Source: a virus
Reading direction: 5' to 3' (one strand)
Virus record (IMG/VR): IMGVR_UViG_3300049181_000066
Location: 1-47,990 of that record
Length of the DNA: 47,990 bases
Shown here: positions 1 to 47,990 of the stretch, one piece after another
How the letters are laid out: each line of letters opens with the position of its first letter
How positions within the stretch are numbered: position 1 is the first letter of the stretch
Position numbers and translations under genes: made by a program
The notes under the pieces: generated by a model
Database searches by the model: none
What the model saw: only the letters and a program-made list of their open reading frames with translations
Told to the model about the DNA's origin: nothing

Positions 1-381
1 GACTTCGACCGCATTTGCTCGGAGCTTTGGTTCGCGTTGCGCGCGTTCGGAGAGTTTGGGTATATGCTCATCAATCCTGCGATTGATCTTTCGAAGCTGA
101 CGCAACAGGTGACGCAGCGCCGTTTTCGTTCGGGGGCGAAGCGCCGGGTGGAGTCTAAGAAGGATTACATGAGCCGTGGCTACGCCAGCCCGGACGATGC
201 GGACTCGCTCACACTGCTTGTGCTGGCTGCGCGCCGGGGGGCTCAGGTGACGCTTTCGATGCGGGGGGTGGACGTGGAAGCCAACGATGGGTTTGATGAT
301 TGGTGGGAGGTTGGCCGGGATGTTCAGAATGGGGTCTACATTGACCCTTCCAACCGCAGCGATTATTTGGGGGTGGAATGA
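1..381 (+). CDS. Terminase large subunit, C-terminal fragment
   Basis: The reading frame is open from base 1 to the TGA at 379-381, so only the last 126 residues are in the window. The large terminase is the ATP-driven packaging motor and carries a C-terminal RNase H-like nuclease. The segment VESKKDYMSRGYASPDDADSL matches in style the end of that nuclease domain, where a lysine-rich stretch and a conserved S-P-D-x-A-D-A/S motif are usual. The motor domain and Walker motifs lie outside the window. The next gene starts inside the stop region (ATGA at 378). Position directly before a portal gene supports the call. The identification rests on the short C-terminal motif plus context, with no view of the ATPase domain. 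Confidence 0.75.
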   Translation, partial: DFDRICSELWFALRAFGEFGYMLINPAIDLSKLTQQVTQRRFRSGAKRRVESKKDYMSRGYASPDDADSLTLLVLAARRGAQVTLSMRGVDVEANDGFDDWWEVGRDVQNGVYIDPSNRSDYLGVE

Positions 382-956
382 AACGCATAAACGTCAACCT
401 CTATCCGAAGGACGGATACTTTTTTATCGAGCAGGACCAGTCGATGCACCGTGGCCAGTCGTGGACGGAGGTTGTTTCTAGGGTCAGGTCTTACCGAAAA
501 CGAAATCAATTGCCGCCCGGAAACCCGGAGCAGGAAATTCATGACCAAGCGTGCAAGCGGAACGAGAGTTTGTGTCATGACGAGAACCCGGAGCAGGTGA
601 AAGCGGAGTTGCGGAAGACTTCGCTCAAGGGCCGGGTGCTGAAATGGTTCAACACGATACGAAAAGCGCGCGCCGAGCGAGAGCAGCAATACGTTTCTGA
701 GACAGAAGCGAAGGCGCGGGCGCTGGTTTGTGCGAACTGCCCGCATAATCAACCGTATCCGAGCGGCTGTGGGTCATGCAAGGCCGCAGTTCGGGCTTCC
801 CGTGAGGAAATTTTGGGCAAGCGGGTCGCTGATGGTCGTTTAAACGGTTGCAATGTGCTAGGGGAAGACTCCGCGACTTCCGTGCATCTCGATCAGGTGC
901 GCGTGAATGACGCCGAGCTACCGTCGTTCTGTTGGAGAAAGCAAAAAACCGTATGA
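378..956 (+). CDS. Cys-motif (zinc-ribbon-like) protein next to terminase
   Basis: This 192-residue protein has no function I can name. It starts at an ATGA overlap with the terminase stop. The N-terminal 50 residues look like a compact domain (MKRINVNLYPKDGYFF), followed by a charged helical stretch. A cysteine-containing segment near residues 118-135 (CANCPHN, then CGSC) could bind a metal ion. The C-terminus ends in a Cys-Trp pair. Small Cys4-type proteins near terminase and portal genes are common in phages, but their role is generally unknown. The following gene is also Cys-rich, so the two may act as a pair. One CGTTTAAAC site (838-845) lies within the gene. Confidence 0.6.
   Translation: MKRINVNLYPKDGYFFIEQDQSMHRGQSWTEVVSRVRSYRKRNQLPPGNPEQEIHDQACKRNESLCHDENPEQVKAELRKTSLKGRVLKWFNTIRKARAEREQQYVSETEAKARALVCANCPHNQPYPSGCGSCKAAVRASREEILGKRVADGRLNGCNVLGEDSATSVHLDQVRVNDAELPSFCWRKQKTV
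838..845. repeat. Dispersed palindromic repeat GTTTAAAC (first of 14 copies)
   Basis: The octamer GTTTAAAC starts at 838, 6793, 8022, 11158, 14057, 15900, 17703, 22190, 25563, 28180, 36836, 38390, 41307 and 45770. Every copy is extended to CGTTTAAAC on at least one strand, and five copies are the full CGTTTAAACG. All but one lie entirely within coding sequence, usually read as Arg-Leu-Asn with the AT-rich Leu codon TTA; the copy at 41307 spans a stop codon. At this base composition fewer than one copy is expected by chance. The function is unknown; a protein-binding or methylation motif is one possibility. Confidence 0.8.
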
Positions 957-1228
957 AAATGCTTCTCATGATGCCGTTTCGTGCCCTCGCCGCCGTGTTA
1001 CGGGTGTCCATCGCTCGGCTTTTTGGGTTTAAGGTGCTCGCTACCACCGAATTAAGTGAACAGCGTCATAAAATTTGTGAGCGGTGCGATTTTTTTGACC
1101 CGATGGAGTTGCAGTGTTTGAAGTGCGGATGTTTTACAGAGGCGAAGACTGCCATGAACACCGAAAAATGTCCCCTTGACAAGTGGCCGAGGGTGTGGAT
1201 CAAAAAGCCGTTGGCGAAACGCCAATAA
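953..1228 (+). CDS. Small Cys4 protein with hydrophobic N-terminus
   Basis: This 91-residue protein starts at ATG 953, overlapping the previous stop as ATGA; an upstream TTG in frame is less likely. The first 30 residues are hydrophobic and basic (MKMLLMMPFRALAAVLRV), suggesting a membrane anchor or amphipathic helix. After this come CERC and CLKCGC motifs and a final CP, spaced like a zinc ribbon (Cys at about residues 40, 43, 54, 57). No enzymatic motif is visible. It resembles small zinc-ribbon proteins often found near phage packaging genes; their role is not established. A 25-nt gap holding the GGCACTGTTTTAACG motif separates it from the portal gene. Confidence 0.65.
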   Translation: MKMLLMMPFRALAAVLRVSIARLFGFKVLATTELSEQRHKICERCDFFDPMELQCLKCGCFTEAKTAMNTEKCPLDKWPRVWIKKPLAKRQ

Positions 1229-1231
1229 TTC

Positions 1232-1246
1232 GGCACTGTTTTAACG
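1232..1246 (+). promoter_or_regulatory. GGCACTGTTTTAACG start-proximal motif, upstream of portal
   Basis: This 15-mer lies in the short gap before the portal ATG at 1254. An identical copy, 16 nt including the preceding C, is at 20696-20711, and three related copies occur at other gene starts. No Shine-Dalgarno sequence is present here. It may be a promoter for a phage-modified RNA polymerase or a translation signal; the sequence alone cannot separate these. Confidence 0.5.
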
Positions 1247-1253
1247 ACCTGAT

Positions 1254-3368
1254 ATGCCTTTAGAAACAAAGCCGTCAACTCAGCCCCCGAAAGACTTCAC
1301 CGGGGGCCTAATCGAGTCGCCGGAGATCAATAAGTCCGGCGAACCGACTCGGCGTTCGATCACCAGCGTCCAAATGGGCGTCGAAGTTGTCAAACAGGTC
1401 ATTCAGGCCGGGCGAAACCGCGCAATTGTCAGTTCCCGCATCCTCGCCAAGTATAATTCCGAGAAACCTTACGACTCGAAGAAGCTCGAACAGGACGGAC
1501 TGGGCTGGCGGCAGAATTTCAGCACCAAACCCCTCGCCAGTTTGATCGAAAAGGTCTTCCCTCGGCTCACTGAGGCCGTTGGGGGCCTGAAATACTTCAC
1601 CGACTCGTCCCTGCCGGACTCCTACGAAAACTCGGTCGAGAAAACGGAAACTTTTCGTGACACGATTACAAAGACGATTCGCAACAAGAAGGGTTGGACG
1701 ACGACCCTCGAAAACATCGCCTTCGACGACTCCCTTTTTGGTTCTACGGTCCTTGCATGGCTGGATGAATACAACTTTATGCCGCAGCACTTCCGCTGCG
1801 ATGAAGTTTTCCTCGCCGATGGGACCAAACAGAACGTCAACTTTGCACAAGTCGTGGTTTTACGGGAAAATCTTTTACCGCACGAACTTTTTGCGATGAT
1901 CGAGGACGCCGATGCCGCCAAGGCAGTCGGTTGGAAGCTCGACGCGTGCCGCGAGGCCATCAACAAGGCCGCGCCGAAGCAAATTGCCGAGAGATTGGGG
2001 ACGAGTGGTAATATCGAAGCGTGGTATCAGAACGCGCAGCGCGAATTGACCATCGGTGCCTCTTACATGGCCGGAGTAAGCGTCGTGTGCATCTATTCGC
2101 TGCTCGTGCGAGAGGTTACGGGCAAAGTTTCGCACTATCGATTCGTGGGCGATGAATACAAGCTGATTTTCGAGCACGACGACCGGTTTGACAGTATGCA
2201 GGACTGTCTCGCGTTCTTCTCATACGAGAAGGGCAATGACACCATGCACGGCAGCAAGGGGATTGGTCGCAATCTCTACGAATTGGCCGGGATGATCGAC
2301 CGCGCGCGCAATGAAGTTGTGGATCGCGCGATCATGTCGGGAAAAACGCTCGTGCAAGGGGACATCAAGAAAATCAATCAGTTCAAGATGTCCGTGGTGG
2401 GCGCGATGGCTATCGTCCCGACTGGTTGGACCTTTCTCGAACAGAAAATCGACGGTAACGTCGAGCCGTTCTTGAAACTCGACGCTTATTTTTCATCGCT
2501 CGCCGATCAACTCATCGGTTCGGTCAGCACCCCGAAGGTTGAGGGCGAAGCTTTTCGGTCTCCGCAGGCGTGGGCGCTTTTGGCGCAACGTGAGGAAGAA
2601 GGACGCGACGCGAAGATCGCTCGTTTTCTTAATCAGTTCACGTGTTTGATCGCCACGATGCAGCGCCGTATTTGTGACCCGGATACCGCTGATAAAGATG
2701 CGAAAGCTGCGCAGGAGAAGTTACTGAAGCACATGACTCGCGAAGAACTGGATGTGCTCGCGAAACAGCCGGTTGCAGCTTCGATTGTTGATCTGACTCC
2801 TATCGAGCGACAACTTGTGGTCGCTATCGCCGCCGAAAAACGCGGCAACCCCCTTTACAATCAACGCCAGCTTGAAGTCGAAGACCTTACCAATCGAATT
2901 GGTTCTGACTTCGCCAAACGTGTGCTGTTGCCGACAAATGATCCGACTGAGGAAGCGGAGCAGAAGCGGTTGCAGCAGTTGGAAATGACGTTGCTCACGC
3001 AAGCGCAGCCGGTGCCGGTCAGTCCTCGGGACAATCACATGATCCATTTGGAGATCATGGTGCCGGTCGCCGAAGGCATGGCGCAGCAGCTTATGCAGGG
3101 CGGCGCGGATACGGCAGTTTTGGAAGCGGTCCTCGCGCATATCACAGAGCATTACAATCGCGCCGTCGAGCAGAAAGTGGCCACGAAGGAACAACTCGCG
3201 CCTATTGCGCAACTCGTCAAGAAAGCCGGGCAGGCTATAGCGGAGTTGAAGGCGCTCGATCAGCAGGCCGCGCAGCTTCAGCAAGAGTCTGCGGCGCTCG
3301 ATCAAGCCGCGATGATGGAAGAACAGGCGATGGCTGCCGGTATCGATCCTAACATTCCACTCCAGTGA
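1254..3368 (+). CDS. Portal protein
   Basis: The 704-residue protein has the size and position expected of the dodecameric portal, the ring at the capsid vertex through which DNA is packaged and ejected. The stretch around residues 330-365 (GSKGIGRNLYELAGMIDRAR) resembles the portal helical hairpin region. The C-terminal 150 residues are rich in Gln, Ala and Glu and predicted coiled helix (ending QLQQESAALDQAAMMEEQAM), like the barrel or crown helices of podoviral portals. It lies between terminase-linked genes and a scaffold-like gene, the standard head-gene order. The start at ATG 1254 follows the GGCACTGTTTTAACG motif and lacks a Shine-Dalgarno sequence. Assignment rests on size, order and local similarity. 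Confidence 0.85.
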   Translation: MPLETKPSTQPPKDFTGGLIESPEINKSGEPTRRSITSVQMGVEVVKQVIQAGRNRAIVSSRILAKYNSEKPYDSKKLEQDGLGWRQNFSTKPLASLIEKVFPRLTEAVGGLKYFTDSSLPDSYENSVEKTETFRDTITKTIRNKKGWTTTLENIAFDDSLFGSTVLAWLDEYNFMPQHFRCDEVFLADGTKQNVNFAQVVVLRENLLPHELFAMIEDADAAKAVGWKLDACREAINKAAPKQIAERLGTSGNIEAWYQNAQRELTIGASYMAGVSVVCIYSLLVREVTGKVSHYRFVGDEYKLIFEHDDRFDSMQDCLAFFSYEKGNDTMHGSKGIGRNLYELAGMIDRARNEVVDRAIMSGKTLVQGDIKKINQFKMSVVGAMAIVPTGWTFLEQKIDGNVEPFLKLDAYFSSLADQLIGSVSTPKVEGEAFRSPQAWALLAQREEEGRDAKIARFLNQFTCLIATMQRRICDPDTADKDAKAAQEKLLKHMTREELDVLAKQPVAASIVDLTPIERQLVVAIAAEKRGNPLYNQRQLEVEDLTNRIGSDFAKRVLLPTNDPTEEAEQKRLQQLEMTLLTQAQPVPVSPRDNHMIHLEIMVPVAEGMAQQLMQGGADTAVLEAVLAHITEHYNRAVEQKVATKEQLAPIAQLVKKAGQAIAELKALDQQAAQLQQESAALDQAAMMEEQAMAAGIDPNIPLQ

Positions 3369-3383
3369 AATTCTTAACCTACC

Positions 3384-3695
3384 ATGATTACAAACGAACC
3401 TCTCGATTGGTCGAGTGACGACGAACTTAACCTTCGTGCGTTTCTAGCCACACCCACAGGAAAACGATTTCTTCCGAAGCTGTGTGAAGCTTCTCCCGTG
3501 AATTTGCCCAAAGGCGAAATCCCGGAAGTGCTCATTCGGAGCGGGGAAGTGCGCGGCTTTTCGGATGCCGTTCGCACCATTCTGTCGCTTACAGTTCGGC
3601 CACAGATCGATAGTGTCGAACTGAACCAAACTACAAACTATCCGGCCCTCGAAAATGACGCGGCGTGGACGGATGGTCAAAAATCAAACGCGTAA
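3384..3695 (+). CDS. Small head-region protein between portal and scaffold
   Basis: This is a 103-residue protein. The core FLATPTGKRFLPKLCEASP followed by IRSGEVRGFSDAVRTIL resembles short proteins often encoded immediately after podoviral portal genes. Their role is not well defined; a small head-assembly factor is plausible. No membrane segment, signal peptide or metal motif is visible. The gene is preceded by a 15-nt gap and followed by a 9-nt gap, both without a Shine-Dalgarno sequence; the sequences before the two start codons both contain TTAACC or GTAACC. Confidence 0.6.
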   Translation: MITNEPLDWSSDDELNLRAFLATPTGKRFLPKLCEASPVNLPKGEIPEVLIRSGEVRGFSDAVRTILSLTVRPQIDSVELNQTTNYPALENDAAWTDGQKSNA

Positions 3696-3704
3696 CCTAC
3701 TCAT

Positions 3705-5084
3705 ATGCCAGACGAAAACAAAACGGGCGAAGGTTTTCCCGACCCTAGCAAAAACAATGAGGAAGTGGCTCAAAAACTGAAAGATCAGGATGTCCACTCT
3801 CAAAACAATGTTGACCTGAAATCTCCTTCTGACGCACTCGACGCTTTGGTCGAAGCTAAGAAGAAAGAAAAGGAAGACGAAGACGCGACTCCGGCACCCG
3901 ATAAAAAAGACGATGCGACACCGCCTGCGAAAACCGAGGCCGAGCTTGCCGCCGAGAAAAAGGCGCAAGACGAGGCTGCGGCCAAGGCTGCGGAAGCCGA
4001 AGTGGCAAAGAAACGCGCCGACGAAATTTTCAAAGACACGCCGACGTTGCCACCGAACGCCAGCCCGAAGTCCACGGAAGCGTTCGCTACGATTAAGATC
4101 AAGGCGGCGCAAGAGATTACGGCCCGTGATGCAAAGATCGAAGAACTGACGAAACGTAACGCGGAATTGGAGAGCACCGTCAAGCAGAGCAAGCCGCTCA
4201 CGCCGGAGACGGAGAAAGAGATCGAGGAACTTCGGAAGTTCCGCGCTCGTCTGGATGTGGAAACTGATCCGCAGTTTAAACAGTTTGACAAGGCGGCTGA
4301 CGCCGCGCGTGAATTCATTTACGCGCAGTTGAAAAAGTCCCCGGTCGTCACCGATGACGTGATTGCTGAGATCAAGAAGCACGGCGGGCCTGACAACGTT
4401 AAGCTCGAAAAGATTTTCGAGGCCGTGAAAGACCCGACGATTCAGCGATTGGTCGAGTCGAAGATTGCCGACATTGAAATGGCCAAGCATAACAAGCAGC
4501 AGGCCATCGCTTCTGCCAAGGAGAACATCAACCAGTATCTTCAGGAGCGGGAGAAGTCCATTGGCGAATCCGCGCAGGCTCACAACAAAGCCACGCAGGG
4601 GGCCTTTGACCGGCTTCTTACGAGTGAGGCGCTTCAGTGGATGAAACCTAAAACCGTTGACGCGAAAGCGGACGAGGCCGCAAAGAAAGCCGCCGATGAG
4701 CACAATGCGTTTGTCAAGGTGACACAAGAGCAACTCACGAGTGCCTTGAACGACGACTCCCCGGAGATGCGTGCGATCCTTCTGGCCGGTATGGCTCAGT
4801 TGCTTCAAACGCAACGGGTTCACGCCGCTGATAAAGCTCGGCTGGCGTCCATCGAGGCTGACCACAAGAAAGTGGTTGACGGGCATCTCGCCACAATCAA
4901 AGAGCTTCAGGGCAAGCTCGACAAGATCAAGGGTGCCAGCGTCTCGCGCCTTGAACAGACTGGCGCGGCCCCCGGTGGAAAACCGCCTTCGACGGTCAAA
5001 GAAGGCGAAATCGATACTCGTCCTACGGTGCAAGCTCTCGACGATATCGCTCGCGACATCCGCGAGAAGCGTAACGCGAGTTAA
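3705..5084 (+). CDS. Capsid scaffolding protein
   Basis: This 459-residue, highly charged protein is dominated by Lys, Glu and Ala, with long predicted helices and coiled coil (about residues 60-110 and 140-200), and a disordered acidic N-terminus. This composition is typical of phage scaffolding proteins, which co-assemble with the coat protein and leave before or during packaging. Its place after the portal fits, although the capsid gene normally next door is displaced 3.4 kb downstream by a glycan cassette. No protease motif is visible, so it is not obviously a protease-scaffold fusion. An 11-bp hairpin begins 20 nt after its stop. Confidence 0.75.
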   Translation: MPDENKTGEGFPDPSKNNEEVAQKLKDQDVHSQNNVDLKSPSDALDALVEAKKKEKEDEDATPAPDKKDDATPPAKTEAELAAEKKAQDEAAAKAAEAEVAKKRADEIFKDTPTLPPNASPKSTEAFATIKIKAAQEITARDAKIEELTKRNAELESTVKQSKPLTPETEKEIEELRKFRARLDVETDPQFKQFDKAADAAREFIYAQLKKSPVVTDDVIAEIKKHGGPDNVKLEKIFEAVKDPTIQRLVESKIADIEMAKHNKQQAIASAKENINQYLQEREKSIGESAQAHNKATQGAFDRLLTSEALQWMKPKTVDAKADEAAKKAADEHNAFVKVTQEQLTSALNDDSPEMRAILLAGMAQLLQTQRVHAADKARLASIEADHKKVVDGHLATIKELQGKLDKIKGASVSRLEQTGAAPGGKPPSTVKEGEIDTRPTVQALDDIARDIREKRNAS

Positions 5085-5103
5085 TGCACAGCGATCACAC
5101 AGA

Positions 5104-5130
5104 GGGAGCGCCGGGTGTTCCGGCGCTCCC
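5104..5130 (+). terminator. Strong hairpin after scaffold gene
   Basis: A perfect 11-bp stem (GGGAGCGCCGG / CCGGCGCTCCC) with a GTGTT loop lies between the scaffold stop and the first glycosyltransferase gene. It has no T-run, so it may be a partial terminator, an mRNA-stabilising or processing structure, or a block on translation of the next gene, whose ATG is at 5132. Confidence 0.6.
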
Positions 5131-5131
5131 A

Positions 5132-5977
5132 ATGTCCACGGTCCGGGTCTTCGGCAAGAAGATCATGATCGTCATGCCTTGGTCTAAGACCATCAACCCA
5201 ATCACTGCTTTTTCGGTCATGCAGTTAATTGACCGACGACGCACCGCGTCGATGTTGAATTATGGGGATGCCTTTATTGCGCACAGTCGTAATAGCTGTG
5301 CTGACGTTTTTCTTCAATCCGACATGGAATGGATGCTCACCGTGGACGATGACATGTTGCTGCCTTATGGCAATGCGCAGTGGTATCGAGCATATACGGG
5401 GTGGAATTGGTATCCTGATCCGTTTGCTTCGTTTAACACTCTCGACCGGCTTATGTCTCACGGGAAGACGATTATTGGTGCGCTTTATTTTGGTCGCCAT
5501 CGTAACGGTCCTCCTGTATACGCGGAGGGTTCAATCGCCTCAGAATCCGCTTACGCTAGGTCCGGCCCCCACGACGTAATCAAAGCTACGAATTGGGTGG
5601 GCACGGGAGCGATGCTGATTCATCGATCTGTTTACGAGGACATCGAGAAAAAGTTCCCAGTGTTGGCGCGTGGTGCCAACGGAAAAGGGGGAAATTGGTT
5701 CACCAGTTCAGAGCATAACTTACTGGATGGGGTGCGACGAGTCCATCAGATGCTCGGTCAGGATGGACCGATGGATGGGACCAAGGCGCTCAAGGCTTAC
5801 GAGATGCTTGAGGGCATCGTGAAGTCTACGGAGAAGAATTCATCCCTTGGTATGGGGGAGGACGTTGTATTTTGTCGTCGGGCGCGCGAGGCCGGTCATC
5901 AGGTCTTCATTGACATGGGGTTGATTGCGGGGCACGTAGGCCATTGTGTTTACGGGCCAAAAAATACAGGTCAGTGA
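5132..5977 (+). CDS. GT-A (family 2-like) glycosyltransferase
   Basis: The protein has 281 residues from ATG 5132, directly after the hairpin. An in-frame start at 5084 would place the hairpin inside the gene and is less likely; ATG 5165 is a possible alternative. A DDD triad at about residues 72-74 (TVDDDMLLP) matches the metal- and sugar-nucleotide-binding DxD of GT-A enzymes. GEDVVFCRRAREAGH near residue 245 resembles the acidic acceptor-side motif of family 2 enzymes, and AGHVGH follows. The enzyme probably transfers a sugar from a nucleotide donor; donor and acceptor are unknown. It is the first of four overlapping genes placed between scaffold and capsid. Virion glycosylation is a plausible role, but modification of host glycan cannot be excluded. 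Confidence 0.8.
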   Translation: MSTVRVFGKKIMIVMPWSKTINPITAFSVMQLIDRRRTASMLNYGDAFIAHSRNSCADVFLQSDMEWMLTVDDDMLLPYGNAQWYRAYTGWNWYPDPFASFNTLDRLMSHGKTIIGALYFGRHRNGPPVYAEGSIASESAYARSGPHDVIKATNWVGTGAMLIHRSVYEDIEKKFPVLARGANGKGGNWFTSSEHNLLDGVRRVHQMLGQDGPMDGTKALKAYEMLEGIVKSTEKNSSLGMGEDVVFCRRAREAGHQVFIDMGLIAGHVGHCVYGPKNTGQ

Positions 5978-6666
5978 TACCGCAACCTCCAGACAGTTTG
6001 CTTGTCGCCGGGCACCTTGAGTTTGGCGACGCACTGGTTTTGAATGGACTCATCCGAGAACTGGCGAAGACGGAGTCGAGGATTGTTTGGCTTACCAGCA
6101 CAAGCTACGTGCGCGCCGTTCGAGAGATGATGCTCGATCTGCCGAATGTGGAAGTCATGGCGGCGCTCAGTTACGACGAAGTCAGACACAGGTGGATGCC
6201 GATTTGGCCGCGCAAGCTGTGCCTCGGTTATTTCAATCCCAACGGGTTTGACGAGTCAAAGTGGGACTCGGAGATGTATCGGCAGGCGGGGATGTCCTTC
6301 GATCTCCGATGGACTAATTTTCGACTGCCTAAAAAACTTTGGGATAAGCCCGGCTACACACGCCGCGAGACCGTCGTCTTTCACGAAGACCCGAGGCGGG
6401 CTTTTTTCGTCAAGCGCAACATGCTGCCACAGAATTTGGAACAAATCCGAATCGATCAACGCCCGTCTATACTTGACTGGCTTCCTGATATCTATGCGGC
6501 CAAGGAGCTTCATTTCATCGACTCAAGTTTTCTGAATCTGGCCGAGTCGCTTTACGCGATGGGATTTTTGCGTGACAAGTCACTGGTATTTCATAAATAT
6601 GCGAAGGCGTATCCCGGCAAGTCGCGGTGGCCGGTGCTTCGCGCTCCATGGATGGTGTTCGAATGA
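5974..6666 (+). CDS. GT-B-like glycosyltransferase (heptosyltransferase-like), short
   Basis: The protein has 230 residues from GTG 5974, which overlaps the previous stop as GTGA. The N-terminus (LLVAGHLEFGDALVLNGLI) resembles the Rossmann half of family 9-like, ADP-heptose:LPS-type transferases, where G-D-x-hydrophobic-x-x-x-x-x-hydrophobic follows the first strand. HFIDSSFLNLAESLYAMG near residue 185 resembles the region in that fold that chooses the donor site (D-S/T-xx-H/N-xx-E). At 230 residues it is shorter than typical family 9 enzymes (about 300-350), so one domain is reduced. It could be a nucleotide-sugar enzyme with an altered role. Context in the glycan cassette is the best support. 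Confidence 0.55.
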   Translation: MIPQPPDSLLVAGHLEFGDALVLNGLIRELAKTESRIVWLTSTSYVRAVREMMLDLPNVEVMAALSYDEVRHRWMPIWPRKLCLGYFNPNGFDESKWDSEMYRQAGMSFDLRWTNFRLPKKLWDKPGYTRRETVVFHEDPRRAFFVKRNMLPQNLEQIRIDQRPSILDWLPDIYAAKELHFIDSSFLNLAESLYAMGFLRDKSLVFHKYAKAYPGKSRWPVLRAPWMVFE

Positions 6667-7646
6667 AATGGCTTCTACTCACAACTGCCCGGCGCACCCC
6701 CGAGACTTTAAACTCGAACGTGGGTGACGAATTTGCGTGCATAGGCACCGAAAATTTGATTAGGGCAGTAGATCGAAATGCTGAGTTTGATCGTTTAAAC
6801 GTTGAGAATCCTAACGAGTGGACTGAACGTCCGTTTGATCGCTGCGTGTTCGCGGGCCGTCCTCTTTGGTGGAGCCAACGACCCGGCACTGATTGCCTCG
6901 ATCATTTTTGGTGGGAGCCGATAATGCGTGGGTGGCCGACCAAGAATCGACGCAACTTTCTGGTGTTAGGTGCCGGTAGTGTTTGCGTCGGGGAGATTCA
7001 TGACACGGTCAAGTATATCCGAGCTATCTACGAAGTGTATAAACGCGCGTGGGCGGTGACGACCAGAAATACGGTGTTGGACCATCCGGGTTTTATCGAC
7101 AGCGTGTGTCCTTCAGCCTTCGCGGTCCCTCCTAGGGTTTTGCAGAAAAAAGCACAAAAAGTTTGTAACCTGATGGTAGACGGCGGACACTTTCCATTAA
7201 GCTCTGACGATGCGGGCGCGTGGGTAGATAAGTTCGATTCGATTGTCAGGGAGTTGCTTCGCAGTGAGTATACCTTCGTAGCCCACACGGAGCCTGAGCG
7301 CGATCTGGCCCTCTCCCTCGGATGGAAGCCCGAGGATGTTCGACTCTTTTCGTCGGCAGAAGAATACCTGTCGTTTTACGCTCGAACGACATGCTACTTT
7401 GGCAACCGGTTGCACGGGGCTGCGGTGTGCGCGGCTTTGGGAATCCCTACGGTCGCGGTCGCGTATGATACGCGGTTGAATTTTGTCCGGCGATTGGGCG
7501 CGCGGGCGCTCCGGCCTTCTCAGATTGATCTCGGGCATCTGAAGTTCTGGCTCCGAGGGGTGCTCTCTCCGACGACGCCACAGGTGGACTTGGCGACGGA
7601 GTATGAGCGCCTCTGTGAACTGCTCTACCGATTTGCTTACGAATGA
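6663..7646 (+). CDS. Polysaccharide pyruvyl transferase family protein
   Basis: The protein has 327 residues from ATG 6663, an ATGA overlap. It carries the N-terminal NVGDEFACIGTENLI (about 18-32) and the C-terminal YFGNRLHGAAVCAALGIPTVAVAYD (about 245-269), which match the WcaK/CsaB-type polysaccharide pyruvyl transferase pattern (NxGDE, then xxRxHGxxxAxxxGxPxxxxxYD). Members transfer a pyruvyl ketal from phosphoenolpyruvate to a sugar. The family also includes enzymes with other donors, so the exact reaction is not certain. In this position it could cap or charge a glycan built by the flanking transferases. A CGTTTAAAC site is at 6793-6800 and an AT-rich Leu codon is used there. Confidence 0.75.
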   Translation: MKWLLLTTARRTPETLNSNVGDEFACIGTENLIRAVDRNAEFDRLNVENPNEWTERPFDRCVFAGRPLWWSQRPGTDCLDHFWWEPIMRGWPTKNRRNFLVLGAGSVCVGEIHDTVKYIRAIYEVYKRAWAVTTRNTVLDHPGFIDSVCPSAFAVPPRVLQKKAQKVCNLMVDGGHFPLSSDDAGAWVDKFDSIVRELLRSEYTFVAHTEPERDLALSLGWKPEDVRLFSSAEEYLSFYARTTCYFGNRLHGAAVCAALGIPTVAVAYDTRLNFVRRLGARALRPSQIDLGHLKFWLRGVLSPTTPQVDLATEYERLCELLYRFAYE

Positions 7647-8356
7647 AAGACGGGTTGATCTGCCTTCAGTATTGGGATGGGGACCGGGATAAAGCCATGC
7701 GCCTCGCGCGGTTCCTCGCCGATCTCGAACCATCAAAGCGCGAGGACGTGGACTTTGCGTTCTTCGCTCGCGCCGACAGTTCGTTCGACGTGGCTACCGT
7801 CGCCCACGTGGCACGCAAGTTCAACGTTCACACAGCCAAGCCGAGGATTCGCGCGGCTGGACATCCGTATGCGTGCTGGGTTACATTTTTTTCGGTGCTG
7901 GAGTGGGTGCTGGAGGCCCGGCTCAAGGGACGGTCGAGATATAAGTGGGTTCTTTGTTTCGAGCCAGATTGTGTCCCGCTGACCAAGTCATGGATTGACG
8001 AACTGAAAGAGGAATGGAACCGTTTAAACAAGTATGTGGTGGGGAGCGAAACTTTTCATTGGCAAATGCACTTGAACGGGAATGCGCTTTACTCGGCGGA
8101 TGAAAAATTTCTTACATGGTTTGTTCGCGGCCTTACTCTGAACGGCTGCCCGCAACGTGAACCCTACGACATTTATTTGTTCCCGCAGTTCGCGCGCTGG
8201 GGCGTTGGCTACTCCCGCAAAATTTCGAACCGGTGCGGGCAGAAGACGATGGCCCCCGATGAAGCCAAGTGGCTCCGCGAGAAGATGGGTATCGCATTGG
8301 TTCACGGGGTCAAGGACGACAGCCTTCATCATTGGGCGACTTCGAATTTGAAATGA
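7643..8356 (+). CDS. GT-A-like glycosyltransferase, last gene of glycan cassette
   Basis: This is a 237-residue protein starting at an ATGA overlap. The central VLCFEPDCVPL near residue 112 has an acidic motif in the position of a DxD-type metal site, preceded by a Rossmann-like N-terminal half. HLNGNALYSADEKFL near residue 135 and HGVKDDSLHHWA near the C-terminus are motifs I associate with unclassified GT-A-like phage and bacterial proteins that modify glycans. The gene ends with AAA TGA, and that stop is the first arm of the 24-bp palindrome at 8351-8374. It holds a CGTTTAAAC site at 8022-8029. Role: probably sugar addition to the same glycan as its three partners. Confidence 0.6.
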   Translation: MKDGLICLQYWDGDRDKAMRLARFLADLEPSKREDVDFAFFARADSSFDVATVAHVARKFNVHTAKPRIRAAGHPYACWVTFFSVLEWVLEARLKGRSRYKWVLCFEPDCVPLTKSWIDELKEEWNRLNKYVVGSETFHWQMHLNGNALYSADEKFLTWFVRGLTLNGCPQREPYDIYLFPQFARWGVGYSRKISNRCGQKTMAPDEAKWLREKMGIALVHGVKDDSLHHWATSNLK

Positions 8357-8374
8357 CACCAATTGGTGTCATTT
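8351..8374. promoter_or_regulatory. 24-bp perfect palindrome upstream of capsid gene
   Basis: The core TGACACCAATTGGTGTCA is flanked by AAA and TTT, giving a 24-bp perfect palindrome. The same core occurs at 37968-37985. Each copy begins with the stop codon of a gene in its sense direction. As RNA it gives a 10-bp stem with an AATT loop and a short U-run, so it could be a terminator. As DNA it has the size and symmetry of a dimeric repressor operator. Confidence 0.7.
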
Positions 8375-8563
8375 AGCACCTTGTCCGACTTCTGAATTAG
8401 CAGCACTGTTTCCTTGACGCCTTACTGCGCTCCCCGGCGTCGGGAGCACGGCCTATCCGCTGATGGCCACAGCGACCAAACATAAATCTCTGCCGAGAGG
8501 ATCGTTTTCTCGGTGCCGGTTTGAGACCCGGTAATGTAAAGTCTCTGTTAGGAAACTCGGATT
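8375..8563 (+). promoter_or_regulatory. Structured leader of the capsid gene
   Basis: No open reading frame worth calling lies here. Successive inverted repeats are visible: GCTCCC/GGGAGC around 8428-8446, GGCC/GGCC around 8451-8469, CCGAGA/TCTCGG around 8492-8513, and CCGG/CCGG just after. A partial match to the start-proximal motif (AGCACTGTTT) is at 8402. TTAGGAA about 12-18 nt before the ATG is the only purine-rich stretch. A capsid promoter is likely in or just before this leader, but I cannot place its boxes. Confidence 0.5.
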
Positions 8564-9847
8564 ATGGCAGAATTTTGTGATGATCCCTCAGATATCAGTG
8601 ATATCGCTACGAGGGACACCGCGCGCGTCATTGGCTCAATCGCCAAGTCGCTTGCGGCCAACTCCCCTTACTTGAACGTGATCGGCGGCGGGACGTTCCC
8701 GTCCGGCGTCTCCGACACCGTTCGCTCCGTCGTGCAGATGCAGGCTGCTCCCGGTGACTCGCTTGCCCTGCCTACGTTCCTTTGTGACGTGGACATGTGC
8801 GGTCAGACCGGTCATCAAGACCTGACTGACACCATCGAGTTTACGACCAAGCTGGAATCGTTCCGTGGTCGTGGCCCGAACATCTGCGTGAAGAAAGGCT
8901 ATTCGGCCTTCAAAGGCAGCTATTCGATGGCTGAAGACAGCTTGAAGAAGCTGATCACCCAGTATGTGAACGCTGACGTTCGCGCTCAGTTGTATCTGCG
9001 CTCGGCGTCGAAGTTCACCGCCAACCACAACTACGACTTCAACTCGTTGTTTACCGGTGGCTCCGAGACTGATCTCGGCGTCAAGTTCGCTCCGCTGCTC
9101 CCGACCGGCCCGATGACCTTCAAGGCGCTCCACTATCTGGCGCGCTACCTGAAGGAGACTCTTTTCGCCGACTGGTATACTAGCGCGGGCTCCATGCCTC
9201 ACTTCCGCTTCATCGGTGGTAGCGATCAGATCGAATACTACCGCTCCGAAGTCGGTGTGCAGAACGTCATGACTGCTCTCACGCAGGGCGGTTACAAACT
9301 CGGCGAAACGGCGCTCACGGCCTATGGCTTCGAGCAGTCCCCGGCGTATCGCGGCATCGCTTTCGGTGTCGATCAGCGCCCGCTGCGTTTCAACGCGTTC
9401 GACGGTGCCGGGCTCCCGGTCCTGTTGAACCCTGTGACGATTGTTACCAACGCGTCCAAAGGCACTGCCTACGCGAAGGCCAATCCGACGTGGCTCGACG
9501 CCAACTACGAAATCGGCACGTTCATTGCCGAAGGCTCGTTCGAACGTCAGGTTCCCGAGAAGTATGTCGGCGAAGGCAGCTTCAAGTTCGCCCCGCAGTT
9601 GCACATGGGTGAACTGGAATGGCATTACCTGAAGGACAACCACTGTAACCAGTGGGGTGACTTCGGCTGGCACAAATACCAGATCACGCGCGCTTACAAG
9701 CCGCTCCGTCCGCAGCACATCATCCACATCGCCTACAAGCGTTGTAAGACCGACCTCGGTCTGGTGGAGTGCCCGACTGAGCCGGTGCAGTCCAGCTACA
9801 CTGGTGCTGACAGCTACACCACCGTTGGTGTGACCTGCGAAGAATAA
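8564..9847 (+). CDS. Major capsid protein
   Basis: The 427-residue protein is most likely the major coat protein. Evidence is its place after the scaffold, its size, its own structured leader and terminator, and its strongly biased codons, with C-ending codons more frequent than in its neighbours. It has mixed alpha/beta sequence with Gly/Pro-rich loops, long acidic segments (SDISDIATRDTAR at the N-terminus) and no signal or membrane segment. The segment KGSYSMAEDSLKKLITQYVNADVRAQLYLR near residues 124-153 could form the long spine helix of an HK97-type fold, but I cannot confirm the fold by eye. The gene is isolated from the glycan cassette by the palindrome and leader, which would allow higher expression. 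Confidence 0.85.
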   Translation: MAEFCDDPSDISDIATRDTARVIGSIAKSLAANSPYLNVIGGGTFPSGVSDTVRSVVQMQAAPGDSLALPTFLCDVDMCGQTGHQDLTDTIEFTTKLESFRGRGPNICVKKGYSAFKGSYSMAEDSLKKLITQYVNADVRAQLYLRSASKFTANHNYDFNSLFTGGSETDLGVKFAPLLPTGPMTFKALHYLARYLKETLFADWYTSAGSMPHFRFIGGSDQIEYYRSEVGVQNVMTALTQGGYKLGETALTAYGFEQSPAYRGIAFGVDQRPLRFNAFDGAGLPVLLNPVTIVTNASKGTAYAKANPTWLDANYEIGTFIAEGSFERQVPEKYVGEGSFKFAPQLHMGELEWHYLKDNHCNQWGDFGWHKYQITRAYKPLRPQHIIHIAYKRCKTDLGLVECPTEPVQSSYTGADSYTTVGVTCEE

Positions 9848-9862
9848 CTCGGGAAACCGAGT
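9847..9862 (+). other. GAAA-tetraloop hairpin after capsid stop
   Basis: ACTCGG-GAAA-CCGAGT is a 6-bp stem closed by a GNRA tetraloop and starts at the last base of the capsid TAA stop. It is probably a 3' mRNA-stabilising element, followed 27 nt later by the terminator. Confidence 0.6.
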
Positions 9863-9889
9863 ATCGTCAAGGGTAGGTGACGAAAACAG

Positions 9890-9925
9890 AGCCGGGCGGG
9901 GGCGAGTAACCTTCGCCCGGCTTTT
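9890..9925 (+). terminator. Rho-independent terminator after capsid gene
   Basis: A 9-bp GC-rich stem (AGCCGGGCG / CGCCCGGCT) with a 15-nt loop is followed by TTT. It ends 7 bases before the next start codon. Confidence 0.8.
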
Positions 9926-9931
9926 CCTCAA

Positions 9932-10327
9932 ATGGCAAACGAATTTCAGTTCGCAGATACGGAGTGGGAGATCGTTCGTGAGATTCTCGCGAAGTCGAAA
10001 ACCGGCTCTGATCATGAGAACGACGGGCGATCCGGCGATTTGCTTACGGACCTATTCGAAAAACTACTCGCCCGTATCAAAACTGGCGCGGATGACGAGA
10101 ATGATTCTCGTCCCGGCGACAATGAAGTCGTCACTCTGCGCAAAATTCTCGCGCGGTGGAAAACGGGGGCGGATGACGAGAATGATTTTCGGCCCGGTGA
10201 CGGAAAGCATCAGGTGCTCCGAAAGATTTTAGCTCGTAAGAAGGTGGGGGCCGATAATGAAAACGATTTCCAATTCGGCGACTCAGCCTATTCAATCCTG
10301 CGGAAGCTGCTCGCGCGACTTCCCTAA
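9932..10327 (+). CDS. 27-residue tandem-repeat protein
   Basis: This 131-residue protein consists almost entirely of four tandem 27-residue units with the pattern KTGADDENDxRPGDxxxxxLRKILAR, preceded by a partial unit. Each unit has an acidic Asp/Asn/Glu patch, an invariant Gly-Asp and a basic amphipathic helix. Similar GD-linked repeats occur in small phage proteins near structural genes; their role is unknown. A tail- or capsid-linked rod or a cation-binding structure is possible. It follows the capsid terminator and ends 1 base before the holin-like gene. The period is 81 nt at DNA level. Confidence 0.7.
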   Translation: MANEFQFADTEWEIVREILAKSKTGSDHENDGRSGDLLTDLFEKLLARIKTGADDENDSRPGDNEVVTLRKILARWKTGADDENDFRPGDGKHQVLRKILARKKVGADNENDFQFGDSAYSILRKLLARLP

Positions 10328-10328
10328 A

Positions 10329-10556
10329 ATGAGTTTCAAAATGAATCTGTCTGACAAAGCGATGGTTGCCCTCGTGGCAACGAATGGGGTAGTGGCGTGG
10401 GTCCAAAAGATTTGCGCTGCGGTTGAACCGGTTATCGCGCCGTTGATTTCACTCGGCCAACTTGGAATTGCAATCGCCACTATCGTTTGGATTTGCGTCC
10501 GTGTGCGGGGCGTGCGCCTCGACAACAAGATCAAAGAGAAAGAATTGAAGAAGTGA
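10329..10556 (+). CDS. Holin-like small membrane protein
   Basis: The protein has 75 residues, starting at ATG 10329 just after the previous stop; an upstream in-frame start would overlap the repeat gene by 70 bases. It has a hydrophobic stretch (about residues 18-36) and a clear transmembrane segment near 40-58 (LGQLGIAIATIVWICVRV), then a basic tail ending KIKEKELKK. This fits a small holin with one or two membrane spans, which would permeabilise the inner membrane at lysis. The next gene is a lipoprotein with a membrane segment, a spanin-like candidate, which supports a lysis role. No endolysin is recognised nearby, so the assignment is provisional. Confidence 0.6.
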   Translation: MSFKMNLSDKAMVALVATNGVVAWVQKICAAVEPVIAPLISLGQLGIAIATIVWICVRVRGVRLDNKIKEKELKK

Positions 10557-11290
10557 AGCGTTATCTCCTACTCTTACTCGCCGCGACGTTGATCGCGGGC
10601 TGCTCCACGTTCATCCCGAAGCGGGTGGAATTGGGACAGGACAAGGTCCAGAAGTTTCCGCAGCCGACAGAGAAGCGAAAGGAAGCTGAGCGGCAGGCGG
10701 TGTTGTTGGCCGCGCAAAAAGCTCGTGAAGCGGAACGCATCGCGGCACTGGAGGGCAGCGCGGCGGAAAAGCCCGCTGGGGAAGCGGCGTCGCTGGCCGA
10801 GTCGGTCAGCCTGAGTCTCGGTCCTCCAAAAAACCCATGGAGTGGTGAAGTTGAAGTGCTGCGGCTGCAAGTTGCGCGTCTGACGGCGGAACATAATTTG
10901 ATGCTCGCCAAGTTCGCTAAGGAGAACGACAAGAACGAAGGTAAGAAGATCGAGGGCACTGGTTGGCTTTCGGTGCCGTATTTTGTTTGGACTGGTGGGG
11001 CTTTGCTGTTGATTTTTTTCGGGTTCATCGTGCTGAAGGTGGCGTTGAGCTTTGTCTCTATGGCGAACCCCGGGGTGGCGGTTGGGATGAGGGTCGCCAA
11101 AGTTGGCGGGCGGGCCGTGTCACGAGCTTTCTCTGAAGTGCTCGAAGGCGGGGAAGCGTTTAAACGTCGAGTGCAGGAAAAGCTGCCGGACGTGTCCGAG
11201 CAGGTTCTCGAATTGTTTCGGGAAATGCAGGAACGTCGCCAGTCAACCGAGACTCAAAAAATGATTAAGGAGTTGACGGAAAAGGTATGA
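10553..11290 (+). CDS. Lipoprotein with internal membrane span, u-spanin-like candidate
   Basis: The protein has 245 residues from GTG 10553 (GTGA overlap). It has a signal peptide MKRYLLLLLAATLIAGC with lipobox LIAGC and Cys17, then a long Ala/Glu/Lys-rich helical region (40-135), then a hydrophobic span at about 141-168 (WTGGALLLIFFGFIVLKVAL). A lipoprotein signal combined with a later membrane span is the layout of unimolecular spanins, which bridge outer and inner membrane at the last step of lysis in Gram-negative hosts. The C-terminal part after the span, about 75 residues, is longer than the short cytoplasmic tail usual there. Alternatively it is a membrane-anchored virion or lysis-control protein. 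The lipobox is clear; the spanin role is inferred. Confidence 0.55.
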   Translation: MKRYLLLLLAATLIAGCSTFIPKRVELGQDKVQKFPQPTEKRKEAERQAVLLAAQKAREAERIAALEGSAAEKPAGEAASLAESVSLSLGPPKNPWSGEVEVLRLQVARLTAEHNLMLAKFAKENDKNEGKKIEGTGWLSVPYFVWTGGALLLIFFGFIVLKVALSFVSMANPGVAVGMRVAKVGGRAVSRAFSEVLEGGEAFKRRVQEKLPDVSEQVLELFREMQERRQSTETQKMIKELTEKV

Positions 11291-12327
11291 GTTGCGGATG
11301 CAATACAGATACGGCGACGTGCGGCAATCCCTGCGCCACGTCGGAAACGAACACGGCGGCGTGCGAATCGCTCCCAAGTCAGATCGAGAATTTTACGGCG
11401 CAGTTCTTTGGAGTTGTCGTCAAGTCTGAAGTGGATGGCGAGGTTGTGTGGACGCTGCCGTGCAATCTGGAAACCGGACTGGAGAATAACCCTCGCGCTG
11501 AGGACGAAGGGCTGGCGTGCTATTTTCTTCGGCTTTTTCGGGATGGTATCCTCGGTTTGACGGGTCCGCAAGGTGAGACCGGAGCGGACGGCACAAATGG
11601 TCGTAACGCATACACGGTTACGCTTCAGTCGTTCACCCAGCCGACGCTGGGCTCGCCGACTGTTACTGTTCAGACGCAATACAATCCGGCGATTTTGGAG
11701 AACAGCTATATCTTCATCGCTACCTCGGGTTGGTATCACGTGGACGCGACTGATACTTCGGGAACGTTGTTCCTGACACTGGTCAAGGAAGTAACGGGCG
11801 CGAGTGGCACAATTACGGCGGGCAAGCTCGTGGTGCCGTCCGGGTTCCCCGGCGTCAGCGTTACGGGACCGACAGGCCCTCAAGGTCCACAGGGGCCGCA
11901 AGGTCCGGCTGGGGCTTCCCTAACGGAAGACAATGCATTTTTCTTTGCGACTGTGGGTGTGGATTTCAATCTCCCGCTTCTTTATGCGGCAGTTGATTAT
12001 ACCAATTCGACCCCGCAAATTCTTCTCCCCACGGCAGGCATCTATAAAGTGACTGCGGTTGTGGGGCTTATTGGCTTGGCGAGCGTCGCTATAACCGACA
12101 CTGTTTCCCTGAAACTTCGGAACACGTCCAATGCGTCGGACGTGAGTGGTTCTGAGGTTGAAGTAAACGATTTCGCTGAAGACAGCGTGAAACAATTGGT
12201 GATCGATGTGTTTGTGACGACTGACGGGGCCAACCAAACGATTGCGCTGTTCGGCAAGTGCGCGACGGCAGATCGGGTTGCGGCCCGGGCTCTCAAAACC
12301 ACGATTACCGCGATTAGGATTGAATGA
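11287..12327 (+). CDS. Collagen-like virion protein with C-terminal C1q/TNF-like domain
   Basis: The protein has 346 residues. The N-terminus is Cys-rich (MSCGCNTDTATCGNPC). A short Gly-X-Y stretch GLTGPQGETGADG occurs near residue 95 and a second, GPTGPQGPQGPQGPAG, near 195-210. The C-terminal 130 residues are beta-rich, with runs such as YKVTAVVGLIGLASVAITDTVSLKL, suggesting a C1q/TNF-like trimeric head. Collagen-like stalks with such heads are found in phage tail fibres and decoration proteins. Position between lysis-like genes and adaptor/nozzle genes suggests a fibre or capsid appendage. It overlaps both neighbours by four bases. Confidence 0.7.
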   Translation: MSCGCNTDTATCGNPCATSETNTAACESLPSQIENFTAQFFGVVVKSEVDGEVVWTLPCNLETGLENNPRAEDEGLACYFLRLFRDGILGLTGPQGETGADGTNGRNAYTVTLQSFTQPTLGSPTVTVQTQYNPAILENSYIFIATSGWYHVDATDTSGTLFLTLVKEVTGASGTITAGKLVVPSGFPGVSVTGPTGPQGPQGPQGPAGASLTEDNAFFFATVGVDFNLPLLYAAVDYTNSTPQILLPTAGIYKVTAVVGLIGLASVAITDTVSLKLRNTSNASDVSGSEVEVNDFAEDSVKQLVIDVFVTTDGANQTIALFGKCATADRVAARALKTTITAIRIE

Positions 12328-12680
12328 GTCGGGGCGGTTTTTCTCCCGTAACCACGGCAGCGTCCGGCGAAAGCCATGCGTCGATTAAGCAGTCTCGTAA
12401 CGGCGGGGTAAACACCCCCGCCATTACAGCAGCGTCCGGCGAGAGCCGTTCATCGGTCAAGCAGCATCGTAATGGGGGTATAACGGTTCCTGTCGTGGCT
12501 GCGGAAGCGGTTTGTGACCGCCCCGATGGCGGGGACAAGACGGCCTTGGCTCCGGGGTATGCTCTCGAAGTTGCCAATCCGCCTTCCCCGGGATTAGACG
12601 CTTCCTGTTTGTGGCAGGACGACAACGGAATCATCGTTCAGGAAAACGATGGTGACACAATTTGTATCGATAACGCGTGA
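12324..12680 (+). CDS. Small repeat protein (TAASGES repeats)
   Basis: This 118-residue protein of unknown function contains two near-identical units of about 24 residues, [18 protein letters not shown] and [18 protein letters not shown], and a third partial start, GGITVPVV. The C-terminal half is different ([23 protein letters not shown]). It overlaps the collagen-like gene upstream (ATGA) and the second collagen-like gene downstream (GTGA), so the three probably form one structural set. It could be a fibre-base or linker protein. Confidence 0.6.
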
Positions 12681-13846
12681 GAACGAGTAGTATTCCAGTT
12701 TTTTTGGACCCCGGTTTGCCGACTGGGTATGGTGTCGCGACCGTCGAAATTTCGCCGGGCGTTTTTCGTCTTCGACTTGTCCCGTTGGAAAATTTGAAGG
12801 GGGACACGGGGGATGCGGGGCCGACTGGCGCGACCGGCGCGACTGGACCGCAGGGTCCGGCTGGTGCAACTGGTCCGGCTGGTGCGACCGGCGCGACTGG
12901 TGCGACTGGTGCAACTGGTGCGACCGGTCCGCAAGGTGCAACTGGCCCGGCTGGTGCGACCGGTGCGACCGGTGCAACGGGAGCAACTGGTGCGGCGGGA
13001 TCAGTATGGCGTGAAGGAACGGGGGCTCCGTCAAACGGCCTTGGGGTGGATGGGGATTTTTATCTCGAAGACGTAACAGGCGATGTCTATCAAAAAGCCG
13101 CAGGCACGTATTCCGTAGTTGCTAACATTAAAGGCCCGGCTGGGTCGAATGGAACAGCAACGGTGTGGCGAGAAGGAACTGGTGTGCCTTCTAATGGGCT
13201 CGGGATAAATGGTGATTTTTATCTTGACGATGCGACCGGAGATGTCTACCAGAAAGCGTCGGGGACTTATTCTGTCGTTGCCAACATAAAAGGTCCGACT
13301 GGAGCGACCGGCGCAGCCGGTGCTGATGGCGCTGATGGCGCGGACGGCGCGGATGGAGTAAACGGTGCTGACGGGTCAGTATGGCGCGAAGGAACTGGTG
13401 TGCCTTCGAATGGACTCGGGGTCAATGGGGATTTTTATCTCGAAGATGTGACCGGGGATGTCTACCAGAAAGCAGCCGGAGTGTATTCGGTTGTGGCGAA
13501 CATCAAAGGTCCAACTGGTGCTACGGGTCCAGAGGGTTCGTATTCGCACTCAGTTCTGACGTATAGCGCAACGACCAACATCGATTTTGACGGGGACGAC
13601 TATCGGTCTTTAACGCTTGCGGGCAACGTCACTTTTACTACTTCGAACAGGGGTGCCCCCAAATCGATTACTATACGTATTATCGGCGATGGATCGTTGC
13701 GCACTTTGACGTTCCCGGCTGGATGGACTTTTTTGGGCGACGGTGCCCCGGTTTCACTCGCCGCTAATAAGGATGCGGTTCTGTCGGTAACGTGTTTCGG
13801 TTCGGCGGATTCGGACATTGTCGCGGCATACGCAGTCGAGCCATGA
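12677..13846 (+). CDS. Modular collagen-like fibre protein
   Basis: The protein has 389 residues from GTG 12677 (GTGA overlap). Layout: an N-terminal domain (1-40), about 22 Gly-X-Y triplets (mostly G-A-T, with G-P-Q and G-P-A), then three copies of a roughly 46-residue module beginning VWREGTG and ending VVANIKGP, separated by short collagen-like linkers (including a G-A-D run). A C-terminal beta-rich domain of about 110 residues follows ([14 protein letters not shown] and others). Such triple-helical spacers with repeated heads are typical of phage fibres that bind host surface glycans or extend from the tail. The three modules are also similar at DNA level, showing recent duplication. The Gly-X-Y tract is Thr- and Ala-rich rather than Pro-rich, as often in phage collagen-like proteins. 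Confidence 0.75.
13001..13510 (+). repeat. Three copies of the VWREGTG module
   Basis: Direct repeats within the collagen-like gene start near 13001, 13163 and 13376, each about 135 bp. They share long near-identical stretches such as GGTGTGCCTTC and GGGGATTTTTATCTCGA. They encode modules with the same boundaries, consistent with tandem duplication. Confidence 0.8.
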
Positions 13847-14217
13847 GATCACTTAGCTTACTCGATGCTCCGTTTCTTATCGCGACCCTCGGTGGAATCC
13901 CCCGCGATGACATGGAGGGGTATTCTGATTTGGTATTTTTGAATGCCCTCAACGGAGGGGCTCGATGGACCGGGGCCTATGCGGCTCGAAATAATTTTAT
14001 GGGCGTCCAAGCTGAAGACGACATGGAGTCGTATACGGACGGCGCGGATGTTGATAGTTTAAACGGTGGATCGTCGGGTTGGACTGGGGCATATCAGACC
14101 GTTGTCAACTATACGGGGCTCAAAGCGCAGGATGACATGGAATCCTACACTGATCTTGCGAATCTTAATGGGCAAAATGGTGGGGTGGGGTGGACTGCGG
14201 CTTACGTGGCGCGGTAA
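13843..14217 (+). CDS. DDMESY-repeat protein, possibly split from the next gene
   Basis: This 124-residue protein (ATGA overlap at 13843) is made of three units with the pattern DDMExYxD...LNGGxxWTGAYxxR, near residues 21, 61 and 95. Related DD-x-E-S-Y/LNGG-GW motifs appear at the start of lectin-like phage proteins. After the third unit the frame meets TAA at 14215, and the next gene begins in the same frame at 14224. At the equivalent point of unit 1 the sequence reads CGAAATAATTTTATG, versus CGGTAAAATTTTATG at the end. The stop therefore sits where an Asn codon is found in unit 1. The gene may be a truncated N-terminus of the next protein or a genuine separate gene. Confidence 0.55.
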
Positions 14218-14223
14218 AATTTT

Positions 14224-14907
14224 ATGGCAGTTACGATTTTAAGTAGAACGATTTCCTCAGTTGGGGATAAACGCATCGTCGTGTCTAACGGAACTTTTGT
14301 TCGGCCCATTCCGTTTGGCACGTCTTGGACCCAACTTCGTTTTGGGATTCGGTTCCACATTCGGGACTCAGGTGCGACTCTTACGGGCACGCCTCGGTTT
14401 GTGATGGGGGTGTGTAGTGGGTCTTCGAATATCTATGGGGATTCTTCTACGACTAATTTTGCGGGAATCCGAACGAATTCCGGGACGTGGACTCGCTCTG
14501 CGACCAACTATGAAGTAACCGTCAACATGTTTGCTCCAACTAAGAAAGTAGCAACGACGATTACTGATGGAACTGTCTTGAACACGTCTTGGAGATTGCC
14601 AAACGGTGCTGCGGTGCCGAGCGCGGACCGTGGAGTGTTTTTCGTGGACGTTAACAAGGGTAGCCCTAACTACACCTTCGATATTTTCAAACTCAGTTCA
14701 GGCGCGGCTTTGGTGGACATTAGCCGAACGACTTTTTTGGAGCAAATGGAAGTTGCGGCTCCATCTATTACGAACTACGCAACGGGAACTACTGCCGGTC
14801 TCGCGCTCGACGAGTCGGCGGGGAGCTTCGATCACCTGAGTTTGTTTTGGGATCGAACGACTCCTGAATTCGAGATTTGTGACATCGCTGTCTCTCGGTT
14901 AGCTTAA
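14224..14907 (+). CDS. Beta-rich, lectin-like virion protein
   Basis: This is a 227-residue protein of predicted beta structure without recognised motifs. Alternating hydrophobic stretches such as QLRFGIRFHIRDSG, RGVFFVDVN and TFDIFKL, and a final LFWDRTTPEFEICDIAVSRLA, suggest a concanavalin/LamG-like sandwich. It is in the same frame as the DDMESY-repeat gene, with only TAA AAT TTT between the stop and its ATG. It could be the C-terminal domain of a single fibre protein now separated by a stop. No Shine-Dalgarno sequence is visible. A role in surface binding is inferred from location only. Confidence 0.5.
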   Translation: MAVTILSRTISSVGDKRIVVSNGTFVRPIPFGTSWTQLRFGIRFHIRDSGATLTGTPRFVMGVCSGSSNIYGDSSTTNFAGIRTNSGTWTRSATNYEVTVNMFAPTKKVATTITDGTVLNTSWRLPNGAAVPSADRGVFFVDVNKGSPNYTFDIFKLSSGAALVDISRTTFLEQMEVAAPSITNYATGTTAGLALDESAGSFDHLSLFWDRTTPEFEICDIAVSRLA

Positions 14908-14913
14908 TGATTT

Positions 14914-15231
14914 ATGAAACTGAATATCAAACTCGGCCAGAAGCACCCGGAAGGCCCTTGTTGTGTCTCGTCTCCGTCAAAGGATCGCGAGTATTACCCG
15001 GAGTTGTATATCTCGCACAAAGAACCGTTGGACCTTCCCAAAGAAGGAACAATGGTGATTCGATTCAAAAAGGTCGCCAGTTCTGAGCGCGAGGACAGCT
15101 ACTCTTGCACTCTGGAGGTTCACGAAATCGTCTCGACGGAAGGCGATAAAGAAGCGTCTGCCCCGAAACGCGAATCAGACGCCGCGCTCGACGCGCTGGT
15201 GGAAAAAAAGCTGAAAGAAAGAGGCTACTAA
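14914..15231 (+). CDS. Small virion-associated protein (unknown)
   Basis: This is a 105-residue protein. The central YYPELYISHKEPLDLPKEGTMVIRFKKV with a following SYSCTLEVHEIV resembles a widespread small phage protein family encoded near head or tail genes, which I cannot name with certainty; capsid or connector stabilisation is one possibility. The C-terminal third is charged and helical (RESDAALDALVEKKLKERGY). The start at ATG 14914 is 6 bases after the previous stop; the next gene begins 1 base after its stop. Confidence 0.5.
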   Translation: MKLNIKLGQKHPEGPCCVSSPSKDREYYPELYISHKEPLDLPKEGTMVIRFKKVASSEREDSYSCTLEVHEIVSTEGDKEASAPKRESDAALDALVEKKLKERGY

Positions 15232-15232
15232 C

Positions 15233-16195
15233 ATGTTCCGCGTTGACGACATCTACGACGAAGCGAAAAAGATCATCGGCTCTTGCGAGGACCGGGTTCT
15301 TTTTCGTTACCTCGGCGACGCTGTGTCTCTGATCTCCAACAAGGGTGATTTTGAGGGATGGAAGGGTTGGATCGATATCTGCACCACGGGCGGGGGTCGG
15401 TGTATCACACTTCCGCGCGAAGTCGAGACGGTGCTGGCCGTGAACTTTGGCGGGCATCCCACGTTGGGTTACGGAACGTTTTTCAATTTCCATTTGAACG
15501 GCATGGGAGACTGTCGCAATGCGTGCGATTGGTCTTGGCAGGATCAAGGGAATTGGCACACGACGTATCGTGATCTTGAGTCCCCGTCGAAGTTGATTGC
15601 CTATCTTCAGACGCCGGAAGACGACGGCAAGGAGTTGATCGTCTTCGGTTACGATGTGAACGGGAATCTTTTGCGGCGCGAGGAAAACGGTGTGTGGAGA
15701 AACGGGTATCGGGTGCCCACAATCTACGGAGTCGCCGTGGCTGACGCTGACGCTCCGACGATTGCCCGCATCACGGGTGTCTTTAAGGCGGAAACGGTTG
15801 GCTCAATCCGGTTGTCTACCATCGATAACTCCAGCACTACCGGAGTTCTGCTCGGAGTCTATGAGCCCGACGAGAAGACGCCGCAGTATCGACGTATTCG
15901 TTTAAACAGAGCTTGTTCGTGGGTGCGCGTCGCCTACCGGAGAACTAACCCAACGTTCACGAGCCGGTATGATCATATTCCGCTTAAAAGTCCGTTGGCG
16001 CTCATTCTCGCGGTTCGTGCGCGCAAGTTTTACAAGGACGAGAAGCTGAACGAGGCCATCGCTTACGAAGCGAATGCGGCGCGTCTTGAACTTGAAGCCC
16101 AGTCAGTCGCGGAGCCGAACACTACGTTCAACCCGATTCAAGTCCATGACGGAGCCGACAGTTTGGTTGATAAAGACGATTACGAGATTGTTTAA
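15233..16195 (+). CDS. Head-to-tail adaptor protein, putative
   Basis: This is a 320-residue protein. The N-terminus VDDIYDEAKKIIGSCEDRVLFRYLGDAVSLI is helical and resembles the first helices of podoviral adaptor proteins that dock below the portal. The middle is beta-rich, and the C-terminal helix (FYKDEKLNEAIAYEANAARLELEAQ) fits the adaptor pattern as well. It lies immediately before the nozzle-like gene, the order seen for adaptor and nozzle genes in podoviruses. A CGTTTAAAC site (15900-15907) lies in the gene. An alternative is a tail-tube-like component. Confidence 0.55.
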   Translation: MFRVDDIYDEAKKIIGSCEDRVLFRYLGDAVSLISNKGDFEGWKGWIDICTTGGGRCITLPREVETVLAVNFGGHPTLGYGTFFNFHLNGMGDCRNACDWSWQDQGNWHTTYRDLESPSKLIAYLQTPEDDGKELIVFGYDVNGNLLRREENGVWRNGYRVPTIYGVAVADADAPTIARITGVFKAETVGSIRLSTIDNSSTTGVLLGVYEPDEKTPQYRRIRLNRACSWVRVAYRRTNPTFTSRYDHIPLKSPLALILAVRARKFYKDEKLNEAIAYEANAARLELEAQSVAEPNTTFNPIQVHDGADSLVDKDDYEIV

Positions 16196-16197
16196 GT

Positions 16198-18201
16198 ATG
16201 TCGCAGCAACCGCAACCGCTAATTGATTTCGACTCCACGTGGATTCGCGGGTCGAATTCGTCTATGGACCCCGGCTCGTTACCGCAGGGGTATTCATGGA
16301 ACGCGATCAACATGCTGAACGTCGGGGGGTTCTGGTCGTGCCGCCCCGGATACCGGTGCCTTGTTACGCTTCCGGCTGGAAAACTTCAGGGGGCCACTAT
16401 TTTTCGTCCTCGGGTTGGGATCGAGCAGTTTGTAGTCGCGGTGGACGGTGCGATTTATGTTGCCGACTGGCCGTTTCTTGAATTCCGTCTTCTGACTAAT
16501 ATTCAGATGCTCCCGCACGCGAAGCAAGTGTGGTGGGTGCAGGCCACGCAAGTTGCTGAGCGTCGAACGAGTGATCTCACGTCGGCGATCAACGTGATCG
16601 CGCCACGTGAGGTTCTTTTCATTTTTGACGGCGCTGATAACACTGCTCCGGCGTGGTATGATGGCTCGGATTCAGGTCACGTTCGCGATAACGAATTTGA
16701 AACCCCCACTGGCAGCGCAGTGGCGTGGGTGGGGGATCGGTTATGGGTTGCGCGCGGTAAGACTGTGCTTGCGTCGGATATCGGCAACCCTTTCAGTTTC
16801 CGAGAGCAAACGTATCTTGGGGGCACTACGGGATTCAACTTTAATCGGGAAGTGACGGCGCTGTCACGGACTCCGTCGTTGGAGTTTCCGCAGTTGATGG
16901 CGTTCACGGAGGACTCGGTAACGATTCTTCAGGCCAATATTCGTGACCGCAACCAGTGGCCGCTCACTGACAACTTTCAGCGAGAAGTTTTGCAAGTTGG
17001 ATGTCCGTCATCGCGCGCCGTTGTGTCGCATTTCGGTCGCATCTCGTGGATCAGTTCTTCAGGCGTCATCATTTTCGATGCCGCACATGCTGCTCAGCAG
17101 TCGGGCCGTGCTCCAATTCGGGATAGCGAGATGATGGTCTCGAAGTCCAATCTCCACGAAGACCTTAGTTTGACGGCGTGTGGCGCGTTCGGTCCTTATC
17201 TGCTTTACAGCGTCCCCTCGGGAGACATCTACAACAAGCACACGTGGGTTCTTAACGATGCCAGCGTTGAAACTTTGAACGAAGACACCCCGCCGTCGTG
17301 GTCCGGTTATTGGCTCGGCACGCGACCCGTGGAATGGGTTTACGGGGATATCGCGGGCACTGAAAGAATTTTTCACGTGAGCGTGGATGAAGACGGTGAG
17401 AACCGACTGTGGGAAGCGTTTCAACCGGACCGGTTAGACAATGGATGTCCGATTACGTGGGCTCTTGAAACCCGTGGGATGTTTGGGGCTTCGTCCCAGT
17501 CAAAGCGAATCCCCGGGGGCGATGTAAAGTTCGGCTTTGCGGAGGTAGCTTTCGCGGGCATCGAAGAAACTTTGGACCTCGGTATTTTCTATGCAGGCGG
17601 CATTCGCGGGGCTTACAAACCGATTCTCGCTAAACAAATTTCTGTTGAGCGTGGAAGTTTGCGTTGGGACCAACAGGTGACGGCCACGTCGCAAATCTTT
17701 GCGTTTAAACCGCAAGCTCGAAAAGTTCGAACTATGGACGTGCGAGAGGAAACGACTGAAGGCGAAACCTCCTGTCCGGTCGAGTCCGAAAATTTGGACG
17801 GCAAAGATGAATCGTTTCAGCTTTTGATTGTCGGCCACGGCCCGGCTACGATTCGTTGGATTCGCTCGTATGGCACCGAGGAATCGGAGTCCACTTCGGG
17901 TGATCCTGATTCTTGCAAGGACGAGTCCCCCTACAATGCGGTTCGTTTTGACGGGGCAGCCGTCCGAGCCACTGACTTTTCGGAGCTTGTCGAAGCCCTT
18001 ACTGCCAAGGCACTATCTTATTATACGGCCAATCAAACGGACACGGTGGAGTCGTTTGTTGGCGTGGGAACTGCCGAGAGCATTGTGTCTCAGGCGGCGG
18101 CGGATCGTGTCGCGAAGCGAATTGCGACGCGTATGGCAGAAGTCGAATTTCTCGCGAGCCAGCCGCGCATCCTGAGCCTTGGCGAAGGCTTCAACGAATG
18201 A
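16198..18201 (+). CDS. Tail nozzle-like protein
   Basis: This is a 667-residue protein. The N-terminus LIDFDSTWIRGSNSSMDPGSL followed by GYSWNAINMLNVGGFWSCRPGY resembles the opening of podoviral nozzle-type or minor tail proteins, in which a G-x-D/N-S-S motif and an RPG motif lead into beta-propeller blades. Repeated aromatic beta strands follow (for example LLPHAKQVWWVQATQ, YWLGTRPVEWVYGD). The C-terminal 120 residues are acidic and then helical. The protein probably forms the ring or tube through which DNA is ejected. It starts 2 bases after the adaptor stop and overlaps the next gene by ATGA. A CGTTTAAAC site is at 17703-17710. Confidence 0.6.
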   Translation: MSQQPQPLIDFDSTWIRGSNSSMDPGSLPQGYSWNAINMLNVGGFWSCRPGYRCLVTLPAGKLQGATIFRPRVGIEQFVVAVDGAIYVADWPFLEFRLLTNIQMLPHAKQVWWVQATQVAERRTSDLTSAINVIAPREVLFIFDGADNTAPAWYDGSDSGHVRDNEFETPTGSAVAWVGDRLWVARGKTVLASDIGNPFSFREQTYLGGTTGFNFNREVTALSRTPSLEFPQLMAFTEDSVTILQANIRDRNQWPLTDNFQREVLQVGCPSSRAVVSHFGRISWISSSGVIIFDAAHAAQQSGRAPIRDSEMMVSKSNLHEDLSLTACGAFGPYLLYSVPSGDIYNKHTWVLNDASVETLNEDTPPSWSGYWLGTRPVEWVYGDIAGTERIFHVSVDEDGENRLWEAFQPDRLDNGCPITWALETRGMFGASSQSKRIPGGDVKFGFAEVAFAGIEETLDLGIFYAGGIRGAYKPILAKQISVERGSLRWDQQVTATSQIFAFKPQARKVRTMDVREETTEGETSCPVESENLDGKDESFQLLIVGHGPATIRWIRSYGTEESESTSGDPDSCKDESPYNAVRFDGAAVRATDFSELVEALTAKALSYYTANQTDTVESFVGVGTAESIVSQAAADRVAKRIATRMAEVEFLASQPRILSLGEGFNE

Positions 18202-19883
18202 GTGCATTAGACGTTCTCTTTCTACGCAGACCGAAAATCGACTACGTGTCGCCCCCGGTCTGCGAGAACATTTTCACAGGGTCGAGCGGCCCGGTGATCG
18301 TGCTTGATCCTTTCGACGAACTCGGAAAAATTTCCGGCATTGTCATCGACGTGGAGGGTGGATCGCGTATCGTGTCTTGGCCTTCGTTTCCCGGCGCGAT
18401 CTGCTATACGATTTATCTGGACGAGGATGGCGTGCTTACTGTGATCGCGGAGTGCGTCGAGGGTCCGTCGTATCCTATCCCGGACGACATCGACGGCTCG
18501 ATTCGTATCAGTCCCATTACTCCCGATGGCGAAGGCCCTCCGAGTGATCCAGTGGTGCTTCCTCCGGGCGGGGGCGGCGGTGGGGGCTGCGAAGAATTTA
18601 TCGACGACACTCTCGTTGTCCCGGTCGGTAATGTCGAACGCCTCAATAAAATTTCGGGCACCTTTGTTGGAACGCGCGTTGTGTCAGGAGATCAACGTCC
18701 TCAGTTTTACCGGGACCGGGCTACTTCGGATATCCGAACGACTATTTCGAGCGGGGCGGTCCAAGCGTCTCAGTCGGCCAGCGATCTTGTCAATACCGAT
18801 GGATCGAATTTTTTCGAGGCCAGTCATGTCGGAAAATTTTTGAAGTTTACTTCAGGTGGAGACGCTCGCGAGATTATCGCGTTTGTATCCCCTACGCAAG
18901 TTCAAGTAGCTGTTTCTGACACTGTTGCGTTATCGACGTTCACCATTAGGGGGCAGACTTTGGGTGGAGTAGCGGGCCAATTGTTCTTCTCTACGGACAG
19001 TGGAGTGTTTGTCGGTTCTGAACAAAATCCCGCAGGCGATTACCGAACGCTTTGGTTTAATGAGGGCAACGGTGAAATTCGTGACTTAGGAGACGGTATC
19101 GTGATCGTTCCTATTCAGCTTAACGAGAATGGATTTTTTCTCTACTGGGATTCAAGTTCTGGAGAGTCTTTCATTTACAATCCTAATACTCAAACCTCGA
19201 CGCTAACCGGGACGCATTCGTCCAATGGTTTTAACACAAGCTTACTGGTAACAGGGCAATATCAGATTAGTCACTTTCCTGACCCGGATGAGTTTCGGGC
19301 GTTTAAATGGCAGGGGGGTATCTCGACTGATATTCACCCCCCTGAAGTCGGCACTGGGATTGGTAAATTTAGTGAAGGTCGGTTTGTATTGGATTCTGGC
19401 ATGATAATTGGGAAGTATCTCGAACCTTCTAACAGCAAGGCACGAGTATTCTATCATGTCGGGGGAGTTTCAGCCGGAATTGGATTTTTTAATACCGATG
19501 GTGCGATGGATTTAACGGACTACAACCAAGCCGGAATGGTTGTAGGGGGCGGGGATATTTCCGCAGGTTTGCTAGACATTCGTGCCTTTAAGTGGACTCT
19601 TGCTGGTGGCCTAGTTCAGCTTGGTGTGTTGCCCGGTCAGGCGACTAGCTCTGTGGCCAGCGTGAACGAAGCTGGCGTAATTGTTGGCGAGAGCGGAGGG
19701 CGCGCGTGCATCTGGCTTCCGGGCCAAACGGTGCCCGAGGACTTGAACGATTATTTACCCGTTGGTTCTGGTTGGACTCTGGTTTCCTCTCTCGGCATTA
19801 CTAACGACAATGGTGTCGTCGTATTGGGGAGTTTTAACGGGCCGTTCGCTTACGGCTTTCTTCAGCTTTGCTTAGACTTATGA
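18198..19883 (+). CDS. Tail protein with HAF-type repeats
   Basis: This is a 561-residue protein. The N-terminal part has a fibronectin-like strand pattern, followed by a Pro- and Gly-rich linker (PPGGGGGGGC) near residue 130. The second half carries repeats of the type AFKWxGGxxxxLGxLPG...SxAxxxNxAGxVVGxS, for example AFKWTLAGGLVQLGVLPGQ followed by SVNEAGVIVGES, ending with a DLNDYLP...GWTLxxxxxITNDNGVVVLGSF motif. This pattern matches the HAF repeat of secreted bacterial proteins, frequent in Planctomycetes and Verrucomicrobia. As a tail component it probably binds the host surface. A related GCGTTTAAATGG stretch lies in it but is not a full repeat copy. Confidence 0.65.
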   Translation: MSALDVLFLRRPKIDYVSPPVCENIFTGSSGPVIVLDPFDELGKISGIVIDVEGGSRIVSWPSFPGAICYTIYLDEDGVLTVIAECVEGPSYPIPDDIDGSIRISPITPDGEGPPSDPVVLPPGGGGGGGCEEFIDDTLVVPVGNVERLNKISGTFVGTRVVSGDQRPQFYRDRATSDIRTTISSGAVQASQSASDLVNTDGSNFFEASHVGKFLKFTSGGDAREIIAFVSPTQVQVAVSDTVALSTFTIRGQTLGGVAGQLFFSTDSGVFVGSEQNPAGDYRTLWFNEGNGEIRDLGDGIVIVPIQLNENGFFLYWDSSSGESFIYNPNTQTSTLTGTHSSNGFNTSLLVTGQYQISHFPDPDEFRAFKWQGGISTDIHPPEVGTGIGKFSEGRFVLDSGMIIGKYLEPSNSKARVFYHVGGVSAGIGFFNTDGAMDLTDYNQAGMVVGGGDISAGLLDIRAFKWTLAGGLVQLGVLPGQATSSVASVNEAGVIVGESGGRACIWLPGQTVPEDLNDYLPVGSGWTLVSSLGITNDNGVVVLGSFNGPFAYGFLQLCLDL

Positions 19884-20689
19884 AAGACACAAACTTAATT
19901 CTGTCCGTCGCGCCGCTCCCTCCGACTTTTAGTGGGACGCCGCAACAGATGTTCGCGGCCCTCGTGCGTCGGTCGAAAATTGTTTCGCCGTCCGGGATCA
20001 ATTTTATTTACATCGGTGATACCGAGCCGACTTCAAACGTCGGACCGTGGTTGCGTGGGACAAAATGGTATGTTTTCGACGACTCCATCAAACGTTATGT
20101 CCCACTCGACATCACGGATTCTGAAAAGACGTGGTATCATATCGGGGCTACCGCACCGACGAGCGACGAGCCGCCTCTGTGGTTACGCACCACGAAGGAC
20201 GCGACCGAAGCGGACCCCTCGCGCGGAGATGCGGTGGGCTGGTATTTTTGGGACGGCAGCGCGTGGGAGCCTTACCTCAGCATCGTGCTGAGCGGGCCGA
20301 CTGTCAACCGTCCGGTGAGCCCGGTGACGTTCACGCAATATTACGACACCGACATCGCGTGTCTGATTTGGTTTGAGCGCGCGCAATGGCGGACCGTCTC
20401 GGGGGTGCCCGGCGACGTGAAAGCTGTGATGTTCGAGACTCTCGTCGATGCTCTGGAGCACAACCCCGGCTGGCAAGTGGTTGGCGAGTCCAATCAGGCG
20501 TTACGCGGGCGTATAATCATGCAGGCTACGAAGGACTCCGGGGGCGCGAATCCGATCACGGTCGGCTCCGGCCTTGCCCAACGGGAAGCTTTTGAGACCT
20601 TCGGCGAGACCGATGGGGTCAAAATCGACGCCTCGTCCACGGTCCCGTATCCGCCACAATTGGCACTTTGGCACCTAGTCAAAGAGTAA
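19880..20689 (+). CDS. Putative tail fibre tip / receptor-binding protein
   Basis: The protein has 269 residues from ATG 19880, an ATGA overlap. Two WYxFDDS- or WYFWDG-type units with PxxWLRxTK (near residues 50-65 and 95-125) suggest duplicated beta domains. The C-terminal NPGWQVVGESNQALRGRIIMQATKDSGG resembles tail-collar segments in phage fibres, where W-x-hydrophobic and LRGR precede Gly-rich ends. It follows the HAF-repeat protein and is the last gene before an intergenic motif, so receptor binding is a fair inference. No signal peptide or enzyme motif is visible. Confidence 0.5.
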   Translation: MKDTNLILSVAPLPPTFSGTPQQMFAALVRRSKIVSPSGINFIYIGDTEPTSNVGPWLRGTKWYVFDDSIKRYVPLDITDSEKTWYHIGATAPTSDEPPLWLRTTKDATEADPSRGDAVGWYFWDGSAWEPYLSIVLSGPTVNRPVSPVTFTQYYDTDIACLIWFERAQWRTVSGVPGDVKAVMFETLVDALEHNPGWQVVGESNQALRGRIIMQATKDSGGANPITVGSGLAQREAFETFGETDGVKIDASSTVPYPPQLALWHLVKE

Positions 20690-20696
20690 GAAAAAC

Positions 20697-20711
20697 GGCA
20701 CTGTTTTAACG
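20697..20711 (+). promoter_or_regulatory. GGCACTGTTTTAACG start-proximal motif (second identical copy)
   Basis: Identical to 1232-1246 over 16 nt including the preceding C. It lies in the 28-base gap between the fibre-tip gene and the GNAT-like gene at 20718. It may start transcription of the ejection-protein block. Confidence 0.5.
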
Positions 20712-20717
20712 TAACAA

Positions 20718-21149
20718 ATGGTGAAAGAACTGACGCCCGACGAGTTTACGGAACGGCTGCTCCCGATTTTTCGAGACGTAGAGCGAAAGTTCTCCTATCC
20801 GGGCGGAACTTTCGATCCCGGACACTTCTTTCCGACTTGGCAAAGCCTCATGAAAGTCAAGGTTGCGCGAACTTGGGAGCAGGGTCCGGGAAATGCCGTG
20901 CTTGGCGCTATCTTTACTCCGAACATGTTCGTCAAAAACCCGAACGCGCTCGTGACCTTCTGGTATAAAAGGGACAACGCCCCAAGCGCGATGCCTTTAC
21001 TGAAGGTCGCGATTAAGGAAGCCCGCAAGGCTGGTTGCAAGTTGCTTTATTCCGCGATCTACCACGGCCTTACCCCCGAACGCGTGAAGGTAGCCCATTA
21101 TCGGTTGGGCTTTGAGGATTCGGAAACAGTTCTCCGCAAAGTTTTATGA
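20718..21149 (+). CDS. GNAT-like acetyltransferase-fold protein
   Basis: The protein has 143 residues. The core VTFWYKRDNAPSAMPLLKVAIKEARKAGCKLLYSAIYHG looks like the central strand and helix of the GNAT fold, with AHYRLGFEDSETVLRKVL at the C-terminus in the position of the final GNAT strand. The canonical acetyl-CoA loop (Q/R-x-x-G-x-A/G) is not clear, so enzymatic activity is doubtful. GNAT-fold proteins are frequent in front of internal virion proteins of podoviruses, where they act as structural or assembly factors. It begins the ejection-protein block and overlaps the next gene by ATGA. Confidence 0.55.
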   Translation: MVKELTPDEFTERLLPIFRDVERKFSYPGGTFDPGHFFPTWQSLMKVKVARTWEQGPGNAVLGAIFTPNMFVKNPNALVTFWYKRDNAPSAMPLLKVAIKEARKAGCKLLYSAIYHGLTPERVKVAHYRLGFEDSETVLRKVL

Positions 21150-22129
21150 GTGATATTTTCGGCGCAGTTGGACAAGTAGCAGGCGCGGCGATCACCGCTG
21201 CCGCAATGAAGGATGCCGCCGAGACGCAAGCGCGTGCTTTGGAGAAGCAGCGTCAATTTGTTTTCAGTCAGCTTGACCCCGCGAAGATCAATATGATGGC
21301 CGGGGCGGCTGACGTTGATCAAGTTCGTAATCGTCTGGCGCTTCAAGGTGCCATCGATCCTTCTTTATTGAAGGCTCGGTTCGAATCTCAGGACGCGATT
21401 CTTAATGCGTCTCGTGGGCTCGGTGCGGACTCGACCGCGATGAAGACCGGAGAACTTGCGGCCAAGGAAGCTGTCGCGGGCGTAAAGGGGATGGACCAAG
21501 TTAAGGCGTCGTTGATCGACGCGGCGCTGAAAGAAATCAGTGCTGGTGCGACCCTGCCCCCGGATGTTCAGGCCGAGCTTGTGCAGACCGGTCTCGAAAA
21601 GTCGGGCATGGTCACGGGTAAGGCGGGCGCACAGGGCGTCGGCGGACAGTTGATTCGACAGTTGATCGGGACTGCGGGCATCAATCTCCAAGGCGAACGC
21701 CAGAAGCGTGCCACGGCGCTCGCGGGCGCGGCTCAGGAGCTTGAAGCGAGCCGTCAGTCGATCCTACAAAATATTTTCCCCAATCTCAGCGCGGTGCAAT
21801 TGAACCAGTTGACCGGCCAGCAAAACGTTTTGAATCAGAGTAACTCGATGGTGCCGCAAGTTGGTTTGAGCGGCAGCGACATCGCGAATCTCTGGATGGC
21901 TCGGGTCGGCGCGACGAATCAGTTGGCGCAGGCGGGAGCGGATGCGCGTGCGGCTGGCGGCATGGCTGCGGCGCAAGCGTGGCAACCGGCCATTGGCGCA
22001 GCGATTCGCGGCGCGGGTAGCCTGATGCCGACTGCTCGGCAAGCGTGGGGCTCTGTGTTCGGACCCTCAACGACTAGCGGGTATGGCGGGGACACCGCTG
22101 CTGACTTCTTAGCGATGGGAGGATTTTAA
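21146..22129 (+). CDS. Internal virion / DNA-ejection protein A
   Basis: The protein has 327 residues and is Ala/Gly/Gln-rich throughout. An N-terminal hydrophobic-Ala segment (GAVGQVAGAAITAAAMKDAAETQA) leads to a long helix, and a second Ala-rich region lies near residues 195-215. Low complexity, helical content and position before other ejection-like proteins match internal virion proteins that are released into the host envelope during infection. No enzymatic motif is visible. The start is at the ATGA overlap with the GNAT-like gene. Confidence 0.55.
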   Translation: MSDIFGAVGQVAGAAITAAAMKDAAETQARALEKQRQFVFSQLDPAKINMMAGAADVDQVRNRLALQGAIDPSLLKARFESQDAILNASRGLGADSTAMKTGELAAKEAVAGVKGMDQVKASLIDAALKEISAGATLPPDVQAELVQTGLEKSGMVTGKAGAQGVGGQLIRQLIGTAGINLQGERQKRATALAGAAQELEASRQSILQNIFPNLSAVQLNQLTGQQNVLNQSNSMVPQVGLSGSDIANLWMARVGATNQLAQAGADARAAGGMAAAQAWQPAIGAAIRGAGSLMPTARQAWGSVFGPSTTSGYGGDTAADFLAMGGF

Positions 22130-22134
22130 AGACT

Positions 22135-22722
22135 ATGGCAGGCCCTAATTTATCCGGTTGGACGGCGCGGACGGTGGCTCCGCAAGCAGGTTTAAACGAC
22201 GGCTCTCTTGCCTCGCGGCAGGCGAATTCGCAAACGGGCACGCCGCTCGCCTCGGTGTCCACGTTCAATCCGCTCCAGAATTCCGCCCTGTTCAATCTCG
22301 GTCAGAATCAGTCGATGGCGTTTTTTCAGAGTTTGCTTAGCGCCCTTGGTGGCGGAATGGGTGCGGGCGGTGGCGGTGGTTCTGCCCCGATGATGGCCCC
22401 GGCGCAATCGAACGCGATCAATTTTGCCCTTCAGCAAATCGGTGCGGAGAATTGGAATCGCCAGAGGGACGCGAGCATGCGAAATTGGTTTTCACCGACT
22501 CCAGTGGGTGCCGGTAGTCTTCAGGGTGTCCCCTCGATTGCGGCCCCAATGGGCGGCGGGTTCCTTCCGGCCCATAACCCTGTTATGGAACAATTTTTGA
22601 GCAGCCAACGTCTTGCTCCCTCGGTCGCTATCGGCTCGGCGGCTGCAAGTTTTGGTGGGACTGGACCCGTTGGGCCGCAGCCCGTTCGTTCTGGTTGGTC
22701 TGCTCCTGCGTTTGGATTTTAA
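22135..22722 (+). CDS. Gly/Ala-rich small virion protein
   Basis: This 195-residue protein lacks recognised motifs. It contains a Gly-rich stretch (GGGMGAGGGGGS) and a helix before it (NLGQNQSMAFFQSLLSALG). Its place between two ejection-like proteins suggests a component of the same internal core. A GGAGG stretch lies in the 3' end of the upstream gene about 15 nt before its ATG, one of few purine-rich stretches in the window. A CGTTTAAAC site (22190-22197) falls at residue 20. Confidence 0.5.
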   Translation: MAGPNLSGWTARTVAPQAGLNDGSLASRQANSQTGTPLASVSTFNPLQNSALFNLGQNQSMAFFQSLLSALGGGMGAGGGGGSAPMMAPAQSNAINFALQQIGAENWNRQRDASMRNWFSPTPVGAGSLQGVPSIAAPMGGGFLPAHNPVMEQFLSSQRLAPSVAIGSAAASFGGTGPVGPQPVRSGWSAPAFGF

Positions 22723-22724
22723 TT

Positions 22725-24131
22725 ATGGGTCTCGAAGATCGTCAGCAAACTATTGGCCAGATTGATCCGTCTTCCCTCATCGGGAAGCCGAGGGTCATCG
22801 TCGAACCGCGTGCGGTAGACGCAATGGTTCAGGGTCTTCGTTCCGGTTTTATTACTGCGGACGAGATCATGTCGCGCACCGGAGAACTTGGCAAGACCAA
22901 GGAAAAAGCCGAGTTGATGTCTTTGCAGGAATCGATGTCGCCCGAAGCGCAGGCCGCGCGCGCCGCGCAAACGAAGCTCGCTGGGGCTCAGGCCGGGGCG
23001 GCACTCCCGCTCGTCGAACCGGCTGGAGCGTTGCAATTGAGCGTGCTCGAAGAACAGCAAGCGATCCAGCAATACGGACCCGGCATCGAATACTTCAAGG
23101 CGTTTGCTCCCGAGGCAGGCGTATCGGCCCCGGTAACTTCCGACGGTAAACCGGACTATGCGAAGCGCGCCGAGATCGGTCTTCAGCTTTTTCAATGGAA
23201 GCAGCGTCAGACGCAAGCTCGCGAGCGGATGATGCCTGCGCACTGGGAAAAATCCCCGGACGGTTCTCAGGTTTTCAAGTTCAACAAGGGTGGCGAGATG
23301 ATCACGCCTGAGCTTGAACAGCAACTTGCTCGGGAAGCCATCGGAACGTTTGCCGGGATTCAACCGGGCGCGGCGGCTACTCCTGCGCCTGCGGCTCAAC
23401 CTGCGGCCCCTGCGGCCCTGACGGACCAACAGCGCGCGCAACTCGTCGAGCGCGGCGGGATGTCCCCAGTCCAAGCCACGAATGCTACGAGTGCTGATTT
23501 TTCGAAGCTGGTGCAGCCTAAAGTGCCCGCGCCTGCCTCTCAACCTCCGACGATTGTTCCGGCGAAAGTCCCCGGTGCGGCGGCGTTTATCGGACCGCCT
23601 AAAGCGACCAAACTTCTTGACCCGACGAAAATTCAGGAAGAAGTTATCATGCTTCAAGGTGATCTGGCGGACATCGCGAATGCTCGGCAGATCATTAAGA
23701 GCACGCGAAACGTTGTCGGTCCCGGTGCTGGCTCTTTGCCGGTCTCGAAGTTCACTCAACTCGCAGCCGCCTTTGGCTTGCGCGAGCAGGAGTATAAAGA
23801 CCAGACTGAATTGATCATGTTGATCAATCGTAAGGTCGTCGATGCCTCCGAGAGAATGAAGGGCAGCTTGTCGAATCAGGACATCAAGTTTTTGAGGGAC
23901 TCGGTTCCTCAACTGACTTCCGATGAAGGCACTTGGGACAACTTTCTCAATAAGTGGGAAGCCATGACGAGTCAGTTAGTCCAGATCAAGCAAAAACAGG
24001 CCGGAGTTTCGGGTGGCCAAACGCCTCAAAATTCGGCACCTTCTAACGTAAGCTCGTCTGCGCCGGTCACGTTGTCCACAGGCCGAAAAGTGGTCCGTGG
24101 AAGTGACGGTCAGTTTTACGAGGTTCGTTAA
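22725..24131 (+). CDS. Internal virion protein B (helical)
   Basis: The protein has 468 residues from ATG 22725, three bases after the previous stop; an in-frame upstream GTG would overlap that gene. The first 110 residues and the C-terminal 180 are helical. A Pro/Ala-rich linker occupies roughly 215-310 (PAAQPAAPAALTDQQ, PAPASQPPTIVP). Near the end it reads DQTELIMLINRKVVDASERMKGSLSNQDIKFLRDSVP, a pattern seen in internal virion proteins of podoviruses. No lysozyme or transglycosylase signature is visible. It probably accompanies the 2145-residue protein into the virion. Confidence 0.5.
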   Translation: MGLEDRQQTIGQIDPSSLIGKPRVIVEPRAVDAMVQGLRSGFITADEIMSRTGELGKTKEKAELMSLQESMSPEAQAARAAQTKLAGAQAGAALPLVEPAGALQLSVLEEQQAIQQYGPGIEYFKAFAPEAGVSAPVTSDGKPDYAKRAEIGLQLFQWKQRQTQARERMMPAHWEKSPDGSQVFKFNKGGEMITPELEQQLAREAIGTFAGIQPGAAATPAPAAQPAAPAALTDQQRAQLVERGGMSPVQATNATSADFSKLVQPKVPAPASQPPTIVPAKVPGAAAFIGPPKATKLLDPTKIQEEVIMLQGDLADIANARQIIKSTRNVVGPGAGSLPVSKFTQLAAAFGLREQEYKDQTELIMLINRKVVDASERMKGSLSNQDIKFLRDSVPQLTSDEGTWDNFLNKWEAMTSQLVQIKQKQAGVSGGQTPQNSAPSNVSSSAPVTLSTGRKVVRGSDGQFYEVR

Positions 24132-24133
24132 TT

Positions 24134-27100
24134 ATGCCCGATCTTGTTCCGGTCACGCTGACTCCGCAAGAGACAGCGGAGTTTGATCAGCTTCAACCCG
24201 CTCCTGCGGCTCCTGCTGACGCCCCCGCGCCGTTGAATCCTATTCGCGACTTCAGCGCACAGGAGATTTTCGATTTGGCAGTCAACGATACGTCGTTCGA
24301 TATCGCCGCCGAGTTTGCTCGTAACAAAGACCTTTGGGGGGACCAAGCGGTAGTCCAAAAAGCTGCCGACGCCTTTCACATGCTTCGTCAACGTGGCTTT
24401 CAACTTTCTGATTTGCCCAGCCCGAAGAAAATTGTTGGCGCGGTTGCCGACATCGGGAAGGGATTTGTAAAGCAAGCAGCCAATTATGCCAGTGCAGCTT
24501 TATCCCCGCTTGTGGGAGTCGCCGGAGAAATTACCGGCCAAGGTCCGGGCTTCCACGAAGCCGTCGCGCAAGAAGCGCAGCAAAAAGTCGCGGAGAACGT
24601 CGCGGGCTCTGAGGCGTCTGTTTCCGGCATCGCGGACATGGCCAGTCGCGGGGTCGCGAAGATTGGACGCGGTCTTGGACTCTCGAAATCCCTCGACCAG
24701 TTTACTCCTGAAGAAAAAGTAAAAGAGCTTTTCGCTGCTACAGGTCCGATTGAGCAGCAACAACAGATTTCACAAGGTAAGGGTGCGTTCCTTACTCCCG
24801 TGGGCGGCGAAGTCGTCAAAGAGTTGGAAGCCTCGGGGAAAGGTGTTCGGCCTGAAGAAGTGGCCGCGCTTGCCCCGGGCGATCCTCTCGCGTGGTGGAC
24901 GTTCGGTAAAGCTCTCGGTAGTGCAGGCAAGGTTGTTCCGCAGCCGGTAAAGGGTGCCGTTGCCAAAGTCGGGGAAAAGATTGGTGAGGCTGCCACAGTG
25001 GCTACAGGTCGCACGTTACAGGCCCTCGGTGAAGCGACGCGAGTCGGCTCGAAGGTGGTTGGCAAAGCGGCTCCTGTTGTCGGAGCGATCAAAGGCGGCA
25101 TTGAAGCTGGCCCTCTCGGTGTGCTTGCGGGCACGAAGGTTGGCGAAATTACGAAGTCGCTCACGAAGCGGGGCGTCGTCGCTGGAGAAGCTGTTTCCAA
25201 CGTCGGTAAGCAGATGGCCGGGGCTGCGCCCTTGGTGAGTCCTGTTGCCCAGCTTGGTAAGGACATCGTTCAGTCCGCTCCGGGCGTCATCGGTAAAACT
25301 GCCGAGGGGTTAGGTATGGACATTGGGTTAGCTGCGGTCACGTCTGAGACTCCGGCGCAAACCGAAGCCGGAGTCGGTATCGGCGCTGCGCTCGGCGCTG
25401 CTGGCGCTGCCGCAGGCGCGGGCCGAAGGATTTTGTCCGGTCAGTTGATTGCTCCGCGTGCGTGGGGCTCTCAAGTCGCTCGCCCTTCCTCGGGCCAGCA
25501 TCCATCACTCGATGTGATGCACCAGACGGCTTATGACGCTGCGTCCAAAGGGCAGAAAGAACGTTTAAACGCCATTCGTGAATTTGTAAGAGGGGCCGCG
25601 CCGGATACCGACGTATTCCTCGCGAGTGACCCGCTCTCGGTCGAGCGCGCCTTAACTGACGCGGGTGTCTCCCCCGAGCAGGCTCAAACGTTTTCGCGTC
25701 AGGAAGGGTTTTTCACTACCTCCTTGCCGGGCAGAGACGGCCAACCGAAGCGCGTCATCGTGCTGCGTGATGCTGATACGGCTCCGCATGAGTCTTTTCA
25801 TGCTTTTCAAGATGTGATTGGCGAACAGGCGAATCTTGCCATCGACCAGATCATGAAAGACGCATATGCAGACCGTTGGGAAGCCGAAGGGCAGCGTTAC
25901 GCGGAGCGTCTCACCGGCCAGCCGGTTGAAAATTGGCGCGATGCGGTTTTGTCTTCGTCTGGTTGGGGTCACGCCAATGCGTTAGAAAAGGTTTATCGTG
26001 ACGTGGCGAACCGTCTACGCGCCGAGCAAGGTGCTGAACCGATACCCGCCGATGTCGAGACGCTTGTGCGTGCCGAATGGACCGGTGGTCCTGAATCATG
26101 GCGCGAAATTCTCACGCCCGAGGAACAAACTCAAATCGCCGACCGATACATCGCTCGTGAGTTGGCCGCTGAAAATTTTGATGCCGTCTTCAAAAATCTT
26201 GGCGGCGCGTTGCAGGAACAATCCGGCGTGCTGCCGAAGATGGCTCGTATTGTTGGACAGGTGGTATCGGCTTTCGGCGGCGAGCCTCTCGCTGGCCGGG
26301 TCTCTGAATTTGGTCAGGTGCCGCTCCGTGCCGATGCTGTGGAAGCGGTGAAGACGGCAGTCCGGGATCGACGGCCTGAAGTTTCAGTTCCCCCGTCCCC
26401 TGCTACTACTCCCCGTAGTCCGGCTGCGCCGCGCACGCCCCCGTCAACCCCCGAGGGTGCTGCCGACGAAGCTCGCGCCATCGCTGAGTCCGCCCCGGAT
26501 GCTCCGGTGGCCGGGGGCACTCGTTCCCCGAAAGAATTGCTCGGTGAAGTAGCGCAGGCGATTGCCTCACGACAGGGGCTCAAGATCAATTATCTCTCGG
26601 CTCCCGGCGAGCCTGCGGCTGCGGTGTCGCAGAATCGCGCGGCTCGCCGCGAAGTGATCGAAGCTTTCCGCACCATGCCCGCCAGCGCCCGCGCCCTGTG
26701 GGAGAAGAATTTCTTCCCGGACCGGGTCATCAAGCTGAAGGACGACAAGTATCAAGTCCTCGGGTGGGCTCCTGAAGTGTTTGCGGCGAACGCGCACCGG
26801 ATGGCGAAGGCCCTCAAAGGCAACGAAACTCTCTCCCCGTATGAAATCAGTGGCGACTCATTCTCCGAGAAAGGCTGGCGCGATCTGTTCGCTGACGTTG
26901 AAACGTTTTCGCGCAATCAGATCGCAGGCCAAACCGGCGCTGGCGATCCTCTCGTCGTCCCTAAGAATATCAAAGATGCCGGATTTTTCGCTCCCGCATC
27001 GCGTGCCCGCGACGCTGCTCCGCTGGATCAACGGAAAGCGGATTTCATCAACATCCTTTTTGGTTACAAGCTTCCAGAGACGCCTCGCATCCAGAAAGGC

Positions 27101-30100
27101 AAGCTCCCGCTGAACATCGCCGGTCAGGATGTAAGCACGGCCACGAAGCCGGGCCGTATCCGTGTGCCGGTTGAGCCGAAAGGCAAGTTCACTGGCGAGG
27201 AAGCCGAACGTCAGAACATCGAGGGTCGCGAAATTCTTGAAGTCAATCCGTTGCGTAATGAACTTCAGGCTGCACTTGGCGACAAATATCCTTCGCTAAT
27301 CGAGGCTCAGCAAAGGTTGAATCTTGAGAGCATCAAAGAAGTTCAAGTCGCGCCGGAGCAGCCGGAATTCCGCGCCAACACCTTGACTCTCACTGCTGGC
27401 TTCCAGCCGCAGACTGCCGCAGGGCGCAAGCTCGAACAGGATGGCTATGAATACCGTCTCGAAGGCGGGGAAGGCAACCGGCGCATCGCTCTCATCAAAG
27501 ACGGCCAAGAGGTTGCTTTCATCGAAGCCATCGGGGACCAGAAAGACCCGAAGAAAGCGCACATCGATATGGTGTGGGTCAACCCCGACTTGCGCGGCAA
27601 GGGCATCGGCGAGGCGCTTAATCGCGAAGCTGGCGCATGGCTGAAGTCGGACGGTTTTTCGTCGGTCGAAGCGACTGTGGTGAATCCCGTTGAGGGAAAG
27701 ATCATCGACAAGGTTTTCCCCGGCACGAAATTCGAACCCATCAAACAAGGTGGAGAAGTTCTTCCATCCGTCAAAAGCAAATCTCCGATTTCGGCGGCGT
27801 CGCAGTTTCAACCGGCTGCCGACAGGGCGCGCGAGTTGGTTACTATGGACGACGCCACGTGGAAGAAAGCCACGGAGTATAAAGGAAAGTTCGGCGCAGG
27901 ATTTACCGGGTGGGCTTATGAGTTGGGGGCTTCCGTCAAGGACGTAGCGGACCTTCAGGCTCTCCGGGAGACGTATAGCACGCTTCAAGAAGCGGGACAG
28001 GCGGCGATGAAATCCGGGGATATGATGGGGGCACTGAACCTGATCTATAGGGGCCAAGCTGCACGTGAAGCGTATGAGGCTGCCACGGGTGAGACTCTCG
28101 ATGGCAAGCAACCGGCCACGGTGCCGTTCATGCGCAAGCACATGGACCCGAATTACGAACCGCCCATGCCGGGGGATACGTTTAAACAGTGGGAAGCGGA
28201 GCAGAAGAAAGGTCTTGACTCTGGCGCGGAATCTGCTATACTGGAGCCTGAAATGAGCACTCAGGCACAGCCTAAAAGAAACGAAGAAGTAACGCGCATT
28301 GCGGACGAATACGCTCGCAAAGCGGGAGTAAATTACCGCGCTCCGGGCAATGTTCAGCCGGTCCCCGAAGAAACCGCGCAGCGCGTGGCCGATTGGTATG
28401 AGTCCGCAAAGCATTCTCCGAATGACCCGGACGTGAAAGCTTCCTACGATGCTCTCGTCAAAGAGACTATCGAGCAATACGAATCCATCAAAGACGCTGG
28501 CTATACTATTGAGCCTTACGCGGGAGAGGGTGAGCCCTACAAGAACAGCGCCGAGATGATCAAGGATGTCTCCGAGAACAAGCATCTGTTCTTCCTGCCG
28601 ACCAAAGGTAACTTCTCCGGCGACGAGAACAACCACATGCTCAAACCCTCGGGGGTTGATGATCTGCTGGTGAACGATATCTTCCGCGCCGTGCATGATT
28701 TTTTCGGACACGCCAAAGAGGGTCTTCAGTTCGGACCGAAGGGCGAATTCAACGCATGGCGCGAACACTCTGCAATGTATACCGATGAGGCGCAAGGGGC
28801 GCTCGCGGCTGAGACGCTGGCTCAGAATTTTTGGGTGAACTTCGGCAAGCAGGTTCGCGGCAAGGAAGTCGCGCTGAAAGATCGCCCGTTCGCCGAGCAA
28901 AAGAACGTCTTCGTTCCTGAGAACTTCGTCAACGAATTGCGTGGGCAAGCCCAGCCGAAGAAAAAGCAGAAAGACCCCTACAAGTTCCCGAAGGCGTCGA
29001 GCGAAGGCATCCGCAAGGCTTGGATTCTCCCCAATGGCGAGGTTGCTCAGTTGGGCGGAACGTGGCACCACGAGTGGCTCGCCGAGAACCCGGACGTGAC
29101 CAAAAAATATGGTCTGGTCATTCCGAAGTTCACCGGCAATGACTCGGAGAACGTCCGTGAGGAAGCGATGAAGAAAGGCTTCATCCGCGTGAACAACACG
29201 ACGCGCAACGGCACGCTGATCATCGAGGCGCGCGCCAAAGACTGGCGCAAGGCGCGCTCTGCGATGGAACAGATGGTCGAGTCCAACATCGACGACTTCG
29301 ACAACGTTACTGTCCATCTTTTCGACGACAAGATTTCGAAAGTGGTGGACTCGGAGACCAAACAGATTTTCGTTTACGACACCGATCAGGAGAAGCTCGA
29401 AAATCTTCCTTTCTCGGGCCGTGAACCCCGTGGCACTGGCGCGCTTAGCGAATTCAAAGCGGCGGCTCAACCTCCGCGCGCAGACGACGCCGATCTTTTT
29501 GGGAATCGCAAGGCTGTCACTGGCCGACAGGTCAATGAGATGACGCGCGACGAATTGAAGCGGCACTTTCCCGAGGCGATTGTTCCGAAGGACCGCGCCG
29601 AATCTATCCCGTCTGAGATCACGGCATCGCCGCTCTACAAGCAAGCTGGCAGCGAAAGCAAAGCAGTGGACGCGTTCGCGAGCAAATTGGTGGAGTTTGC
29701 CAAAGAGAATCAGGACACCCCCGAGTTCAAAGCCGGACGCAAATGGTATTCTGAATTCGTCCCCCGGTTGAAGAAAGAGTTTGGCAAGGATGCGCAAACC
29801 ATGGCTGAGCTTTTGGCCGCGACGAGCCCACAGACTAACGTCGAAACGAATTTCGCTTACGCGTTGGACGCGCTGGAATCCCTGAAGGCCGGTAGATTCG
29901 ACAAGATTATCAGTAAGTTCGAGCAAGGGCTGGAGATGATCGAGGACAACACGTGGCTTGCGTGGTATAACCGGCACGCCAAAGATGTTCCTAACGCCCC
30001 GGCTGAGCCGACCCCTGCCGCGTTCCTCGCGCACTGGATTGAGACGCACAATCTCAAACCGCGTCAGAGTAACGGCAAGCTTTACGGCCAACATTCGCTG

Positions 30101-30571
30101 CCGGTGCTTCAGGTTTTCGCCCGGCGCTGGCTGTCTGACGCACGGGGTCCGAAGACCCTCAACTTCGTGCAGAACCTTTTGGGCACTGGCCACGAAGCCA
30201 CGATTGACTTGTGGGCTGACCGGACGATGCGGCGACTTGGCTACGCGGATTCGGTCGAACGCTGGCGCATTCTCCCGCAGAACATTGCGGGTGTCAGCGA
30301 GGCAGATTTTACGTTCGCCCAAAAGGCGTTTCGCCGTGCCGCCGAGCAGATGAAGATGAAACCCGACGACCTACAGGGTGCGCTTTGGTTCGCTGAGAAG
30401 CAACTGTGGGCCAATAACGGGTGGTCGCGCCTTGACCTAGGGGATTTTCGTAGGGAGATCGAGAAGACTCCCCTACTCCGGGCCGGGGTAAAACACCGGC
30501 TTGAAAAGACCAAAGCCCGTGGTAAAGTGAAACCGGCACAGGAACTTGAACTACTGGTGGAGCCACGATGA
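24134..30571 (+). CDS. Polyvalent ejection protein with multiple enzymatic-type domains
   Basis: The protein has 2145 residues. The first 450 are Ala/Gly-rich helical segments with membrane-active character. Then come: a zincin-like HESFH at 552-556 in a short metallopeptidase-like domain; a Pro/Ala linker near 750-790; a GNAT domain (VNPDLRGKGIG, Arg about 1154); a domain with RAVHDFFGHAKEGLQFGPKGE near 1517-1537; a domain near 1600-1780 beginning IRKAWILPNGEVAQLGGTWHHEWL; and a C-terminal domain (TSPQTNVETN near 1897, then NLLGTGHEATIDLWADRTMRR near 2016) of a kind I associate with polyvalent proteins. Such proteins, described in phages and conjugative elements, are delivered with DNA and are proposed to counter host defences. 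Each domain call is by eye; order, size and position after other ejection proteins support the overall assignment. It is too short for an N4-type virion RNA polymerase and I see no polymerase motifs. It contains two CGTTTAAAC sites. Confidence 0.7.
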   Translation: MPDLVPVTLTPQETAEFDQLQPAPAAPADAPAPLNPIRDFSAQEIFDLAVNDTSFDIAAEFARNKDLWGDQAVVQKAADAFHMLRQRGFQLSDLPSPKKIVGAVADIGKGFVKQAANYASAALSPLVGVAGEITGQGPGFHEAVAQEAQQKVAENVAGSEASVSGIADMASRGVAKIGRGLGLSKSLDQFTPEEKVKELFAATGPIEQQQQISQGKGAFLTPVGGEVVKELEASGKGVRPEEVAALAPGDPLAWWTFGKALGSAGKVVPQPVKGAVAKVGEKIGEAATVATGRTLQALGEATRVGSKVVGKAAPVVGAIKGGIEAGPLGVLAGTKVGEITKSLTKRGVVAGEAVSNVGKQMAGAAPLVSPVAQLGKDIVQSAPGVIGKTAEGLGMDIGLAAVTSETPAQTEAGVGIGAALGAAGAAAGAGRRILSGQLIAPRAWGSQVARPSSGQHPSLDVMHQTAYDAASKGQKERLNAIREFVRGAAPDTDVFLASDPLSVERALTDAGVSPEQAQTFSRQEGFFTTSLPGRDGQPKRVIVLRDADTAPHESFHAFQDVIGEQANLAIDQIMKDAYADRWEAEGQRYAERLTGQPVENWRDAVLSSSGWGHANALEKVYRDVANRLRAEQGAEPIPADVETLVRAEWTGGPESWREILTPEEQTQIADRYIARELAAENFDAVFKNLGGALQEQSGVLPKMARIVGQVVSAFGGEPLAGRVSEFGQVPLRADAVEAVKTAVRDRRPEVSVPPSPATTPRSPAAPRTPPSTPEGAADEARAIAESAPDAPVAGGTRSPKELLGEVAQAIASRQGLKINYLSAPGEPAAAVSQNRAARREVIEAFRTMPASARALWEKNFFPDRVIKLKDDKYQVLGWAPEVFAANAHRMAKALKGNETLSPYEISGDSFSEKGWRDLFADVETFSRNQIAGQTGAGDPLVVPKNIKDAGFFAPASRARDAAPLDQRKADFINILFGYKLPETPRIQKGKLPLNIAGQDVSTATKPGRIRVPVEPKGKFTGEEAERQNIEGREILEVNPLRNELQAALGDKYPSLIEAQQRLNLESIKEVQVAPEQPEFRANTLTLTAGFQPQTAAGRKLEQDGYEYRLEGGEGNRRIALIKDGQEVAFIEAIGDQKDPKKAHIDMVWVNPDLRGKGIGEALNREAGAWLKSDGFSSVEATVVNPVEGKIIDKVFPGTKFEPIKQGGEVLPSVKSKSPISAASQFQPAADRARELVTMDDATWKKATEYKGKFGAGFTGWAYELGASVKDVADLQALRETYSTLQEAGQAAMKSGDMMGALNLIYRGQAAREAYEAATGETLDGKQPATVPFMRKHMDPNYEPPMPGDTFKQWEAEQKKGLDSGAESAILEPEMSTQAQPKRNEEVTRIADEYARKAGVNYRAPGNVQPVPEETAQRVADWYESAKHSPNDPDVKASYDALVKETIEQYESIKDAGYTIEPYAGEGEPYKNSAEMIKDVSENKHLFFLPTKGNFSGDENNHMLKPSGVDDLLVNDIFRAVHDFFGHAKEGLQFGPKGEFNAWREHSAMYTDEAQGALAAETLAQNFWVNFGKQVRGKEVALKDRPFAEQKNVFVPENFVNELRGQAQPKKKQKDPYKFPKASSEGIRKAWILPNGEVAQLGGTWHHEWLAENPDVTKKYGLVIPKFTGNDSENVREEAMKKGFIRVNNTTRNGTLIIEARAKDWRKARSAMEQMVESNIDDFDNVTVHLFDDKISKVVDSETKQIFVYDTDQEKLENLPFSGREPRGTGALSEFKAAAQPPRADDADLFGNRKAVTGRQVNEMTRDELKRHFPEAIVPKDRAESIPSEITASPLYKQAGSESKAVDAFASKLVEFAKENQDTPEFKAGRKWYSEFVPRLKKEFGKDAQTMAELLAATSPQTNVETNFAYALDALESLKAGRFDKIISKFEQGLEMIEDNTWLAWYNRHAKDVPNAPAEPTPAAFLAHWIETHNLKPRQSNGKLYGQHSLPVLQVFARRWLSDARGPKTLNFVQNLLGTGHEATIDLWADRTMRRLGYADSVERWRILPQNIAGVSEADFTFAQKAFRRAAEQMKMKPDDLQGALWFAEKQLWANNGWSRLDLGDFRREIEKTPLLRAGVKHRLEKTKARGKVKPAQELELLVEPR

Positions 30572-30729
30572 AAACTGACGAAACGAAAAAGTATCATCCG
30601 ACTGAGGAAGTTGTCGAAGCCGCGCGCGCTGCCCTGACCACGGAAGCGGGGGCCGAATTCTGGAAAGAGGTCGAGGAACGGCTGGACGAGTATAAGCCGA
30701 AAATTGAGCCTCGCCAGACACGCGACTAA
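30568..30729 (+). CDS. Small charged protein
   Basis: This 53-residue protein starts at an ATGA overlap with the giant gene. It is charged and helical (VVEAARAALTTEAGAEFWKEV), with no recognised motif. The overlap and the following GGCACTATT motif support it as a real gene. Its function is unknown; it may bind or regulate the polyvalent protein. Confidence 0.55.
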   Translation: MKTDETKKYHPTEEVVEAARAALTTEAGAEFWKEVEERLDEYKPKIEPRQTRD

Positions 30730-30731
30730 GA

Positions 30732-30746
30732 GGCACTATTCCCACG
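30732..30746 (+). promoter_or_regulatory. GGCACTATTCCCACG start-proximal motif
   Basis: Third plus-strand copy of the motif, with ten bases between GGCACT and the ATG at 30748. It lies in an 18-base gap between genes. No Shine-Dalgarno sequence is present. Confidence 0.45.
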
Positions 30747-30747
30747 T

Positions 30748-31353
30748 ATGGCTTTAGTTGAACCGAAGACCGCTTCCCCTGCCCCCGTGGAGCCGACTAA
30801 CCCGGCCCAAGACACCGATGGTGATGGTATCCCTGATGCGATCCTTGAAATTCCCGCGCTACAGGCCGTGATTGCTGGCGCGCCTCCGGCTGTCAGCGCC
30901 CCCATTGAAACCTTCGCCAAGCGGCCTGAAGCCAAAGCCATCGTCGAAAACAAAGACAAGCTTTTCAAGGCCGGGCTGAATCTTTACCGGAGCCTGAGCG
31001 GCGACGTGGGTGTCCTGTTCAACCATTTTTACATCGCCCCGGAAGACCTTCAGGCAGCCGACAAGGCCGGAAAGCTGGCCGAGATCGCTCCCGATTTTGA
31101 CTCCATCAACTCTCAGGTCGCCAAGAGCGGCCAGAATCACCCGGCTCTGAGCGCCAAAGGCCCGGCTGGCGGGTTTGCGACCCCGAAGGTCCAGACGCCG
31201 CCCCAATCGACTGCGATGCCGCAGCCGTCAAGCCCGGCCCAGCGCCGCATGGCGGATCAACGAGTCGAGAACCTCTCTCCGGCCCCTCTTAACAAGCAGG
31301 CGAATCCGGGCGCGGGCAAGCTACTCAACAGCATTTTGAAACCGGTGGTATGA
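30748..31353 (+). CDS. Virion protein with DxDGDGxPD motif
   Basis: The protein has 201 residues. An N-terminal Pro/Ala linker leads to DTDGDGIPDAILEIP (about 22-36), a calcium-binding loop of the thrombospondin type 3/dockerin kind. The middle is helical. The C-terminus (AQRRMADQRVENLSP, then GAGKLLNSILKPVV) resembles a short motif found at the ends of small virion proteins in several phages. Calcium-dependent folding or binding is plausible, but the protein cannot be placed in the particle from sequence. It overlaps the next gene by ATGA. Confidence 0.5.
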   Translation: MALVEPKTASPAPVEPTNPAQDTDGDGIPDAILEIPALQAVIAGAPPAVSAPIETFAKRPEAKAIVENKDKLFKAGLNLYRSLSGDVGVLFNHFYIAPEDLQAADKAGKLAEIAPDFDSINSQVAKSGQNHPALSAKGPAGGFATPKVQTPPQSTAMPQPSSPAQRRMADQRVENLSPAPLNKQANPGAGKLLNSILKPVV

Positions 31354-31664
31354 ACAAACACCGGAAGGGAAAGAAAAAACACATGATCGAGATCGTATTC
31401 ATTAATGACAACGCGGAGACGTGGGAAGGCAATTACGGCAGCAATGGCGCGCTTATTTTCCCTCCCGGCATCAGCCGTCATTTAGTCAACGCTGTGACCG
31501 ATGACGAAGCGTGGTTCGTGTTCGGCCCGCCTTCAACCAGCTTTGGTTGGGGAGTGGACGCCCCTTGGGGTGCCGCCGAAGATAACACGATTCGCGTCGT
31601 GTATGCTCACAAGCCGGAAGACCTGAACGTAGTCATCTACGAGAACAGCCGCCCCCGCCCGTGA
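31350..31664 (+). CDS. Small basic-N-terminus protein
   Basis: This 104-residue protein of unknown function begins with a very basic N-terminus (NKHRKGKKKH). The rest is beta-rich with several Trp (AWFVFGPPSTSFGWGVDAPWG). An internal ATG at 31383, after the basic stretch, is an alternative start. It overlaps the previous gene (ATGA) and the next (GTGA). Its position suggests a small virion or tail-associated protein. Confidence 0.45.
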   Translation: MNKHRKGKKKHMIEIVFINDNAETWEGNYGSNGALIFPPGISRHLVNAVTDDEAWFVFGPPSTSFGWGVDAPWGAAEDNTIRVVYAHKPEDLNVVIYENSRPRP

Positions 31665-31981
31665 AAGGATTCTTCGGCATCGTCCCTCGGTTCGACGACT
31701 TTCCTCCAACGCTTGCGAAGAAAACTGCGCAAATTTTGGCGGCTGGTCTTGGCCTTGGTGGCAACGATAAAATCTCGGCTGGGGATGCGGTAAAGACCGG
31801 CGAATTTTGGTGCTTTCATGCGGCCTTTGCTGACTGCACCTTCGAGACGCTGACTTTCGCCAATGGAACGTCTACCGGCAGCTACGCTGGGGAGACGTTG
31901 AAGCAAGGGGACCGCATCTACGGACAAATCGTCGCCATTAAATTGACTTCCGGCAAGGGCATCGCCTTCCGGTCAATTTAA
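31661..31981 (+). CDS. Small beta-rich protein
   Basis: This 106-residue protein starts at GTG 31661 (GTGA overlap) and has no recognised motif. Patches such as GEFWCFHAAFADCTFETLTF and GDRIYGQIVAIKLTSGKGIAFRSI resemble short phage structural proteins with a final beta barrel strand pair. It is linked to the next gene by a TAATG overlap. Confidence 0.45.
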   Translation: MKGFFGIVPRFDDFPPTLAKKTAQILAAGLGLGGNDKISAGDAVKTGEFWCFHAAFADCTFETLTFANGTSTGSYAGETLKQGDRIYGQIVAIKLTSGKGIAFRSI

Positions 31982-32358
31982 TGATCCAACTTCAGAATCA
32001 GAATCAAGTCTTTCGTCACGGGGTTGTGGCAGACGCCGCACCCCCGGAACCTCCGGCAGCCCCCTCAAACGCGCGCATTGAGGATTTCATCGAAGAATGC
32101 GGCGATCCTTCAGCTTCGTATACGGTCGCGTGGGACGACAATTCCGACAATGAATTGGGGTTCGAAGTCTGGCGTGACGTTGGCGGCACTGGATTCGAGC
32201 TTTACGCCACAGTAGGACCGAACGTTACGTCCATTGATGAAATTTTTCCGCCCGGCTCGTGGGGCGGCATTGTTTACGATTACAAAGTGCTCGCCATCGG
32301 CGATCCAACCTCATCTGATTTTTCAAATACGGCCACGGCTGTCGGCGGCTGCGGCTAA
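31981..32358 (+). CDS. Fibronectin type III-like protein, last late gene
   Basis: The protein has 125 residues from ATG 31981 (TAATG overlap). After 30 variable residues it carries one FnIII-like domain: YTVAWDDNSDNELGFEVWR, GTGFELYATVGPNVTS and VYDYKVLAIGDPTSSDFSNTATA, which follow the seven-strand pattern of the W-D-x-x-S-x-x-E-x-G-F-x-hydrophobic type. Such domains are common on phage surface proteins and may bind glycans weakly. Its 3' end overlaps the convergent leftward gene by 36 bases. Confidence 0.65.
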   Translation: MIQLQNQNQVFRHGVVADAAPPEPPAAPSNARIEDFIEECGDPSASYTVAWDDNSDNELGFEVWRDVGGTGFELYATVGPNVTSIDEIFPPGSWGGIVYDYKVLAIGDPTSSDFSNTATAVGGCG

Positions 32359-32559
32359 GTAACCGGCCAGCAGATATCGAAGGCAGGAAGTTTCCGCGCA
32401 TTCGGGAGCCGTCTTCAAAGTAGCTGCGATCTCCTTAATCCGACCACGCACAAACTCTTTCCATGGGTCCACGGGCTCCGCAGACTCAATGGCTGCGACA
32501 GCCATCACCGTCCGAGGAACGCGAACGCAGTTACCGAGAAAAACTATTGAGGGTATCAT
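32323..32559 (-). CDS. Small protein, last leftward gene
   Basis: This 78-residue protein starts at an ATGA overlap with the stop of the preceding leftward gene. It has no recognised motif: the N-terminus is hydrophobic (IPSIVFLGNCVRVPRTVMAVAAI) and the rest mixed. Evidence for a real gene is the overlap and the continuous leftward operon. It ends inside the FnIII gene, so convergent transcripts overlap by 36 bases. Its function is unknown. Confidence 0.45.
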   Translation of the reverse strand: MIPSIVFLGNCVRVPRTVMAVAAIESAEPVDPWKEFVRGRIKEIAATLKTAPECAETSCLRYLLAGYLAAAADSRGRI

Positions 32560-32765
32560 ATCGACGCGGCGGGAGCGATCCCGTAAAAGAAATCTACTTC
32601 CACGGTCGCCACGAGCAGCCCGAGTCTCACCGGGAGATACCAAGCCTCAGTCGCGCCCTCATTCCCGACTTCGAAAAGGACCATGCAAGGAAAACTGACG
32701 CGCATGCCGAGGAACAGTCCCCCGGCCTTGCGCGCGTGCCATTTTAGTTTGCCGTAGATTTTCAT
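32556..32765 (-). CDS. Small hydrophobic protein
   Basis: This 69-residue protein starts at 32765, overlapping the metallophosphoesterase stop as ATGA. It is hydrophobic in two stretches (AGGLFLGMRVSFPCMVLFEV and VRLGLLVATVEVDFFYGI), suggesting a small membrane-associated or beta-barrel-like protein. No motif is recognised. Confidence 0.5.
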   Translation of the reverse strand: MKIYGKLKWHARKAGGLFLGMRVSFPCMVLFEVGNEGATEAWYLPVRLGLLVATVEVDFFYGIAPAASI

Positions 32766-34003
32766 TCGCAAACGAAGGTAGAGGGCGGGAGTTTGAACCC
32801 GTGCTCGGTGGTGTCACCGATGTCCAGCCGCAACTTGTATTCAGCCGCCATGCCGAATTTCGGGTGCATGAAGAAGAACCGCTGCACCGGATGCGACGAG
32901 TTGAAATACTCGCCCAACGCATACCCGTCGATGCCGGGGAAAGCACCATTGACCAGCACAGACCCTTTCGAGTGCGGCAGATCGATAGGCCGATGAAGAT
33001 GGCCGACAACGTAGTAGTCCGGCATCTTCCGCCCGGCGCGCGTGAAAAGCTGCGACGTGGTGGACACCATACGGCCCATGGCGTGGTTGGGGATGCCGAG
33101 CATTTTGTCACCGCCCCGCAGGTTGTCCCCGTGCCCGGCGTAGAACGAAAAACCCTGCACGTCGAACAGCGCGAATGGCTGCATGTTGAATTCGCACTTG
33201 ATGAACGGGCAATCGCGGAGTAACGCCTCAACATAGAGATACAGAAGCATGTCCATGTTCGAGTTGCGATTTTTCGTTGGCATCTTTTTCTGATTCTGCC
33301 AGCGCGTATGGTTTCCAACGCAGCCGTAGACGCGCAGGTTGGCCAGTGTGCTAAGGTTGCGGAGGAACTGAGCGATGGCGTGCCCGCCCGCGTAGAACTG
33401 CGCGAGCAGTGTATTGGCCTGCCCACACTCAGCCGCGTGGCTGAGCGCACCGTCGAGCATGTCCCCGAGGATAGGGACGACAATCTCCGGCACTTCAGTC
33501 GTGGTGTGGTCATTCATGATCGAAAAGATCGACTGCTGAAGCCGCCACAACCGGCGCAAGAAAATGTTGAAGTTGTAGCCGCCGAGCCCGAGGGTTTGCT
33601 CCGGCTTCACGACCGCACCGATATGCGTGTCCGAGAACAGGCACACCGCCGACTGAGGCGATGACTTGCTTTTTCTCGGAGCCCGGTAGATGTCCACAGG
33701 GGGCGCATAGGCTTTTGGGGCCAGTTCCATGATCTGCTCGACCAACACGTCAACTGCCGTGCGGCTCTCGTTGGCCTTATCGAGCGCCCGCTGAAGTTCC
33801 CCGGCTTTCGATTGCCAATGGTCAGCACGCGCACGGTAATCGATCTCGGGGACTTCTACCTGCGCAGTGTATTGACGGACCGCGTGAGTGACTGAACGAT
33901 ACGTTCTGCCTAGTTCTTCGGCGATTTTTGAATCGGCGACACCTGCGGCTTTAAGTTGTTTGAGTTTCGCGATCTCCGCGTCCGACCATTTACTACTTGC
34001 CAT
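32762..34003 (-). CDS. HTH-fused metallophosphoesterase
   Basis: The protein has 413 residues from ATG 34003, which overlaps the upstream stop; an in-frame ATG at 34042 would overlap more. The N-terminus (KWSDAEIAKLKQLKAAGVADSKIAEELGRTYRSV) is a Myb/SANT-like or HTH DNA-binding domain (about 5-42). The second part is a calcineurin-like phosphoesterase: SDTH at 124-127, GDMLDG at 180-185, GNHTR at 229-233, GHGD at 289-292 and GHLHRP at 333-338 provide the metal ligands. Phage enzymes of this superfamily include nucleases (Mre11/SbcD-type) and phosphatases. The DNA-binding fusion suggests a DNA-directed phosphodiesterase. It follows a gene of unknown function and lies downstream of the resolvase. 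Confidence 0.8.
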   Translation of the reverse strand: MASSKWSDAEIAKLKQLKAAGVADSKIAEELGRTYRSVTHAVRQYTAQVEVPEIDYRARADHWQSKAGELQRALDKANESRTAVDVLVEQIMELAPKAYAPPVDIYRAPRKSKSSPQSAVCLFSDTHIGAVVKPEQTLGLGGYNFNIFLRRLWRLQQSIFSIMNDHTTTEVPEIVVPILGDMLDGALSHAAECGQANTLLAQFYAGGHAIAQFLRNLSTLANLRVYGCVGNHTRWQNQKKMPTKNRNSNMDMLLYLYVEALLRDCPFIKCEFNMQPFALFDVQGFSFYAGHGDNLRGGDKMLGIPNHAMGRMVSTTSQLFTRAGRKMPDYYVVGHLHRPIDLPHSKGSVLVNGAFPGIDGYALGEYFNSSHPVQRFFFMHPKFGMAAEYKLRLDIGDTTEHGFKLPPSTFVCE

Positions 34004-34550
34004 TGTTTTTCCTTGGTTGCCGGGCAGGCTTCTTGGGTTCATCTCTCACTTCGATTGTCTGTGCCTGCATTCGGCCTGTAAAGACCATATCCCACGCCAT
34101 GAGAGCTTCAGCCGGGGACTTACCGCTCCCGACGATACAGTTGTCGGGAAATTGAAGATCGCCGAGGATCGCCACCCACGTTTGGTCCTCAAGCTTCATC
34201 AGCTTGGGCTTGTGAATCGTGTGCGGGGCCGCGAGCAATTCTGTCGCGGCCTTCTGCGTGGTGAGCAGATTAATGTGCTCTTGGTAGAGCATCGAAAGCT
34301 GCATCTCCAGCATGTTCTGGTGGTCGAGACTCCAGCGTTTGGGGTCGTCGATGATGCCGTCGATGCGATCACAAATTTTTGTGAAGGTCGCCTCGGCAGC
34401 CTCATATGCACCACCGTTGTGACTGTCCCTGTCCGGCTCCAAGTTGAGTAGAACCGGGTAGAGCGTCGCTGCGCAAGACAGCAAAGCGCCCAATTGTCGG
34501 ACCGTCACTTCGTCACGTGACGGTATAGGAACTTTAAGATTGTTGTTCAT
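33993..34550 (-). CDS. Unknown protein between resolvase and metallophosphoesterase
   Basis: The protein has 185 residues from ATG 34550 (ATGA overlap with the resolvase stop). The first part (TVRQLGALLSCAATLYPVLLNLEPD) is helical, then a region with Leu-rich helices (LEMQLSMLYQEHINLLTTQKAATELL). The C-terminal part reads VAILGDLQFPDNCIVGSGKSPAEALMAWDMVFTGR and ends with basic residues. The last 20 residues (PKKPARQPRKNNGK) suggest nucleic-acid contact. No family is recognised. Confidence 0.5.
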   Translation of the reverse strand: MNNNLKVPIPSRDEVTVRQLGALLSCAATLYPVLLNLEPDRDSHNGGAYEAAEATFTKICDRIDGIIDDPKRWSLDHQNMLEMQLSMLYQEHINLLTTQKAATELLAAPHTIHKPKLMKLEDQTWVAILGDLQFPDNCIVGSGKSPAEALMAWDMVFTGRMQAQTIEVRDEPKKPARQPRKNNGK

Positions 34551-35056
34551 CGTTGTATCCGGCTGAGGTTCGTTTTCGCCCAGTGCCATAACCATATTGC
34601 ATCTACTTCGTTGTCGTCGGCTTTTTCCATCCACGGATTTTTATCCCCACCATGTTTGGCGATTAAAGCCCGTTTCATTGTCGCTTTGTCCGCGCCCCCG
34701 TGCCCTGTCGCGAAAAGCTTCAGGGTGCTCACCGGGACGCACTCCACTATCTCTCCGGGAAACGTAAGCCAAATCGCGGCGCGATAGCTCGCCCAAAGTT
34801 GGCATTGATATGTGTAGGTGTTGAATTCAACATCTTCGAAGATGACCTGATCGAACTTGTGCGAGTAATTAAGCTCGACGAGTTTGGCATGAAAGCGAGA
34901 GATTCGGGGATCGGACCTACGGCGCATTCGGTTTTTACCCCAAGCCTTGATCTCGGACGCGGTCGCGTGGACCCACGTCCCCGAGTGAAAATGATCTTCA
35001 GCATTGTAAGCAAATCCAGTGTTAGTGCCGAGGTCCAGAGCCAGCGTCTTGATCAC
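34547..35056 (-). CDS. RuvC-like Holliday-junction resolvase
   Basis: The protein has 169 residues and starts with GTG 35056 directly after the sigma factor stop. LALDLGTNTGFAY (about 4-16) carries the first catalytic Asp, FEDVEFNTYTY (near 70-80) the acidic second motif, and EKADDNEVDAIWLWHW (near 148-163) the final DD/E-x-D set. VPVSTLKLFATGHGGADKATM in between is typical of phage RuvC-like resolvases. The enzyme resolves branched DNA before packaging. The start codon is embedded in the GGCACTATTGTAACG motif, which also covers the end of the sigma gene. Confidence 0.85.
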   Translation of the reverse strand: MIKTLALDLGTNTGFAYNAEDHFHSGTWVHATASEIKAWGKNRMRRRSDPRISRFHAKLVELNYSHKFDQVIFEDVEFNTYTYQCQLWASYRAAIWLTFPGEIVECVPVSTLKLFATGHGGADKATMKRALIAKHGGDKNPWMEKADDNEVDAIWLWHWAKTNLSRIQR

Positions 35057-35070
35057 GTTACAATAGTGCC
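35056..35070 (-). promoter_or_regulatory. GGCACTATTGTAACG motif at resolvase start
   Basis: On the minus strand the motif reads GGCACTATTGTAACG; its last G is the first base of the GTG start at 35056. It overlaps the last codons of the sigma-factor gene. It matches the motifs at 1232 and 20697 at 13 of 15 positions. Confidence 0.5.
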
Positions 35071-35753
35071 TTTTTGCGGGTCACTTCGGCACGTATTTTT
35101 TTCAGTGCCCGGATGTGAGTCAATCGAGTCGCTTCGCGGACCACCCCGAGGATGTCACCGATTTCCTGAAAATTCATCCCGCCCCGGTAATGAAGATCGA
35201 GGGTCATGAATTCGTTTTTGCTGAGCTTGGCGCGCATAAGCGGCTCCACGATGGCCCATTGGTCCCTGATTTCGATCTGTTCGGTCTCCGGGTCAACCAC
35301 GGGGCCGAAGACGCCACTCAGCGCCGACCCATATTCACTGGGTTGCCCGATGCGAAGGTTTTCGGGGTAGTCCCCGTCGGCCCCTTCCATGTGGTAGTCC
35401 GGCTTAATGTGGTGCAGTTCTCCAACCTCGTGAATGCTGGCGTGCTTCACCACGTCTTTTTGCCTCCACGCGTCACAGATGCCACGACGCACGGACACTT
35501 TCGCATAGGCGAAGAAGCGCACTCGGTTGGGCTTGAATTGCTTGGCGGCTTTGCACAGCGCCGACCAGCACAGCGAAAAAAGTTCATCGTCCGGGAGCCC
35601 TCCACGGCAGACTCGCCGCGCATAGGGGATCGCTTCGTGCATCGCATGCAGAGCAAGCTCGTTACGCGCGTCTTCGGTGTTCAACCCCGCAAGAAAATTC
35701 TCACGGACTTCGGTTAGAGACTCTGTTGGGAGTCCATTCATTACACTACTCAT
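35058..35753 (-). CDS. Sigma-70 family RNA polymerase sigma factor
   Basis: The protein has 231 residues, from ATG 35753 (ATGA overlap). Region 2: LPDDELFSLCWSALCKAAKQFKP, then FFAYAKVSVRRGICDAWRQ, contains the core-binding and -10 recognition helices. Region 4: LSKNEFMTLDLHYRGGMNFQEIGDILGVVREATRLTHIRALKKIR is the HTH that contacts the -35 element. Region 3 is minimal. Phage sigma factors redirect host RNA polymerase to middle or late promoters. It is co-directional with the polymerase and primase genes, so it is made with the replication proteins, consistent with a middle-to-late switch. The start-proximal GGCACT motif is a candidate target. Confidence 0.85.
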   Translation of the reverse strand: MSSVMNGLPTESLTEVRENFLAGLNTEDARNELALHAMHEAIPYARRVCRGGLPDDELFSLCWSALCKAAKQFKPNRVRFFAYAKVSVRRGICDAWRQKDVVKHASIHEVGELHHIKPDYHMEGADGDYPENLRIGQPSEYGSALSGVFGPVVDPETEQIEIRDQWAIVEPLMRAKLSKNEFMTLDLHYRGGMNFQEIGDILGVVREATRLTHIRALKKIRAEVTRKKALL

Positions 35754-37948
35754 TTGCTGAATATTGATACTTTGTTGATTTCGATTGTTGGTTTCGGTGC
35801 GACCACGGGCGGCGCGCCAAATTGTTCACCGCGTTGGAATACCCAAACACGGGTGCCGAGAGGGCCGGGCTCGATAGAGCACTTGATGACGCCCTCCTTC
35901 TGGACGTTTTCCAGATAGCGGTTGATTTGGTCCAGCTTGATACTGCGGACAGCGACATCGTTTGGACCGGCGCTGAGCATGCGTTGTAACAGGGTCACTG
36001 TGCCGCGCCACTCAGTCGCTTCGGGGTTCGTTTCGAAGTGCATTCGAAGCATGTCGATTAAAAGTTCTTTGAACGGCGCGAAACGGCTGGACTGTTGCGC
36101 CTGTTCCATGAGAGACGGGTCTTTATAGGGGTAGTAGCCAAAGCGGGAATCCCGAATGACAAACTCAGGCGGCGTCCACTGGATCAACCACGCGAGAAAA
36201 TACGGAAGCTCTTGAGTGATCAGCCTTTCGACTTCGTCGCGGGGCTCCCACTTGTCCTCGCGAGAGCGACAGCGTAACAGCATAATTTTGTCGAACGTGC
36301 CCGTGTCCATCGGACCGAGAATTCGGCTACTCGTTGAGTCGAGGTTCGTCGTGACGAAAAGTCGCCCATGCCACTCGGTCATGCCTGCAATCTGAAACTT
36401 CTGATTGCTCATCACATCTTTGTTTGCAACGATTTTCTTGATCTTGACCATCACGCCGTTTTGAGACCGGCTGTTGTCGGAGATCGTATCATCGTCTAGG
36501 CACCACTGTGGGAACCTAAAAAGGTGTTCCGTAAAGCTTTCGTTGTTGACTACATAACTCTCCACGTCAACGAAGCCCCCGACTGACCGGCCAACAATTT
36601 CACGGTTCAACAGGGTTTTGCCGCTATTCACTTCGCCCATCAAGAAGATCATAGTGCCGGGCCGGGGGGTATAATTAAGGCCACTCAGATAGTAGTATTG
36701 CCACCACGCGAGAAAATTGGCCAGCGATACTTCGTCAAACATGACGTTGAGTCGTTTCGAGAGCCAAGGAAATTTTCCAGTGGTCCCCCACTGAGTTACC
36801 TCATTCGCAGGCTTTACGACGTTAGAGATAAAAGTGTTTAAACGACGTTCTCCGAGATACATGAGGACTCCCGGTGGGCGGAATACATACGGTGCCGCAT
36901 TCTTAATCCGATTCTCTTGATAGATGTGCTCAAGCGCGATCTTTAACAAAGACTTCTTACCCTTACTCGTGTCGTTTGTCAAACCGCAAGTGATTTCGAG
37001 GTAGTTCAAAAGCTCGTCTTTGCCGAGGGGGCACCAACTACCCTTAATCATCCGCCAGAAATTTTTACTTTCCCAGTAGATATCTTTCGTCGCTTTCGCG
37101 ATGGCATCCTCCGAAAAGTTTTTGATGAATTCGGGACCGAGTAGATCAGACCACGAGTAGAACACTTTGTCGGCGTGCGCGGAGAAGGTGAATATGCCAT
37201 CACGCTTCACGATAGCCGACATCGGCGACGTGGAAGAAGGCACCCAAAACGTCGGGCCTTGCGCGGTCTCGACGAAGTCGCCCGGCCAGTTGGCAAACTC
37301 GGGATACTTGGCCTTCAGCGCGGCTTCGACGCGTTCCATAGGCACGTCCACGTCGGCCTTCGACTGAAAGCGATACCTCATCCCGCACTCGACGAAAAAC
37401 GCCTGAAGCTTCGTCTCGGGGATCGGGCCGTGGCCGGTCTCTTTCCACTGGCAACCGTTGCACAGGAGCCTCGTGGGCGACTCCCAAGCGCCTTCGTCAA
37501 GGCCGGGGAGAAGATCGAGGTTCAGCCACTTGCGCGCCTGCTGGAGCACGAAGGAAGCGAATTCATAGGTGTCTACGCAGAGAGGACGAGGGAGAATCCA
37601 GACTAACCGGACGTTGCCGCCAACTGAGCGTTCGATCCACGTCGGTTTGATGCCCATCGCCGCGATGGCTTCGAGGACGCGGGCTTCAGGAATGGCCACG
37701 TCAAAGTCAGCGTGAAACGCATGAAGGAACTTAGGCGGGTTGTCTTCGCGTGAAACCCGGCAGTTGGGATTGTAAGGCTCGAACGCGGAGTAAAAACTGT
37801 GACGCGTGTTGACGTTCTTATACCAGTCTTGGCGGGCATTCTTATCCTTTCGGATTTGTTCGGTGATCTGTTCTGTCGGCACAAATTCCCACGGGTTGCC
37901 GGGGAAAGTCTGCTTTTCGACTAGGTTCTGAGTATAGTAAAACGGCAC
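35750..37948 (-). CDS. Primase-helicase fusion (AEP-like primase + SF3 helicase)
   Basis: The protein has 732 residues from GTG 37948. The N-terminal domain has FHADFDVAIPEARV near 78-91, a DxD-type motif as in archaeo-eukaryotic primases, then ERSVGGNVRLVWILP near 105-119, the second conserved segment. The C-terminal part is an SF3-type helicase: Walker A GEVNSGKT (about 437-445), Walker B WCLDDDT, and sensor-1-like LFVTTNLD. This arrangement matches D5/poxvirus-like primase-helicases in phages, which replace DnaG and DnaB. It lies 20 bases after the shared palindrome and is followed by the sigma factor. The start lacks a Shine-Dalgarno sequence. The GTG is my reading; no ATG alternative lies close upstream. 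Confidence 0.85.
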   Translation of the reverse strand: MPFYYTQNLVEKQTFPGNPWEFVPTEQITEQIRKDKNARQDWYKNVNTRHSFYSAFEPYNPNCRVSREDNPPKFLHAFHADFDVAIPEARVLEAIAAMGIKPTWIERSVGGNVRLVWILPRPLCVDTYEFASFVLQQARKWLNLDLLPGLDEGAWESPTRLLCNGCQWKETGHGPIPETKLQAFFVECGMRYRFQSKADVDVPMERVEAALKAKYPEFANWPGDFVETAQGPTFWVPSSTSPMSAIVKRDGIFTFSAHADKVFYSWSDLLGPEFIKNFSEDAIAKATKDIYWESKNFWRMIKGSWCPLGKDELLNYLEITCGLTNDTSKGKKSLLKIALEHIYQENRIKNAAPYVFRPPGVLMYLGERRLNTFISNVVKPANEVTQWGTTGKFPWLSKRLNVMFDEVSLANFLAWWQYYYLSGLNYTPRPGTMIFLMGEVNSGKTLLNREIVGRSVGGFVDVESYVVNNESFTEHLFRFPQWCLDDDTISDNSRSQNGVMVKIKKIVANKDVMSNQKFQIAGMTEWHGRLFVTTNLDSTSSRILGPMDTGTFDKIMLLRCRSREDKWEPRDEVERLITQELPYFLAWLIQWTPPEFVIRDSRFGYYPYKDPSLMEQAQQSSRFAPFKELLIDMLRMHFETNPEATEWRGTVTLLQRMLSAGPNDVAVRSIKLDQINRYLENVQKEGVIKCSIEPGPLGTRVWVFQRGEQFGAPPVVAPKPTIEINKVSIFSK

Positions 37949-37967
37949 AACTACAACAACTGCAATT

Positions 37968-37985
37968 TGACACCAATTGGTGTCA
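37968..37985. promoter_or_regulatory. Shared palindrome between polymerase and primase genes
   Basis: TGACACCAATTGGTGTCA is identical to the core at 8354-8371. It starts at the polymerase stop (minus-strand TGA at 37985-37983) and ends 20 bases before the primase GTG. As an operator it would control primase-helicase; as a terminator it would end the polymerase message. Confidence 0.7.
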
Positions 37986-39980
37986 TTTGCAATAAAATTC
38001 TACTTCTTTCGCTTCGGCTGCGATTGGGCAGCCTTTGAGCCACTCCGGGCACTTGGACATGGTATGCTCGACATCTTTGGCCGATACATCCTGATCGACT
38101 TCTAGGACAGCTTCATCATGGACGCTAAAGAGGTTCGTCCAACCGTTGTCTTCCATCGCTATAAGGTGCTCTCCAAACACGTCTCTGGCAACTGCCTGAG
38201 TGATATTTTCTGTTAATTTTCCTCCATAGTTTTGATACCGCTTTCCGCCCACTTCGGCGGTGTAGACATCCTGCCACTCGGGCTTTTTTGTCTCGTGGTT
38301 GGGCTTGAGCCGTTTTTCACAACGGACTTTGGTGTAAACCATCTTGCGTCCCGAGGGGAGAGTCATCGTGAAGTCTTCCCCAACTGACCGTTTAAACATA
38401 CTGTCGAGGCGCTTCCAAATCCCGTCCTGCCCGGCGATCAGGGGATTCTGCTCTCGAAATTCTTTGACGATCTCCCGCGACCGTTTGCCGAATCCGCTCT
38501 TTTTCTGAAGGACACCGGTAAGCGGGTGGGGTTCTTCAATCCACTCCGGGTCGTCTTCGGTGATATCGAGCCCGGCCAGTGTCATAGCCATCTTGATGAA
38601 CTTTTCCCAGCCTGCGCCGTATCCGAGGGCCAGCACGCGCGCCTTAGCAAGCGCATACATCTTTGAGTTGGCCTTCTTTAACGGAGGGATCGAACCGGCC
38701 TTCCAACCCATCGTCGAGATCGCGTGGGCCTCGTATGGCCCCAACCCCGAACCGAGAAGCTGTAACATCGCCTGATCGCCACACAGCCATGCCAGCACGC
38801 GAGGTTCGATCTGCGATAAATCGGAGACGATCATCTTCTTGCCGGGGCGCGGGATCACGAGGTTACGAAAATCGATGGCAAATTTAATCCAGTCCGGCCA
38901 CTGACCGACTTCCTCATAATACCCAACGGCTGCCATGCAACGTTTTTCGTTCATCTCCATCAGACCGTGCTCGTTGCAGAAAATCGGCACCTTGCGCATG
39001 TTCTGGAAATTGACACCGGAGTCGCCGGACCAGCGCCCGGTGTGCGCGCCGAAATATTTCAGGCCGAACGGGAGAGTGCCGTCGCCGCGAAGGCGCTCTT
39101 TGACCTTGACGAAGGTCTTGTAAATTTTATTGATCGAGCGCCACGCTGACACCGCCAGAATCCACGGGTGGTCCTTCGCGTAGGTGTCTTCCCAAGCTTG
39201 GTAACCTTCCTCGTCGTCGGACTTCGTGGGCGGACACGGGATGCCTTTTCGACGGCACTGCTCGGCGATGCACTTCGTTGAAGTCGGCTTCGTGTTGAAA
39301 TCGTCCCAGCCTTCTTCGTCGTCTTCGGAGTCTTTGATCCACGGGATCAATTGCTCCGTGTTATGCTTCATCTCGTGACTCTGGCAGATGTAGAGATCAA
39401 GAAGCTCGACGTTGATCTGCACGCCACGTCGGCCTTGCGCGACCGTAAGTTGACTCAGGCGGCGTTCCAGCGTCGGCCACTTGTGAGAGTGGTCATTCCA
39501 AATCTTCCAGCACCAGTAGGCGTCCCGGCGCGCGTAATCGAGCATGTGCTTCTGCTCATCGGGATTGAAATCCTGCCAGCGTTTGTCTTTCGCGTCGCTA
39601 CGCATCGACTTGTCAAGCCTCACGCCGTAAAGAAATTCTACCGCTTGGTCAAGCGAGCGCCGGTTGCATAGAAAAGACGTGAGATTAGCCGTGCAGTGCC
39701 ACTGCGCAGGGTTGGACTTGGGCTTCCACTCGCGGCGATCCAGTTCGGCAGTGACGGATTCGTCGAAGTAGGAATTGTGGGCGAGCCCAAGCTGGCCGTC
39801 CACCGCCGACCAGTTGAAATCTTTGATCGGACCAGCCCAGCAAGTGCTGCCGTCCGAGGCGGCAATCATGTAGGGGTCAAAAAGATCATGACGGCAGTAT
39901 TGTTCTGCGATCATGGTCTTCACCGAATACTTCAGCTTGGGCGCGTAGTATGTTTCGTAATCGATTGCAACCGGCGTCAT
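37983..39980 (-). CDS. DNA polymerase, family A, with 3'-5' exonuclease
   Basis: The protein has 665 residues from ATG 39980. Exonuclease motifs are AIDYETYY (I, near 5-12), LAHNSYFDESV (II, near 67-77) and YARRDAYWCWKIW (III, near 155-167). The polymerase domain has GRWSGDSGVNFQNM, motif A SDLSQIEPRV (about 381-391), motif B-like LGYGAGWEKF, and motif C HDE near 620. The fold and size fit a phage polymerase I-type replicase with proofreading and without a 5'-nuclease domain. All catalytic residues seen are intact. It carries a CGTTTAAAC site at 38390-38397. The upstream 78 bases hold a GC hairpin. Confidence 0.9.
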   Translation of the reverse strand: MTPVAIDYETYYAPKLKYSVKTMIAEQYCRHDLFDPYMIAASDGSTCWAGPIKDFNWSAVDGQLGLAHNSYFDESVTAELDRREWKPKSNPAQWHCTANLTSFLCNRRSLDQAVEFLYGVRLDKSMRSDAKDKRWQDFNPDEQKHMLDYARRDAYWCWKIWNDHSHKWPTLERRLSQLTVAQGRRGVQINVELLDLYICQSHEMKHNTEQLIPWIKDSEDDEEGWDDFNTKPTSTKCIAEQCRRKGIPCPPTKSDDEEGYQAWEDTYAKDHPWILAVSAWRSINKIYKTFVKVKERLRGDGTLPFGLKYFGAHTGRWSGDSGVNFQNMRKVPIFCNEHGLMEMNEKRCMAAVGYYEEVGQWPDWIKFAIDFRNLVIPRPGKKMIVSDLSQIEPRVLAWLCGDQAMLQLLGSGLGPYEAHAISTMGWKAGSIPPLKKANSKMYALAKARVLALGYGAGWEKFIKMAMTLAGLDITEDDPEWIEEPHPLTGVLQKKSGFGKRSREIVKEFREQNPLIAGQDGIWKRLDSMFKRSVGEDFTMTLPSGRKMVYTKVRCEKRLKPNHETKKPEWQDVYTAEVGGKRYQNYGGKLTENITQAVARDVFGEHLIAMEDNGWTNLFSVHDEAVLEVDQDVSAKDVEHTMSKCPEWLKGCPIAAEAKEVEFYCK

Positions 39981-39993
39981 TTGTAAACTTCAC

Positions 39994-40011
39994 GCCCCGT
40001 TTCGCCGGGGC
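39994..40011 (-). other. GC-rich hairpin in polymerase leader
   Basis: A 6-bp stem (GCCCCG / CGGGGC on the plus strand) with a six-base loop lies 13 bases upstream of the polymerase ATG on the minus strand. No T-run follows in that direction, so an attenuator or mRNA structure is more likely than a terminator. A second small inverted repeat, GGTAG/CTACC, is at 40048-40063 over the stop of the preceding gene. Confidence 0.5.
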
Positions 40012-40058
40012 CACGCGGACTCGCATCACGCTGAGTCATGCGTCGTAGGTAGGAAAAT

Positions 40059-40451
40059 CTACCGGGTTCGACTCAGTGTTTGCCCACAAGAGGGCTGCGC
40101 CTGAACCTTCGCCTGAACGATGCGAGCTATCGCCTCATTCACTTCGCGCTCGAACTTGTCGAGCAAATTGCCTGTGGCAAACTTTGGGCACTCGTGCCCA
40201 TCTTGGGTATAGAGCGGCTCGTGGACCGGCGTCGTATACTTGCCGCGCAGATGCCGGACAGCGGCTTCCACGTCGGCCTTCACTTCGTCCATGAATTCAG
40301 AGCCCACTCGTTTGAACTTGCCCGCCCGGAACTTCGCTGAGCATTTCAGCGCGTATTCCTTGATGGCGGACTCGTTCACGAGCCGAGTGTTATCCGTCCA
40401 CGCATGCGGATTCGTATCCGCGTCCGCTTGAGAGTCTTCGATGTTACTCAT
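40059..40451 (-). CDS. Small helical protein before DNA polymerase
   Basis: The protein has 130 residues, from ATG 40451 (overlaps the SprT-like stop by eight bases). The core FRAGKFKRVGSEFMDEVKADVEAAVRHLRGK is two charged helices; it resembles, weakly, the histone-like or DUF1931-type helices seen in some phage DNA-binding proteins, but I cannot name the family. The second half has a Cys near 98 and an unstructured C-terminus. Position before DNA polymerase suggests a replication accessory role. Confidence 0.45.
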   Translation of the reverse strand: MSNIEDSQADADTNPHAWTDNTRLVNESAIKEYALKCSAKFRAGKFKRVGSEFMDEVKADVEAAVRHLRGKYTTPVHEPLYTQDGHECPKFATGNLLDKFEREVNEAIARIVQAKVQAQPSCGQTLSRTR

Positions 40452-41112
40452 CGCCGCCTCCTTCGTCGTCCGGGTCGAAGTCCAGAGCACCGACATCGAA
40501 CGTCATCGGCCCGTGGCCAACGACCGGGCAAATCGGCGCGCCGATTTCGAGCCACTTCCGCGTCGCGCGAACGTTATATTCGCACTTGCTGCACTCGCAC
40601 TTGATCAGACGCGTGGTCTGTTTCTTGCCGGGCATACGCATCCCGTCCAGTTTGGAGTGAGGATACGGGCCGAGTTTCGCAATCCACTTTTCGCAGATTT
40701 CGATCAGGTCTTTTTCGGCGCGCGTCGAAGTCAGTTTACCGCAGAGGTAAACCGCACGAGCACACTTGCCGAAAACTTTGTTGTGGCCTTCCTTGTTGCC
40801 GACAACGGCGTGGACGACTTCGTGGACGAGCGTCGGCAGGACGCCTTGCCCATCAGTCTGCCGCCCAATATGAATTTCCCCCCGCATGTATGGCGAGATG
40901 AAAATCTGGCTTCGCTTGTCCTCGGAAGCCGTCGTGGCCCAGCACTCGCCGAGAACACGTTTCTTGTTGCTTAAGCCGCGCGACGACGGCCAGCCGCAGG
41001 CAACCCGAATCTCGGGCACCTTGTAGCCCTTTTCTTCAAAGAGCGGAGTCATCAGCGCGACTGCGGCCATCAGCCATTCTTCGCGCGTGGAGTATTTGGG
41101 CTTATCGGCCAT
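40444..41112 (-). CDS. SprT-like zinc metalloprotease
   Basis: The protein has 222 residues from ATG 41112. HEVVHAVVGNKEGHNKVFGKCA near 96-117 gives the HExxH and the third His ligand in the spacing typical of SprT/Spartan proteins. The C-terminal CECSKCEYNV ... ICPVVGHG near 180-205 is a zinc-ribbon-like element often found in the same family. In eukaryotes Spartan removes DNA-protein crosslinks; for phage members the substrate is unknown, but clearance of DNA-bound proteins is reasonable. It overlaps the upstream micro-gene and the downstream small gene. Confidence 0.8.
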   Translation of the reverse strand: MADKPKYSTREEWLMAAVALMTPLFEEKGYKVPEIRVACGWPSSRGLSNKKRVLGECWATTASEDKRSQIFISPYMRGEIHIGRQTDGQGVLPTLVHEVVHAVVGNKEGHNKVFGKCARAVYLCGKLTSTRAEKDLIEICEKWIAKLGPYPHSKLDGMRMPGKKQTTRLIKCECSKCEYNVRATRKWLEIGAPICPVVGHGPMTFDVGALDFDPDDEGGGDE

Positions 41113-41260
41113 AAGAGTATTCGATGCGCTCGGTCTTCGAGAAACAGCGAGCCTTTTTATTCTGGTATTCGACCCGCCCGTTCGGGTTCGCCGCCACGAA
41201 GGCATCTCCGGCCTGCCGGAGCGCCTCTCGATTTGCTACTGTAACTTTTTTCATCTTCAT
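41102..41260 (-). CDS. 52-residue basic micro-gene
   Basis: This 52-residue basic protein (MKMKKVTVANREALRQAGDAF ...) has no known motif. It starts at 41260, preceded by AAAGGAACTGAACAAC, one of the few Shine-Dalgarno-like contexts in the window. It overlaps the SprT-like start by 11 bases. ATG 41254 is an alternative start. The function is unknown. Confidence 0.5.
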   Translation of the reverse strand: MKMKKVTVANREALRQAGDAFVAANPNGRVEYQNKKARCFSKTERIEYSYGR

Positions 41261-41308
41261 GTTGTTCAGTTCCTTTCTCGGAACATCGTCACTATACCAT
41301 GTCCACGT

Positions 41309-42643
41309 TTAAACGCAAGCAGTATTTCCACTGGCCGGAGCCTCGGGGATTTGCGGTAGCGTCGATTGGACCACGGTGCCATCCTCAATAATAACACCGG
41401 GAAGTTCGCCGTCAAGAGTTTTTCCAACCCGTTCAATCCAGAGTTGCGTGTCGTGCGCTTCGGCCACTTTGATCAGTTCGGCCAGCGTGTTCTCGTCCAT
41501 GACGGAGCCGTCACGAATCAACATCACGCGCAGCTTCGGATTGAGCGCGAAACCGATGGCCGCGCTGATCTTCAGCCGTTGCGCCGTGGAGAGTTGCTCG
41601 AACGGAATGCCGTTGAAGGTCACGGTGCCCAAGGACGAAAATCCAAGGCCCTGAATGGGATACTTCGCATCGGCGATTTGCTTTGCCTTTGCCGCCGTAA
41701 TGTCATCCAGCCGCTTCGTCAGATCGCCCGATTTCTTCATGAGACCGGCGCGGGACTCAAACTGGACTCGCAATTCGTTGTTGGCCCGGATGGCCGCGTT
41801 TGTCGTTTGGGCGTTGAGCACTTGGTCGTCGAAACCTTTGAGGCTTTCGAATTCGGGAACGACGAGCGCCTTCAATTGATCCTCCAGTGACGCACGCTGG
41901 ACTTCAAGCAAGGTTCTTTTGTGGCGCGCTTCCGCGAGTTGCCGCTCCAGCGATTGGATCAAATCGTCCTGTATGATTTTGTCGCGCTCGGTAAGGTGTA
42001 TCCCGCGCCGGATTTCATCACGAGTGTCGTGGACCGACCGGATCGCGTCGTTTTTCTTCACGACCGCGTCGCGTTCAGCGATGATGGTTCGCACGTCGAT
42101 CTCGGTCAGTGGCAGCTTATTGTTGACCGTCTGATTGCCGATTTTCGAGTTGACCGTCGAGAGCGCCCGGTTGACATCAGTGCGTTCCAAATAAAGCTTG
42201 GCATGCTCCGCATCGAGAGCCGTCGTATCGATGCCGATGAGTTTGCGAAGAACGTCCGCCTGTGCCTCCGGCTTCAGCCGGGTGAACGCGAGCGGATCAA
42301 AAGTTAGAGTGCCGACAAGGTTGTCGAGCACGGCTTGCGGCGATGAGAGCTTCTTTCCGTCCTTCCCTTCGACCTTCAGAGTGCCGCCTCCTGCCGCCGT
42401 AAACGTCCGGGTGACAATCAAGTCATCCAGTTCGACGATGCTCTTTGCAACGCTTTCACCATCGCGAATCGGACGCTCGCACACGAGCCCGAGACCGCCC
42501 AGCGCGTAAGTGATTGAATCGATGACAGAGGTCTTGCCCTGTTCATTCTGGCCAACAATGGCCACATGCGACCCGCCCGGCGTGATATGCACGGCCCGGA
42601 GTCGCTTAATATTTTCAGACGTGAGGGATAGGATTTTGCTCAT
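41309..42643 (-). CDS. SMC/RecF-like ATPase
   Basis: The protein has 444 residues from ATG 42643; in-frame upstream starts would run through the hairpin at 42650-42678. Walker A GQNEQGKTS lies near residues 31-39, followed by a predicted coiled coil (about 180-290) and a Walker B-like MLIRDGSVMDE near 375-385. The hydrophobic-Asp box is less canonical than in RecF. Proteins of this shape in phages act with a PD-(D/E)XK nuclease in recombination or host DNA processing (RecF/SbcC-like). It follows a conserved unknown and a Cas4-like nuclease. The stop codon TAA is part of a CGTTTAAACG copy. Confidence 0.75.
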   Translation of the reverse strand: MSKILSLTSENIKRLRAVHITPGGSHVAIVGQNEQGKTSVIDSITYALGGLGLVCERPIRDGESVAKSIVELDDLIVTRTFTAAGGGTLKVEGKDGKKLSSPQAVLDNLVGTLTFDPLAFTRLKPEAQADVLRKLIGIDTTALDAEHAKLYLERTDVNRALSTVNSKIGNQTVNNKLPLTEIDVRTIIAERDAVVKKNDAIRSVHDTRDEIRRGIHLTERDKIIQDDLIQSLERQLAEARHKRTLLEVQRASLEDQLKALVVPEFESLKGFDDQVLNAQTTNAAIRANNELRVQFESRAGLMKKSGDLTKRLDDITAAKAKQIADAKYPIQGLGFSSLGTVTFNGIPFEQLSTAQRLKISAAIGFALNPKLRVMLIRDGSVMDENTLAELIKVAEAHDTQLWIERVGKTLDGELPGVIIEDGTVVQSTLPQIPEAPASGNTACV

Positions 42644-42649
42644 AAAAGG

Positions 42650-42678
42650 AAGGAGTAGACGGTCCTTGTCTACTCCTT
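42650..42678 (-). terminator. Hairpin upstream of ATPase gene
   Basis: A perfect 11-bp stem (AAGGAGTAGAC / GTCTACTCCTT) with a 7-base loop lies between the gene ending at 42687 and the ATPase start at 42643. On the minus strand it is followed by CCTTTT, so it can act as an intrinsic terminator or an attenuator for the ATPase. Confidence 0.65.
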
Positions 42679-42686
42679 TTGGTTGA

Positions 42687-43634
42687 TTATTCGTCGGCCT
42701 GATCAGGCGCGCCCTGTTGCGGGGCGACACTGCCGCCCAACACTTCACTAACGAACGCGATGAATTCAGGAGTCGAGTTTTCCGCAGGGATGCACACAGG
42801 CACCCACGTCGGATTCTTCTTCGGCCCGAGAGGCTTCAACTTCGTGGTGAAGTTGTAGTTTTTCGTCGGGTAGCCCTTCATCAAGCAGCCCATCTTGCGA
42901 TGCGTGAAGAACACAGTCTTCGCCGCTGCCGTGTAGGCGCTGCCTTTCATGCCCCACAGACCGAGGGCATACTTGTGTCCGTCCACCGGGTAGACGAAAA
43001 CACTGTCGTCGTCGGCGCAATGCGCCGGGCGACGGATCGCCACGAGGGCTTCAGCGAGAGGCTGGAACAGCTTCGCGCCCGAGGCTTTCTTCAGTTCCCA
43101 CTCTTTGTAGTCGAGAGTCCCACCGCAGCTACGGACTTGGTCTTCCGTGTTGCAGATGATACCGCGACCGCCGCCGTCCACCTTCTCAACGAACCGAGTC
43201 GGGCGGAACCCGAGCACAGTGATGTTGACCGGAGGAAGGGCCGGGCTGACGACTTCGTCAACGCCAAGCTGTTCGTTCTTCCGCAGCAAAGGCGGCGTAA
43301 ACAGAACCGTGGACTGATTGAAAACAATCGCGCCCACCGGGAACGATTCTTTCAGTTTCCCGATGCCGTGAACGAGGTTGATGCGCGGCATGACGATCTC
43401 CGAAAAATCGGGGATCACGTCGCCGAGGACGAAGCCGCCACGATTCGAAAGCGAATGAGACGGGCGCGTCGCAACCGCTTGAGACGGGGCCGCAGCCGGA
43501 GCAGCCGCATGAGTGTTCACGGACTCAACTGCCACACCGGGAACCGGGGTAGGAGTTGAAACAACCTCCGACTTAACTTCAATCACTGGGGCCGGAGCCG
43601 CGCCCGCAGGATTACCGAATTGAACTTCTGCCAT
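42687..43634 (-). CDS. Conserved unknown protein in recombination block
   Basis: This 315-residue protein is in the same block as the ATPase and nuclease. The N-terminal 60 residues are Ala/Pro/Val-rich and unstructured. The core begins GGFVLGDVIPDFSEIVMPRINLVHGIGKL and continues through a Cys-containing part (CNTEDQVRSCGG) and KMGCLMKGYPTKNYNFTTK. The fold is mixed beta. I do not recognise the family; a single-strand DNA-binding or annealing function would fit the neighbours but no motif proves it. The region ends Gln/Asp-rich (QQGAPDQADE), an acidic tail of the kind seen on SSBs. Confidence 0.5.
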   Translation of the reverse strand: MAEVQFGNPAGAAPAPVIEVKSEVVSTPTPVPGVAVESVNTHAAAPAAAPSQAVATRPSHSLSNRGGFVLGDVIPDFSEIVMPRINLVHGIGKLKESFPVGAIVFNQSTVLFTPPLLRKNEQLGVDEVVSPALPPVNITVLGFRPTRFVEKVDGGGRGIICNTEDQVRSCGGTLDYKEWELKKASGAKLFQPLAEALVAIRRPAHCADDDSVFVYPVDGHKYALGLWGMKGSAYTAAAKTVFFTHRKMGCLMKGYPTKNYNFTTKLKPLGPKKNPTWVPVCIPAENSTPEFIAFVSEVLGGSVAPQQGAPDQADE

Positions 43635-43650
43635 TTTGATTTCTTACGTG

Positions 43651-44934
43651 TTAGTTTGTTTGTTCCTGTGTCGTTACTTTGTCCTTCTTAGCCGGAACCG
43701 CCTTGAGGAAACTGAATGGATCGCCCTTTTTCACCGCGCCGGATTCGAGCAACTCGGTTTGGTATGCCTCGACTTGCGTCTTCTTCTGGCCGCGCGGCGC
43801 GCGCTCGGAGATGATATCTTCGATGGGCGTGAACGTCGGATCAAGCGTGGCCATATACTCGGCTTCGGTGATGTATTTCAGCGTGATCGACTTAAATTTT
43901 TCCTTGTCCAGAATTTCGCGCTTGGACATGGACACGATGATTTGACCTTCCGGGAGTGGCGCGTCGCCCCGGATTACCCGGTCACTGACCTGACGACGAA
44001 AAGCTTCGCACCAGACCTTGAGCACCCCGGCCAGCTTCAGACCAAGGTCTGAATTTTTCGCATCGTGGACCATCGACGGTGTGATGTCGGCGGGAATTTC
44101 CATCGGGTGAAACTTCGAGCCGACCTTGCAGGCGAATTCTGCCACCTTCGGGCACACCCCAATGTTGGCGCAGAAGTTGCACGCGGGCACCATGGGCCGG
44201 GCCATCGAAAAATCCTGAAGGCGACGAGCCTCGCGAGCGCGGGCGACGACGACTTGAACCCGCAGATAAAGCTCATCGAACTGAGCGCGGGTGAACTTGG
44301 CGCTGGACAGCGCGTTCAAGAGAGGCTGTTTGAACCAGAAGATGACTTCTTCAAGGTTGGCCCGCGAACGGAACAACCCGATAAGGTAACAGATGCCCTG
44401 AAGATTGGTTTCGGCTTCCTCGACCGGCCACATGCCGAATTTCCAGTCGAACAACTCGGCGCGAGTGCCGCAGTGAGAGATCAGCGCGCGGTCCACGTAG
44501 CCTGCCGTAGTTGCTTCAACTCGTTCGCTTACTAACTGCCCTGTGAGCGGATCAGTGTAGAGATCGAAGAAGACTTTGGCATCGACGGCGAGATAGGTCT
44601 CTTTCAGTTCGGTGAGTTTCGGCACGATGACTTCCGCAGCTTCAACGACTTCCAGTATGGTCGCGCCTGCACAATGCTTTGCCACTTCACGCTGCCGAGC
44701 TTCCTCCATCAACTGCTTGCGGCGCTCGTAAAATTCCATGCACTCCACGGCATTGAGAGTGTCCTCATCGCTCAGGCGCGCGTCGTCCTCGCCCGTCTCG
44801 GTGACGTTGTGGGCGATGGTGCCCATGATCGACCGAATGTGAGTCACGTCCTTTCGGCTGCGATAGACCGGGCAGACTTCAAGCGTCTGCGTCGTGGACG
44901 GCGAGTAGCTGTGATGTTTGCGTTCCTCGCTCAT
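43651..44934 (-). CDS. PD-(D/E)XK nuclease (Cas4/RecB-like) with Cys cluster
   Basis: The protein has 427 residues. The start (TTQTLEVCPVYRSRKD) has the first Cys of a possible Fe-S cluster, and CNFCANIGVCPKVAEFAC near 250-267 gives the C-terminal cysteines. The nuclease core is GYVDRALISHCG, then AELFDWKFGMWPVEEAETNLQGICYLIGL near 160-188, matching the Asp, D-x-K and Q-x3-Y pattern. This is the Cas4/AddB-like 5'-3' exonuclease type (DUF2800-like in phages). With the ATPase two genes downstream it probably forms a DNA end-processing or recombination system. It starts at an ATGA overlap. Confidence 0.8.
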   Translation of the reverse strand: MSEERKHHSYSPSTTQTLEVCPVYRSRKDVTHIRSIMGTIAHNVTETGEDDARLSDEDTLNAVECMEFYERRKQLMEEARQREVAKHCAGATILEVVEAAEVIVPKLTELKETYLAVDAKVFFDLYTDPLTGQLVSERVEATTAGYVDRALISHCGTRAELFDWKFGMWPVEEAETNLQGICYLIGLFRSRANLEEVIFWFKQPLLNALSSAKFTRAQFDELYLRVQVVVARAREARRLQDFSMARPMVPACNFCANIGVCPKVAEFACKVGSKFHPMEIPADITPSMVHDAKNSDLGLKLAGVLKVWCEAFRRQVSDRVIRGDAPLPEGQIIVSMSKREILDKEKFKSITLKYITEAEYMATLDPTFTPIEDIISERAPRGQKKTQVEAYQTELLESGAVKKGDPFSFLKAVPAKKDKVTTQEQTN

Positions 44935-45302
44935 CGATTCAGGTTCAAAGGTTTTGGACGAAGGATTGTAGCAGGATCACGATCCATGAGCGGCTCCCAA
45001 TTCTCCGTCAGGGTTTTAAAATCTGATTCGCCTGCCAGCCATTTCGCCGCTTCGACACCACCCTCAAAAATGTTATCAACATGCCAATTGATACCGTCCT
45101 CGCCAGAACATTCCTGCTCGTAGCACTCGTCCTTTTTATCGTAAAGATCATTCTCAGAAAGACGATTTTCGAGCACGTTAACCTGCGCGTCAATCGCCGC
45201 GTGGTGGTCGTCACCGAAGCCGGAGTAATGAAGCACGCGGGGCTTCATCTTTTTAAGAGCGGCGATTTGTTGATCGATTTGCTTTTTAGTTGGAGTTTTC
45301 AT
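44931..45302 (-). CDS. Small acidic protein upstream of the nuclease
   Basis: This 123-residue protein starts at ATG 45302, inside the 3' end of a micro-gene. It is helical, with KKQIDQQIAALKKMKPRVLHYSG at the N-terminus and an acidic middle (KKDECYEQECSGEDG). No family is recognised. It overlaps the nuclease by ATGA, so it may work with it. Confidence 0.5.
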   Translation of the reverse strand: MKTPTKKQIDQQIAALKKMKPRVLHYSGFGDDHHAAIDAQVNVLENRLSENDLYDKKDECYEQECSGEDGINWHVDNIFEGGVEAAKWLAGESDFKTLTENWEPLMDRDPATILRPKPLNLNR

Positions 45303-45375
45303 GTCGTGCGAGACGGAGCCACTCGTCGAACCAATCAGACGAGTGCCACGGCTGGTAGGCCGCAGAGCGAAACAT
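45286..45375 (-). CDS. 29-residue micro-gene
   Basis: A possible small ORF of 29 residues (MFRSAAYQPWHSSDWFDEW...), from ATG 45375 in a TAATG overlap with the upstream gene, overlapping the next start by 17 bases. The three Trp are unusual for so short a frame. Support is the tight overlaps only. Confidence 0.35.
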   Translation of the reverse strand: MFRSAAYQPWHSSDWFDEWLRLARHENSN

Positions 45376-45542
45376 TAGGGACGACCGAATGCCCGGCGAT
45401 ATGCAGGGCGTTCCGGGTTGAGGCGTTCGTGACGGGTGATGCTTTGCTTCACCCCCTGTTCGTTGGTGTTGTGGTAAACCACCATTTCGATGTTTTTCTT
45501 GGGCGAGACCGAAATCACGCGCCGTCCTATTTTTTCACTCAT
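45375..45542 (-). CDS. 55-residue small basic protein
   Basis: This 55-residue protein reads MSEKIGRRVISVSPKKN, then EMVVYHNTNEQGVKQSITRHERLNPERP. Its N-terminal region is basic, and the pattern resembles a short DNA- or RNA-binding protein. A TTGACA and a TATACT lie 13 bases apart upstream, too close for a normal promoter. The function is unknown. Confidence 0.45.
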   Translation of the reverse strand: MSEKIGRRVISVSPKKNIEMVVYHNTNEQGVKQSITRHERLNPERPAYRRAFGRP

Positions 45543-45594
45543 TTCAATTCTTCTCGTTTTCAGTATAGTGTCGGTCAGGGTGTCAAAATGCCAA

Positions 45595-45684
45595 CTAGTA
45601 TTTTCGTAAAATCGCTTTTTTCAGGGAGTCGCGGACCGAAGGCTTGGGAGCGGGTTTGGCGGGTTTGGAAGGCTTTTTCTTCAT
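45595..45684 (-). CDS. 29-residue Lys/Pro-rich micro-gene
   Basis: This possible small ORF of 29 residues (MKKKPSKPAKPAPKPS...) starts at ATG 45684, ten bases downstream of the GGCACT of the motif copy at 45686-45700. The Lys-Pro-Ala repeat is typical of short basic tails that bind nucleic acid or protein partners. The motif supports it as a real start. Confidence 0.4.
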   Translation of the reverse strand: MKKKPSKPAKPAPKPSVRDSLKKAILRKY

Positions 45685-45685
45685 A

Positions 45686-45700
45686 CGCCTATAAAGTGCC
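45686..45700 (-). promoter_or_regulatory. GGCACTTTATAGGCG motif before micro-gene
   Basis: On the minus strand GGCACTTTATAGGCG sits over the helicase stop (TAG at 45691-45689) and just before ATG 45684. It shares GGCACT and the final CG with the other four copies. Confidence 0.4.
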
Positions 45701-47215
45701 TACCCCGGCGAACTTCGTCAACTTCAAATTATCAGGGTAAAAGTCCCCATCGTTCAGCATGTCGATGTTGTTTAAACGTGACCGAAGATGCTTGTGGATG
45801 GTTTCCTCGCACGAGTTGGCGGCGAAGATCAACCGGTAATGCGACTTCGACATCCCACCGTCGCGTTGAAATCGACCAAAGACTTGCTGCATCGTGACCG
45901 CCGACAGCCCCGGCATGACGATTCCGATGCGCGGGAAAGCGCCATGCAAATCCTGCAAGCTCACTCCAATGCCCCCGGCCTCGTTGTTCACCACAATCAT
46001 CCGAATCAGATTCGCTTGAAACTGATCGATGAAAAACTGGCGCTGAGCCAAGCCCTTCGTGCCGGTCTGCGTCCCGTCGATGAACGCCGTGCAGCCCAAT
46101 CGCCGTTTCACTTCCTCAAGGGTCTGCGAAAAGTTGACGAAAATGCCGACCGAGTAACCCTTGGCGGTGAAGTCCTCGGCAAGCTCGACGGCCACGGGCA
46201 CCTTCAGCAACTCCAATTCCTGCCGGGCGCGCAGCATCATCGTCATCGGATGCCACGGCGCTTTGTCGTTGGCCTTGCGTTGCTCCAGCGTGGCCAGTGC
46301 TTCGCCCATCTGCGCGTAAAGACCGTCTACCTTTTCCGCCTCGGCGATGTCGTAAAGCTCGGCGGTAATCTCGCGCTCCGGGAAGCCGGGGATGTCCTCC
46401 GACCGCACCCGCACCCCGCGCGCCGGGATGATCTGCCGGTGAATGTCGGCCATGAAATCTCGCTGGCGTTCCTCTCCCACGAGCCATTTGAGCGCCCGCG
46501 TGCCCGGCAGCGCCGCCGCACCGTTGCGCTTGGCCCAATTGTAGAAGCTCGGCTTGCGGAGTAGCCCGGCTATGATGTCCTGATTGAGCCCGTGCAAGTC
46601 CAGCAGGTAGCCCATCGCGCGCATCTGGAGCGGGTTGCTCGCAAGCGTTGCGGACAATCCCAGTGACTTTATCCCCTGCCGCTTCGTCGCTATCAGCATC
46701 TCAGCGTTGAGCGAGTCCGTGCCGGAGCAACGATGAACCTCGTCGAAGATCGCGAACTTCACCCCCGGATGGAAACTGAATTTGCCGTATTTCCAATGCT
46801 TCTTTTTGATATTAATGCAGTGCGCTCCTGTCGGATGGCAGTAGCACGGGATGAAATGGTCGAAGTCCACCTTGCGCTGGCACGTTTGGCAGACGTATTC
46901 TTCCTCCCGAACGAAGTCGCTCGGCGGCGTGTTTTCCCAGCAGCCGAAGGGCGTGCGCCCAGTTCGGAGCATCTCGTAGTTGATGACTGAGAACGAGTCC
47001 TTGAAGTAAGCAGCCGCCCGCTTCCACGCGGTCATCACGATTTTCGGACAGACTACCAATGTCGGCCACTGGAGCGCATTCGCTACGGCGCACGCCGTAA
47101 ACGTCTTGCCTGTGCCGGTGCCCGAGGTATCAACGACGAATTGGTGCTTCGTCAGAAGGTCACATAGCCACTTCGCCGGATCGACCTGATGCGGGCGAAG
47201 TTTATCTACTTGCAT
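45689..47215 (-). CDS. Superfamily 2 helicase (DEVH-type)
   Basis: The protein has 508 residues from ATG 47215, overlapping the upstream stop by ten bases. DTSGTGTGKTFTA near 28-40 is Walker A, AIFDEVHRC near 155-163 the DEVH box, and LGLSATLASN the SAT motif. The second RecA-like half has VGIFVNFSQT near 365 and QQVFGRFQRDGG near 455, the Arg finger. An inserted Cys-rich segment (CQTCQRKVDFDHFIPCYCHP) near 110-130 suggests a zinc-binding extension. The enzyme is likely a DNA helicase or translocase in replication or recombination. A CGTTTAAAC copy (45770-45777) lies near its C-terminus. Confidence 0.8.
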   Translation of the reverse strand: MQVDKLRPHQVDPAKWLCDLLTKHQFVVDTSGTGTGKTFTACAVANALQWPTLVVCPKIVMTAWKRAAAYFKDSFSVINYEMLRTGRTPFGCWENTPPSDFVREEEYVCQTCQRKVDFDHFIPCYCHPTGAHCINIKKKHWKYGKFSFHPGVKFAIFDEVHRCSGTDSLNAEMLIATKRQGIKSLGLSATLASNPLQMRAMGYLLDLHGLNQDIIAGLLRKPSFYNWAKRNGAAALPGTRALKWLVGEERQRDFMADIHRQIIPARGVRVRSEDIPGFPEREITAELYDIAEAEKVDGLYAQMGEALATLEQRKANDKAPWHPMTMMLRARQELELLKVPVAVELAEDFTAKGYSVGIFVNFSQTLEEVKRRLGCTAFIDGTQTGTKGLAQRQFFIDQFQANLIRMIVVNNEAGGIGVSLQDLHGAFPRIGIVMPGLSAVTMQQVFGRFQRDGGMSKSHYRLIFAANSCEETIHKHLRSRLNNIDMLNDGDFYPDNLKLTKFAGVGTL

Positions 47216-47457
47216 ATGCGCCGGTATCCGTCTTTCCACAACGCATCGCGCAATGCGCGTGTGACAATTCGCATTTGTTTTTCGGTCCAATGGGGCGCGG
47301 CTTCGTGCAAAGCTTCGTGCATGATTGTTTCAAGCCGCTTCTTCGGCGTGGCACGTGGATCAATATCGATCTGCCCAGTCTTCAAGCATATCACGCCCCA
47401 CTCTTTCGACAGGCGACGCTCACGAATTTTTAAGTGACGACGGAATCGTGGCTTCAT
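47206..47457 (-). CDS. Small HExxH-type protein
   Basis: The protein has 83 residues from ATG 47457, an ATGA overlap. The central IMHEALHEAAPHW near 43-55 has HExxH (HEALH) with a further His at the end, as in small zincins. The N-terminus is very basic (KPRFRRHLKIRERRL). It may be a protease or peptide-binding protein; the fold is too small to judge. It is the second zincin-type protein in this operon after the SprT-like gene. Confidence 0.6.
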   Translation of the reverse strand: MKPRFRRHLKIRERRLSKEWGVICLKTGQIDIDPRATPKKRLETIMHEALHEAAPHWTEKQMRIVTRALRDALWKDGYRRICK

Positions 47458-47984
47458 TGGATGACTAAACGAAAAAACATTTGAGGCTTTGGAGACTGCC
47501 ACGTCGAACTAGACCACGGGCCGTCGAGCGAGGTAGCCCATTCCACAGTAGCAATGCGCTCCGGGCCAGCCGGGAGTTGGATGCGAAAATCATGGAACCC
47601 GTAAAACGGGAGCCGGTAGTTGCCAGCGGCAGAGAACGTCAAGAATTCTGTTTGCTGTGGCTCCGTCCAGTTCGTCGGGAAGCCCGGAGGGTCTTGCGGC
47701 ACGGTCCAGCTTACGGCCCGCACCCGGTAATATTGCGGAATACCTTTTCGGCGCGGCGCATTGTCAATGTGGACGGGCTCCCACGTCAGGGCGATATCGT
47801 GCCAGCGCACCGGATTGGTTATCTCGGGATGGTCCGTCCAACTTACGATGTAGTTGTCGGCCTCGGGCACTCGATCCCACGTGAGGATCGCACCTTGAAC
47901 GGCTTCGCCGCCTTTGACGGCGAAGCCGTAACGAGCTTGGAAGGTTTGAGGAAGGGCGAGTAGAGCAATAATGCACAGTATCAT
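47454..47984 (-). CDS. Secreted fibronectin-like protein with FFRL tail
   Basis: The protein has 176 residues. It has a signal-peptide-like N-terminus (MILCIIALLALPQTFQA), then an FnIII-like domain (ILTWDRVPEADNYIVSW, then YYRVRAVSWTVP) and a C-terminal strand ending in WATSLDGPWS and PQMFFRLVIQ. The last segment resembles the C-terminal ends common in secreted proteins of Verrucomicrobiota and Planctomycetes, where W-x-x-S-x-x-x-x-W and FFRL recur. It is first in the leftward operon seen here and overlaps the next gene by ATGA. Export into the periplasm or to the cell surface and a role in host interaction or superinfection exclusion are guesses; similarity to host genes suggests acquisition. 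Confidence 0.55.
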   Translation of the reverse strand: MILCIIALLALPQTFQARYGFAVKGGEAVQGAILTWDRVPEADNYIVSWTDHPEITNPVRWHDIALTWEPVHIDNAPRRKGIPQYYRVRAVSWTVPQDPPGFPTNWTEPQQTEFLTFSAAGNYRLPFYGFHDFRIQLPAGPERIATVEWATSLDGPWSSSTWQSPKPQMFFRLVIQ

Positions 47985-47990
47985 TTCGGA

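Follow-up and report, generated by a model that had tools for sequence, protein, structure and literature searches.

Among the closest described systems are the polyvalent proteins of Iyer et al. 2017 (PMC5512222), in which disparate domains share one chain; that article proposes that metallopeptidase (MPTase) domains process the chain into individual functional units. Polyvalent proteins and their processing by zincins are to that extent already known, and the conversion into separate effectors has been, since 2017, a proposal without sites. Counting against processing is the phage N4 vRNAP, which bears an MPTase too and, in the same text, is packaged uncleaved.

The gene considered here (24134..30571, plus strand, as are all features below) lies in a window of 47,990 nucleotides, the whole stretch of viral DNA that was analysed. 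The original prediction of a polyvalent protein of 2145 residues holds, with disparate domains present in one chain in the sense of PMC5512222. The open reading frame of 2145 aa is not a chance one, given full-length homologues in other virus contigs (49-53% identity), Pfam matches above their cut-offs and motifs that are conserved or invariant in relatives; a phmmer comparison of the whole protein with PDB sequences gave no match. It is the last large gene in a plus-strand block that also includes a gene for a collagen-like tail fibre, together with a weak match to a virion protein, with replication genes on the opposite strand and structural assignments sparse in the window. The gene is thus encoded with phage late or structural genes, like the polyvalent proteins of PMC5512222. 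Its position and family suggest that the protein may be delivered with the DNA and act against host defences, as was originally predicted; it would then be carried in the virion and injected, and its modules would have their effects on the host. Absent from that prediction were module shuffling, a lineage-specific junction motif, and WYL-like and DNA-glycosylase-like domains, and it is the shuffling together with the junction motif that tells most about the protein.

The N-terminus of around 1090 aa is constant among relatives and ends exactly at a GF-x-P sequence. Its start, delimited by alignment and hydropathy (aa 1-440, 24134..25453), is rich in alanine and glycine, which make up 33% of aa 90-440 vs 19% of the remainder. 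The membrane-active N-terminus that had been predicted is not supported, as hydropathy stays below 1.4 in every 19-residue window and no transmembrane segment is found above that threshold, with relatives borderline. There follows a zincin-like metallopeptidase domain (aa ~446-752, 25469..26389), recognised by its invariant residues, model core and fold match, and containing the conserved HESFH active-site motif (aa 552-556, 25787..25801) from which a peptidase had been predicted. H552, H556, E676 and E680 are invariant in 27 relatives, and the model has a three-stranded sheet, an N-terminal helix and two C-terminal helices. The match of this model to lethal factor (1pwp) in VIA is a moderate one (Z 6.2, rmsd 5.4, 181 residues aligned). 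The HExxH, the downstream Glu and the core agree with the polyvalent MPTases of PMC5512222, and the peptidase assignment is upheld.

The constant region closes with a WYL-like domain (aa ~786-1086, 26489..27391), which is interrupted by large insertions and adjoins the first junction on its N-terminal side. VIA matched its fold to PafBC (Z 9.6), BrxR (8.8) and CapW (5.1). With hhalign, WYL was the best of four families, scoring 25.2 vs 14-17 for controls at a probability of only 2.5%, and the Pfam WYL profile had no match in this protein at E 10. The likeness to the WYL domains of PafBC, BrxR and CapW lies in the fold, over 80-90 residues, and in a similar N-terminal strand motif, whereas the domain here has large insertions, shows no DNA-binding winged helix and goes undetected by the Pfam profile. 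The assignment suggests a testable role as a ligand sensor, of the kind found in BREX and CBASS regulators.

Behind this front the modules are shuffled and non-collinear among relatives. The first is a GNAT module (aa 1093-1224, 27410..27805; Acetyltransf_1 E 7.3e-9, 36.4 bits vs a cut-off of 20.7), which carries the RGxGIG motif, here RGKGIG at aa 1154-1159, and in relatives stands after FLP, FQP or FSP. A structural check had been proposed for the peptidase and the GNAT domain; the predicted GNAT domain is positive at the Pfam level, beside the zincin fold match given above. A helical module (WKKATEYKG..., aa 1228-1376, 27815..28261), which occupies other positions in relatives, precedes the VHDFFGH module (aa 1381-1604, 28274..28945). 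The VHDFFGH domain (motif at aa 1520-1526) had also been foreseen and is confirmed by a phrog_3170 match (E 1.5e-13) and by invariant columns in relatives. The enzyme-like residues H1521, D1522, H1526 and E1560 are invariant in 55 sequences, and the module occurs at at least 582 viral and at least 114 genomic loci. There is a weak likeness between VHDFFGH and the iron site of aromatic amino acid hydroxylases: at motif level only, the HxxxxH...Glu pattern of Biopterin_H is present as H1521, H1526 and E1560, and hhalign pairs HDFFGH with HDVFGH of Biopterin_H. Such hydroxylases appear in the Foldseek list at ranks 37 and 41 (E 3.6-3.8), VIA barely covered the VHD part, and the VHD profile found only TPR and designed-protein noise among PDB sequences. 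The KAWILP module (aa 1609-1767, 28958..29434) also differs in position among relatives. Misaligned KAWILP fragments were excluded from the alignment used for modelling, and the VIA matches of the module, gelsolin/ADF-like or other, all lay below Z 5 and were taken as noise.

The C-terminal domain (aa 1790-2145, core 1847-2105; 29501..30568) bears out a further prediction, as it matches DUF7178 above the cut-off (44.5 bits vs 27), with TSPQT (1897-1901) and TIDLWADR (2023-2030) being parts of one domain. It models as a HhH-GPD DNA glycosylase-like fold, with VIA matches to MjOgg (Z 10.5), TmOgg (9.9) and EndoIII (7.4). The best 11 rows (Z 10.5 to 5.1) are all glycosylases bar 1xg7, an unnamed protein, and the next row falls to 4.7. 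These fold matches came from VIA; Foldseek alone gave no significant match with either model, and the domain profile found only TPR and designed-protein noise among PDB sequences. K2007 and D2025 are invariant in relatives and aligned, at low hhalign probability, with the Lys and Asp of Nth. The domain is like the HhH-GPD glycosylases (Ogg2/AGOG, EndoIII) in its predicted fold and in a Lys/Asp pair 18 residues apart, and unlike them in having almost no overall sequence similarity, extra flanking helices and a fusion to a polyvalent protein. DUF7178, which is present in many phages, thereby gains a testable function as a predicted DNA-lesion or modified-base enzyme, and the glycosylase-like and WYL-like domains are perhaps delivered early against the host.

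The short linkers between modules carry a motif of the form aromatic-x-Pro. Junction 1, (AG)F-Q-P (F-Q-P at aa 1090-1092, 27401..27409), is orthologous across the clan, with x being Q, L, K, R, M or A. Downstream are QFQP (junction 2, F-Q-P at aa 1225-1227, 27806..27814), QAQP (junction 3, aa 1377-1380, 28262..28273), a second QAQP (junction 4, aa 1605-1608, 28946..28957) and AAQP (junction 5, aa 1777-1780, 29462..29473). In the model of the C-terminal 780 residues, residues 1-12, at junction 3, fall below pLDDT 50, and the only internal low-confidence stretches are the disordered linkers of junctions 4 and 5 (aa 1606-1612 and 1768-1790, model residues 241-247 and 403-425, pLDDT <50). The window by itself is only suggestive (7 QP vs 1.8 expected); the strength comes from relatives. 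Of 93 junction sites, 76 are no more than 12 aa away from the end of a homology segment (43.5 expected, maximum 58 in 2000 draws). Distances to the tag are near-constant for GNAT (65-69 aa in four of five cases) and for KAWILP (13 of 19 copies have a junction 23-26 aa upstream, while several have no tag within 45 aa), and span 142-173 aa for VHD.

The identity of x changes from one lineage to another (Q, L, K, R, M, A), yet the same x recurs at non-orthologous junctions within one protein. Later junctions share the x of the first in 86 cases, against a mean of 33.0 and a maximum of 70 in 20,000 permutations, and across 29 non-redundant proteins this holds for 110 later sites vs 8.7 expected from composition. 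Mixed x, seen in the relatives L123, L019 and L127, counts against processing, as do the KAWILP copies that have no tag nearby. It is very improbable that the concerted x within a protein reflects inert scars, left by linkers exchanged with their modules among close relatives or by recombination at a shared DNA sequence. The modules are plainly shuffled and homology breaks at the junctions, as scars would have it, but a homologous module bears the tag of its host protein and so has different tags in different proteins. Neighbouring lineages that differ in x likewise bear their own x at all or most sites: across five close pairs, 10 of 10 tips used their own x more, and across seven pairs 13 of 14 tips did, with one tie. 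Tag codons, moreover, vary freely, even within one gene, which led to rejection of a recombination site at the DNA level and means that selection acts at the protein level.

The protein is, by a modest balance of probability, a virion-type polyvalent effector built as a polyprotein, in which its own zincin most likely recognises the tags as cleavage sites. The constant front of Ala/Gly-rich segment, lethal-factor-like zincin and WYL-like domain would be followed by changeable, independent modules (GNAT, helical, VHDFFGH, KAWILP and HhH-GPD DNA-glycosylase-like), connected by disordered linkers bearing the lineage-specific tag, here F-Q-P or Q-A-Q-P. The zincin would most likely cut these tags in cis, either in the prohead or once the phage has entered, and so split the chain into units that work separately. 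Counting against cleavage by the in-chain zincin, E553 is replaced by Asp in FLP lineages and in L018, so that the zincin reads HDxxH, and the junction tags are retained there. Catalysis is normally weakened when HDxxH takes the place of HExxH. That retention favours a protease acting in trans, from capsid maturation or the host, with the in-chain zincin itself an effector, as does giant phage SPN3US, whose prohead protease has a short A-x-E motif and cleaves ejection proteins at more than one position (PMC10052503). This account is nonetheless unlikely, as no prohead protease was recognised in the scanned parts of the window and the tag is not enriched in the flanking genes tested (9 observed vs about 11 expected), which also led to rejection of a tag common to other virion proteins.

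Short, recurrent tags in disordered linkers, confined to one protein and concertedly variable between lineages, would also be produced by a co-varying partner to which they dock uncut, for example to load each module onto portal, scaffold or chaperone. One site per chain should suffice for encapsidation, however, and here most module boundaries are tagged, so that docking is judged quite improbable. Cleavage by the zincin has a broader form, offered tentatively, in which phage polyvalent proteins are genuine polyproteins whose cleavage follows a code particular to each lineage, the in-chain zincin and all tags shifting specificity together. If that code is true, effector cassettes would be freely exchangeable only between phages that share a tag. 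The junction tag supplies exact, testable candidate cut sites and permits automatic delimitation of modules across many phages, and the lineage-specific tags amount to a natural experiment in the co-evolution of protease and substrate.

Repeated short protease motifs in ejected proteins are known from SPN3US gp245, with its A-x-E (PMC10052503). In that case the cutting enzyme is a capsid protease encoded apart from its substrates, and it trims off propeptides, whereas here the tags lie at the boundaries of functional modules and the candidate protease belongs to the chain that carries them. The open-access literature searched gave no motif for the junctions or linkers of polyvalent proteins, which does not prove its absence elsewhere. 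The likeness to polyvalent proteins of the P1 DdrB and N4 vRNAP type (PMC5512222) lies in the very large size and in the combination of a zincin MPTase, a GNAT and uncharacterised domains. The accessible part of that article describes no recurring junction motif, DNA glycosylase or WYL domain, and relative to it the junction code, the glycosylase-like DUF7178 and the WYL-like domain are new.

The reading frame at 24134-30571 translates into 2145 residues containing all of the motifs named in the original prediction, which had also called the N-terminus membrane-active; the latter description was unsupported, as hydropathy analysis placed no transmembrane segment in the N-terminus. Pfam assigned the GNAT domain to Acetyltransf_1 (7.3e-9) and the C-terminus to DUF7178 (2.2e-11), both exceeding the curated cut-offs, while PHROGs matched the VHDFFGH region to phrog_3170 and the C-terminus to phrog_3842. 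The source record is a virus contig of 47,990 bases, on which this is the final large gene of a plus-strand block containing a gene for a collagen-like tail fibre, with a DNA polymerase, exonucleases, a helicase and a sigma-factor-like gene on the opposite strand. Glycosyltransferase-like and polysaccharide pyruvyl transferase-like genes (5084-7646, +) and a small ORF weakly matching an acetyltransferase (20718-21149, +; phrog_1249, E 0.0025) also lie in this block. A 1008-aa open frame antisense to the polyvalent gene (27296-30322, −) is probably a by-product of codon bias.

Scans of IMG/VR recovered full-length relatives at 49-53% identity, and a wider clan with identity down to ~26% in the constant region. 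In their alignment, the constant N-terminal region stops exactly at TL(T/S)AGFQP and is followed by a highly variable middle and then a constant C-terminal domain. This middle consists of rearranged modules and not just of diverged sequence. The window protein has the order GNAT, helical module, VHDFFGH, KAWILP and C-terminal domain; relative L005 has KAWILP ahead of VHDFFGH and is without GNAT, L001 is without VHDFFGH, and L012 has the helical module followed by GNAT, VHDFFGH and KAWILP, with further modules among them. Two copies of the helical module occur in one chain in L126, as do two of GNAT in L135.

In the window protein, short tags mark the boundaries between modules: FQP at residues 1090 and 1225, QAQP at 1377 and 1605, and AAQP at 1777. 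Its 711-residue middle contains seven QP (1.8 expected), and its N-terminal part five (4.3 expected). From this protein alone the pattern is suggestive only; it is clear in the relatives, where each lineage repeats its own form, namely [FY]LP ten times in L012, FKP seven times in L014 (one of them ahead of the first junction), FQP nine times in L116, FLP eight times in L135, [FY]RP five times in L018, FMP five times in both L242 and L235, FAP five times in L119, FEP six times in L246 and [FY]SP seven times in L252. The C-termini of L040 and L099 have an extra segment beyond the usual last domain, behind the protein's own tag (FLP and QSQP). The first junction is orthologous across the clan, with Gly and Pro nearly invariant in 27 relatives and the residue between Phe and Pro variable.

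This variable residue predicts the one found at the non-orthologous junctions further along the same chain, with 86 matches against a permutation mean of 33.0 and maximum of 70 (20,000 permutations, 25 proteins), and 110 later sites carrying the first-junction residue against 8.7 expected from composition (29 non-redundant proteins). Because related proteins are not independent, neighbouring lineages differing in this residue were compared on the tree. A protein's own residue outnumbered its partner's in 10 of 10 tips from five close pairs and, with two looser pairs added, in 13 of 14 with one tie; the sharpest pair was L014 (K; later sites 5 K, 0 Q) and L116 (Q; later sites 8 Q, 2 K).

The tags keep to boundaries, 76 of 93 sites lying no more than 12 residues from a homology-segment end (43.5 expected), and homologous modules carry the tag of their host protein. 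A tag (QAQP, FQP, FLP, FRP, FMP and others) stands 142-173 residues ahead of VHDFFGH, at 23-26 residues for 13 of 19 copies of KAWILP, and at 65-69 residues for four of five GNAT copies (81 in L126). Tag codons vary freely inside a single gene, which places selection on the peptide and not on a DNA recombination site. In an AlphaFold2 model of residues 1366-2145 (mean pLDDT 89.9), only two internal segments have a pLDDT below 50: model residues 241-247, the linker of junction 4, and 403-425, that of junction 5. Across 18 relatives, the lineage's tag was not enriched in flanking genes (9 observed, ~11 expected).

Iyer et al. (PMC5512222) proposed that zincin metallopeptidases divide polyvalent proteins into separate functional units, and noted that P1 DdrB is processed whereas N4 vRNAP is not; no description of a junction motif was found in these passages. 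The tags would suit cut sites, being at most module boundaries, in disordered linkers and under peptide-level selection, and among the genes tested they are confined to the zincin-bearing protein; their concerted change would be expected if a protease shifted its specificity. We infer cleavage at the tags, carried out by the zincin of the same chain, whose domain has HExxH, a downstream ExxxE and a three-strand core, and matches the lethal-factor fold moderately (Z 6.2). The main objection is that the FLP lineages and L018 (L012, L018, L040, L129-L131, L133 and L135) have HDxxH instead of HExxH, so that the tags may instead be read by a protease in trans or serve in docking; both histidines and the downstream glutamate are still conserved in these relatives.

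Fold comparison placed residues 786-1086 with WYL domains (PafBC Z 9.6, BrxR 8.8, CapW 5.1), and WYL was the best of four families by profile score, though weak. In profile comparison VHDFFGH reached its highest score, 34.9, with phenylalanine hydroxylases (controls 12-15; probability 37%), HDFFGH aligning on their HDVFGH, and this offers a hydroxylase-like function as a lead. The domain also occurs in many bacterial genomes (L138-L217), notably Microbacterium, Micromonospora and Streptomyces. In Mycobacterium phage Tonenili (L010:2689-3990), the gene for a standalone VHDFFGH protein has head fibre and head decoration genes on either side, which would fit a role of the module in the virion.

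For the C-terminal domain, an HhH-GPD glycosylase was suspected from the pattern KTxNxxxN...18...IDxW ahead of any fold search. Foldseek by itself gave no significant match for the C-terminal model; in a VIA comparison, the model scored Z 10.5 and 9.9 with the M. jannaschii and T. maritima 8-oxoguanine glycosylases, 7.4 with EndoIII and 6.7 with AGOG, against 4.7 for unrelated entries. K2007 and D2025 are invariant among relatives, and a weak profile alignment pairs them with the Lys and Asp of Nth. DUF7178 is predicted to be glycosylase-like.

Comparably recurrent tags are present in polyvalent proteins outside the clan (YSPA/FSPA in L017, [FY]SP in L033 and FSRR in L086), and FSRR and YSPA suggest that a junction code may be general. 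The window protein belongs to an established class, the polyvalent proteins; in the open-access literature searched, no description for that class was found of its lineage-specific junction code, its putative glycosylase-like DUF7178 or its WYL-like domain.
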